Below, piece by piece: positions 1 through 42,881 of a DNA stretch of 42,881 nucleotides. The position numbers and the translations under genes were made by a program. The stretch's first letter is position 1. The number at the start of each line of letters is the position of its first letter. The notes under the pieces were generated by a model that did not search any database, was not told where the DNA came from, and saw nothing but the letters and a program-made list of their open reading frames with translations. The DNA comes from a virus, in the IMG/VR virus record IMGVR_UViG_3300011115_000128, positions 1 to 42,881 of that record; one strand, 5' to 3'.

Positions 1-20
1 AGAATACCGAAGGAAGAAGA

Positions 21-683
21 ATGAGTATCGTATGGTCATTCAGCAGCTTAAAGACATTCCAGCAGTGTCCTAAGAAGTACTACCACACCAAGATAGCTAA
101 GGATGTGGTTGAGCCTGATACAAAAGCTACGTTGTACGGGAAGTCGGCACATACAGTTGCTGAAGAATATATACGTGACGGAACCCCGATCCCACCTGCG
201 TTTGAATACATGCAGCCTACATTGGACATACTAAAAGCGATACCGGGGGAAAAGTTATGCGAAGTCAAATTTGGGTTGACGAAGAATTTAGAGTCGTGCG
301 ACTTCGATGCTCCGCATGTGTGGTGGCATGGGGTGGCAGATTTGGTGATTATCAATCCGACTACGAAAACGGCACACTCCATAGACTACAAGACAAGCAA
401 GAATGCGAGATATGCGGACGTGAAGCAGCTCGATCTTGTCGCCTGTGGGTTATTTGCCAAGTTCCCGGAAATTCAGAAGGTGAAGTCGGCTCTTTTGTTT
501 GTAGTGAGCAAGGAATTTGTTAAGGCCGACCACTACAGGGAGATGCTGCTCAAGTACGTAGAGAAGCCATCACAAGACGTAGCACGTATCGAAGCAGCGA
601 TAGATAATGGAGTGTGGAACCCAGTCAGCGGCCCGCTGTGTAAGTTCTGCTCAGTTAAGCAGTGTGAATACAACAGGAGTTAA
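21..683 (+). CDS. PD-(D/E)XK nuclease, Cas4/RecB-like
   Basis: A 220-residue nuclease of the RecB/Cas4 type, expected to process DNA ends during phage recombination or replication. The GKSAH motif near residue 44 supplies the family histidine, GVADL near residue 107 the first acidic residue, and IDYKTSK near residue 123 the D-x-K pair; a following Q fits motif QhxxY. One cysteine at residue 16 and three at 207, 210 and 215 match the Cas4/AddB pattern that holds a 4Fe-4S cluster. The start follows a purine-rich AGGAAGAAGA. The gene is 2 bp from the next one and heads an early operon with a helicase. No cas1/cas2 or CRISPR array is nearby, so a phage recombination role is more likely than spacer acquisition. 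Confidence 0.85.
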   Translation: MSIVWSFSSLKTFQQCPKKYYHTKIAKDVVEPDTKATLYGKSAHTVAEEYIRDGTPIPPAFEYMQPTLDILKAIPGEKLCEVKFGLTKNLESCDFDAPHVWWHGVADLVIINPTTKTAHSIDYKTSKNARYADVKQLDLVACGLFAKFPEIQKVKSALLFVVSKEFVKADHYREMLLKYVEKPSQDVARIEAAIDNGVWNPVSGPLCKFCSVKQCEYNRS

Positions 684-685
684 CA

Positions 686-1033
686 ATGAACCCAATGACG
701 AACCAAGCAACCGATGCCGCCCTCATCCTTGAGAACGAGCTTAAACGCCGAGTGAACGAGGTAGTCGAGCGTGTAGTAGTGGACATGGTGGGCAAAATCA
801 TTCAGCACGAACTGAACAAGTACAAAGCCGAGATGATGTTGGAAATCAGCATAGCAATTGGCAGAAGCCTGAAGGTGGTAGAAAATGAGGGGCGCAAACC
901 TTTATGGGAAGCGACTCCCGAAGAGTTTGGGCTAACTGAAGAAGACCTTAACCGCTCATCCATCAGGCGTTTGGATGATGTGCAAAACTTTAACAACGCA
1001 ATTGACAAGGATATTAATCATGCCTTACGTTAA
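686..1033 (+). CDS. Hypothetical helical protein
   Basis: A 115-residue protein I do not recognise. Residues 15-60 are strongly helical and charged, a probable coiled coil. The C-terminal part contains PEEFGLTEEDLN, which reads as a short helical hairpin. There is no signal peptide or membrane segment. A GGAG ribosome-binding site lies seven bases before the chosen ATG. The gene sits between the Cas4-like nuclease and the small HNH gene and overlaps the start of the latter by 14 bp, so it is part of the early operon. No function can be assigned. Confidence 0.7.
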   Translation: MNPMTNQATDAALILENELKRRVNEVVERVVVDMVGKIIQHELNKYKAEMMLEISIAIGRSLKVVENEGRKPLWEATPEEFGLTEEDLNRSSIRRLDDVQNFNNAIDKDINHALR

Positions 1034-1295
1034 CAAAGCCCGCCCCTATAAAAAGGAATACGAGCAACAACTTAGCCGAGGTGAAGAGAAGCCTCGACTT
1101 GAACGCCAACGTGCCCGCACCGAGATGGACAAGAAAGGTGTTGACCGAGCGGGTAAGGACATCGACCACTCAATCCCGTTGTCCAAAGGCGGCACTAATG
1201 CACCTAGCAACTTAAAGCTAAGAGCGCCGAGTGTAAACCGTTCCTTTACACGTAACTCAGACCACACGGTCAAAATTAACAAGCCGAAAAAATGA
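1020..1295 (+). CDS. Small HNH-type nuclease-like protein
   Basis: A 91-residue basic protein with the core of a beta-beta-alpha-metal (HNH) nuclease: D49-H50, then PLSKGGTN, N64 and N73. The Cys pairs that often stabilise HNH folds are absent, which is common in small phage HNH proteins. I chose the ATG at 1020 over an in-frame one at 975, because the 15 extra residues read as overlap with the upstream gene. Its stop overlaps the helicase start as ATGA (1292-1295), so the two are probably translationally coupled and may act together on DNA. It could be a nicking enzyme or a junction-processing nuclease; the exact substrate is unknown. Confidence 0.75.
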   Translation: MPYVNKARPYKKEYEQQLSRGEEKPRLERQRARTEMDKKGVDRAGKDIDHSIPLSKGGTNAPSNLKLRAPSVNRSFTRNSDHTVKINKPKK

Positions 1296-2680
1296 AACTA
1301 TCAGAGTATGAGTGGCCCCGGCCTCCGGGGTTTACCCCTTTCGCGCATCAGAAGCAAACATCCGAGTTCCTATTAGCAAACCCCAAAGCCTTCTGTTTCA
1401 ATGAGCAGGGTACAGGCAAGACAGCATCAGTGATTTGGGCTGTTGATTATTTGATGCAACGAGGGTTAGTAAAACGTGTGTTAGTGGTATGCCCGCTATC
1501 CATTATGAAGTCAGCATGGCAGGGTGACCTGTTCAAGTTTGCTATACACCGTACAGTCGCCATAGCCTATGGCAGTGCAGCAAAGCGCAAAGAGATAATC
1601 AACAACGGCGCTGAGTTCGTCATCATCAACTTCGATGGCGTTGGTATCGTCAAGAAGGAAATAATTGCTGGTGGGTTTGACTTAATCGTAGTGGACGAGG
1701 CGTCAGCCTACAAGAACGCACAGACCTCACGCTGGAAAGACATGCGGGACTTGAACAAAGTCATCAAGGGTTTGTGGATGCTTACTGGAACACCAGCCGC
1801 CCAATCTCCTGTAGATGCTTACGGACTAGCTAAGCTGATAAACCCTAAAGCAGTGTCACCGTTCTTTGGGCATTTCAAGGACACGGTAATGACTAAGGTC
1901 AGCACGTTTAGGTGGGTACCTAAGCCTAATGCTATGTCTTTAGTACACAGTATTCTTCAGCCCGCTATTCGCTTTGAAAAAGCACAGTGTTTAGACCTAC
2001 CTCCGTTGACGTTTGTTGAGCGCGAGTCCATCATGTCCCCCCAGCAAGTTAAGTATTACAACGTACTAAAGAAACAGATGCTGATCGAAGCTAGTGGAGA
2101 AGAGATCAGCGCAGTCAACGCTGCGGTACAGATCAACAAGCTGCTGCAAATAGCTGGTGGCGCTGTATATACGGACACAGGTGAAGTGCTTGAGTTTGAT
2201 GTATCCCACCGCCTCAACGTGGTGCAAGAAGTTATCGAAGAGTCAAGCCATAAGGTGCTGGTATTTATACCGTTCACGCACACCATTGAGTTACTGCAAA
2301 AGCACTTAAACAAACACAACATAACGTGTGACGTTATCAACGGTAGCGTAAGCGTTAATCAACGCGCCGACATAGTTAAGCGGTTCCAAGAGCAAGACGA
2401 GCCTAAGGTTCTGCTGATACAACCAAAGGCGGCATCACACGGGTTAACCCTTACTGCTGCCAACACAATCATATGGTACGCTCCTTGTACCAGCGTGGAA
2501 ACGTACCTTCAAGCCAATGCACGGATTGATCGCCCCGGACAGGTGAACAACATGACCATCGTGCATATCACAGGCAGTCCCATTGAGGTACGGATGTACA
2601 AAATGTTGCAGGGCAACATAAGCAACCATAGCAAAATCATAGACTTATACCGACAAGAAATTTCTTTGGAAAGTACTTGA
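1292..2680 (+). CDS. SNF2-family DEAD/DEAH-like helicase
   Basis: A 462-residue superfamily 2 ATPase. Walker A is GTGKT at residues 40-44, motif II is DEAS at 135-138, and motif III is TGTP at 165-168. The second RecA-like domain contains the motif V region around ASHGLTL and a motif VI of the form QANARIDRPGQ near residues 407-417, typical of SNF2/RAD54 enzymes. It lacks a chromodomain or other targeting domain, so it is a minimal phage version. Such enzymes remodel protein-DNA complexes or migrate branched DNA. It is coupled to the small HNH gene upstream. The stop codon lies inside the next promoter's -35 box. Confidence 0.93.
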   Translation: MKLSEYEWPRPPGFTPFAHQKQTSEFLLANPKAFCFNEQGTGKTASVIWAVDYLMQRGLVKRVLVVCPLSIMKSAWQGDLFKFAIHRTVAIAYGSAAKRKEIINNGAEFVIINFDGVGIVKKEIIAGGFDLIVVDEASAYKNAQTSRWKDMRDLNKVIKGLWMLTGTPAAQSPVDAYGLAKLINPKAVSPFFGHFKDTVMTKVSTFRWVPKPNAMSLVHSILQPAIRFEKAQCLDLPPLTFVERESIMSPQQVKYYNVLKKQMLIEASGEEISAVNAAVQINKLLQIAGGAVYTDTGEVLEFDVSHRLNVVQEVIEESSHKVLVFIPFTHTIELLQKHLNKHNITCDVINGSVSVNQRADIVKRFQEQDEPKVLLIQPKAASHGLTLTAANTIIWYAPCTSVETYLQANARIDRPGQVNNMTIVHITGSPIEVRMYKMLQGNISNHSKIIDLYRQEISLEST

Positions 2681-2704
2681 CACTGTAAAAAGTTGTGCTA
2701 TAGT
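2677..2704 (+). promoter_or_regulatory. Strong sigma70-like promoter
   Basis: TTGACA at 2677-2682, a 16 bp spacer, and TATAGT at 2699-2704. The -35 box is a perfect consensus and the -10 differs from consensus at one position. Transcription would begin near 2711, leaving a leader of about 23 nt that carries a GGAG before the ATG at 2734. It overlaps the helicase stop codon. It would drive the coiled-coil protein, the Cys4 protein, the HTH protein and the primase-helicase using host RNA polymerase. Confidence 0.82.
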
Positions 2705-2733
2705 ACTCTTCCCAACAAAAACTGGAGCAACAC

Positions 2734-3168
2734 ATGACATTGGACGATACCGTTCAGGAAGCACCGCCTTCCACAGTTAACCTCGACAAGCTAGCCGAGG
2801 TGTATATCAAGATACGCGACAAACGCGCACAACTCAAGCAAGCCTTTGAAGCAAAGGACAACGAGCTTGACGAACAAATGCAAGTGCTATCGGACGAGAT
2901 GCTTGAAGTATGCAAGCGCCTTGAAGCCGACAGTGTGCGCACCCAACATGGCACGATCATCCGTTCAGTGAAGTCACGGTACTGGACAAATGATTGGGAT
3001 TCGATGTACCAAGTTATTAAAGAACATGGTGCGTTTGGCCTGTTAGAGAAACGACTTCATCAGACAAACATGAAGGAGTTTCTTGCAGAGAATCCATCGT
3101 TCTACCCCATTGGTCTCAATGTGGAGAACTCTTATACCGTGGTTGTTAGACGTTCTAAGGAAAACTGA
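2734..3168 (+). CDS. Coiled-coil protein, Gam/Gp157-like
   Basis: A 144-residue soluble protein. Residues 15-70 form a charged coiled coil, followed by a compact domain with HGTIIRSVKSRYWTNDW. Length and layout recall phage Gam-like host-nuclease inhibitors and Siphovirus Gp157-like proteins, which are small coiled-coil proteins next to recombination genes. I cannot separate these from an unnamed family. It is the first gene after the strong promoter and directly precedes the candidate ssDNA-binding protein, with a 1 bp gap. An early role in protecting or handling DNA is an inference from position. Confidence 0.72.
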   Translation: MTLDDTVQEAPPSTVNLDKLAEVYIKIRDKRAQLKQAFEAKDNELDEQMQVLSDEMLEVCKRLEADSVRTQHGTIIRSVKSRYWTNDWDSMYQVIKEHGAFGLLEKRLHQTNMKEFLAENPSFYPIGLNVENSYTVVVRRSKEN

Positions 3169-3169
3169 A

Positions 3170-4072
3170 ATGAGTAATCTCACTCTACTGAATCAAGACC
3201 TCCCCGACTTCCTGCAACAAGCAGGTGTTAGTGAGCTTACAAAGCAACTCGCTGGTCGCACTGGCGTAAAGCGCATCGTACCTAAAAACGGAATCTTCCG
3301 TAAGGTTGTCGGCGGTGAAGAAATGGGCAAAGTTAAGGGTAACCTTAGCACCGTTATTGTGAATGCCTCTCCGAAGGTTGGTCGCATTTTCTACGCTAAG
3401 GCATGGAGCCCTGAGTCCGAGCCGACTGCACCCGACTGTTTTTCCAATGATGGTGCTGCACCTGACGCTGGTTCAGTCAACAAGCAGGCTGACCGTTGTG
3501 ATTCTTGCGAACGCAATATCAAAGGTTCGGGTATGGGTAACTCCAAAGCATGCCGTTATTCGCGCCGCATTGCTGTAGTGCTGGAAGAAGACTTTGGCAC
3601 TTCTCTTGAGGGTGAGGTCTACCAAATGAACTTGGCTTCTAAGTCTTTGTTTGGCGATAGTGTTGGCGACAACACTCACCCCTTTGAGAGCTACACCAAA
3701 TACCTTGCAAACAACGGCAAGAGTTTGGACTACGTGGTTACGCAGATGTCTTTCAACGAAGACAATGACAACCAGTCTATTCTGTTTACCCCTGTTCGGT
3801 TCATTAACAAGTCCGAGCACAACGTAACCAGTAAAGTTGCTGCGCTGCCTGAGACACAGAAGCTGGTCACCATGACTCCGTATCAAGCGGAAACATTAGG
3901 CCGTGCGCCTAAGTTGGAAGCACCTAAAGCCGAGGCCCCTAAAGCCGCCGCGCCACAGGATGACCCTATTGAGGAGCCTAAGAAGCGTGAGTCTAAGAAA
4001 GCTGCTGAGCCCGCACCTACAACCAAGAAGAGCTTGGATTCTGTAGTTGCAGCTTGGTCTGACGAGGAATAA
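3170..4072 (+). CDS. Candidate ssDNA-binding protein (Cys4, acidic tail)
   Basis: A 300-residue protein. The start at 3170 lies 1 bp after the previous stop and behind AAGG; an in-frame ATG 87 bp upstream lies inside the previous gene and is rejected. Cysteines at residues 90, 110, 113 and 128 could bind one zinc. After residue 235 comes an Ala/Pro/Lys/Glu linker with EAPKAEAPKAAAP repeats, then a short tail ending AAWSDEE. A globular core, flexible linker and acidic aromatic tip is the plan of phage and bacterial ssDNA-binding proteins, and the neighbours are helicase and primase genes. The function is inferred from architecture, not from a recognised OB-fold motif. Confidence 0.7.
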   Translation: MSNLTLLNQDLPDFLQQAGVSELTKQLAGRTGVKRIVPKNGIFRKVVGGEEMGKVKGNLSTVIVNASPKVGRIFYAKAWSPESEPTAPDCFSNDGAAPDAGSVNKQADRCDSCERNIKGSGMGNSKACRYSRRIAVVLEEDFGTSLEGEVYQMNLASKSLFGDSVGDNTHPFESYTKYLANNGKSLDYVVTQMSFNEDNDNQSILFTPVRFINKSEHNVTSKVAALPETQKLVTMTPYQAETLGRAPKLEAPKAEAPKAAAPQDDPIEEPKKRESKKAAEPAPTTKKSLDSVVAAWSDEE

Positions 4073-4075
4073 CGT

Positions 4076-4315
4076 ATGAGCTACGGTTACAGCCAAAGCT
4101 TAGTAGCTGCTAATAAAAAGGCAAACGCTAAGTCTTTGGGCGTAGCCTTGGGACGCTTGTGTATTAAGCATGGTATCCCTGTTACTGAGGTAGCGAAGGA
4201 ACTAGAAGTTAGCCGCATGGCGGTCTACAACTGGTTTTTGGGGACTCACTCCCCTACGTCCTCCCTTAAGAGCAGGGTACTTGCTTATGTAGACAGCCTC
4301 AAGAAACGCAACTAA
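4076..4315 (+). CDS. Small HTH DNA-binding protein
   Basis: A 79-residue protein with a helix-turn-helix around VTEVAKELEVSRMAVYNWF (about residues 39-57), where the second helix would read DNA. The remainder is helical. This is the XRE/Cro-like size class and may be an early regulator or a helper of the adjacent primase. It lies 3 bp after the Cys4 protein and 2 bp before the primase, in the same transcription unit. No operator repeats were found beside it. Confidence 0.72.
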   Translation: MSYGYSQSLVAANKKANAKSLGVALGRLCIKHGIPVTEVAKELEVSRMAVYNWFLGTHSPTSSLKSRVLAYVDSLKKRN

Positions 4316-4317
4316 TA

Positions 4318-7170
4318 ATGCCCACATTCGACCTATTAGATGCGGTTCTTCCCGTAGAGGGAAGGTACTGCGTGTTAGGTATTGGCAGGTATCCTGACCA
4401 GCATTTTGTAGATACACGGGAACAAGTTGATGAGTTAGCCGAGCAGTTTGTAAGCCGTAGAGTTGATGCGTATTTTGGGTGTGCCAAGTTCGGCCCCCTT
4501 AACAACCGTACACATGACAACGCTACGTATTTTCGCGCACTGTGGATGGATATTGATTGCGGCCCCACAAAGGCTGCACCCGACGAGAAGGGCAGAATCA
4601 AGGGCTACATTGACCAGCAGACTGGACTTGCTGAGTTCCAGAAATTTTGCAAAGCTGTAAAGCTACCCAAGCCAATACTAGTGAGTTCCGGTTATGGGAT
4701 TCATGCGTACTGGTTGCTTGAAGAGACGGTATCCCGCACTCAGTGGGAACCTCTGTCTGAGCGACTTCGAGAGTTGTGCGTTGAGCAGGGCTTGATTGTT
4801 GACCCGTCGGTGTTTGAAGCATCGCGTGTTCTCCGTATTCCCGGCACGTTCAACTTTAAAAACGAAGAACCCATGCCTGTAGAGGTTTTGAGTTCCGATA
4901 CCGTGCGCATCCCATATGCGCAAATGAAAGACCTACTCGGCGCGGCTGACCCCCAACCTGAGAAGCCTGATTTTATTCCAAGTTCTATCAGCCCAATGAT
5001 GGAAGCATTGATGGCTAACAAGGTCAAGCGGTTCAAGACAATAATGATGAAGACAGCGCGTGGCGAAGGCTGTAATCAACTGCTTTATTGCTTTGAGAAC
5101 CAAGCTACTTTGGACGAACCACTTTGGCGTTCTGCGTTATCTATTGCAGCTTTTTGCGTAGACAGACACAGTGCGGCAACGAAGATGTCTAACAAGCACG
5201 ATGGGTATGACCCTGACGAGGTGGAGATAAAGGTCAACAACCTGATAAAAAAGGGTGGCCCGCATCACTGCGCTACGTTTGAAAAGCAAAACCCCGGTGG
5301 CTGTGACGGTTGCATACACAAGGGCAAGCTTAAGTCCCCAATCATGTTGGGTGTGGAGATAGAAGAGGCCGACGATGAAGACAACGAAGTGGTTGTCGAA
5401 GAGGAAGAAGGTAAGACGGTAACCTTAAACATACCTGAGTACCCATTTCCTTTTTTCCGGGGCAAGAACGGTGGCGTGTATAGACGACCTGACGATGAGG
5501 AATCAGACCCAGTACTTGTCTATGAGCATGACCTCTATGTAGTCAAGCGGATGCGCGACCCTGAGATGGGTGAAGTTGCTTTGTTCAGACTGCATTTGCC
5601 CCATGATGGAGTCAGGGAATTTGCGGTATCTACAGCAGCTATATCTTCCAAGGACGAGCTACGCAAGCTATTAGCCCAGCAGGGGGTAGTAGCCCACCAC
5701 AAGCAGTATGAGAACCTAGCGGTGTTCGTGGTGACGTTTATAAAAAATCTACAGTACACAAGGAAAGCAGACATTATGAGAACACAATTTGGATGGGTAG
5801 AGAACGATAGCAAGTTCATCATGGGCGATAAGGAAATTACTAAGGATGGTACGTTCTATAGCCCCCCAACATCAACCACAGAATTTTTTGCCGAAAAGAT
5901 TCACGCCAAGGGCGACATGGATAAGTGGAAAGAAGTCTTTAACCTGTACGGCATGGAGGGCATGGAAGCTCATGCGTTTGCCACATTGACTGCGTTTGGC
6001 TCCCCGCTGTTTAAGTTTACTGGGTTAGACGGGGCCATCATTAACGTAATCTACGAGTTGGCGGGTTCAGGCAAGTCCACCATCTTGCGTATGTGCAACA
6101 GCGTGTACGGTCAGCCCAAGGAATTGATGGCAATACCGAAAGATACGTTTAACTCCAAGATGCAGCAATTGGGGGTTATGAACAACCTGCCCAACACAAT
6201 GGACGAGATCACTAATATGTCAGGGATGGAGTTCTCCGATGTGGCATACAGCATCAGTCAAGGGCGCGGTAAGAACCGCATGAAGTCTCAGTCTAATGCA
6301 CTACGGCTGAACAACACATCGTGGAAAAACATGACTTTATGCTCAGCTAACTGTAGCTTCTACGAAAAGTTGGGTGAAGCGAAGAATACCCCGGACGGTG
6401 AGTCAGTACGGTTACTGGAGTACAAGATAGAGCCCAACGACCTAATTGGCGTAGCGCATGGTAAAGAGATGTTTGACCACCAGCTTAACGATAACTATGG
6501 GCATGCGGGTGAAGTCTATATCACTTGGTTGGTAAACAACCTTGAGGAAGCCAAAGCTCTAGTCAATAAGATTCAGGCCCGCATTGATAAGGAAGTACAG
6601 TTCACAGCCCGTGAGCGGTTTTGGTCAGCCGTAGCTGCATGCAACATTGCCGGTGGTCTTATAGCCAAGAGCTTAGAGTTGCACAACTACGATATGGCAA
6701 AGGTGTATAGCTGGCTCAAGGGCATGCTGTCTGAGATGCGCAACGATGTAAAACCACCAAACTCCACGCCCGTAGCCGCACTGGGTGAGTTCATTAATTC
6801 CCACATCTTTAACACGCTGGTGGTTAACGGTGAAGTAGATGCCCGTAGTCAATTGGTATCTATGCCCACACTGGAACCCCGCAATGAGCTACTTATACGC
6901 TACGAGCCCGATACTAAGCACCTGTACATAGCCGCCAAACAGTTCAAAGACTTTTGCGTCAAACAGCAGATTGGTTACAAAGAGTTACTTAAGAAGCTCA
7001 CCGACTTGCAAGTTTTTGTTGAGGCTACCAACAAGCGCATGTCCAAGGGTATGAAGGTTGTATCGCCCGCTGTTCGTGTACTGAAGTTTGACGCTTCCAA
7101 TAACGAGTTTTTGCAAGTAGAAGCTATATTGGGCACAAATGAAAATCGAGACGGTGACGTACAGGATTGA
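4318..7170 (+). CDS. Primase-helicase (AEP-like primase plus DUF927/SF3-like ATPase)
   Basis: A 950-residue replication protein. The N-terminal domain has archaeo-eukaryotic primase motifs: WMDID with D78 and D80, SGYGIH with H129, and a basic RVLRIPGT segment near 170-177. A Cys/His cluster at about residues 316-335 (HHC, then CDGC) looks like a zinc finger. The C-terminal ATPase has Walker A AGSGKST at 582-588 and Walker B-like DE at 629-630, in the style of DUF927/P4-like helicases. It would synthesise primers and unwind the fork, so phage replication is probably largely independent of host DnaG and DnaB. It overlaps the next small gene by 32 bp. No DNA polymerase lies in the window. Confidence 0.92.
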   Translation: MPTFDLLDAVLPVEGRYCVLGIGRYPDQHFVDTREQVDELAEQFVSRRVDAYFGCAKFGPLNNRTHDNATYFRALWMDIDCGPTKAAPDEKGRIKGYIDQQTGLAEFQKFCKAVKLPKPILVSSGYGIHAYWLLEETVSRTQWEPLSERLRELCVEQGLIVDPSVFEASRVLRIPGTFNFKNEEPMPVEVLSSDTVRIPYAQMKDLLGAADPQPEKPDFIPSSISPMMEALMANKVKRFKTIMMKTARGEGCNQLLYCFENQATLDEPLWRSALSIAAFCVDRHSAATKMSNKHDGYDPDEVEIKVNNLIKKGGPHHCATFEKQNPGGCDGCIHKGKLKSPIMLGVEIEEADDEDNEVVVEEEEGKTVTLNIPEYPFPFFRGKNGGVYRRPDDEESDPVLVYEHDLYVVKRMRDPEMGEVALFRLHLPHDGVREFAVSTAAISSKDELRKLLAQQGVVAHHKQYENLAVFVVTFIKNLQYTRKADIMRTQFGWVENDSKFIMGDKEITKDGTFYSPPTSTTEFFAEKIHAKGDMDKWKEVFNLYGMEGMEAHAFATLTAFGSPLFKFTGLDGAIINVIYELAGSGKSTILRMCNSVYGQPKELMAIPKDTFNSKMQQLGVMNNLPNTMDEITNMSGMEFSDVAYSISQGRGKNRMKSQSNALRLNNTSWKNMTLCSANCSFYEKLGEAKNTPDGESVRLLEYKIEPNDLIGVAHGKEMFDHQLNDNYGHAGEVYITWLVNNLEEAKALVNKIQARIDKEVQFTARERFWSAVAACNIAGGLIAKSLELHNYDMAKVYSWLKGMLSEMRNDVKPPNSTPVAALGEFINSHIFNTLVVNGEVDARSQLVSMPTLEPRNELLIRYEPDTKHLYIAAKQFKDFCVKQQIGYKELLKKLTDLQVFVEATNKRMSKGMKVVSPAVRVLKFDASNNEFLQVEAILGTNENRDGDVQD

Positions 7171-7333
7171 CTGGTCTAAGTTTCGCAAAGGCCATTCGTT
7201 TTTTGTACCCTGCATTGACCACAAAGCTGCACGGGCAGAGGTGGCTACTGTTACAAAACGCCTGAAGATAGACACGGTATCTAAGGTAGAGCTTGTGGAT
7301 GGCATCAAAGGCTTGCGGGTCTGGCGGGTTTGA
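7139..7333 (+). CDS. Small conserved-looking phage protein
   Basis: A 64-residue soluble basic protein, with FFVPCID followed by a helical segment and a beta-rich end closing GLRVWRV. I do not recognise a named family, but the composition is that of a real globular mini-protein. It overlaps the primase end by 32 bp in another frame and is the last gene before the terminator. Its start is inside the primase, so translation is probably coupled. A helper role in replication is possible but unsupported. Confidence 0.65.
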   Translation: MKIETVTYRIDWSKFRKGHSFFVPCIDHKAARAEVATVTKRLKIDTVSKVELVDGIKGLRVWRV

Positions 7334-7367
7334 GCTACACTACCAGCGTGTTATGTTGTTTCTCCTT

Positions 7368-7384
7368 GAGAGTACGCTACTCTC
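7368..7384 (+). other. Short perfect hairpin upstream of the terminator
   Basis: GAGAGTA (7368-7374), loop CGC, TACTCTC (7378-7384), a perfect 7 bp stem. The octamer TCTCCTTG occurs directly before it (7361-7368) and again after it (7381-7388). It is weak as a terminator because no T tract follows. It may protect the 3' end or be a protein site. Confidence 0.45.
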
Positions 7385-7388
7385 CTTG

Positions 7389-7415
7389 CCCCCGGCTAAT
7401 CACCGGGGGTTTTTT
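7389..7415 (+). terminator. Rho-independent terminator of the early module
   Basis: A CCCCCGG stem (7389-7395), a 7 nt loop, CCGGGGG (7403-7409), then six T (7410-7415). It acts for the + strand only; the other strand has no T tract after the stem. The last two T are also part of the stop codon of the convergent giant gene, so the two transcription units meet here. Confidence 0.92.
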
Positions 7416-10400
7416 ATTTGTAGGGGGCCAAAGCTCTTTCTGCTTTCTCTATTGAAGGTGAAAGTAGCCTAGCGTTTTCTTTAGTCATCTTAATACCGCT
7501 GCCCATTTCAGTTTCAACTACCCTCTTCAACTCATCGTTTAGAGCCTTGGTAATTTCTTCACCTTTAATTTCACGCTCAGGGTTACGTAAGCTAAAGTCT
7601 GTGGCCTTGTCCAAAGTGTCTTGGAATATTTTGTCAAAGCGTTCATGTACTTCAGTATCTTTATTAGGGTCAATGGATTTACGGAATGAGTTTTTTAACG
7701 TACCCATGATTGTTTCCCGTTCATGCACAATGACTTTTTCGGCAGCTTGCGCTTTAAACGCTGTAGTTTGAGCTTCCGCTACTCGTGCTGGAGCATAGCC
7801 AATAGCTTGACCGACAAGTTCGCTCTTTGGTACTTTACCCTTCTCTATTAACTGCACGCCTTGAGGTGTCTGCACACCTTCAGTTGCGTACCTATTGGCT
7901 ACCATCAATTTGCTTATAGAAGCAGGGGTTAGTTTTTCCAGCCCACGTTCGTACTCGCCTTGGGTCATAAGGTCAATACCTTGAATTGCATTTAGCCCAG
8001 TAGTCCAAGCAGCGCCAAACATTACTTGCCCCCAGTTTAGGGCTGTTTCTTTTGCATTTTTACCCGGCTGCGGGTCACGGAACCACATATCATTCAAGGA
8101 TATACGGCTGGATATATCCCACCCAGTTAGTTTGTTTATAAGCCCGTACTCTGCTAGCTGAGTTAGCCCTGTATTGCCTAAGTTTTCAGGTAACCACACA
8201 GTACGCCACCAAGTTTCGTAGTCAATGTCCCGCATCTCATCGGGAGCATCGGGGTCTTTTTGCCATTTTTCCCAAGCAGCTTGCAGTAGCCCCATTACTA
8301 AGCTAAACGCAGGCAAGGCTACAAGGCCACCAAATAATGTATGCGTACCTAGTACGCCAAAGAACTTAGTAGCTGCTGCTGCCTTACCTTCCTTGTTAAA
8401 CATAGGAAGCATCTTGGAGAAGTTAGTCACCAATAGTTTGGTAGTCACAAGCGGGAAAAACTTGTACATGGTTACAAGCCGCCCACCAGCCCCACGCATT
8501 AGCATAGGCTTATTGTTAGCGTTGTAGTTACCTAGTACTTCATTTGTTTCCCGTATTGCTGCCTTTACCGCTTCATCGTAATTTGTTGGGTCATTGGGCT
8601 TTGCTTTTTGTAGCTCAGCCAAGTGCAAACGGAACGAAGTAAGCGCAATAATCTCACGTGATAACCGCTCTCCGTGGTGCATAAGCCCACCCAGCACCAA
8701 GGTATTTACCGCGTCTTTACCTAGCTCAAATGCTTTACTGTTTATTTTAGTAGCCGGTTCCCTAGCTTGGCTGAACACTTCATTTGCTAGTGTGTCTCTG
8801 GTTACACCGTACACATCTACCATGTCACGAACTGCTAAACGTTCTTGGGGGGTAAGCCCTTTGGCAAACTCAATACTAGGAGCACGGAAGCGCATAGTGC
8901 CATTAGGCATTTTTTCCAAAACCCCGTATTGATTATGCAGCTTCATCATCTTAGATAGCTCAGCCATTGCTTTAGGCCCATGATTACCCGTCAATACCGG
9001 AGCGCCTTTTAGCAAAATATCCATTGGCTGCATGATTGCAGAAGACCAGCTTGTCAGGTTGCGCAGGAAAGACACTTTGACAATAACGTTTGCAACGTTG
9101 TCTAGCCATTTTTCTTTGCCTGTTGGAATCCTAGGCTGTAATGCTTCTGATGCAATTTCGTTCATCCGCATAAAAAACGCGGTATATTTTTCATTGCCCT
9201 CAAGCTGCCGTTTTGACAAGTCTATGGCTTGACGTATAGCATTGGCATGCTCAAGTTTGGCAAACGCCCGAGCCATTCGTGAACCAGAGTCATTGACTGC
9301 CCTAAGAACATCGGAGCTAAACCCCGGTGTGCCTTTGCGATGCACAAACATTTTGCGCACACTGTTCTCTGGCATAGCCGCCAAGTACGCTTGGTATAAG
9401 TCATCTTTAAGCTTTTGCTTAATATTAGGGTCGGTTACGCTAGCCGAATCTACCGCAGCGTATGCAGCCTTTAGTAGCTTGCTAGTCCCCTCAATATTAA
9501 TCCGCAAACCGTCACCGTTTAAATCTTCGGTTATGCGTAGCTCTCCATCTTTCCTAAGGTCATCTACACTTTTACCTTGCTGCCTTGCAAACTCTCTAGC
9601 TGCACGGTCACGTTCTTTTTTTGTATCAAACCTGTAAGTGGCGTGTGAACCCTTTTTCCCTGTTTCTAAGACAAAATCCCCAAAGCGGGCTAATGGGAAG
9701 TAAGGCTCTACCTTGTCGGCTTCAAACAACACCCTAACGTCTGACAATAGTTTTTTACGGGCGGCGGCAGTCAACCCTAGCTTGTTAAGGTTTTCCTCCA
9801 GCAAGTGCTGCTTAACAGCATTCATGCTCTTGTAATAGTCCCGTAGGCGCTTGTAAGCTTTCTGCCCTTTATCGCCTAATGCTGCGTAATCATTGTCTAG
9901 TTTATTGTTCCGCAAAACGTTATTTGGGTTGGCTGGGTCGTACTTAGCAAGCGTAGATGCATGCACAAGGTCTTCAAAGGCTTGGCGTTTTTTGGGTTCC
10001 GCCCGGTAGAAGTCAACAATTTCATCAGCTACGTTGGCTACACCACGCAAATATGTTTGCACCGAGCCTGACATTTTTTGAATTGCTTCATGCGCGTCTT
10101 TTAGACCGGTAATGATGTCCCCCGGCCCAGCATAAGCAAGGGCTTCGCTATCGTAGAAATGGGAAACAAAAGTTCTAGCCGAGTCGCTAAGCGAGTCCCA
10201 TACACCATTAATCTCCCCCCACAGATAACGGGGGTCACGCCATTTAGACAGATCAGCTAGAGCATCACCTAGCGCAACGCCTTTCCTAGACTCTACAACT
10301 TTTTTAACAGCTTTGGATACGTCTGTGTCTAGTTCTTTTCCAGTTCGCGGAGTTTTTCCACCAACTCTTTTGGGGACGCCGACTTGTCCAGTACTTGTAG

Positions 10401-13400
10401 TGCCTTGCCCAGCGCCTTGGGGTACGCTGGGTTGCCCTTTTCCTGTTCCGCTAGTGCTTTCCATTGGCTCAACAGAGCCTTCATCTCCGATTTGTTCGAA
10501 GCTAGCGTCTTGGAAGCGGTTTCCACGAGCGTCGAGATTTCCATCTTGGAACTCCTTGTTTAAATAATTGAATATTTCAATGTTGTCGGCAATGTGTAAG
10601 GTTAAGTCTGCCTTAACCTGTTGTAAGCTAAAAGATGGGTGGGTGTCAAGCAGCGTAACTACTTTTTGCATCTCAGTTGCAAAGCCAGCGCCATGATTTC
10701 TTTGTTTAAAATGCGCAAGCTCATGGGTCATTGTGCCTATTAAAGACACTGCAATTTGTGCAGGGGTACCCCGTAACTCCGTAGTCGCAGGGTTAATAAA
10801 CATCCCCTTGAACGGAATCATAATACTAACACCGTAGTATTTTTTATCTAGGCTAACACCAATAACTTGTGTGCTAAGGCCAGCATAATCGCTATTTACG
10901 TTTGCTAGCGCATCACGTAGTTTGTGGAACGTTTCACCAATAACAGAAATATACTTGTTATAAGCTTTATCACCAAATTTTTCCCGCGCTGCATCAGATA
11001 ACGACTTTTCTTTGTTTTCCGTTTCCTTAGGTATAAACCCAAGCCCTTGTAAATCAGCAAAAATTTCTTCTGCTGTGTCTTCAAACACCATTACAGACCC
11101 GTCGTCATTGACAACCGTAAACCTGACATCAGGTTGAGGCAACATTTCTAGTTTATATTTACCCGGATTTTTATCCGCTAAATTATCAAGTTCAACTATA
11201 GGTACTAATTCCCCTTTTGGTACTTTAGAAGATTTAAGTACTGTATTGTCGTGGATCATTACCTTACTAGAATCAACCTCATCTTGGGGGATAGTTAACT
11301 CTTCAAGGCGTATACCAGTCTTCTTTAAGTCTTCTTCGGTTAGTTCAGGTAATGCTCGGTTATTAACGTATAGCACGCCTTCACGCACTTCTACTTTGTC
11401 ATCGGGTTTAATAACCGTAAATGCGTTATCGGATATAGGTACTTTTGGTTCCAACGTTTCGGCTTTAGTCAACGTACCATTGCTGTTAACGTATTGTGTT
11501 GTGCCAAAGTTTTTAACGCTGGATGCTAAATCAAGCTGGCTATAGATAGCCGTTACGTAATTAAATATTTTTGCAAAATCTTTTTCAGCTACTTTAGAAA
11601 AGTTTTGGCGGTTTAAGTCAAATGGATATCCGGCATCCTCAGGCTTAACATTTTCGTTTGGGGTAACGTCTATATAAAAATCACGTTTAATGGGTTCACC
11701 TTCATACCCCGGTTTATCGTTTAATATAAGATTAAATTGCCATAAACCATTAGATAGTATGTGCGCATTTTTACGAGTACTTCCAACGTAAGAAAGTTTA
11801 TCCTTACCAACGTATATACGCGCAGTACCCCAAGCAAATTTAACATTAGCAAACGGAGTATATTTATCAATTGGAAAATTAGCACCAATAGGTAGCGTAT
11901 CTGGGCCACCGTACCCGGTATCAATAGAAACTTTTATGTTATCAAATAAAGGGCTATCAAGTAATACTGGGGCGTTTGGTAAATCATAATGGTTAAAAGG
12001 AATTTTTAGTTCTTCCCCATTAGACTCATTAATGTACGTTTCTGGGATTTGAACACGTACGGATGTACCATGCCCATCTGGAAAAAGTTCTTTGGTGTAA
12101 CGCGCTACTACATCTGCATCGGATGTAGTTTGAATCATAGGCCCACGTTCTGGGTCAGTTAATGCGGCTTTTAAATCATCCCCAGTGGTAACCATGCGGG
12201 ATACAACACCGTCACGCAGTGACACTACCTCTAGCTCTTTGTTCTCAAACAGGAACAACATTTTGGCAACGCCAAGTCCACCTGATGCGCGTTTAGTTTC
12301 TTTGACTGTTCCAGCAATGGTTAAAAACTGACCACCCATTACGCTGGTCGGCATGCCAAGGCCGTTATCAATTATCTGTATAGAACGAGTACTAGGATCA
12401 ATTTTTATTTTGATGTCGCCCGACTTTAACGTACCCTTTTCTATTGCGCCTTTAATAGCATCAAAAGAATTCTGGAACAGTTCCTTTATGGATACCGCAG
12501 CTATATTGTCAGGAGTGCCGTATAGCTTAGACCCGAGCATCTTGGCTAAGCGCCCAACGTCTGCTGAGGGTTGTACTCTGGTTTCACTAGTAGCCGCATG
12601 AGTTCCAGTTTCCTTAATGCTGCCGCCAATTTCACGGGCGCTTAGGAGTTGGTCAGTTGCCAAGATCAGATCAGACAATGCATTAACCGAGTCTTTGCCC
12701 ATACCGAACATACGGCGCACACTATCAACAAACCGGTTGAACAGGTGCGTATCACCCTCAACACCCACAGTCTTAATCAAGAAATCCTGCATGGCCTTGT
12801 CGGTCATACCGTAGGCCAAAAACTCATGCATATCGCTAAAGGCTTTACCATGCACAGCTAGGGTGGCTAAGTCTTCAGTTACTCCCCCTTGACGAGCCAA
12901 CTCCCTGAGGGCAGCGTCGGCGTTTTCCATAGTGCGGTGTAAGGCAACGGCAGCTTGAACCAGCGGGGAATCCAAACTGGCCCCGTCTTTGATCGCCTTC
13001 ATAGCTAGGTCTATTTTCCTAGCAGTAGCTGCGTGCAGTAGTTCGTGTAGTACGGTAACGTGGTTAACGCCTTGTTTGTTGCCATACGACTCGCCGCGCA
13101 CATAGATAGTACGGCTTGCTCTGTCATACATAGCAATAGAGCGGCCCCACTCTACGCTCTTCTTAGCCAAACCTTCAGGCAGTGCTTGGCCCTGTTCCAC
13201 TACTACAAAATTAACACCCTGCACAAACCCACGTAGGCGCGAGGCCAAAGCCTTTTGGAACTTTGTACCAGTTCTTAGGATGTGCGATATAGCTTGCGAC
13301 GCAGTTGTAAATTTACCAAAAGCTTTGTCGGCTGGACTTTGCGTAAACTTAGAAGAAAGATACCTTGAACCCTCAACAAGGTCTTTAGGATCAATTTCTT

Positions 13401-16400
13401 CTGATACTATTTTTTTGGCGCGTTCCCTTACTGCCTTGGACTCCGCAGGGTCATTAGCCATACGGTTAATGTTTCGCGCCGAAGCTTTTGCAGCGGCAAC
13501 ATCTGGATTGGTGTTGTAGTTCCCAAGCAGGTCTTCAAGCTCTTGGAGCTTTTCTTGAGTTTCAACAGCAAGCGCGTCGGCAGCAGACGGGGCTTTCTTA
13601 CCTTTGGTTTCTTTAGTTGGGGCTTTGGCAACAGCCGTACGCTTTTTTTCCTGTCTGCGGATAAGTTCTTGGATAGCTTCGGCTTTGGTGTTACCCAAGT
13701 AGCTGTACATAGCGTGTTGGCTTACATCATGCCAACCCGGTAGCCCCATAGTTGAATTGGTATCCTGCCGGTTAATTTCATGCTCGCTGCCATCAGATAG
13801 CTTAACTTTTGTAGATGGCCCTGTAAGCGCATCACCCCTAACCGTCTTTGCTTCTTGCAGTGCAATCGGTGCTTCGGGTTTAGCAGTCTCACCAGCAGCA
13901 GGTTCCCCCTCTGCCGTCTCAGTAGTTCCAGTATCAGTAGTTCCAGTATCAAGCTCACCAACATTAGTTCCCCCAACATCAGCTTCAGTCTTGGGGATAA
14001 CTTTTAATGGGCGTCCCCGTGCCGTTGTCATTGCAGCATCGTGCGCTTGCTGGTTTTTAGCAATTACATCCGTATCGCCCTTAACTATAGAACGCTCAAG
14101 TATGGCCTTGGTATTAGCCTGACGCTTGGTATCGTAGGTTCCAACTACTTCACCGTCTACCAAATAATCCCACTTGCCTTCATCGTTCTGCGCAATTGAG
14201 TGCTTTACTTTGGTAACGGGCGCTGGTTGTCCTTGCGTTTCTGTTTGCTTGGTTTTAGTGGGCGTAGTGACACTTGTGGGGGCTCCTGTGGTTACTGTAG
14301 GGGGCTGTGAAATTTCTCCTGTAGTAGTGACTCCAGCATTCGGCTCAGAAGAAACCACTCCATTTCGTGTAGGTGTTTCAAATCCTCCGGTGGGTTGACC
14401 GGCAACGGATTCGCCAGCCACGCCAGCGCTTCCTCCACTTGGTGCGGACTCAGTTCCTGTAGCATTTGGGGCTCCTTGAGTTTGCGCTCGGCGCTGTATT
14501 TCGGTTTGGATTGCATCGACTAGAGGTTGATTGGGTTCAGGCTTGCTTTGTTGCAGCTTAAGCGTCTCCGCTAACAAAACATCAGGCCATGCAGCTAGTT
14601 TAGAAAAGTCTTGAGATATAGGCGCTGCTGCGGTAGTTTTTGTTGTTTGTTCAATTAACTGCTTTTCTGCCATCTTTAGCGCAAGAGCTCTTGGGACTCC
14701 AGCAGCCATAAACCCCGCAGCGGTCTTTTCAATTTCTTCAGGTGTGGGGCCAACAGGAGCAGCCGCAGTTGTAGCCGCACCGCCTTCTAACGTAGGCTCT
14801 ACTCGCGTACCAGTAGTACTAATTTGACCTTCACCTAGTGTTGGGCCTTCAGCACCCGTATCAACTTTAGCTTCGCCCAGTGCTGGGCCTTCACGCTCGG
14901 CTCGTAAAAACTCACCAACTTTATACCCTTGGTCACCCAGCGCATGTTTTTCTCTAAAGTCAAACCCTTTAGACTGCGCAATAAGACTAGCTAACCCTTC
15001 GTAGCTTGTGTCTTGTTTATACGCTTGACGTTGCCCACTTCTAATTTTGTCTTGTACTGCTTGGAGCTTATTTACCCCTTTGCCCACTGCTATTCCACTA
15101 CCAGTCATTATTCCAGCTTGAAGAACAGTAGAAAGTACCGTATCAGCCGCGCCTGAGATAAAGTCGGCGATACCCGCTTCTGGGTTCATACCGTAACCTT
15201 TGTCTACAGCAAACTGTCCAGCGTAAGTAACCAACTCTCCCGGCGCGTCTCTTTTTAAAGCCTTAGCAAAAAACCCAGCAATCTGGTCTAAAGGCATGCC
15301 GTTTGCTGCGGCTTTAAGTCCTTTAATGTTGGCACCAAGACCTGGCATTTCTCCTAGCACCTCTAGCGCTGCGTACATAGCTGAACGAGCCGCGTTATTA
15401 ACAATATCAAGTCCTTTACGCGCACCTTCATCGTAAGTTTGACCAAACGATTGTGCAAACATAGCACTTAATACCGCAGGTGTTGAACCCGTTAAAGCCC
15501 CGCCAATAAGCGTAGGAGCTTGTTGGCCTATAGAAGTAATAGCACTTTCAAACAGGTTAAGGGGCTTAGAACTTTGCTCACCCATTGCTTGGGTAAATTG
15601 CTCAATAGAATTTAACCGTGTTTTGTTTGTAGACGTATCAAAACCAAGCATGTCGCCCACAAACAAATTAACACCCCGCACGCCTCTTTCATAGGAAAGC
15701 CCAGCTTTTAGCGCCCCTCGTGTTAGCGTTTCACCAGTTTTTGCTATACCGGTAAGATCACCTTGTACGCGATAAGATTCTGCTTTGACGTATTCGTCTG
15801 GAGATTCTTTTACTTGCCCTTCATTAGGGCGTATTGCACCGGCTTCGGCGCTTTGTTTAGCTAGACTTTCAGCGATATCGGGGTTCAACCCTTGCTCAAT
15901 AAGTCGGTCTTTTTGCGCTTCAATCCGAGGGTCTAACTTACGCAGTGTAGGGCTTGTTACTTTATTTAGCGATGCATACTTTGTAGCAATTAACGCTAAT
16001 GCGCGTCCTTGTGCTGAGTTTTCAGGGGCTGATGCAATAGCTTGTTGTAACGCAACTCCTCTTTGCGCCGCAGGCATTGAGTTAAATTTTGCTTCTAAGG
16101 CAGCTACATATTGTGGGTTTACAGCGCCTGTGTTAACTAAGTTCTGCTCTGGGGATATAGTTGGCGGTGCTCCCCCACCTAATACTGACCTACCTGCATC
16201 CGCAGCATTTATAGGAACTCCAGTTGCCCAGTCCCGTACGGTATTCATTACGTTACCAACGCTGTCCAGCATAGAAGTAGCCGCAGGTTGCGCCTGAACT
16301 CGTTTTTGTACTGGGGCCGAAGCTTTTGCAAGAGGGGCAAACTCGGCTTGGGTTATGCGTTTGCCGGTAGGATTGACTTCTTTGTACGCACGCAGTACGT

Positions 16401-16581
16401 CTTGAGCACTAGCATTTCCAGCGTTAGCGTCGGTTTCTAGCTGTTGTAATTGCTTGTCGGGTAAAATTGCCCCTGTCCATTTAGTTGGTGTAGCAGGGGC
16501 TTCAGAAACAACTTCCCAACCACTATTTGCAGTTTTAGCAGCAGGGGCTTCAGAAACAACTTCCCAATCAGTTTTTGCCAT
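7414..16581 (-). CDS. Giant polyvalent virion protein: two metallopeptidase-like sites and a GHKL ATPase
   Basis: 3055 residues, the last gene of the late operon. Residues 1-30 hold a tandem WEVVSEAPA repeat. Hydrophobic stretches lie near 350-370 and 480-500. Residues about 560-960 are low complexity. A metallopeptidase-like site is HELLH at 1179-1183. A GHKL ATPase follows: N-box E1367, N1371, D1374; G1 box DNGLGM at 1405-1410; G2 box GGLG at 1434-1437. A second site, HELAH with a third His (1953, 1957, 1963), has metzincin-like spacing. A linker at 2000-2085 leads into about 970 helical residues with a hydrophobic region near 2738-2775. This matches phage polyvalent proteins thought to enter the host with the DNA. 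Ejection is an inference from size, position and family. Two small genes are nested within it. Confidence 0.93.
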   Translation of the reverse strand: MAKTDWEVVSEAPAAKTANSGWEVVSEAPATPTKWTGAILPDKQLQQLETDANAGNASAQDVLRAYKEVNPTGKRITQAEFAPLAKASAPVQKRVQAQPAATSMLDSVGNVMNTVRDWATGVPINAADAGRSVLGGGAPPTISPEQNLVNTGAVNPQYVAALEAKFNSMPAAQRGVALQQAIASAPENSAQGRALALIATKYASLNKVTSPTLRKLDPRIEAQKDRLIEQGLNPDIAESLAKQSAEAGAIRPNEGQVKESPDEYVKAESYRVQGDLTGIAKTGETLTRGALKAGLSYERGVRGVNLFVGDMLGFDTSTNKTRLNSIEQFTQAMGEQSSKPLNLFESAITSIGQQAPTLIGGALTGSTPAVLSAMFAQSFGQTYDEGARKGLDIVNNAARSAMYAALEVLGEMPGLGANIKGLKAAANGMPLDQIAGFFAKALKRDAPGELVTYAGQFAVDKGYGMNPEAGIADFISGAADTVLSTVLQAGIMTGSGIAVGKGVNKLQAVQDKIRSGQRQAYKQDTSYEGLASLIAQSKGFDFREKHALGDQGYKVGEFLRAEREGPALGEAKVDTGAEGPTLGEGQISTTGTRVEPTLEGGAATTAAAPVGPTPEEIEKTAAGFMAAGVPRALALKMAEKQLIEQTTKTTAAAPISQDFSKLAAWPDVLLAETLKLQQSKPEPNQPLVDAIQTEIQRRAQTQGAPNATGTESAPSGGSAGVAGESVAGQPTGGFETPTRNGVVSSEPNAGVTTTGEISQPPTVTTGAPTSVTTPTKTKQTETQGQPAPVTKVKHSIAQNDEGKWDYLVDGEVVGTYDTKRQANTKAILERSIVKGDTDVIAKNQQAHDAAMTTARGRPLKVIPKTEADVGGTNVGELDTGTTDTGTTETAEGEPAAGETAKPEAPIALQEAKTVRGDALTGPSTKVKLSDGSEHEINRQDTNSTMGLPGWHDVSQHAMYSYLGNTKAEAIQELIRRQEKKRTAVAKAPTKETKGKKAPSAADALAVETQEKLQELEDLLGNYNTNPDVAAAKASARNINRMANDPAESKAVRERAKKIVSEEIDPKDLVEGSRYLSSKFTQSPADKAFGKFTTASQAISHILRTGTKFQKALASRLRGFVQGVNFVVVEQGQALPEGLAKKSVEWGRSIAMYDRASRTIYVRGESYGNKQGVNHVTVLHELLHAATARKIDLAMKAIKDGASLDSPLVQAAVALHRTMENADAALRELARQGGVTEDLATLAVHGKAFSDMHEFLAYGMTDKAMQDFLIKTVGVEGDTHLFNRFVDSVRRMFGMGKDSVNALSDLILATDQLLSAREIGGSIKETGTHAATSETRVQPSADVGRLAKMLGSKLYGTPDNIAAVSIKELFQNSFDAIKGAIEKGTLKSGDIKIKIDPSTRSIQIIDNGLGMPTSVMGGQFLTIAGTVKETKRASGGLGVAKMLFLFENKELEVVSLRDGVVSRMVTTGDDLKAALTDPERGPMIQTTSDADVVARYTKELFPDGHGTSVRVQIPETYINESNGEELKIPFNHYDLPNAPVLLDSPLFDNIKVSIDTGYGGPDTLPIGANFPIDKYTPFANVKFAWGTARIYVGKDKLSYVGSTRKNAHILSNGLWQFNLILNDKPGYEGEPIKRDFYIDVTPNENVKPEDAGYPFDLNRQNFSKVAEKDFAKIFNYVTAIYSQLDLASSVKNFGTTQYVNSNGTLTKAETLEPKVPISDNAFTVIKPDDKVEVREGVLYVNNRALPELTEEDLKKTGIRLEELTIPQDEVDSSKVMIHDNTVLKSSKVPKGELVPIVELDNLADKNPGKYKLEMLPQPDVRFTVVNDDGSVMVFEDTAEEIFADLQGLGFIPKETENKEKSLSDAAREKFGDKAYNKYISVIGETFHKLRDALANVNSDYAGLSTQVIGVSLDKKYYGVSIMIPFKGMFINPATTELRGTPAQIAVSLIGTMTHELAHFKQRNHGAGFATEMQKVVTLLDTHPSFSLQQVKADLTLHIADNIEIFNYLNKEFQDGNLDARGNRFQDASFEQIGDEGSVEPMESTSGTGKGQPSVPQGAGQGTTSTGQVGVPKRVGGKTPRTGKELDTDVSKAVKKVVESRKGVALGDALADLSKWRDPRYLWGEINGVWDSLSDSARTFVSHFYDSEALAYAGPGDIITGLKDAHEAIQKMSGSVQTYLRGVANVADEIVDFYRAEPKKRQAFEDLVHASTLAKYDPANPNNVLRNNKLDNDYAALGDKGQKAYKRLRDYYKSMNAVKQHLLEENLNKLGLTAAARKKLLSDVRVLFEADKVEPYFPLARFGDFVLETGKKGSHATYRFDTKKERDRAAREFARQQGKSVDDLRKDGELRITEDLNGDGLRINIEGTSKLLKAAYAAVDSASVTDPNIKQKLKDDLYQAYLAAMPENSVRKMFVHRKGTPGFSSDVLRAVNDSGSRMARAFAKLEHANAIRQAIDLSKRQLEGNEKYTAFFMRMNEIASEALQPRIPTGKEKWLDNVANVIVKVSFLRNLTSWSSAIMQPMDILLKGAPVLTGNHGPKAMAELSKMMKLHNQYGVLEKMPNGTMRFRAPSIEFAKGLTPQERLAVRDMVDVYGVTRDTLANEVFSQAREPATKINSKAFELGKDAVNTLVLGGLMHHGERLSREIIALTSFRLHLAELQKAKPNDPTNYDEAVKAAIRETNEVLGNYNANNKPMLMRGAGGRLVTMYKFFPLVTTKLLVTNFSKMLPMFNKEGKAAAATKFFGVLGTHTLFGGLVALPAFSLVMGLLQAAWEKWQKDPDAPDEMRDIDYETWWRTVWLPENLGNTGLTQLAEYGLINKLTGWDISSRISLNDMWFRDPQPGKNAKETALNWGQVMFGAAWTTGLNAIQGIDLMTQGEYERGLEKLTPASISKLMVANRYATEGVQTPQGVQLIEKGKVPKSELVGQAIGYAPARVAEAQTTAFKAQAAEKVIVHERETIMGTLKNSFRKSIDPNKDTEVHERFDKIFQDTLDKATDFSLRNPEREIKGEEITKALNDELKRVVETEMGSGIKMTKENARLLSPSIEKAERALAPYK
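10329..10544 (-). CDS. Nested small gene in the +1 frame of the giant gene
   Basis: 71 codons entirely inside the giant gene, shifted one base. AAGGAG (10557-10552) lies seven bases before its ATG, an optimal ribosome-binding site. The product is a balanced, strongly helical protein with normal use of Lys, Glu, Leu and Ala; it includes LLSQWKALAEQEKGNPAY and ends ELVEKLRELEKN. The giant protein over the same bases (residues about 2013-2084) is a Gly/Ser/Thr/Pro-rich linker, as expected if the nested frame is the constrained one. Function unknown. It lies just after the second metallopeptidase-like domain and at the edge of an AT-rich block. It could still be chance, but site, composition and location agree. 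Confidence 0.68.
   Translation of the reverse strand: MEISTLVETASKTLASNKSEMKALLSQWKALAEQEKGNPAYPKALGKALQVLDKSASPKELVEKLRELEKN
14292..14465 (-). CDS. Nested small gene in the +1 frame of the giant gene
   Basis: 57 codons inside the giant gene, one base out of frame. AAGGAG (14477-14472) lies six bases before the ATG at 14465. The frame stays open upstream to 14516, but the extra residues look random, so the ATG with the site is preferred. The product has amphipathic helices and compact phage-like segments such as ALAWLANPLPVNPPEDL and EMEWFLLSRMLESLL, resembling small stand-alone phage proteins I have seen next to structural genes. The giant protein here (residues about 706-763) is a Gly/Ser/Thr linker. 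It is in the same +1 frame as the other nested gene. The role is unknown. Confidence 0.72.
   Translation of the reverse strand: MLQELSPHQVEEALAWLANPLPVNPPEDLKHLHEMEWFLLSRMLESLLQEKFHSPLQ
16492..16567 (-). repeat. 28 bp direct repeat at the start of the giant gene
   Basis: Two exact 28 bp copies, 16492-16519 and 16540-16567, 48 bp (16 codons) apart. They encode WEVVSEAPA twice at the extreme N terminus, suggesting recent duplication. The tag might be a sorting or packaging signal, but this is unproven. Confidence 0.85.
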
Positions 16582-16582
16582 G

Positions 16583-19500
16583 TTAGTTCACTTGTACAGG
16601 TTTACCGGCTTTAATCGTCCATTTTTGTCCGTTTTTAAACGTAGTGACTGTACCTTCTTTTAGTAGGTCAATTGGGGGAGCAGTAGTAACACCTGCGGCT
16701 TTAGGGGCGGCAGGGGTAGGAGGAGCAACGGGAGCAAGTTTAGTATCTTTTAATATCCGTTGAGTTTCGGCTTCTACCAAAGCATCCCTAACTTGCGCAG
16801 CGGTTCTACCTTTCAGGTCTTTACCGCGCATTGCATCTCGGTATTCAGGGTTTAACAATAGTCCTTTGTCCACATTTACCGCTGCTTTTTCTGCCGCATC
16901 TGCTTTTAGTCTGTCTGTATCTATACTTTGTGCACCACCAGCAACTTCTGCTCTACCTGTAACCGCAGCTTGAACACCGGGTAGGCCCGCAGCTTTTTGT
17001 TGGTTATATTTTTCAAGTGCTAGCGCATTTGCATCATCTTGGGTCAAAGTTTTGTCTTTAGCCATAAGAGATTTGGCATAAATAGTCACACCCTCTGATT
17101 GAGCGCTAGGTTTAGCTGCCGCCGCAGCTTTTGGCGGTTGTGCAGCACGTTCAGCATACGCAAGGCCCCTAAGAGCTTTGTAGTCGGCTTCTTGTTTTGC
17201 TTTGTACGCGTCAATTTTATTTTTCTTTGCTGCTTGATAGCTGCCCATAGCGTCTTTAACGAGCCCAAGTTTTTCCGCCCGTTGACCGTTGGCTAGGTTA
17301 ATGTTCATCTGAGCAATAGACATCTTAGCGGATTGGTTTGCAGCCAATGCGCCTTTATAGGAGTCGGCAAAAGCAGTGCCCGCGCCGCCTAGTGCACGCA
17401 TAAAATTAGGCCCCTGAAGTATTGCGCCCATTGCGCTTAGCGCAGCTATACCTTTACCTTGTTCTAATGCATCTTTACCCTGCGCGGTTAAGTCTGCAAG
17501 TTGTGACTGTATTTCACCATAAGGACTAGGCCCGGCTATTTTATTTACCAAGTTCATGCTGCGGGTTACACCCTCTTCTTCAGTTTCATCGTCATCGGTA
17601 AAGTTTCTTGGTGCTGCTATTTGTTTAGCTTTAGCAAGTATTAGAGGGCTTAACTGCGCTTGCAAATCAGCATTACCCATTCTTTGGTCTGTTTCTTGAG
17701 CATTGGGGTCATCAACTTGGCTATCTTCGTCCCCAGCAAAATGCATAATCCCGCCTCTACCAAAGGCAACCATGCCGCCACCAGCACCTGCTGGGAGTGC
17801 GTTATATGCACTGGCTAAACCTTGTTTTTCAGACGCACGAGTAGCTAATTCAGTCTGAGCCGCTTCTTTCTCTGCCTCGCTTGACGGGTTTTGAATAATA
17901 CTTTTTAGTTGCTCATCTGTAAGTTTATCAACCGCAGCAGCCATGCGGTTAGGGTCATCCATCCGGTTAAGCACCCCACCCGAAGCGTAACCTTTCATTA
18001 GGCCACCTTCTTTACCAACTAACTTGCTTAGGCCATAAGCGCCCATACCCGCAGCAGCTACGTTCTGCATCATTGACGGAGGAGCTTGATACATTTGAGC
18101 CGTAGACTGCTGACCCAATGGCAAACCGCGAATCATGTCAGACATAAAGCCTAATTGCTTATATGGATAGTTCTGTTGATTTAAGAAGTCTTGATAGCCT
18201 TGGCTTAGCCCTTGCTGTGCAAGTGCTTGCTGCTGTCCACCGTATTGGTTCTGTAGCTGGTTTATACCCATCTCTTGACCATATTGAGCCTGCCCCAATT
18301 GCCCCATTTGGCCTGCGGCTTGCAGTCCAGTTTGAAGCCCTTGGAGCCCAAGACCAGCGCCATACTGCCGAGACTGTTCATTTAGTTGGTTAGCACCCTG
18401 CCCATATTGCGCGCCAAGTCCTGCGGCTTGTAAACCTTGACCAGCGCCATACTGTGCAGCTTGATTTTGAGCAGATTGGTTAGCTAGGTCGGTTTGCTGC
18501 ATTGCGCTTAAGTTTTGACCACCTACAGAAATATCGCGCTGTTGGTTTGCCAATGCGGCCTGCATAGCCTGCTGAGCATTCATACCTTGAGTCTGAAGCT
18601 GCGCTGCTTGGTTCTGCACTTGTTGCTGCTGCGCATTTGATAGGTTTGCCAAAGTGGTTTGCATACCCGTTTGAGTACCAAGTTGCTGAACACCAAGCTT
18701 TGCCGCTAAGTTTTGAGACCCAGTAGTTATGCCTGCCTGCTGATTAGCCTGCTGCGCAACTAAACGTGCTTGCTGTTCAGCGTTAAATTGTTGCTGTGCT
18801 TGTTGGTATGCAGCTTGTGAGCCTTGGGCTTGGATGTCGTTCATCTGGGTTCCCAGATTACGCTCCCGTTCAGCCCGCATAATGGCATCACGACCTCCAC
18901 CGAATGCGCCAGCTTGTGCTGCTTGAGCTTGCTGTTGAGTACCCTGAATAGCAGACTGCCGACCAGCTTCGCGTTTTTGCGTCTCCACCACATTTTGCAT
19001 GTAGGGGGACATGTACGCATCTGCTGATCCGGGTTGGGCAAAACTTTGTGTGTTTACACGTTCCGCTGGCCCCATCTGGTAGTTTTTCAACCGGGGGTTA
19101 TACCCAGTTTGTGCTGCGTTCATTGTCGGCGCGTCATAACCAGTTGCGCTTACATCCCGAACAGGCCCCATTTGGTTAGCTTGGAACGTGTTGGCGTTAT
19201 ACCCAAGATTTTGTGGGGCTTGGAATTGGTTACCATACTGACCCGCTTGATAATTTGTACCCAGCGCACCCATGCCCGCTGCGGTAGCCATATCTGTACC
19301 GGTGCCCAGCGCCGCATTAGGCTGCATATTTGCAGCGCCTTGTTGGGCTTGCTCCTGCATAGGGGTAAACCCAGCAATACGATTTTGGTCGTAAGTTTGG
19401 TATGGGTTCTTGTTGATATCAGTTAATTTCCCCGCCTGATATAACGCATCTTTAGCGTAACCTCGTGCCCACTCGGGCAGTTCCGTCATGTTAGTATTTG

Positions 19501-19633
19501 TTGAAGTCGCGTTACCGCTGCCTCCACCACCGCCACCGCCACCAAAAATTAAACCACCGTCGGCCTTACGGTGTGTTGCGGAAGCACCAATGGGCTCACC
19601 CATTGCATAAAGTTGACGACGAGAATAGCTCAT
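16583..19633 (-). CDS. Gln/Ala-rich candidate ejection (internal virion) protein
   Basis: 1016 residues. A poly-Gly stretch lies near residues 31-40, followed by ELPEWARGYAKDAL and a segment with RIAGFTPMQEQA, which I associate with large structural proteins of environmental podovirus-like phages. Residues about 200-470 are extremely rich in Gln, Ala and Gly, helical and repetitive. Then come GYQDFLNQQNYPYKQ, short hydrophobic glycine-rich segments (GGLMKGYASGG, GRGGIMHFAGD), and a charged C-terminal part with coiled coil. The layout fits an internal virion protein released with the genome. Its start overlaps the GNAT gene by 4 bp (ATGA) and is preceded by GGAG. One base separates its stop from the giant gene. 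Confidence 0.8.
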   Translation of the reverse strand: MSYSRRQLYAMGEPIGASATHRKADGGLIFGGGGGGGGSGNATSTNTNMTELPEWARGYAKDALYQAGKLTDINKNPYQTYDQNRIAGFTPMQEQAQQGAANMQPNAALGTGTDMATAAGMGALGTNYQAGQYGNQFQAPQNLGYNANTFQANQMGPVRDVSATGYDAPTMNAAQTGYNPRLKNYQMGPAERVNTQSFAQPGSADAYMSPYMQNVVETQKREAGRQSAIQGTQQQAQAAQAGAFGGGRDAIMRAERERNLGTQMNDIQAQGSQAAYQQAQQQFNAEQQARLVAQQANQQAGITTGSQNLAAKLGVQQLGTQTGMQTTLANLSNAQQQQVQNQAAQLQTQGMNAQQAMQAALANQQRDISVGGQNLSAMQQTDLANQSAQNQAAQYGAGQGLQAAGLGAQYGQGANQLNEQSRQYGAGLGLQGLQTGLQAAGQMGQLGQAQYGQEMGINQLQNQYGGQQQALAQQGLSQGYQDFLNQQNYPYKQLGFMSDMIRGLPLGQQSTAQMYQAPPSMMQNVAAAGMGAYGLSKLVGKEGGLMKGYASGGVLNRMDDPNRMAAAVDKLTDEQLKSIIQNPSSEAEKEAAQTELATRASEKQGLASAYNALPAGAGGGMVAFGRGGIMHFAGDEDSQVDDPNAQETDQRMGNADLQAQLSPLILAKAKQIAAPRNFTDDDETEEEGVTRSMNLVNKIAGPSPYGEIQSQLADLTAQGKDALEQGKGIAALSAMGAILQGPNFMRALGGAGTAFADSYKGALAANQSAKMSIAQMNINLANGQRAEKLGLVKDAMGSYQAAKKNKIDAYKAKQEADYKALRGLAYAERAAQPPKAAAAAKPSAQSEGVTIYAKSLMAKDKTLTQDDANALALEKYNQQKAAGLPGVQAAVTGRAEVAGGAQSIDTDRLKADAAEKAAVNVDKGLLLNPEYRDAMRGKDLKGRTAAQVRDALVEAETQRILKDTKLAPVAPPTPAAPKAAGVTTAPPIDLLKEGTVTTFKNGQKWTIKAGKPVQVN

Positions 19634-20088
19634 AGCTTCTCCAAAATTTTCGTGTATAACTTATCAGTTAGTTTGTACCCTAAGTATTCAAACAAACGTG
19701 AATTGTCCATGTGGATTTTTGTATGCATAACAATCCTATCCACACCTTCTTTTTTAAGCACGTCCTCTGCAAACTGGAAAAGACGGATTCCTACTCTACC
19801 TTTGCGTTCTTCCTTCTTTAGGAAGTAAATATCTTCAAAGGCTGTAACACATGACCTATAGTGCAAATGTGGATGCACTATAAAAATAGCATAGCCTATA
19901 AGCTCGTTATTGTCTCTAACCGTGATGCAACGCAACATTCTTGCAACATGTAGACGCCCATAAGCCTCGTAGTCGGGCATAAGGGGGAAATCTTTTGTAA
20001 CACATAATTCGTCGTAATGGGTAGGCAGTATATCTTTTAGCGCCTCAATAAACTTAGCAGGGTCTTCAACTTGATATGCTGTTGTCAT
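19630..20088 (-). CDS. GNAT-family N-acetyltransferase
   Basis: A 152-residue protein with the GNAT layout: an N-terminal helical part, a beta strand with ELIGYAIFIV, the acetyl-CoA loop RKGRVG followed by helix IRLFQFAEDVLKK, and a late strand ending FEYLGYKLTDK. The loop fits motif A (Q/R-x-x-G-x-G/A). It would transfer an acetyl group from acetyl-CoA to an amine; the substrate is unknown. It overlaps both neighbours by 4 bp (ATGA), so it is translated together with two candidate ejection proteins and may modify a virion or host protein. Enzymes of this type are common in phages but are usually not locked inside the ejection gene cluster. Confidence 0.85.
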   Translation of the reverse strand: MTTAYQVEDPAKFIEALKDILPTHYDELCVTKDFPLMPDYEAYGRLHVARMLRCITVRDNNELIGYAIFIVHPHLHYRSCVTAFEDIYFLKKEERKGRVGIRLFQFAEDVLKKEGVDRIVMHTKIHMDNSRLFEYLGYKLTDKLYTKILEKL

Positions 20089-22136
20089 GCGGGTAAATAT
20101 TTGTCTGCACGGGTATTTTTAGCGACTTTACCTTTACCTACCGTAGCTCTACGAGCTTTTTGTACCTTATCCATCATGGCATACAACTTACGCGCACCAG
20201 CTTCCGTAGAGCCATTTCCAATCTCAGAGACGATACGGGCCGGTATTACAAATTCACCGTCAGCTAAACGCGCTGGCTGCTTGTGCCCAATGGTTGCTGG
20301 GATAGAGTCGGACACACCATCGCCGGGGCCACGCAAGAGCCTGCCGCCATCAGAATAGGAGCCTAGGTTGTACATGCTAGAGATACCGCCGCCGTGAGCA
20401 TAGTGGGAATCAAGAAGACCGCCGTTAGCAGCTTGACTACCGCCTTCTCTATCATTGGATTGCGTTAAAGAATTGCTATATCCGCCGAGGTTAACCCCCA
20501 TACCACCATTATCTCTATATGATCCCCTATCCATCCCATCAAATAGACCGGGTTGGTTAACGTTGTACTGTACTGCCGGTGAACTAGGCGTAGAAGGAGT
20601 ACCCGTTGTAGACGGTGCTGGAGTCACATAGGAAAGGCCGGATTTTGGGCTGATTCCATAAGTTAATGCTTTTTCTCCCTCATAAAAACCGGGCATTGTT
20701 TTTTGTTGTAGTTGACCTAATGGCGTAAGCCCAACCACACTTTGTCCAAATCGTACAAACAATCCCATGCCGGGGTGATCCCCATAATATTGAGCTTTTG
20801 CTTCTGGAGTTTGGTTTGCCCAAGAATTAGGATCATTTTTTTCATCCCGTTGCTCACCGCTTAGCCCGTGGCTACCCGGGCCTACAGAACTAAATTCTGG
20901 CATAACCGTATTAGGGTCGCTGTTATCTAAAACAGCCGGTGTAGTTGTTGGTGTTGTTGTCGGTGTTGCCGGTATCGGTGTTGTACTTGTTAGCGGGACT
21001 GATTGAGCTTTAAGATAGTCGGCAAACTGTTGCTTAACATCAATTTGTGTAGGTGCAGGTGCAGGTGCCGGATTTGTAACTCTTGCAGCTTGTAGCTCTA
21101 AAAATTTATTTAACGCAGGGGTTTGGTTAGACCCATCTATCGTGCCACCCGCATCAAAATGTTGCACTGCACCACCATCCGCAGCTTTTTTAGGGATGTA
21201 GTAACGTGGTTGGTTATATCTTTGCTCCCGACCAAAAGGGTCAGGACTAGGCATTGGACTAGACCATCCGGGGTCATATTCGTACCCAGCATTAGCCATT
21301 GCTCCACGGTCTGAATCACCAACAGGGGTAGAAGGAGCATTGTTACCTTCGGAAGCCGCCATCAGAGGGCCCGCCAACATCCCAGCAGTTTGCAGAGGGT
21401 TAGCCTTAGCGTAATTCAACAAGTTTTGCCCTGTAGCACCGGCTTTTAACGCATCAAAGCGTTGCCCTGCTGTCATGTTTGCAGGAGACATCGTAGCCGC
21501 AGAATTAGGTAGGTACGCGCCTTTTGTATACATTTCCGGCATGGAAGTAACTGTTTGCGGCCCTGCGGCCTGTACTGCTTCTGCTGCCTTCATTGCGTCT
21601 ATAGACTGATATGCACTTGGGGGGCCAGATGTAGTAGCAAACGCATCAGTTGGGGAAATTCTTGTGTACCCCGAAGCTGCGCTGGCTGCTTGAGGTGCGG
21701 CACTGTTAGCAATTTGCGCTGCGGTTTCTGTAGGTACTGCGTTAGCAGCGGCGGCTGCGGTTTCAGGGGCTAAACCTGCTGCACCGGAACCAATTAACGA
21801 CTCGGCTAAACCCGCGCCACCATAAGCACCTATACCTGCCATCAACCCTTTACCCAAACTACCGGTAGCCATAGCAGTACCACCACCGACAGTAAGAGCA
21901 GCCATACCAGCGGGCATGCCCATAGCAGTCAAACCTGCCCCCGCCACTAAAGGCAAAATAGAAGATAAAAACCCAGCCTCGGGTAGTCCAGTATGGGGAT
22001 TAATGGTGAGAGAACCACCATGTGCCATAGCCAAGGCTTGTAGCCCATGAACCTCACGGGGAGACATATGGACAAGCGTAGTGTCTGGGCCGCGTCCGTG
22101 TGCGGACATGTGGTTGGCAAGTGTGTGAAGGCTCAT
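20085..22136 (-). CDS. Candidate internal virion/ejection protein
   Basis: A 683-residue protein. It begins with a conserved-looking block, HMSPREVHGLQALAMAHGG and INPHTGLPEAGFL, which I recall from environmental phage structural clusters. Residues about 55-120 are glycine/alanine-rich and hydrophobic, with a likely membrane-interacting helix region. The middle is Pro/Thr-rich linker. The end has DGVSDSIPA, then DGEFVIPARIVSEIGNG and a basic tail. Hydrophobic Gly/Ala helices fit a protein that crosses the host envelope during DNA entry, but this is an inference. It overlaps both neighbours by 4 bp. Confidence 0.78.
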   Translation of the reverse strand: MSLHTLANHMSAHGRGPDTTLVHMSPREVHGLQALAMAHGGSLTINPHTGLPEAGFLSSILPLVAGAGLTAMGMPAGMAALTVGGGTAMATGSLGKGLMAGIGAYGGAGLAESLIGSGAAGLAPETAAAAANAVPTETAAQIANSAAPQAASAASGYTRISPTDAFATTSGPPSAYQSIDAMKAAEAVQAAGPQTVTSMPEMYTKGAYLPNSAATMSPANMTAGQRFDALKAGATGQNLLNYAKANPLQTAGMLAGPLMAASEGNNAPSTPVGDSDRGAMANAGYEYDPGWSSPMPSPDPFGREQRYNQPRYYIPKKAADGGAVQHFDAGGTIDGSNQTPALNKFLELQAARVTNPAPAPAPTQIDVKQQFADYLKAQSVPLTSTTPIPATPTTTPTTTPAVLDNSDPNTVMPEFSSVGPGSHGLSGEQRDEKNDPNSWANQTPEAKAQYYGDHPGMGLFVRFGQSVVGLTPLGQLQQKTMPGFYEGEKALTYGISPKSGLSYVTPAPSTTGTPSTPSSPAVQYNVNQPGLFDGMDRGSYRDNGGMGVNLGGYSNSLTQSNDREGGSQAANGGLLDSHYAHGGGISSMYNLGSYSDGGRLLRGPGDGVSDSIPATIGHKQPARLADGEFVIPARIVSEIGNGSTEAGARKLYAMMDKVQKARRATVGKGKVAKNTRADKYLPA

Positions 22137-22435
22137 GTTTTTACTTTCAAAACGTTACTAGCCGTGGTGTCATAGTATATATCCCCCACCCGCAAATTGG
22201 CTAAATCTGCTTGGGTTGGTAGGCTGGGAGTTGTTGACGTTCCCGTGGGAAAAAAACTAAGGCCAGCAATAACGTCCGTGCCATTTCTCTGCGTACTAGC
22301 TGTCATTGGGCCAGCATTGTCTAGCTGGTTAAAGTACAACCTTAGTACGTTTGTTAGCTGATTTATAAGCGCAGGGTCATAGGCATTACTTACAGCAGTA
22401 GGCAATTTGGGAGCAACTACGTTCTTTTGTGCCAT
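22133..22435 (-). CDS. Small virion-associated protein
   Basis: A 100-residue protein. A helical part (ALINQLTNVLRLYFNQLDN) is followed by a beta-rich end with DLANLRVGDIYYDT. The latter resembles short structural/tail accessory proteins of similar phages. There is no signal or membrane segment. It overlaps the next gene by 4 bp and lies 3 bp after the large structural protein, so it is part of the tail/ejection set. The function is otherwise unknown. Confidence 0.72.
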   Translation of the reverse strand: MAQKNVVAPKLPTAVSNAYDPALINQLTNVLRLYFNQLDNAGPMTASTQRNGTDVIAGLSFFPTGTSTTPSLPTQADLANLRVGDIYYDTTASNVLKVKT

Positions 22436-22438
22436 AGG

Positions 22439-24538
22439 TTACCTGCGTCCATCAGCACGAAAATCTATTCTAGGAGATCCAAGCTGCCATTGTGTACCAA
22501 GGGTGTTAGAGGTGATCTGCATCTGCATCTGCCTCCCACGGATACGGATGTAAAGCTGCCCCGTAAACTGATCTACATTAATTGCAGAAGTGATGGCTCC
22601 CGTGTTCACTACGTTTGAGTTGCCTGACTGCGTAACCCCAGAACCTGAGTTGTTTAAACCTTGTAAGTACATGGTGACTTGCGGAGTTGTCCCTATCGTG
22701 GAGCCGCGAAACGTTAAGTCAGGAATCATGCGGTAGACAAACGCAAAGTTATGCCCGTCCCCAATGTCATATTGCGCTGAGGTTATAGATGCGCTAATAG
22801 CAGTGGCAGGGACTGTGATTCCGTCATTTACGCCATTTTCATGTTCAACAATGTTGTAGCTGTAAGTGGCAGCAAGTGGAAAATTACGCAGCCCACTGTC
22901 CAGCCATGCGGTACGGGCCATTGATCCATAATACCAAATATCTTCTATGTAGTTATAGATAACATACTTATCAACAGTATTGCTACTTGATGAACAATAA
23001 AACCACCAGACCTCATTAAAGCCTTCATTGGTATTACCAAATACTTGTTCCGATTGCTGGAGGTTTATATCACTATAAATATAGCGAAGCAAGTCACAGC
23101 GCAGAGTTTGAACCCGCCCATCATATTTGTAGAACTTGTCTACGCCCATCCAGTAACTAATACCAGAAGCCATTGCTGCGGCATTAGGGCCAATTATGGA
23201 AATGTTGTCCGCAAGAATTTGCGTGCCCCAGACATACGGTGGGCCAAGGTACTGCATGGAGTAGACTGAAGAATCAGTCCATACCAAAATTTCTTGACGA
23301 CTTTGCAGGGTGGTTATGATTTCTGAACCGTGGGATAGGCGTACACTACCAGCTTGGTTGGTAACTGCGGGGAACCATGTGGTCAAGGATTCTTGATCTG
23401 ACCAGCGGATAAGCATGGGGTCAATCGTAGTACTACCATAGTCATTAACACCAAACGTAATCAAAAACCGGCTAGCATCGGATATAGTGAATGTACTCTG
23501 GGCTAGTGGGCAAGACCCATCAGACCCAGCAAGGCTAGATAGCAAAACACCACGGGGAGAAATAGATTGAACGCCTGACTGAGTGCCTCCAGCCGTACTA
23601 ATAAGCGCCCCTGTTGGAGTGGCAGATATGTTAAACGTAGTTGTAGTTAAGAATCTAACGTAGTAAATAACGCCCGGTAGTAGCGTTGTTGTGCCGCCAT
23701 TAGATAACGCTCCCGTTGTAGAAAACGTAAATGGTGTACCTTCTAAAAGACCAAGGCTACATGTAACAACGCAAGGGTTGGCATTTGTCATCGTAACCGT
23801 AGTATTTTTATATCCTATGGTGGCATCCCAGTAGTATAGTGGGCCACTGCGGGGGCCATAAACTAAGTCTTCACCCCAGTTAAGTTGGTTCCAAATACGT
23901 GTACCTACAGTAGAAATAACTGCTGGTGTTCCTATGCCCCATGTGCCACTACCCCATGAATTTGCGCCCCATCCTACCGCTGGGTTATATGTGGTTGAAC
24001 CTGTAGTAATTTGATAGACTGCATAAACTGTCCCGCCACCTGTAGTTGAGGACGTTGCAGCACTTGCGACTTGAATAGAATAAGTAGAGGAAGTTAAATA
24101 CGTTATAGAGTATTCGCCAGATACCGTGACTCCCCCAACAGCAGAAGCATTGAAAAAAGTAACGTAATCCCCATTGGCAAAGCCGCCAAGCCCGTCAGTT
24201 ACTACAACCGTTGTTGATAAATTAGTAGTGGTGAATGGATTAGTCAGCGTAACTTCAGCGCGGATTGGGGTAACGTCATAGTACGCGCCACCATTCTCAA
24301 TATAGAACTTAGATGCTGTGCCAACGCCAAGCAGATTTTGACCGACTAAGGTTACCCAGTTCCATAGGGATCGGCAAACGCCTATAAACGTGCTACCAGA
24401 AATCTGTAGCCAGCCGCCTATTTTTTCAGGCGTACCTTGGCGAAACCGCACCTTGTCGGACTCATACCAGCCCGATTCGTTGGTGTATCGTGTGTTTTCC
24501 CTATTTACACCGGGGCGGAATTGCAACTTTGTTAACAT
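22439..24538 (-). CDS. Large structural protein, P22 gp10-like stabilisation candidate
   Basis: A 699-residue beta-rich protein with no signal peptide. The opening has FRPGVNRENTRY, WYESDKVRFRQG and PEKIGGW, which recurs in phage packaged-DNA stabilisation/tail-hub proteins. Residues about 85-175 carry Thr/Ser-rich Ig-like strands (FANGDYVTFFNAS), probably a surface insertion, and a second such stretch is near 260-320. The end (RIRGRQMQMQI, WQLGSPRIDFRADGRR) resembles tail-hub closing strands. A neck or tail-tube role is an inference. The first seven bases overlap the upstream HNH gene, with a GAGG ribosome-binding site inside it. Confidence 0.78.
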   Translation of the reverse strand: MLTKLQFRPGVNRENTRYTNESGWYESDKVRFRQGTPEKIGGWLQISGSTFIGVCRSLWNWVTLVGQNLLGVGTASKFYIENGGAYYDVTPIRAEVTLTNPFTTTNLSTTVVVTDGLGGFANGDYVTFFNASAVGGVTVSGEYSITYLTSSTYSIQVASAATSSTTGGGTVYAVYQITTGSTTYNPAVGWGANSWGSGTWGIGTPAVISTVGTRIWNQLNWGEDLVYGPRSGPLYYWDATIGYKNTTVTMTNANPCVVTCSLGLLEGTPFTFSTTGALSNGGTTTLLPGVIYYVRFLTTTTFNISATPTGALISTAGGTQSGVQSISPRGVLLSSLAGSDGSCPLAQSTFTISDASRFLITFGVNDYGSTTIDPMLIRWSDQESLTTWFPAVTNQAGSVRLSHGSEIITTLQSRQEILVWTDSSVYSMQYLGPPYVWGTQILADNISIIGPNAAAMASGISYWMGVDKFYKYDGRVQTLRCDLLRYIYSDINLQQSEQVFGNTNEGFNEVWWFYCSSSSNTVDKYVIYNYIEDIWYYGSMARTAWLDSGLRNFPLAATYSYNIVEHENGVNDGITVPATAISASITSAQYDIGDGHNFAFVYRMIPDLTFRGSTIGTTPQVTMYLQGLNNSGSGVTQSGNSNVVNTGAITSAINVDQFTGQLYIRIRGRQMQMQITSNTLGTQWQLGSPRIDFRADGRR

Positions 24539-25104
24539 GTTACGCCCTCATACTTATTTGTTTTGCGTAGATTATCAATTGCCGGGATAACTTGCAAGTT
24601 TGTTGGGACATGTAACCCAGACACATTTTTCCCCCGCAATGGAATGACATGGTCAACATGCCATGCAAACCCAAACATCTTTGTGCGTAATGCAGCTAGG
24701 GCATAGGCCTCTTTAATAACCCATAAATCTTCTTCCGTAAGCCACGTAGGAGTCCTATGTATTAATGTAATTTTACGTTTTTGACAAGCAAAACTAAAAT
24801 AATCTTTGTGTGTATCCCGGTATTGCTTACTATACTCATTAACATATGCTTGGTTTTTTTTGCGCCATTGAGACATGTAGGCAGCACGTTGGGGAACCGT
24901 CATTTCTCTATACAACTTTTTGTATTCACTTTCAGCTTCTTTAAACTCTGGGTTGCCCCTTTTGGCTATTTTCCTTGCTATATTGTCTGCTTTATGGCAT
25001 GCAATACAAAACGTGTTTAACCCATCTTTCATACGCTTATTGGCGTAAAAATTCGCAACAGGCTTATCCTGTTTGCAATGGTTACATAGTTTCTTTAAAG
25101 GCAT
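24532..25104 (-). CDS. HNH homing-type endonuclease with N-terminal zinc ribbon
   Basis: 190 residues. Cysteines at 7, 10, 33 and 36 form a CxxC...CxxC zinc ribbon. A basic helical middle follows. The nuclease core is WHVDHVIPL with D151-H152, GLHVPTNLQVI with H165, and a closing N178/N183. It belongs to the same family as the HNH gene near 40 kb. It starts 3 bp after the lysozyme stop and overlaps the next start by 7 bp, a free-standing mobile endonuclease that inserted without breaking its neighbours. It is expected to cut phage lacking the insertion. Confidence 0.9.
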   Translation of the reverse strand: MPLKKLCNHCKQDKPVANFYANKRMKDGLNTFCIACHKADNIARKIAKRGNPEFKEAESEYKKLYREMTVPQRAAYMSQWRKKNQAYVNEYSKQYRDTHKDYFSFACQKRKITLIHRTPTWLTEEDLWVIKEAYALAALRTKMFGFAWHVDHVIPLRGKNVSGLHVPTNLQVIPAIDNLRKTNKYEGVTC

Positions 25105-25107
25105 ACG

Positions 25108-25551
25108 TTAATCCAGTAATCGACATTCCGCAGTTCTGCGTTTAACCAACCCCGGCAGGACTCGTCCGCCACCTTTTGTCCAGAGCATTAACTGTTCCTT
25201 TGCCTCTTCCCAATCCTGCGCGTTTATCTTGCGCTTGAGGGTGCTGGTTTGCAAGCGGCCTGTGCCCAAATTGTAGGCGAAATCCACAATTGCGTTGCAC
25301 TTTCTCTCGTCTGTCAGCAAGACCGGGCAGTGCCGCAAGACGGCAGGAAGGTACGTGTGGTGGAGTTCGTGGAGCAATATTGTTTCAGCAATCGTTTCAG
25401 AGATCGTTTCATCCGTCAACGTTACCTTACGCCCATCAATGTAATAAGTGCTGCCGTAACCAATCGTTGCGACACCCGCAGGACAGAGGTAGGGTTTACC
25501 CCTATACCCCTCAAACTGTTTACACAGTGCTGCGGCTATGTCTAGCTTCAT
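25108..25551 (-). CDS. Endolysin, GH24 (T4-type) lysozyme
   Basis: A 147-residue muramidase that cleaves the MurNAc-GlcNAc bond of peptidoglycan. The catalytic signature is E14, then C23 and T29 in the E-x8-(D/C)-x5-T spacing, with CPAGVATIGYGS downstream. Cys replaces Asp in the second position, a known GH24 variant. There is no signal peptide or SAR helix, so it needs a holin to reach the wall. Its start overlaps the holin gene by 4 bp. Confidence 0.95.
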   Translation of the reverse strand: MKLDIAAALCKQFEGYRGKPYLCPAGVATIGYGSTYYIDGRKVTLTDETISETIAETILLHELHHTYLPAVLRHCPVLLTDERKCNAIVDFAYNLGTGRLQTSTLKRKINAQDWEEAKEQLMLWTKGGGRVLPGLVKRRTAECRLLD

Positions 25552-26042
25552 AGCCCACGCTTCGCCAATGTTCTGTCAAGGAACCAATAGTTCAAAGTAC
25601 CCGATACCAGCGCGGCAAAGTCGGCGGACATGATGAGTTTAAACACTGCCTCTGGAGGCGCACCCGCCATCCAAGCAGTCCAAGCAAACCACACGTGGGC
25701 AAAGCTCCATAGGAACAAAATCCAGTACGTTGCTACTGGACGCACGGATGCGGACAGGCTTGCAGCCCAACCCCCGGCAGCTTTGACCATCTCGGTCTGT
25801 TGCTCAACGGCAGAGTTAAACGCATCCATCACTCCAGCGTCCACCGTGGCTTCGCGCTGCGCCCCAATTTCTGCCAGCTTCTGATTACCGCGCAGAGTTT
25901 CCAGTTGGCACTGCTGCTCAAACATTTTCAACTCATGGCTTCGCTCATTCTTCTTGTCCATCCATTTCAAAACTTCAGGAGCAAGTCGGAATAACCCCCC
26001 AAGCAGGGAACCAAAGATACCACCACCTAGTAAATCAAGCAT
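25548..26042 (-). CDS. Holin, GTA-type 3TM-like
   Basis: 164 residues. A short hydrophobic N-terminal stretch (about 3-22) precedes a charged coiled coil (about 28-85) with KKNERSHELKMFEQQ. Two strong membrane segments follow, near 101-126 (VATYWILFLWSFAHVWFAW) and 134-155. This agrees with the 3TM holins used by gene-transfer agents and many phages, which permeabilise the inner membrane so that the soluble lysozyme escapes. It overlaps the lysozyme gene by 4 bp and the next membrane protein by 8 bp. Confidence 0.78.
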   Translation of the reverse strand: MLDLLGGGIFGSLLGGLFRLAPEVLKWMDKKNERSHELKMFEQQCQLETLRGNQKLAEIGAQREATVDAGVMDAFNSAVEQQTEMVKAAGGWAASLSASVRPVATYWILFLWSFAHVWFAWTAWMAGAPPEAVFKLIMSADFAALVSGTLNYWFLDRTLAKRGL

Positions 26043-26262
26043 TTTTCTCTCCCCTTTTGGTTCGGATGTCTACAATCTTCTCTGCTGTCTTACCGGCAAA
26101 AATGGCAGTAATAACGATGATTAAAATCTGCCCCAGCAACTCCACATAAACGCCGCGTGTTTCTAGTTCAAAGACGGACAACAACGCAAAGAAAAAATAG
26201 GAGAACAGCAAGAATACAACCGTCACCGGCTGGATGTTGCGTGCTAACCATGACTCAGTCAT
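26035..26262 (-). CDS. Small membrane protein, holin/antiholin candidate
   Basis: 75 residues with two likely membrane helices, about 12-30 (VTVVFLLFSYFFFALLSVF) and 40-58 (VELLGQILIIVITAIFAG), then a positively charged tail. It may be a second holin or an antiholin that times lysis; the sequence does not tell which. Overlaps of 8 and 4 bp with its neighbours place it in the lysis operon. Confidence 0.7.
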   Translation of the reverse strand: MTESWLARNIQPVTVVFLLFSYFFFALLSVFELETRGVYVELLGQILIIVITAIFAGKTAEKIVDIRTKRGEKNA

Positions 26263-26561
26263 CTTGCCTTCTCCATAATCTTGGCCCGCAATACAGGGCT
26301 ATCTGAAGTACCTGCCCACTCAGGTAGGGCATTCCAAATTAGGACGTAATCGTCTGCGCTACATTTTGCCTTATCTAGCCACTCCAGCATGGCCTTGTGA
26401 CGCTCTGCTGGGTCGTGAGTTGTTAAACCAATAACGTAAAGTTCCTGCACCGCGCAAAAAGTTTGTTTTTTGGGCAGAGGCGGCGGGGCGCTGCCCAAAA
26501 TGAGCTTGTCCTGAGCTATTGATACCGTTACCAGCATCAAAAAAACCAAAAACAAACGCAT
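26259..26561 (-). CDS. Small secreted protein in the lysis cassette
   Basis: 100 residues. The N-terminal 16 residues (MRLFLVFLMLVTVSIA) are a signal peptide with a probable cleavage after SIA. The mature part has two cysteines that may form a disulfide in the periplasm, a Pro-rich start, and helices. There is no lipobox, so it is not a typical outer-membrane spanin. It may be a periplasmic lysis accessory factor. It overlaps the next gene by 4 bp. An alternative frame starts at 26565 but gives an unconvincing protein. Confidence 0.65.
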   Translation of the reverse strand: MRLFLVFLMLVTVSIAQDKLILGSAPPPLPKKQTFCAVQELYVIGLTTHDPAERHKAMLEWLDKAKCSADDYVLIWNALPEWAGTSDSPVLRAKIMEKAR

Positions 26562-26575
26562 ACATGGGACGTTTC

Positions 26576-26854
26576 CTAATTTACTATGCTTGCAAATATG
26601 TTTGTAAATACCGTGCCATCTTCCAAGGCTTCAATTGAGTGTGGAATGTTAGCGGGAAGATCAAGCGGCTGCGTTCCCGGATGCATAATAATTTCCCGAC
26701 CCTTAACACGCACTATGCAAGACCCAGCATGACATACCGTTGCATGGTTATAGTCGTGTTGGTGCATGGGAATTCCTTCTCCCGCCTCTGCATGAATAAC
26801 ATTCATAGTTGCTTTAGCGTAATGGAATACATGAGTTGGAAAAACTGCTTTCAT
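26576..26854 (-). CDS. Small cupin-fold protein
   Basis: A 92-residue protein with a single-domain cupin. Motif 1 is G-x5-H-x-H with H31 and H33, then H37 where the family usually has Glu, and G44. Motif 2 is PANIPHSI with H72. These histidines can bind a divalent metal. A role in sugar or small-molecule chemistry or simple binding is possible. It lies between the tail genes and lysis genes and overlaps the upstream short gene by 4 bp. Possibly a virion-attached accessory protein. Confidence 0.8.
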   Translation of the reverse strand: MKAVFPTHVFHYAKATMNVIHAEAGEGIPMHQHDYNHATVCHAGSCIVRVKGREIIMHPGTQPLDLPANIPHSIEALEDGTVFTNIFASIVN

Positions 26855-27045
26855 ATTTTTTGCAGCCCCGTAATAAAAGTAATTTGCTGCGTTTCTGTAT
26901 CAAAGTACCACAGGTCAGCAACTACATCGTCGGCGCATTCCATCCAATATGTTGGATCACCAACAGGGAATATTTCGGTTACTATTTGAGCAACGCGATA
27001 GCCATAGGTAACTGGCTCGTTTGGGCAAATTAAAGCAAATTTCAT
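26851..27045 (-). CDS. Small phage protein, tail-linked
   Basis: 64 residues, soluble and rich in aromatic residues (PTYWMECADD, DLWYFDTET). This reads like a compact beta-rich phage protein found beside tail fibre genes. AGGAG precedes the ATG with a 6-base gap. It overlaps the cupin gene by 4 bp and follows the glycine-rich fibre. Unknown function. Confidence 0.7.
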   Translation of the reverse strand: MKFALICPNEPVTYGYRVAQIVTEIFPVGDPTYWMECADDVVADLWYFDTETQQITFITGLQKI

Positions 27046-27053
27046 TTCTGCTC

Positions 27054-29051
27054 CTAATATTCAAAAAATACAACACCTTGAGCGCCAGCGCCCCCAGCGT
27101 TACCGCCGTTACCTGTAGCACCACTGCCACCGCCGCCATAACTTCCACCTGCATTACCGGCAGTAGGAGTGGAAACCACGCCTGCTGCACCTCCACCTAA
27201 AATAGAAGAACCTCCCGGCGCTCCTCCCATTCCAGTACCAAACCAACCACTTACACCTCCGCCGCCTTTGATATTAAGATCGCCGCTAGAGCCTATGCCA
27301 CCAGCCCCGCCAGCTTGACTTCCACCACTACCCGCAGTCGCACTAACAGTAGTAATTGTTTGAGTTCCAGAAGCTACGCTAGAAGAACCGCCAGCAGCAC
27401 CAACAGTAACAGTAAGTGTATTACCCGGAGTTAATCCTGTTAAGTATTTAATAGCAGCACCGCCTCCGCCACCTCCGCCAGAAGACAGAAAACAAGCATC
27501 GCCATTTCCACCAGCCCCACCACCAGCAACAATGGTAGCTTTGACTTGCGTAACACCGGTAGGTATAGTGAAAGTCTGCCCCGAACCTGTAGATGTAAAT
27601 GTAGTAGCACGCAGACCCGGGGAACCACTAGAAGTAGAAGCAATACTGATACTGCCAGCGCCGTTGGTAATAGAAATACCTGTACCCGCAGTCAATGTTG
27701 CTCGTGTAAACCCTGTACCGTTTCCTATATCTAACGCGCCGTTTGCTGGCGTAGTGGTTAATCCAGTTCCACCATTGGCAATAGGTAAAGTTCCCGTTAC
27801 TCCAGTGGTTAAAGGTAATCCGGTGGCGTTGGTTAGCACGCCAGATGTGGGTATACCTAGCGCAGGGGTTGTCAGTGATGGGCTTGTTGACAAAACAACA
27901 TTGCCTGTACCGGTAGAAGTTGTTACGCCCGTGCCACCGTTGGCAACCGGTAAAGCTGTACCTGACAAACCAATTGCTAATGTTCCGCTTGTTGTTACAG
28001 GAGAACCAGTAACCGATAAAAATGCAGGAACTGTTGCCGCTACAGATGTAACAGTGCCACCGGAATTAGTTGAGGCAATTGTTATTGCCCCGGAAGAATT
28101 TGTAATGGTGACATTGCTACCAGCAGTTAAGACAGCGCGTGTAAATCCTGTGCCGTTACCGATGTCCAATGCACCATTTGCAGGGGTGGTTGTTAAACCT
28201 GTGCCGCCGTTGGCTATTGGAAGGGTTCCTGTAACGCCTGTAGTTAAGGGTAAACCCGTAGCATTAGTCAGTGCCACGGATGTAGGCGTACCTAGTATTG
28301 GCGTTACTAACGTTGGGCTAGTTGCAAATACATTAGCGCCTGTGCCAGTCTCGTCTGTCAAAGCTGCGGCTAAATTGGCGCTTGATGGCGTTGCCAAGAA
28401 TGTAGCCACCCCAGTACCTAATCCACTGACCCCAGTGCTAACAGGAAGACCCGTAGCATTAGTCAGTACCCCGGATGTAGGTGTGCCCAACAAGGGCGTA
28501 ACTAGAGTTGGGCTGGTTATGGTAGGACTAGTAGATAAAACAACATTGCCTGTACCAGTAGAGGTTGTAACCCCTGTACCGCCGTTGGCAACTGGAAGCG
28601 TACCGGTCAGGTTGGACACTACACTGGATGTGACCTTGATGTAGTCCGTTCCGTTGTAGTAGACCGTTGCACGTTCGCCCGCTGCAATTGAAGTGCCAGA
28701 CTGCCCTGTTGCTTTGACCGTAACAGAGTAGGTTGCGTCTGCGTTGACGACGAGATAGGTCTTGCTCACGCTTGGCGCAGTGATGGTCACGTTGGCCGAT
28801 AAAGTACTTAGCCTAAGTACGTAGTACTGCGCTGTGGTAGCGGCAATATTGGTTGCCGAATTTGTGCCCTGCGTATTGGCAAGGGTGAGCGCATTAGCCG
28901 TAAAAGATGCTGAAGTGAGCGCCAATGACCCCGAAATGGCAATGTCTAGGTAGGATGTAACGCTGTTGTTTACATCATCACCCCAAGTACCGGATTCAGT
29001 GCCGGTTACCGGTTGTCCGAGGGCTAGGTTGGTTGTGTAATTAACGGTCAT
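27054..29051 (-). CDS. Tail fibre with repeats and a glycine-rich tip
   Basis: 665 residues, start at 29051 because that ATG overlaps the previous stop as ATGA. The N terminus ([20 protein letters not shown]) is the usual virion-anchoring start of such fibres. The middle contains repeats of the form GTLPxANGGTGxTT, typical of phage fibre shafts. The last 160 residues are a glycine-rich domain ending [10 protein letters not shown], comparable to polyglycine receptor-binding domains such as phage S16 gp38. It would bind the host surface. Two further glycine-rich proteins lie upstream. Confidence 0.88.
27690..28610 (-). repeat. Codon-diverged internal repeats of the tail fibre
   Basis: Two long units encode nearly the same protein segment ([20 protein letters not shown] continuing into [17 protein letters not shown]), one at about 27700-27835 and one at about 28130-28265. 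Another pair encodes [20 protein letters not shown] near 27880-27960 and 28530-28610. The protein is almost identical between copies while many third codon positions differ. Confidence 0.75.
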
Positions 29052-29410
29052 AGGATTTCTTTCCAAGAAATAGTTTGCTCATCCCACTCGTAACGCTTGT
29101 CATCACTGGGGTATTGTATCGGAGGATGCCATTGGCATGTCTGTTCGTCAAGCACCCAGCTTGCGTATGGCTGTGGTGCGATAAACGCATCCCTGTCTGG
29201 GTCGTAGGTGTAGCCAATGCCAGCCGCATTTTTGCGGATTGTGGCGTTGTACGATGTTTGCTTCCAAATCTGGTAGCCACCACTCCAGTTGACCAAAAAC
29301 TCCACGCCCTTGGCCTCTGACTCTACGCCATCAACCAGTAGCTCGTTGTTGTGTACAGCGTGTACTTCTAGCACTACGTTGTTTTCGTCAAGTTTTGCAA
29401 AGTAAGCCAT
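29048..29410 (-). CDS. Small fibre-associated protein
   Basis: 120 residues, start at 29410 ([10 protein letters not shown]) rather than the longer in-frame version, which would overlap the previous gene by about 95 bp. The sequence has [31 protein letters not shown] and [12 protein letters not shown], a pattern frequent beside tail fibres of T4-like and other aquatic phages. It may be a fibre connector or assembly protein; this is an inference from neighbourhood. It overlaps the fibre start by 4 bp. Confidence 0.8.
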
Positions 29411-29414
29411 GATA

Positions 29415-30389
29415 TTAGAAAGTAATTGTTCCAGTACCCGCAGTAAATTTATAAATTTTGTATCCAGCGCGGGAAGCTGTATCTGGAGTAGTGTTCCCAG
29501 CACTGCCATTACACGTAAGACCAGCGCTTACAGCGGTTAAGTTTGGAAAAGCATCCACATAAGCAATTATTACAACACCAGAGCCTCCAGCGCCTCCTAC
29601 GCTCGTGCTGCCATTTCCACCCCCGCCACCGCCACCGCCTTTATTTGTGACTCCCGGACTGCCCGCCCCGTTAGTTGTGCCGTTTCCATTCCCACCAACA
29701 CTACTACCGCCTGTTCCAGCAACTCCAGCGCCGCCGCCACCTCCACCACCAGCATAATTAATTGAACTTCCCGTTATTGAACTAGGTAATCCAACGCCGC
29801 CGTTAGCACCAACACCAGCTACCGCATTAGTTCCTACTGCTCCAGCGCCACCGCCACCGCCACCCGAAAAACCTGCTGCTCGCGCAGCCCCAGACCCGCC
29901 CGCATTTCCTTGTCCAGATGTACCTGCTCCACCCGCTTTTGCTCCAGCCGAAGTTCCGTAACCATTGCCGCCACCGCCAGAACCACCCGCACCACCTGTG
30001 TCAGAAACAGATTCACTGCCGCCATAACCGCCACCACTGGCTGTAAAAGAACTAAGTACAGAATTTCCACCTGTATTAGCTGCAACTACAGCGCCGTTAA
30101 TTGTTCTACCAGTTCCGGCAACACCAACAGTAACTGTAAGAACAGAGCCAGATGCCGAACTAGATGACCCGGTTAACATCCCTCCAGCGCCGCCACCGCC
30201 GCCGTTAGAACCTCCACCTCCACCGCCACCAGCTACAACTAAATATTCAAAAATAGTATTAGTATTAACCCATACACCATCACTTTGATATTTTTGTACA
30301 GTTGAAAGTAACCAACTTCCCTGCGCACTAACAGATGTAGGCGCAGTAAAAGTACTGGCTAATATACCGTTTTTGTATCTTAATGACAT
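29415..30389 (-). CDS. Glycine-rich candidate receptor-binding protein
   Basis: 324 residues. About 45 N-terminal residues (YKNGILASTF) anchor a hydrophobic FEYLVVAGG segment, followed by nearly 200 residues dominated by Gly with Ala, Ser and Asn. The C-terminal part has VVIIAYVDAFPN and ends YKFTAGTGTITF. It is similar in design to the next upstream protein and to the fibre tip, indicating paralogous adhesins. Glycine-rich sandwiches of this sort form receptor-binding tips in known phages. This is an inference from composition. Confidence 0.8.
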   Translation of the reverse strand: MSLRYKNGILASTFTAPTSVSAQGSWLLSTVQKYQSDGVWVNTNTIFEYLVVAGGGGGGGSNGGGGGAGGMLTGSSSSASGSVLTVTVGVAGTGRTINGAVVAANTGGNSVLSSFTASGGGYGGSESVSDTGGAGGSGGGGNGYGTSAGAKAGGAGTSGQGNAGGSGAARAAGFSGGGGGGAGAVGTNAVAGVGANGGVGLPSSITGSSINYAGGGGGGGAGVAGTGGSSVGGNGNGTTNGAGSPGVTNKGGGGGGGGNGSTSVGGAGGSGVVIIAYVDAFPNLTAVSAGLTCNGSAGNTTPDTASRAGYKIYKFTAGTGTITF

Positions 30390-30393
30390 AGCA

Positions 30394-31365
30394 TTAAAAA
30401 GTAATTGTTCCAGAACCAGTAAATTTGTAGTAGCGGTATGTAGCGTCTGTGGTTACTGTGGGAGAGCCTGTTGTCGTTGCTGTTGTTGCAGCAAGTAAAG
30501 TGCGAATGCAAACAATTCCAGAGCCGCTATTACCACCAGTTGCAGAAATTCCTGTTCCTGTAACTCCAGCGCCGCCGCCACCACCACCAGTATTTACAGT
30601 GCCAGCAGCACCGTTGTATCCAACAGCCGTATTGCCGCCAGCACCACCACCATCTGTTGCAGTTCCTGCTGTACGGCCTGCATAAGCACCGCCACCACCG
30701 CCGCCAGCATACGTTACTGTTGCGCCGCTATATGTACTAGATGTTCCGCCGCCTCCATTGCCGCCAACAAGGTTTGTTCCGTTTGAACCTACAGCGCTTG
30801 CGCCGCCACCACCGCCGCCGCCGTAAGCATAAGGGCTAGCTGCTGAGCCACCAGTACCTCCCGTATTTCCTTGTCCAGATGTTCCTGCGCCACCAGCTTT
30901 GGCGTATCCTCCACCACCTCCAGAGCCACCGGTAAGTCCAACAGAACCCGCAGCAGATGTTGCACCGCCGCCGCCGCCACCACCAGTTGCAGTAATTGTT
31001 GTTATCCCTGTTCCGCTAATAACAGAATTTCCACCACTCGTACCTTGCGTACCTGCGGTTGTTCCTCCTGCCCCAAATGCGCCTACTGTAATTGTGTATG
31101 AAACTCCCGGTGCTAGTAATAAATTAATAGAAGTTAATAAGCCTCCTGCGCCACCACCACCAGCAGCGCCAGAATTTGTTCCCGCGCCACCGCCCCCACC
31201 GCCGCCAGCTACAGCTAAATAATCTACAAAAGTTCCGACGTTGGGCCAATTACCATTAATTTGATTTTGTGATTGGTCGGTAAGTCCCCAAAGCCCAATA
31301 GCAGCAAATTGGCTTGGCGACCCTTGAGTTGCGGAATGTACATTCCCTAAAAACCTCTGGGCCAT
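30394..31365 (-). CDS. Glycine-rich candidate receptor-binding protein, paralogue
   Basis: 323 residues. The N-terminal part (FLGNVHSATQGSPSQFAAIGL) differs from the neighbour, but the rest has the same plan: VDYLAVAGG, a long Gly-rich domain, then YYKFTGSGTITF, almost the same last residues as the neighbour. The pair probably arose by duplication and then diverged in the tip. The start overlaps the previous stop by one base (TAATG). Confidence 0.8.
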   Translation of the reverse strand: MAQRFLGNVHSATQGSPSQFAAIGLWGLTDQSQNQINGNWPNVGTFVDYLAVAGGGGGGGAGTNSGAAGGGGAGGLLTSINLLLAPGVSYTITVGAFGAGGTTAGTQGTSGGNSVISGTGITTITATGGGGGGGATSAAGSVGLTGGSGGGGGYAKAGGAGTSGQGNTGGTGGSAASPYAYGGGGGGGASAVGSNGTNLVGGNGGGGTSSTYSGATVTYAGGGGGGAYAGRTAGTATDGGGAGGNTAVGYNGAAGTVNTGGGGGGAGVTGTGISATGGNSGSGIVCIRTLLAATTATTTGSPTVTTDATYRYYKFTGSGTITF

Positions 31366-31757
31366 TAGGTAATAGCCTCATAAGAAACTGTGTATGTAAG
31401 TGCCGATGCTGTGCCTGATGTAATTGATATGCTCGTACCTTCTTGTAAATAGAAGGCTGTACTTTTATCGACAACAATAATGGCTGCGTTTACAGGCACA
31501 CTAATTTGATAAATTATTGGGTATGCAGTTCCCCCAGAAGGTGCAGAACCTTGCGCCACAGCGCCATTGGTGTAAATAGAAACTGTAGCTGTTGCAACAG
31601 CAGCCGTTGTATTGGCTACAACTATATTGTTAATTTTATTTACTATTCCAGATGCGGCTGCGTTAGGCAATAGCACTACCGCAGTTGTTACGCTAGGTAC
31701 GTAATACGTTGTATTGCCTGTGATTGAGCTTGAGTTGATTAGGTTTGGGTTTGCCAT
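31365..31757 (-). CDS. Small tail/virion protein
   Basis: 130 residues, beta-rich, with many Thr, Ala, Val and Ser. It contains TYYVPSVTTAVVLLPNAAA and SAFYLQEGTSISITSG, a pattern I associate with small virion proteins upstream of phage fibres. No membrane segment. It overlaps the next gene by 1 bp. Function unknown, likely structural. Confidence 0.72.
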   Translation of the reverse strand: MANPNLINSSSITGNTTYYVPSVTTAVVLLPNAAASGIVNKINNIVVANTTAAVATATVSIYTNGAVAQGSAPSGGTAYPIIYQISVPVNAAIIVVDKSTAFYLQEGTSISITSGTASALTYTVSYEAIT

Positions 31758-31759
31758 AA

Positions 31760-32104
31760 TTAATTTCCAAAAACAAACGACATAACAATCGCTCGGTTAA
31801 AAGGCACTGCTCTTGCTGCTGGGTAGGTTACAAATACATTCTTTGAACCTGCGGAGAAATTGACTAACGATCCCGCATTACTAGAAGAAATTACGGTGGT
31901 TCGGGACAACGTTGTACCTGATGTTGTGTACGTACCAATGCCAACTTCCCACTCTGTCCCGCCTTCAATGGTGTAGTAAGTAGAGTTACCGTTACCAACG
32001 GCAGCAAAGGTCTGGTAGCCAGAAACGGCTCCAGCAAGCGTGACAGTACCTGTACCAGTTGTTGCGGTGGTTTCTTGAACCCGATCAGCTAAGGCAAGTG
32101 ACAT
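31760..32104 (-). CDS. Small tail/virion protein
   Basis: 114 residues. The start LALADRVQETTATTGTGTV, then YYTIEGGTEWEVGIGTY and TLSRTTVISSSN, form a beta-rich module that recurs at the base of phage tail fibres. It lies 2 bp upstream of the next gene and 8 bp after the repeat protein. A fibre-attachment or baseplate role is likely but not proven. Confidence 0.78.
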   Translation of the reverse strand: MSLALADRVQETTATTGTGTVTLAGAVSGYQTFAAVGNGNSTYYTIEGGTEWEVGIGTYTTSGTTLSRTTVISSSNAGSLVNFSAGSKNVFVTYPAARAVPFNRAIVMSFVFGN

Positions 32105-32112
32105 TTACACCT

Positions 32113-33333
32113 CTACGTTGCGTTATTGACAAACATCCAATTTGCTGCTTGAGTGTTTTGGATTGTAGACCAGTTAGGGGTCTGTGTACTATCAATTGCT
32201 ATCCAGTTTGCGTTTTCGCTGTTATCAATTAGCTTCCAATATACAGGAATTAGTATCCCAACGGAACCCGCCGCAGAAACGCCGGTAAGGGCCAATGTCC
32301 TGTTGTTTCCTGTGCTGCCAACAGCGCCTGTTGCTGCCGCACTGGTCAGGCCAAAACTATACTCAAACTGAACAGAACCTACACTGCCTTCCGCAATAAT
32401 TGCGCTAAGTGGTACAGGCAAATATTCAGTAATACCTGCTGCCTCAACGCCTGATAACGCAATCTGTACGCTCTGAGTTACCGTCCCCACTGCCCCAGCC
32501 GCCACATTCCCCGTTATGTCAGCACCAATCCCCGTATCAAAAACTGTGCCAACTTCCCCACTGGCAGCTACTCCGCTTATGGCTACGGTTGAATTGGCTT
32601 GCGTAGTACCTACAAAACCTGTGGCAACATCACCTGTATCTGTGTCTGTGATGCTAGGTACAAGGGCTCCTGTAGTACCGGCAGCAGAAACTCCCGTGAT
32701 GCCAATACTGACACCTTTATCGGAAACAGTGCCAACCGCACCATCCGCAGCTACACCACTTACAGCTACGGTACGGCTAGACCCTACTGTACCTACGCTC
32801 CCTACGGCTACATCCCCTGTATCCGTGTTTGTGGAGCTATATATAAGGCTTCCCACCGCGCCAGAAGCAGTAGTACCGGTGATGCCAATACTGACACCTT
32901 TATCGGAAACAGTGCCAACCGCACCAGCAGCAAAAACGCCGGTTATGTCATTGGTATGGCTTAGGGTAAACGAGCCGAGTAAACCCCTTGCAGTAGTACT
33001 CGTAAGGGCAACTGCCCGGCTATTAGTAAGAGTCCCTACTGCCCCAGCCGCAGAAACACCAGTTAAAGCAAAGGAAAGAGTTGCCTCGGTAGTTCCTACG
33101 CTGCCGTTTGCGGAGTCTCCAGTAACTGTACCTGTATTGCTTTTTGTTGGTGTATCAACCGCACCATCAGCACTTACCCCTGTTAAAGCAACAGTAACAT
33201 CAGCGTTTACTGCAATTAAATTCCCAACCAAACCAGACGCACTTACCCCAGTTAAAACAACAGTGATATCGGGGCCAGCAATTTCGCCAGTGGCGCTAAA
33301 AGGCGCTCCAGCAAATGGGGTTATACCAAACAT
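32113..33333 (-). CDS. Repeat-rich beta protein of the tail
   Basis: 406 residues made of about 14 repeats of roughly 22 residues with the core V-A-(L/I)-(T/S)-G-V-(S/A)-A-(A/S)-G-x-V-G-T. This suggests a beta-solenoid or fibrous rod. The last 45 residues hold a separate aromatic repeat: ENANWIAIDSTQ, TPNWSTIQNTQ, AANWMFVNN, about 13-14 residues apart. No clear ribosome-binding site precedes the ATG; a small hairpin lies at 33342-33354. Probably a tail spike or rod. Confidence 0.78.
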   Translation of the reverse strand: MFGITPFAGAPFSATGEIAGPDITVVLTGVSASGLVGNLIAVNADVTVALTGVSADGAVDTPTKSNTGTVTGDSANGSVGTTEATLSFALTGVSAAGAVGTLTNSRAVALTSTTARGLLGSFTLSHTNDITGVFAAGAVGTVSDKGVSIGITGTTASGAVGSLIYSSTNTDTGDVAVGSVGTVGSSRTVAVSGVAADGAVGTVSDKGVSIGITGVSAAGTTGALVPSITDTDTGDVATGFVGTTQANSTVAISGVAASGEVGTVFDTGIGADITGNVAAGAVGTVTQSVQIALSGVEAAGITEYLPVPLSAIIAEGSVGSVQFEYSFGLTSAAATGAVGSTGNNRTLALTGVSAAGSVGILIPVYWKLIDNSENANWIAIDSTQTPNWSTIQNTQAANWMFVNNAT

Positions 33334-33361
33334 GGTTTAAACGGCTTTTAGCCGCCCCCGC

Positions 33362-33853
33362 TTAGGTTGTTGCCAAACGCAACAGCGCAGTAGTCGTGGT
33401 ATTGGACGGCATGGTCAGTGTAAACGTGCCAGCCGTGATGGTCTGTGAACCAAAGGTGTGGACACTGATTGCTTTATTACTCTGGGTAGAGTTGTACAAC
33501 AGCACGCAATCAAACGCCGTAGACAACGTAACCGTTGTGTACACAAAAGATGCAGAGGGAGTGAAAAACCCCACGCCCGCAGTTGCAGATGAGTTTGTAG
33601 ATGTTGGAGCCGTAGCATTCGTCACCGTTATACCGCCCGCCGTGTAGCCTGTGCCGGAAACTTCGTTTGTAGCCGAATAAGCCGTAGTGGAAGCATTGAC
33701 CGTAGCAGAAGCTAAGTACAAAGCAGCTTTCAACGTATCCGTAGTAGGCGAAGTCAGGCTACCGCGAGAAACGATGGTGGAAGTGCCAAGTTGGTGCTGG
33801 GCCAACATAAGTTCGCCAAGAAACGAAGTGACCATTGATTGTGTATTTGCCAT
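33362..33853 (-). CDS. Tail protein, paralogue of the 34.1 kb gene
   Basis: 163 residues, beta-rich. It shares the segment YSATNEVSGTGYTAGG and the ending TFTLTMPSNTTTTALLR with the neighbouring protein at 34051-34467, so the two are paralogues. AAGGA precedes the ATG with a 7-base gap. A structural role next to the tail is inferred from the neighbours. Confidence 0.78.
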   Translation of the reverse strand: MANTQSMVTSFLGELMLAQHQLGTSTIVSRGSLTSPTTDTLKAALYLASATVNASTTAYSATNEVSGTGYTAGGITVTNATAPTSTNSSATAGVGFFTPSASFVYTTVTLSTAFDCVLLYNSTQSNKAISVHTFGSQTITAGTFTLTMPSNTTTTALLRLATT

Positions 33854-33862
33854 AATATTTCC

Positions 33863-34054
33863 TTAAAAAGATGCTGCCGCGCCACCTGCGAAGGTAGGCA
33901 TTTTCTTCAACGTAACATGCGCCGAGCGGTGAACCAACTCGCCGTCCAGCCAGTACTCAGTCCAAGTGGTCAGTTCGTTGTCATTTTCAATTTCCCCGGA
34001 GTGGTGTTCCAACAGGGAATCATCCATGTCGCCTTTGGTGGTAGTGACTATCAA
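33863..34054 (-). CDS. Small conserved-looking phage protein
   Basis: 63 residues, acidic N-terminal half (DMDDSLLEHHSGEIENDNEL), then ELTTWTEYWLDGELVHRSAH. It is placed between the two paralogous tail proteins and overlaps the upstream one by 4 bp. The compact, aromatic centre suggests a real folded protein. No function is recognised. Confidence 0.68.
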   Translation of the reverse strand: MIVTTTKGDMDDSLLEHHSGEIENDNELTTWTEYWLDGELVHRSAHVTLKKMPTFAGGAAASF

Positions 34055-34467
34055 TTTGAACTCCTGATAAGTGCAGTGGTTGAGGTGTTAGCGGGCATGG
34101 TGATTGTAAACGTGGTGGTCGATGTTTTGTCAGAACCAAAGTCCAGAACAGCGATTGACTTGTTACCTTGCGTTACGTTGTAGATCAAAGCACACCGGGC
34201 AGTCAAAGCCGCTGTCCAAGACACGTTATTCCAATTTGCATAGGCTACATAGCCAGATGAACTAATTTGAACCCCAGTCATAGTCTCCCCACCAGCCGTG
34301 TAGCCTGTACCTGAGACTTCATTGGTCGCGCTGTAAACGGTAGTATCTTCGTTTAAATTTGCGTTACCTGTGTACAGGGCAATCTTAATCGTGTCCGTGG
34401 ACAGATTGTGGACAGCCTGATAAAGCTCCTTCTTGAAGCTAGTAGTCTGGGTCTGGACGATGCTCAT
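34051..34467 (-). CDS. Tail protein, paralogue of the 33.4 kb gene
   Basis: 138 residues. It matches the downstream protein in YSATNEVSGTGYTAGG, in the CALIYNVTQGNKSIAV region, and in the end TFTITMPANTSTTALIR. The N-terminal LYQAVHNLSTDTIKIALY is distinct. Paralogous small tail proteins could form two rings or decorate two sites. It overlaps both neighbours by 4 bp. Confidence 0.8.
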   Translation of the reverse strand: MSIVQTQTTSFKKELYQAVHNLSTDTIKIALYTGNANLNEDTTVYSATNEVSGTGYTAGGETMTGVQISSSGYVAYANWNNVSWTAALTARCALIYNVTQGNKSIAVLDFGSDKTSTTTFTITMPANTSTTALIRSSN

Positions 34468-35162
34468 GTAACCGCCTGCCTATACTGCCCGCTACGATAG
34501 GCATCTTGTCTCTCCATACCATCTCCGAGTCGTTTGGCAAGGATTAGTGCTTCCTTGTACTTGCCGTCATACAACGCAATCAAATCTGCCTCACCCTTCA
34601 TAAAGGTGTACGCCTCTATCAACGATCCATACAGTAGCACGGTATCAAAGTTATCACCCAGCCATGTGGTAGCGGCGGTGGTAATAGACTCAGGGTAGTA
34701 GTTGTAGTGTAGTTCGGTGGAATACGTTGTTTCCGGGGTTGGGCCAAGGATAAAACTTAAATCATTGGAAATTACACCGCTATTCACTGTGGGGCCAAAA
34801 ATTGCATAGTACTTTGGTGTGCCCGTATCAGCGGGGTTCGGGTATGCCTCACGCATAAAGTTCACATCTTTGTTTAGAAGATATGTATAACTTCCACCAC
34901 CGTAGGGGTATATTGCCAAAGAATATGTGGATAAAAAATCATCTGGGCAAGATAGATATTTATTGTTGGCAGTAATTGTTCCATTTATGCTTTTACGCAA
35001 CGAGGGAAACTGCACTGAGTTATAGATGCGTTGTTCGGCCTGTTGAATAATGCGGTTAATCTGAGTCGTAGACGATACAGTAGACGAGTCCGCAAGGGTA
35101 ATCGCCGGAAAGGTATTTTCCGTATAAGTCTGTATCGCCGCCGAAAGCTCAGAGTAGTTCAT
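34464..35162 (-). CDS. Adaptor / head-tail connector protein, SU10-like
   Basis: A 232-residue, largely helical protein. It begins NYSELSAAIQTYTENTFP, has INRIIQQAEQRIY and LRKSINGTIT, and ends in helices with ALILAKRLGDGMER. Length and pattern agree with the phage adaptor family that forms the ring between portal and tail in short-tailed phages (SU10-like, tail tubular A-like). It overlaps both neighbouring genes by 4 bp. Confidence 0.8.
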   Translation of the reverse strand: MNYSELSAAIQTYTENTFPAITLADSSTVSSTTQINRIIQQAEQRIYNSVQFPSLRKSINGTITANNKYLSCPDDFLSTYSLAIYPYGGGSYTYLLNKDVNFMREAYPNPADTGTPKYYAIFGPTVNSGVISNDLSFILGPTPETTYSTELHYNYYPESITTAATTWLGDNFDTVLLYGSLIEAYTFMKGEADLIALYDGKYKEALILAKRLGDGMERQDAYRSGQYRQAVT

Positions 35163-35419
35163 GCCATCGGGCCTCTTGACATCACGCCTTTAGTAGCACA
35201 GCCTGTACCGCGCATTTTGATGCCGCTGGTTTTGGTAGGCTTGTCGGGGCCGTTGTTGTACATGCCAACACTCATACGCATATTAGCCGTGCTGGATAGC
35301 TCAGAATCTTTGCCGGGGTTTGATGAAATTTGCATAGCCTTACCATCCATCTTATGCGGTGGCGCATAGACAGCAGCAGAGCCAACTTCCTTACCGCCTT
35401 TTTTCATACTGTAAGCCAT
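35159..35419 (-). CDS. Small basic Gly/Lys-rich protein
   Basis: 86 residues. Segments KKGGKEVGSAAVYAPPHKMDG and SGIKMRGTGCATKGVMSRG recur in small proteins of aquatic phages beside neck genes. It is basic and probably disordered, and the C-terminal RGTG-x-A-T-K-G pattern resembles motifs in other basic proteins of this cluster. It may bind nucleic acid or be packaged. Coupled to the adaptor gene by a 4 bp overlap. Confidence 0.72.
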   Translation of the reverse strand: MAYSMKKGGKEVGSAAVYAPPHKMDGKAMQISSNPGKDSELSSTANMRMSVGMYNNGPDKPTKTSGIKMRGTGCATKGVMSRGPMA

Positions 35420-35422
35420 GAT

Positions 35423-35620
35423 TTACCCCGTTTTCTGGTTAGCTGCACGAGACAGATTGCGCCCTACGCGCATACGGTCTTCACTGGTAGGGCCACCTTT
35501 TTTAAGTTTCAGGGATGTACCCTTACCGCCTTTGTGTTCTTGAGCATCATGCTGTTTGAACGCTTTTTTAATCATGGCCTTGTCTTGCGCCGTATCACTC
35601 TTCATGTTCTCTTTAGCCAT
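35423..35620 (-). CDS. Small lysine-rich protein
   Basis: 65 residues. Two adjacent ATG codons are possible; AGGAG is 6 bases before the second (35620) and 3 before the first, so the second is chosen. It contains KSDTAQDKAMIKKAFKQHD and GTSLKLKKGG, a pattern I have seen in small proteins of similar phages. It is strongly basic and likely helical at its start. Function unknown; a virion-associated DNA-binding role is possible. Confidence 0.7.
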   Translation of the reverse strand: MAKENMKSDTAQDKAMIKKAFKQHDAQEHKGGKGTSLKLKKGGPTSEDRMRVGRNLSRAANQKTG

Positions 35621-35629
35621 CATGGACTC

Positions 35630-36019
35630 CTATGAAACCGTTACCGTTACTGTACCAATTTGTGTGTTTAACACCAGATAATTTGGTGTCAACGCAGCAT
35701 CAAAACTCCTAGACCCGCCAACCGGATTCCAGCCCCACTGGATATCCCTACTACCTTGCCCCGGATACCCCAAATTATCTAGACCTGAAGCTACATAACT
35801 ACGGTCTGGTCTAGGGTTACGTATCGCTTGCGGATCATCTACAGGATACATACCTAACTGTAACTGCGGATGGTCAGGATCCCAACAAGCTGGACATACA
35901 AGAAGATTGTAGTTCTTTGTCTTAATAATTTCTGTACGCAATACCTTTAACTTATACCGCTGCCCACAGCGGTCACACTCTGAAATCGCATTCTTACCAG
36001 AAGCAAACCTATTGCTCAT
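35630..36019 (-). CDS. Zinc-ribbon phage protein
   Basis: 129 residues. CDRCGQRY at residues about 15-22 and CPACWD near 42-47 form two CxxC pairs that should bind a zinc ion. The rest is Pro- and Asn-rich with NPRPDRSYVASGL, and the end is a short beta segment. It sits 2 bp after the neck protein. It may be a structural or assembly factor; no catalytic motif is seen. Confidence 0.75.
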   Translation of the reverse strand: MSNRFASGKNAISECDRCGQRYKLKVLRTEIIKTKNYNLLVCPACWDPDHPQLQLGMYPVDDPQAIRNPRPDRSYVASGLDNLGYPGQGSRDIQWGWNPVGGSRSFDAALTPNYLVLNTQIGTVTVTVS

Positions 36020-36021
36020 GC

Positions 36022-36948
36022 CTACCGCCCAATATACGTCTGGCGCGGAACTAAACGTAACGCTGCCTTCTCGTGATCCTCATAAGCTGCTAGCTCCCAA
36101 GCCTCATCATACTGGGCTTTAAGCATGGGTATACGCTCCATACCCTGAGGGATTTTTCCAGCAATGTAGTACGAAAGTCCTGCTGCCATACAAGGGATAA
36201 ACCGGAAAGGTACATCCATAATGTTGACACCCCCACCAGCGTCTTGCGTGCGGCGTAATCGCCAATAAGCTAATGTGTACGTTTGGGCGTTATCCGGTGT
36301 AGGCCACACAGTCACGGCTGGAAGCTGTTGCCAGTAAACAGTAGCCCCAGAAGTATGCGCCGCAGCGGTAGTGTTGTTCTGTGCACGGAAACAGCTATAT
36401 AGGGTATTCCCTACTATGTATCCGTAGTTGATCGTTTCTGAGTCAATTTTTACAAACCCAGAAGCAGGTAGCCCCACAGTGGAACTGAGGGTAATTTCGG
36501 TACTTGTGCTTGTAATGGTGCTACTTAGGGTTAACCCTACCACTGAAGTCTGTCCGTTGTAGCGTTGAATCCAAAGTTGGATGGGACGGGCTTGGGTTAA
36601 CTTGTTAGGGATCGTAGCGTAGGTAGAAACACTAATACGTGTGATGGTTAAGTCTGCTTGATTAGCCGTACTGTTTGCGTTAGTACGTATTAGATGCTCA
36701 AGCAAATCAATTGTGTCGTCGGGTAGGGCATACGTGTTTTGCCCTTGCACTAAGTCAATAGTACCGGGCTCAATAGTCCACAGGTTAATCCCCCGGTTTG
36801 CCCAGTCGGCAAACATGATGTTGAGGCTACGTCGCGCAGTGCGTAGGTCATAACCCGTGCGTAGCTCGGAGCCAGCACGTTCAAATGCTTCCTCAACTAG
36901 CTCACTTAAGTCAAGGTTAAAAGCTGTGGAACCGGAGGTATTTGCCAT
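36022..36948 (-). CDS. Head-tail neck structural protein
   Basis: 308 residues. The N-terminal helices have DLSELVEEAFERAGSEL and ARRSLNIMFADWANRGINLW, typical of proteins near the adaptor in aquatic short-tailed phages. A beta-rich centre with an Ig-like insertion (STSTEITLSSTVGLP) follows, and the C terminus returns to helices with PMLKAQYDEAWELAAYEDHE. A tail-tubular or stopper role is likely. Its start overlaps the upstream stop by one base. Confidence 0.78.
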   Translation of the reverse strand: MANTSGSTAFNLDLSELVEEAFERAGSELRTGYDLRTARRSLNIMFADWANRGINLWTIEPGTIDLVQGQNTYALPDDTIDLLEHLIRTNANSTANQADLTITRISVSTYATIPNKLTQARPIQLWIQRYNGQTSVVGLTLSSTITSTSTEITLSSTVGLPASGFVKIDSETINYGYIVGNTLYSCFRAQNNTTAAAHTSGATVYWQQLPAVTVWPTPDNAQTYTLAYWRLRRTQDAGGGVNIMDVPFRFIPCMAAGLSYYIAGKIPQGMERIPMLKAQYDEAWELAAYEDHEKAALRLVPRQTYIGR

Positions 36949-37181
36949 TATCTAAAACCTGCTGTTTTTGCCGCCACTTTAGGTGGCTGCTTTACAAACT
37001 GTTTACCTGCCGCCTTACCTGCACGTTTTGCTCTAGTGGTGGCTGCGTACTCAGCCGGTGACAAAGATTTTATAGCTGCTTCAGGTAAATATCGCTCACC
37101 TGTTTTTGACGACGGCTTTCCCGACTTGGTGCGCCATTTTTGTTCACCCCAAGCTTTTAAGGATTGCTGCGGAGCTTTCAA
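36948..37181 (-). CDS. Small basic protein, DUF5872-like
   Basis: 77 residues, with KWRTKSGKPSSKTGERYLPE followed by AIKSLSPAEYAATTRAKRAGKAAGKQFVKQP. I associate this with the DUF5872 family of small basic proteins found in large viruses and phages. Function is unknown, though the charge fits DNA or capsid association. It overlaps the next upstream gene by 4 bp. Confidence 0.78.
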   Translation of the reverse strand: MKAPQQSLKAWGEQKWRTKSGKPSSKTGERYLPEAAIKSLSPAEYAATTRAKRAGKAAGKQFVKQPPKVAAKTAGFR

Positions 37182-37453
37182 TCTCTATACCCCCCACCAG
37201 AAGCTTTGTACTTCTTAGCTACAAGTTGCGCTTTACGGGCTGACCATTGCCCTGCACCAGTTCCTTGTGTAGCCGCTGCTTTTACTTGGGCCACAATGCG
37301 TTTACGAAGGCTTGGCTTAGTATAGTTTCCCGCAGCATTTACCTTACCGCCTTCAGCGTATTGCGTAAAGTCAGTATTATCCCTACGTGCTTTTTTCTTA
37401 GCACCGGGCATTTTGGATGGGTTGATATCACCCATGCCGCGTGAAGCTCTCAT
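37178..37453 (-). CDS. Small basic phage protein
   Basis: 91 residues. GGKVNAAGNYTKPSLRKRIV and GQWSARKAQLVAKKYKASGGGY form a pattern widespread in aquatic phages. It is strongly basic. It may bind DNA or capsid proteins; no named function is known to me. Overlaps of 4 bp occur with both neighbouring genes. Confidence 0.78.
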   Translation of the reverse strand: MRASRGMGDINPSKMPGAKKKARRDNTDFTQYAEGGKVNAAGNYTKPSLRKRIVAQVKAAATQGTGAGQWSARKAQLVAKKYKASGGGYRD

Positions 37454-37680
37454 TTTTTAGTCATCCCGCCGCCGCACATAATCATAGTGCCACGAGTTTT
37501 GCCACGTTGAGCACAGCCATCTGCGCGGCTAGAAGCGGAACCGCCTTTAGCCTTTTTTACTGGCTCATCTACAGGAACAGAGTCAGGATAAATTGGCGGC
37601 TTAGGCTTAGGAGTAGGCTTAGCTTTCTTCGCCACGGGCTCATCTACCGGAGTGGAGTCGGTGTATTTGTAATCAGCCAT
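37450..37680 (-). CDS. Small protein with SSRADG...RGKTRG tail
   Basis: 76 residues. A Lys/Pro-rich front holds two copies of a (D/Y)S-x-PVDEPV segment. The tail, GGSASSRADGCAQRGKTRGTM, is shared with the next upstream protein and in part with the one after. The repeated tail suggests a common role such as interaction with the same capsid partner. Starts at 37680 behind AAGGAAAAATT. Confidence 0.72.
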   Translation of the reverse strand: MADYKYTDSTPVDEPVAKKAKPTPKPKPPIYPDSVPVDEPVKKAKGGSASSRADGCAQRGKTRGTMIMCGGGMTKK

Positions 37681-37689
37681 AATTTTTCC

Positions 37690-37956
37690 TTAGCACATTG
37701 TGCCTTTGGTCTTACCCCGCTGGGCAATACCATCGGCGCGAGAAGATGCAGAACCACCATTTTTCATAGCCATCTGAGGGGAAGCAGTGGGGTTAGCCAT
37801 AGGTGCTTGCATATCAGGCATAGGATTAGCCGTAGCTGCGCCAGCAGCGGCAGCGGCGCGAGGGTCTACCCCTGCCTGCATAGCACTTTGCAGTTGCCTT
37901 GGACTAGCCCGCCTACGACCCGGCATTGCTGTACGAAGACGAGGATTTGAAGCCAT
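37690..37956 (-). CDS. Small protein with SSRADG...RGKTKG tail
   Basis: 88 residues. The N terminus is Arg-rich (RLRTAMPGRRRASPRQLQ), the middle Ala/Pro/Met-rich and disordered, and the tail is GGSASSRADGIAQRGKTKGT. The tail matches the neighbour at 37450. AAGGAG precedes the ATG with a 7-base gap. A packaged basic protein is the likely class; no enzyme motif is seen. Confidence 0.74.
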   Translation of the reverse strand: MASNPRLRTAMPGRRRASPRQLQSAMQAGVDPRAAAAAGAATANPMPDMQAPMANPTASPQMAMKNGGSASSRADGIAQRGKTKGTMC

Positions 37957-37966
37957 GATTTACTCC

Positions 37967-38353
37967 TTAACGCCCACGGGCCATTCCGCCACGTTTCATA
38001 ACAATATCTTTACCTTTGGTTTTACCTTTAGAAGCAATGCCATCAGCGGATTTATGCCCAGCAGCTAAACCGCCACCAGCCATTTTCTTCATTTGCATTT
38101 TGTCCATCATCGTTTCTTTTTTAGAGCCTTCTTTAGCCCCTTTTTTCTCTTTGTCCTTGCCGGACATTTCAAATTTTGCAAAGGGATTCACACCTTTTGT
38201 AGCCATATCACCACCTCGTTTAAAAGTTTTGCCTTTATCGGCCTTACTAAAATCCTGCCCCACAGATTGTGGAACCCCTGCTTTCTTGGCGAACGATGGG
38301 TTGTGAGCCACCGCTTCCATGAATCTATGTTGTTTTTTACTGGTCGATGGCAT
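37967..38353 (-). CDS. Small basic protein with SADGIASKGKTKG tail
   Basis: 128 residues, start at 38353 where the ATG overlaps the previous stop (TAATG). The start PSTSKKQHRFMEAVAHNPSF is a pattern common in aquatic phages. The middle is Lys/Glu-rich and the tail, AGHKSADGIASKGKTKGKD, is a divergent version of the tail found in the two downstream proteins. It is likely disordered and basic. Function unknown. Confidence 0.78.
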   Translation of the reverse strand: MPSTSKKQHRFMEAVAHNPSFAKKAGVPQSVGQDFSKADKGKTFKRGGDMATKGVNPFAKFEMSGKDKEKKGAKEGSKKETMMDKMQMKKMAGGGLAAGHKSADGIASKGKTKGKDIVMKRGGMARGR

Positions 38354-38592
38354 TATTTGTTCCACCAATGAATTACTTGCATAAGCCCTGCGCCAATAAC
38401 CCCAGCAAAACCGCCAACCGCAAGCAATACTTTCCAGCCACCTTTGGCTTCAGCCAACGTAGTATTAATGCTAGTTAGCATTTTTTTAATTTCGTCTATG
38501 TCCGCAGCCATCTTGTCCATGTCTGATTGCAAATGCGCAATATCTGAAGCATGGGTAGCTAGTTCACGGGCAGTTTGTATTGCGTCGGTCAT
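38353..38592 (-). CDS. XhlA-like small membrane protein
   Basis: 79 residues: an N-terminal coiled coil (about 10-50) with DIAHLQSDMDKMAADIDEI, then one membrane segment at about 57-75 (VLLAVGGFAGVIGAGLMQV) and a short end HWWNK. This layout agrees with hemolysin XhlA/holin-like proteins. It lies far from the lysis cassette, so it may do a different job, such as helping DNA entry or acting as another holin. The start is behind AAAGGAA-like purines. Confidence 0.7.
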   Translation of the reverse strand: MTDAIQTARELATHASDIAHLQSDMDKMAADIDEIKKMLTSINTTLAEAKGGWKVLLAVGGFAGVIGAGLMQVIHWWNK

Positions 38593-38593
38593 A

Positions 38594-38839
38594 TCAGCAG
38601 TTCCAAGCCCGTAGGCTTTTATTGATACGGGAATTCGGGTCTTTCGCCGTCTTCTCGCTGGTAAGTTTCTTCTTCATCCCAGTCATCCTTGCGCAGAAGG
38701 AGTCGCGCCTGCTGCCGCCTTCGGGCTGGGGAGGTTTCAAGTTCATGCCTTGCTTTTTGGCGGAGGCTCGGCCCTTGGCGTTCAAGCCGCCCTTCTCGGA
38801 TTTGCCTTCTTTGCGCGTCCATGCGGGGGTCTTAGCCAT
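38594..38839 (-). CDS. Small basic protein, DUF6321-like
   Basis: 81 residues. KGGLNAKGRASAKKQGMNL and SFCARMTGMKKKLTSEK, ending SRINKSLRAWNC, fit a small family that I associate with DUF6321 in many aquatic phages. The ending is rather constant in that family. It is strongly basic. The function is unknown; close packing among virion genes suggests a structural or packaging role. It overlaps the upstream gene by 8 bp. Confidence 0.8.
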   Translation of the reverse strand: MAKTPAWTRKEGKSEKGGLNAKGRASAKKQGMNLKPPQPEGGSRRDSFCARMTGMKKKLTSEKTAKDPNSRINKSLRAWNC

Positions 38840-39338
38840 AGTAGATATTCGCTGCGACTACGTTAGACATATATGCATAAATGCCGTTAACAGCTATCAC
38901 ACCGTCATCAGGGATGATGGGCGCGTTGTTGTAGACATCCGTTGCAATAACATCGTAAGACATCAACCAACGGCTTGCATAAACCATTGCGGGGGTTGCT
39001 GTAATAGTGCCAGAGTTGATGTCTGTGATGGTAAACGTGCTTGAGTTCGTAACAGTGACAACGTAATTTCCGTTGGTAGCCGTACCGCCTGTTCCAGCAG
39101 CAAAATCAATCCCAATTACATCCCCAGTAGCCAATCCATGTGCGGATTGAGTAACGGTTACCGTAGTGCCTGAACGACCGTAGGTAGCCGTTGTTACTGG
39201 CGCTGTGGTGGTGTCAAAGAGAGCAATGAAACCGGTTGTAGCTGATCCCGTAAACGAGATGCCCCTGATGCGATTACGCCCAAGTACCATGAACCCGCTA
39301 CCGTTCAAATGTGCCTGTTTTACAGGTGTCTGATTCAT
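38832..39338 (-). CDS. Virion structural protein (beta-rich)
   Basis: 168 residues, start at ATG 39338 with AGGAG seven bases upstream; a TTG two codons earlier is too close to the site. It has NGSGFMVLGRNRIRGISFTG, then a Thr/Val-rich Ig-like module (YGRSGTTVTVTQSAHGLATG) and ends NAPIIPDDGVIAVNGIY. The central module looks like a repeat found in phage surface proteins. It lies between two virion genes and may decorate the capsid or neck. Confidence 0.78.
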   Translation of the reverse strand: MNQTPVKQAHLNGSGFMVLGRNRIRGISFTGSATTGFIALFDTTTAPVTTATYGRSGTTVTVTQSAHGLATGDVIGIDFAAGTGGTATNGNYVVTVTNSSTFTITDINSGTITATPAMVYASRWLMSYDVIATDVYNNAPIIPDDGVIAVNGIYAYMSNVVAANIYYG

Positions 39339-39356
39339 AATCAATCTCCTATGAAG

Positions 39357-39374
39357 CAGGGGCCAAAGCCCCTG
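39357..39374 (-). other. GC hairpin between two virion genes
   Basis: CAGGGGC (39357-39363), 4 nt loop, GCCCCTG (39368-39374), perfect 7 bp stem directly after the stop of the gene at 39382. No T tract follows on either strand, so it is probably an mRNA-stabilising or attenuating hairpin, not a full terminator. Confidence 0.6.
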
Positions 39375-39381
39375 AGATTAA

Positions 39382-39888
39382 TTACTGTTGACTGCCAGTT
39401 GGATTAGCTGAACCGTCAGAGTCGCGGACAGTATATGTGACCGATACAACGATTGAACCAGCAGTTGCATCAGCCGTAGCCGCTGTAAACGTGCCATAGA
39501 TGATTGCATCAGTTGTTCCTACGTTGTTGGTCTTAGACGCAACAGTAGCCGCAGCAATCGTTGCAGGAGAAACTTGAACCACTGATGTTCCAGTGTTCAA
39601 CGTAGTCATATAAAAGTTAGAAGTCCCAGAGGTTCCAATAACAACGCCGCAATTACTAGCACCAGTTAAAGCAGTAATGACATAAATATCAAAACGCATA
39701 ATTTGTGCGCCAGCAGGCAGAGTAAACATCTGTACTGCGGTGGGGGATGCCAAAATAGTGGCTGTAGCTGCGGTGTACGACTGAGAAACAATCGTTGCAC
39801 CCATATTGCGGATGGTTCCAGCGGTAGTGCCGGTGGTGTTTTTAACAGTGCCGAGCAGCCAAGGGCCGAGATGAGTTGCGAATCCCAT
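39382..39888 (-). CDS. Virion structural protein, candidate head decoration
   Basis: 168 residues. ATG 39888 is chosen because AAGGA lies 8 bases upstream and the protein begins MGFATHLGPWLLGTVKNTTG, a start familiar from virion proteins near the capsid gene. A GTG at 39987, overlapping the HNH stop, would add 33 residues. The body is a Thr/Ala/Val beta-rich shell-type domain with MFTLPAGAQIMRFDIYVIT. Likely to decorate or stabilise the capsid; this is inferred. Confidence 0.78.
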   Translation of the reverse strand: MGFATHLGPWLLGTVKNTTGTTAGTIRNMGATIVSQSYTAATATILASPTAVQMFTLPAGAQIMRFDIYVITALTGASNCGVVIGTSGTSNFYMTTLNTGTSVVQVSPATIAAATVASKTNNVGTTDAIIYGTFTAATADATAGSIVVSVTYTVRDSDGSANPTGSQQ

Positions 39889-39914
39889 GATAGATATCCT
39901 TACATACAAGTGAA

Positions 39915-39957
39915 GTGCATCAATCGGTATGTCGTCTGCCGGGACAGTTTGATGCAC
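39915..39957. repeat. 9 bp inverted repeat between HNH and virion gene
   Basis: GTGCATCAA at 39915-39923 and TTGATGCAC at 39949-39957, perfect 9 bp arms with a 25 bp loop. It lies in the 98 bp between the HNH stop and the next ATG, an open stretch that could also be read from a GTG. It may be an mRNA hairpin or a scar or recognition site related to the HNH insertion. Confidence 0.6.
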
Positions 39958-39986
39958 CGGAAAGCCCGGAATGGTTGCAATATACA

Positions 39987-40586
39987 CTATTTTTCAGGCG
40001 TGTCTAGTACCTTGTTAGACTTTTTCAAGTTTTCTTCTTGGGTGATTACCCGCAGGTTCCACGGGACATGCAGGCCGCAGACGTAATCGGAGCGCAGGGG
40101 GATGATGTGGTCTACAACATACCGCTCCCCCGTAGTCTTGGACATGGTGATGGCAATCTGATAAAGCTGCCGGATTTCTGATTTTTGCTTTCGAGTAAGC
40201 CAAGGTGGAGTGGCTTGCCGATGTTTACGCCGCCGAACTTTATTGTCCGCCAGAACTTGATCTAAGTTGTTTTGCTTCCATGCGTTTCTATAAGCGCGTT
40301 TTTCTTCAACAGGCCGGGAAATAGCCCGCGCTATAACCACATCTTTGTTGCGGCGGTAGTACGCTTGTTTGGCGTCTATGCCTGCATTTGACTTGTTGTA
40401 TTGCCGAAAGTACTCGGCGCGGGTTGTGTTGCCTTGCTCCCACTCGACTTTTAAGCACTCTACACAGGCTCCCTTTGTTTTGCGGGGGGCTACATGCCCG
40501 TGCTTGCAGGGCTCTCCCGTAAAGTAGTACTTAGCTCCCTGTGCTTTGGCTTCGCTGCGGGTCTTTGGTAAATCAGTATTGTCCAT
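39987..40586 (-). CDS. HNH homing-type endonuclease
   Basis: 199 residues. C27-K-H-G-H and C41-VE-C44 give a zinc site; a long basic helical middle follows, then the nuclease core YVVDHIIPL with D159-H160, GLHVPWNLRVI with H173, and a closing N186/N191. It is a paralogue of the HNH at 24532, sharing TPxWLT, the DHxIPLR core and the LKKSNK end. Inserted between the capsid gene and the next virion gene. The leader has a candidate promoter and an RBS-occluding hairpin. It is expected to cut homologous loci lacking it and so spread itself. Confidence 0.9.
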   Translation of the reverse strand: MDNTDLPKTRSEAKAQGAKYYFTGEPCKHGHVAPRKTKGACVECLKVEWEQGNTTRAEYFRQYNKSNAGIDAKQAYYRRNKDVVIARAISRPVEEKRAYRNAWKQNNLDQVLADNKVRRRKHRQATPPWLTRKQKSEIRQLYQIAITMSKTTGERYVVDHIIPLRSDYVCGLHVPWNLRVITQEENLKKSNKVLDTPEK

Positions 40587-40591
40587 GTTAG

Positions 40592-40611
40592 CTCCTGTGT
40601 TACGACACAGG
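40592..40611 (-). promoter_or_regulatory. Hairpin that occludes the HNH ribosome-binding site
   Basis: Minus-strand CCTGTGT (40611-40605), loop CGTA, ACACAGG (40600-40594). The AGGAG ribosome-binding site at 40596-40592 has its first three bases inside the stem; the ATG follows at 40586. mRNA containing the entire hairpin would be poorly translated. Confidence 0.75.
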
Positions 40612-40613
40612 TA

Positions 40614-40622
40614 ATCATAGCA
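40614..40622 (-). promoter_or_regulatory. Candidate extended -10 promoter of the HNH gene
   Basis: Minus-strand TG-C-TATGAT, an extended -10 element, right after the capsid terminator. No clear -35. Transcription would start near 40607, inside the hairpin's 5' arm, so its mRNA could not close the full stem. Confidence 0.5.
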
Positions 40623-40635
40623 TAAAATCGTAGGT

Positions 40636-40660
40636 AAAGAAAAAGGCCCCGAAGGGCCTT
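40636..40660 (-). terminator. Terminator after the major capsid gene
   Basis: Minus-strand AAGGCCC, TTCG tetraloop, GGGCCTT, then TTTCTTT. A 7 bp stem with an unusually stable UUCG loop, about 24 nt downstream of the capsid stop. It limits read-through from the very strong capsid transcript into the HNH gene. Confidence 0.88.
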
Positions 40661-40684
40661 AAAACTAGGGTAAACCCTTGGTTT

Positions 40685-41602
40685 TTAGGACGAACCGGGC
40701 GATCCGAAGATACCCAGAGGGTCAGACCAGCCGAAGCTGTAACGCTCACGGGCCTTGTAACGGACATTTCCGGTGTCAAAATCACCGTCCATTGAGTTAG
40801 CCAGAGGCGAACGCACAAAGTGCTTCATACCATTAGGTACGTCAGTGGTCAGATACCAACCATTGGTGTCGGTCAAGAAGTGGTTAACGGTGTAACCTTC
40901 AGGGATCGAACCGTTGTTCTTCAGCGCGTTGATATCGTTGTCGGTAGTGCCAACACGCAGGCTGGTTTCCAACAGACGGGTAGCAACGAACATCAGAGCA
41001 GGCGGAATAATCAACTTCTTAGGCTTAGCTGCGATCAGCAGGCCACGCTCGTCTGTCCAAGCAGCGATTTGAATAACGGCGGCTTCCAAGGAAGTTTCGT
41101 TAAGGTCAGCGCCAGTTGTAGGACGGTTTGAGTTAGTACCACCAGATACCAGAGGATGAGCAGTGCTGAACAAAGGCACGCCATCACCACCGTAGTACGC
41201 AGCAGAGTTAGTGAAGCCATTGTTGATAACAGCAGCAGCTTTAACCTGCTTGGTATACGCCATAGCACGAGCCAGACCTTTAGTGTAACGAGCAGACAAA
41301 CTGTCGTACAAGTTATCTTCAATCGCCTCTTCAGTGATTGAGAAACCCAAAGCAATGGTTTCGTGGTTGTAGCGGGTAGTCCATGCTTCTTGAGCATTGT
41401 CATAAGCGATGGCAGAGCCCTCGTTCTTAACAGGTGCAGCAGAGAAGCCAGACAGCTTCGTCTCTTCTTCAAAAGAACGCTCGGAGGTTTCAGTGTCATA
41501 AATTTCTTTATGTTCTTCACCGTAACGAGCGTACTCAAGTCCGAACAAAGCATTCAGTCCGGGGAGCAGTTCTTTAAGTAGTTGTGCGCGTGAAATAGCC
41601 AT
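40685..41602 (-). CDS. Major capsid protein, HK97 fold
   Basis: 305 residues. The start AISRAQLLKELLPGLNALFG, then KEIYDTETSERSFEEETKLSG, YNHETIALGFSITEEAIEDN and ARAMAYTKQVKAAAVINNGF, followed by FSTAHPLVSGG, are hallmarks of a capsid family with HK97 fold used by many short-tailed and other phages. There is no attached scaffold or protease domain. AAAGGAGC precedes the ATG. The gene has its own terminator, consistent with very high late expression. The decoration-like protein lies 13 bp upstream. Confidence 0.93.
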   Translation of the reverse strand: MAISRAQLLKELLPGLNALFGLEYARYGEEHKEIYDTETSERSFEEETKLSGFSAAPVKNEGSAIAYDNAQEAWTTRYNHETIALGFSITEEAIEDNLYDSLSARYTKGLARAMAYTKQVKAAAVINNGFTNSAAYYGGDGVPLFSTAHPLVSGGTNSNRPTTGADLNETSLEAAVIQIAAWTDERGLLIAAKPKKLIIPPALMFVATRLLETSLRVGTTDNDINALKNNGSIPEGYTVNHFLTDTNGWYLTTDVPNGMKHFVRSPLANSMDGDFDTGNVRYKARERYSFGWSDPLGIFGSPGSS

Positions 41603-41615
41603 GATTTAGCTCCTT

Positions 41616-42239
41616 TTACAGACCAACAGCGTTGCTGTAAGAGTGGTATCCGGGGTTGAACTTCACCAGAATATCAGTATATGCGTCACCAACTTGCGAG
41701 AAGCCAACCATGTTTACAAAACCAACGATGCGGAAAGCAGCGGTAGTAGTAACAGCGGAAGAGCCAGCCACAACAGAAGCGGTAGAGTTACCTGTAGTTG
41801 TGCTACCGGTAGCCACTGCGCCAGTGGAGAAGAACACGTTTGCACCCAGAGCAGCTTGCGTGACAGAGCCAGCAGACTGAACTTGGAACACAGTACGATC
41901 ATCGTCAATCACAAATGCTACTGCGTTCAATGCGCTAGCTGGGTAGTATTGTGAGAAAACGGTTTGACCTTGTGCGTTAACGTAAGAGCAACCAACGAAC
42001 ACACCAACAGCGCCAGTGTTAGCAGTGCCAACAGGGAAACCGTTTGTAGTTGCGTCAGCGCCAGTAGCGGTAACAATTTCAATGTATCCCGTAGATTTAA
42101 CATACACCAAGCTTCCGTTATAGATGCTTGTGCTGTATCCAGCGGGGTCAATTAGAAATGAGCGAGTGCTACCTGCATAAGGTAGGCCACCCAACTCATT
42201 TACGGCTTTTAAACCGTAAGGAGAAGCGGTAGATGCCAT
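41616..42239 (-). CDS. Virion protein, head decoration candidate
   Basis: 207 residues, beta-rich, with few Lys. It begins TASPYGLKAVNELGGLPYAG and ends VKFNPGYHSYSNAVGL. The central part has VFVGCSYVNAQGQTVFSQYY and YDV-type strands. I recall this gene directly upstream of the same capsid family in other phages, where a decoration or minor capsid role is assumed. GGAG lies 8 bases before the ATG. Confidence 0.8.
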   Translation of the reverse strand: MASTASPYGLKAVNELGGLPYAGSTRSFLIDPAGYSTSIYNGSLVYVKSTGYIEIVTATGADATTNGFPVGTANTGAVGVFVGCSYVNAQGQTVFSQYYPASALNAVAFVIDDDRTVFQVQSAGSVTQAALGANVFFSTGAVATGSTTTGNSTASVVAGSSAVTTTAAFRIVGFVNMVGFSQVGDAYTDILVKFNPGYHSYSNAVGL

Positions 42240-42256
42240 TTAAGGACTCCAAAAAA

Positions 42257-42715
42257 TTAAGTACCAGAACCGAAGGTAACCTGAGATTTGCGATCTGCGA
42301 ACAGAGGCATTTTCGGATTACTTTCACGAAGAAAATTATTGTCTACTGATTCCATTTGAGCCTGATTCTGCTTAGCATAATATGCGTCACGTTGTTTCAT
42401 AAACTCGGCAGGAATACGGCATAACAACAGTCCACCAATTTCGATGTTGCCTTTAAAGCGTCCATCGGTAATAGCGTGCACCATAAGCTCAGGATAATCT
42501 TCCGCTTTCACGGGTTCATAACCTTCGCGTAACTTGCCAGAGATATTAGAAGGATCGGGTTGACCCATCATGCTGATGCGGACGTACCTATGTGACCAAC
42601 CGGGTCGGTCATTAGGTTGTGGAAGTGTTTCTGGGGGACGCCAAGTATCTGGACGGGCCCACTCAGTACGTACATCCAACTCACGATCCAAACGATTTTG
42701 TTTAGCTTCAGCCAT
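42257..42715 (-). CDS. Capsid-adjacent phage protein, scaffold candidate
   Basis: 152 residues, charged and helical with a Pro-rich start: TEWARPDTWRPPETLPQPND, then GWSHRYVRISMMGQ, REGYEPVKAEDYPELMV and FKGNIEIGGLLLCRIPAEF. It ends MPLFADRKSQVTFGSG. This pattern accompanies the capsid gene in other phages. It may be an assembly or scaffolding factor, since no other scaffold gene is seen here; this is inference from position. Confidence 0.78.
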   Translation of the reverse strand: MAEAKQNRLDRELDVRTEWARPDTWRPPETLPQPNDRPGWSHRYVRISMMGQPDPSNISGKLREGYEPVKAEDYPELMVHAITDGRFKGNIEIGGLLLCRIPAEFMKQRDAYYAKQNQAQMESVDNNFLRESNPKMPLFADRKSQVTFGSGT

Positions 42716-42718
42716 TTT

Positions 42719-42881
42719 TTAACCTCTTTTAAGTAAAGCAACCTGACGAGCATATTCTTCTAAAGGAACCCCAAGACGGCGCGCTTGCGCTGCTTCTGAT
42801 GCCTTCAGCCTAATACGAGTAGGCGATGTGCTACGTGCGGCGGGTGCCACAACGGTAGCTCTAGTTGCACGGCGGGGCGTT
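42719..42881 (-). CDS. Partial small basic protein (C-terminal end)
   Basis: The window cuts this gene; the last 53 residues remain. They read Thr/Arg-rich at the cut side and end with KASEAAQARRLGVPLEEYARQ and VALLKRG. The helical ending, with RLGVPLEEYARQ, recalls small proteins near portal/capsid genes in other phages. Its stop lies 4 bp before the next ATG, so it is in the same operon. Confidence 0.75.
   Translation of the reverse strand, partial: TPRRATRATVVAPAARSTSPTRIRLKASEAAQARRLGVPLEEYARQVALLKRG

Follow-up and report, generated by a model that had tools for sequence, protein, structure and literature searches.

We consider it probable that the viral DNA analysed here (42,881 nucleotides, positions 1 to 42,881 of IMG/VR record IMGVR_UViG_3300011115_000128; hereafter the window) contains a compact region controlling a free-standing HNH homing endonuclease gene that sits behind, and probably targets, the major capsid gene, with a layered switch acting on the nuclease gene and recoded target codons in its carriers. 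The order that the first-pass annotation had named on the minus strand (capsid stop, UUCG-loop terminator, extended -10, a hairpin running into the ribosome-binding site, HNH gene) was borne out, each element lying where it had been placed (Table 1).

Table 1 Features of the capsid-HNH locus, in coordinates of the window.
Feature	Position	Strand	Remarks
Major capsid gene, 305 aa	40685..41602	-	Pfam Phage_capsid_4 (3.1e-14); lies next upstream of the endonuclease gene; probable target of the enzyme
Capsid stop	40685	-	
Intrinsic terminator AAGGCCC-TTCG-GGGCCTT, UUCG loop, then T run	40660-40643	-	
Extended -10, TGC-TATGAT	40622-40614	-	TG 40622-40621, TATGAT 40619-40614; no convincing -35
Predicted transcription start	40607 +-1 nt	-	7 nt past the -10; inferred from spacing
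RBS hairpin CCTGTGT-CGTA-ACACAGG	40611-40594	-	
Hairpin 5' arm CCTGTGT	40611-40605	-	Co-varies with the 3' side
Hairpin loop CGTA	40604-40601	-	
Hairpin 3' arm ACACAGG	40600-40594	-	Ends in AGG, with which the Shine-Dalgarno (SD) sequence begins
Shine-Dalgarno AGGAG	40596-40592	-	Only the first three bases lie within the 3' arm
Operator-like mimic of the capsid site, TTACCTGTGTCGTAACAC	40597..40614	-	C and A of the loop do not vary within any of clades A, B and C; matrix match
HNH gene, free-standing, 199 aa	39987..40586	-	ATG at 40586
Probable capsid-gene target (homing) site, ATTTCCGGTGTCAAAATCACC	40766..40786	+	Antisense; codons 279-273, GDFDTGN
Promoter of the next gene, TAGACA-16-TATATT	39979..40006	-	Kept 3' of the inserted HNH gene

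The HNH protein of the window matched the PHROG endonuclease VII family (3.6e-16) and PHROG HNH families. No Pfam family was assigned to it, the only Pfam match among its relatives was HNH_4 in a single member (0.0016), and PDB sequence and fold searches with the protein returned only weak HNH matches. Across 39 HNH proteins the catalytic residues D159 H160, N177, N186 and N191 were invariant (DH...CGLHVPWNL...N...N), which identifies the HNH catalytic motif, and a Cys/His finger-like motif near the N-terminus was common to the same set. Relatives were gathered by the HNH protein and not by the leader, giving 247 HNH copies with 152 distinct leaders, and they formed three protein clades, A (which includes the window), B (7 sequences) and C. 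The window also holds a second HNH gene at 24532-25104 (minus strand), 43% identical over the C-terminal part, which starts 3 nt past the upstream stop and is without such a leader.

The gene had the distribution expected of a mobile element with a fixed address. A capsid gene lay directly upstream in all 247 copies, while an HNH gene was missing behind most of the close capsid relatives whose sequence ran far enough downstream (54 of these have more than 1 kb downstream). In many of the HNH-free relatives the capsid terminator led directly into the promoter and leader that belong to the next gene; in the window these two elements lie beyond the HNH stop. The histories of the two neighbours were discordant in both directions: of 1120 pairs with a capsid identity of 92% or more, 654 had HNH proteins less than 80% identical (down to ~50%), and conversely the HNH proteins of the window and of locus L001 were 99.5% identical with capsids at 90.8%. 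Such sporadic presence in one slot, with a history unlike that of the neighbour, is expected of a free-standing homing gene that inserts at a fixed location and would place this gene among the free-standing homing endonucleases. GIY-YIG-like genes filled the same post-capsid slot in four HNH-free relatives (L094, L097, L131 and L137), suggesting a hotspot that takes up nuclease genes of different kinds. A short gene for a very acidic (Asp/Glu-rich) protein occupied it in L088, L098 and L101. The next gene of the window (39889-39990, minus strand) is headed by a promoter of its own and by a conserved, structured leader of ~100 nt (CCGGGCTTTCCGGTGCAT...GTCCCGGC...TGCACTTCACTTGTATGTAAGGA), which precedes several different downstream genes, occurs at HNH-free loci (for example L082, L084, L090 and L145) and resembles a cis-regulatory RNA, without an Rfam match.

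Upstream of the HNH gene, the intrinsic terminator was present in all 152 HNH-containing leaders and in none of the shuffled ones. It was also present in 53 of 54 HNH-free slots and therefore belongs to the capsid slot. The -10 element was counted in the 144 leaders that could be anchored: TA stood at its start in 139 of them (14% expected), and the extended TG one base before it in 75 (1.2% expected). The -35 elements were mostly poor across the leaders, with no good one in the window, and the stretch from the terminator to the -10 was variable while that from the -10 to the SD was conserved. The element was sigma-70-like (TGnTAyATT / TATAAT) and did not correspond to a T4-type middle or late promoter; judged by its sequence, the arrangement is like the T4 case in its apparent working but is not a member of the T4 late-promoter class. 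The position and conservation of the -10 point to a promoter belonging to the HNH gene itself, with a predicted start that would yield a transcript lacking the 5' arm. When two exact forms of the leader were searched for, they were found at 147 places, followed by the HNH gene at 144, the remaining three falling at contig ends or giving no clear picture; at this exact-form stringency, the leader module is not common to other genes.

Folding agreed with the first-pass proposal that read-through mRNA would hide the ribosome-binding site and that mRNA from the internal promoter would stay open. The read-through RNA of the window (86 nt) folded at -15.1 kcal/mol with its SD paired, and the predicted fold took in the AUG as well. 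The predicted start removes CCTG from the 5' arm, and the short RNA, whether begun at 40607 or 40606, folded without that arm at -3.9 kcal/mol. Pairing of the ribosome-binding site with upstream sequence in the long transcript was likewise seen in silico among the relatives, with an SD openness in long and short RNA of 0.28 and 0.50, respectively, in clade A and of 0.35 and 0.67 in clade C. One sequence alone would not prove a switch, because the local hairpin of the window ranks third of the 37 leaders tested in the genome and no good -35 is present. An alternative explanation is that an ordinary promoter is accompanied by a chance hairpin and that the HNH gene has no translational switch, which fits the stronger local hairpins at two other gene starts of the window and the only partial cover of the SD, but which we regard as very unlikely since the arms co-vary in clades A and C (0/5000 swaps) and shuffled 5' segments were far less complementary than the natural ones (-5.4 vs -8.9 in clade A).

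The 152 distinct leaders repeatedly showed an arm able to pair with the ribosome-site region, in varying bases (CCTGTGT/ACACAGG, CCTGTTA/TAACAGG, CTGTAAC/GTTACGG, ATTTCCTGTGT/ACACAGGAGAT, TTCTCC/GGAGAA). In clade C the arm extended into the -10, and its pairing with both SD and AUG reached -15 kcal/mol. An alignment-free arm-swap test, in which the 5' and 3' segments of a leader were compared with segments taken from other leaders, gave -8.73 kcal/mol for natural and -7.20 kcal/mol for swapped pairs, with none of 2000 swaps as stable. The result held after thinning to 95, 90, 85, 80 and 75% protein identity (0/5000 at each), the last of which leaves 34 HNH proteins. Clade B alone (7 sequences) showed no effect in this test, about one fifth of clade A and B leaders were without five contiguous pairs, and some leaders left the SD partly free. 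In a MAFFT alignment a fixed 7-bp helix showed no covariation and RNAalifold found no consensus structure, failures that we attribute to the differing loop lengths of the leaders; an Rfam search of the leader gave nothing above gathering scores. The two loop types of clade A, GTCGTAAC in the window and nACTAAGTC in L030, occurred at dispersed positions in the HNH clade, a pattern that would result from the swapping of whole leaders.

The same inverted repeat could instead be a DNA operator only, that is, a dyad over the promoter bound by the HNH protein or by a repressor such as LexA, with the hairpin as a by-product. In the arms, G.U and A.C changes were equally common, and sense and antisense strands of the leaders folded with little difference, so that neither comparison separated an RNA hairpin from a DNA dyad and co-variation alone is no proof of an RNA role; the invariance of the loop bases also accords with a bound protein. 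The LexA (SOS) box CTGT-N8-ACAG fits the window exactly, as CTGT-GTCGTAAC-ACAG, but it was rejected as a common cause because the spacing varies across relatives and the commonest leader type has N9 in place of the N8. More generally, the arms stood 12-25 nt apart with complementarity kept, as is easier to reconcile with a hairpin than with a rigid dyad bound by protein; clade C used different bases for pairing, often joining the -10 to the AUG; and the capsid site described below has the left part of the repeat and not the ACAGG arm. We therefore consider an operator without an RNA role unlikely. Across the leader sequences, arm complementarity is a trait under selection, and a hairpin acting as RNA is the likelier reading of it, short of proof.

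A second layer, which the first-pass annotation had missed while the promoter-within-hairpin part of its switch stood, became apparent from bases that the hairpin does not account for. The leader holds the invariant bases GTnnCnnA, and C10 and A13 of TTnCCnGTnnCnnA, loop bases that are mostly unpaired, were nonetheless 99-100% conserved in both clade A and clade C. Leader-like DNA was found at a single position of the capsid gene, antisense to it, as RTTNCCNGTRTCRAARTCNCC, the reverse complement of the GDFDTGN codons; the invariant leader positions coincide with coding-fixed bases and the variable positions 2, 5, 8 and 11 with codon wobble positions. A plain count of best matches between leader core and capsids did not exceed its shuffled control (13.23 vs 12.98), but the matches clustered at one place, and a leader matrix was therefore scanned over codons 151-305 of the HNH-free capsids with column-shuffled matrices as control. 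The capsid site was the top match in all 54 HNH-free capsids, at a median of 16.2 bits vs -2.8 (sd 2.4) for shuffled matrices (0/300), and a matrix built from clade C only placed it first in 53 of 54. In the capsid gene of the window the best match scored 16.4 bits, which column-shuffled matrices reached once in 1000. Within the leader, the mimic overlaps the end of the -10, the start site, the 5' arm and the loop, so that, in sequence, the promoter is overlapped by a putative operator resembling the target site, as in the I-TevI type of control. The candidate site lies only ~110-130 bp from the insertion slot. Elsewhere in the window, TTCCCTGTTTCTAAGACA at 9656-9673 (plus strand), in a gene for a 3055-aa protein, scored 19.2 bits with the leader matrix, above the capsid site; over the whole window such a score possibly arises by chance.

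Independently of the matrix scan, synonymous codon use was compared between 157 capsids with an HNH gene behind them and 54 without, over 256 testable codons. The three largest differences were at codons 270, 278 and 274, in and beside the mimic site, a coincidence with a chance of ~3e-5. Gly278 was GGA or GGG in 103 of 157 capsids with HNH and in 4 of 54 without (p 1e-14), while elsewhere in the capsid gene these glycine codons made up 11% with HNH and 7% without. The window has the carrier type (TCA270, GAT274, GGA278). Leaders matched their own capsids less often than HNH-free capsids at wobble position 2 (0.13 vs 0.37 in clade A) and at wobble position 5 (0.10 vs 0.19 in clade A; 0.11 vs 0.18 in clade C). 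All of these codon counts take distinct sequences as independent, so that shared descent shrinks the effective sample. The reading of these changes as resistance rests on the codon shift and the mismatches at positions 2 and 5, because the whole score runs opposite in clade C, whose matrix scores its own capsids higher, not lower, than HNH-free ones.

These codon differences could also be explained by hitchhiking or by co-conversion from a donor lineage, the leader match then reflecting something else. Conversion tracts have been described beside homing genes (PMC2988022), some difference was also seen at codons 290-303, which lie nearer the insertion, and part of the shift could indeed stem from donor DNA rather than from selected resistance. 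However, the three largest shifts fell at the mimic site and not at the insertion end, the Gly278 alleles of HNH carriers were diverse (GGA, GGG, GGC, GGT) and differed by clade, unlike a single donor haplotype, and the leader-capsid match had been found before the codon test was run. As a full account of the site, hitchhiking thus seems improbable to us, and selection on the target codons remains our preferred reading.

From features read directly in the sequences, namely conservation, arm co-variation, the mimic and the codon shift, we infer a start site, a block of translation, binding, cleavage and resistance that would work together as follows. The intrinsic terminator would halt most capsid transcription. 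RNA that reads through would hold the sequence from the -10 to the start, which would pair with the ribosome-binding region, so that little enzyme is made. The HNH gene's own promoter would start RNA just past the arm, giving a very short open leader that is translated. The same DNA (TTnCCnGTnnCnnA) would mimic the target in capsid codons 273-279, allowing the enzyme to bind and shut its own promoter, and carriers would hold silently recoded, presumably resistant, target codons. The timing may be the reverse of that in T4: because the promoter is sigma-70-like and the upstream capsid gene is presumably late, the hairpin would more likely block late capsid read-through than early read-through.

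The first-pass annotation had recognised the logic of T4 I-TevI, a GIY-YIG enzyme of the td intron, and had noted its recurrence in a different enzyme family. The clade-wide comparison and the folding of long and short RNAs support the likeness. The present case is not the earliest one in another enzyme family, as T4 I-TevIII and Aeromonas phage Aeh1 mobE are HNH genes with hairpins of this kind (PMC2988022, PMC3014915). In I-TevI, the hairpin over the ribosome-binding site forms only on longer transcripts, and the operator over the promoter shares 15 of 20 bases with the homing site (PMC2988022). The present leader resembles it, as far as its sequence goes, in longer transcripts predicted to hide the site, an own-promoter RNA without the 5' arm and a homing-site-like operator over the promoter. 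It differs in that the gene encodes an HNH enzyme, is free-standing and occurs in unrelated phages, in its sigma-70-like promoter instead of a T4 late promoter, in its upstream terminator, in a capsid gene that is both neighbour and probable target, and in the packing of three signals into ~30 bases.

Hairpins over the ribosome-binding site also occur in I-TevII, I-TevIII, segB and Aeh1 mobE (PMC2988022, PMC3014915). The last is likewise a free-standing HNH gene with a sequestering hairpin and a promoter inside the arrangement, but it is inserted in nrdA of a T4-like phage, and no operator mimic is described for it in these two papers, unlike for the present leader. In T4 segB, I-TevII, I-TevIII and genes e, soc and 49, such a hairpin lowers translation initiation, as proposed here, and in several of them it forms only on longer transcripts (PMC2988022, PMC3014915); these are other genes or enzyme families, and putative operator mimics accompany only I-TevII and I-TevIII. 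T4 SegG and other free-standing homing endonucleases cut in a neighbouring gene at a distance from where they are inserted (PMC2988022), to which the candidate site would correspond, with the difference that here it lies ~110-130 bp from the slot and always in the capsid gene. In the literature searched, mostly non-subscription papers, we found no description of the capsid-associated HNH family, its target or its leader.

The statement that ~30 bases act at once as promoter, target-mimicking operator and hairpin hiding the ribosome-binding site, that carriers are silently recoded, and that this is a convergent, compact form of I-TevI control blocking capsid read-through in a large uncultured phage family has, in our estimation, about an even chance of being correct. 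If true, the two-layer control of T4 I-TevI would have evolved again in unrelated phages and with another nuclease family, and such repeat evolution would suggest a general need to restrain homing endonucleases. It would also mean that a homing target can be found from sequence alone, through an operator mimic beside the gene and silent recoding in carriers, and would name capsid codons 270-280 as the candidate target. The capsid gene would then offer a natural example of synonymous sites selected by a selfish element.
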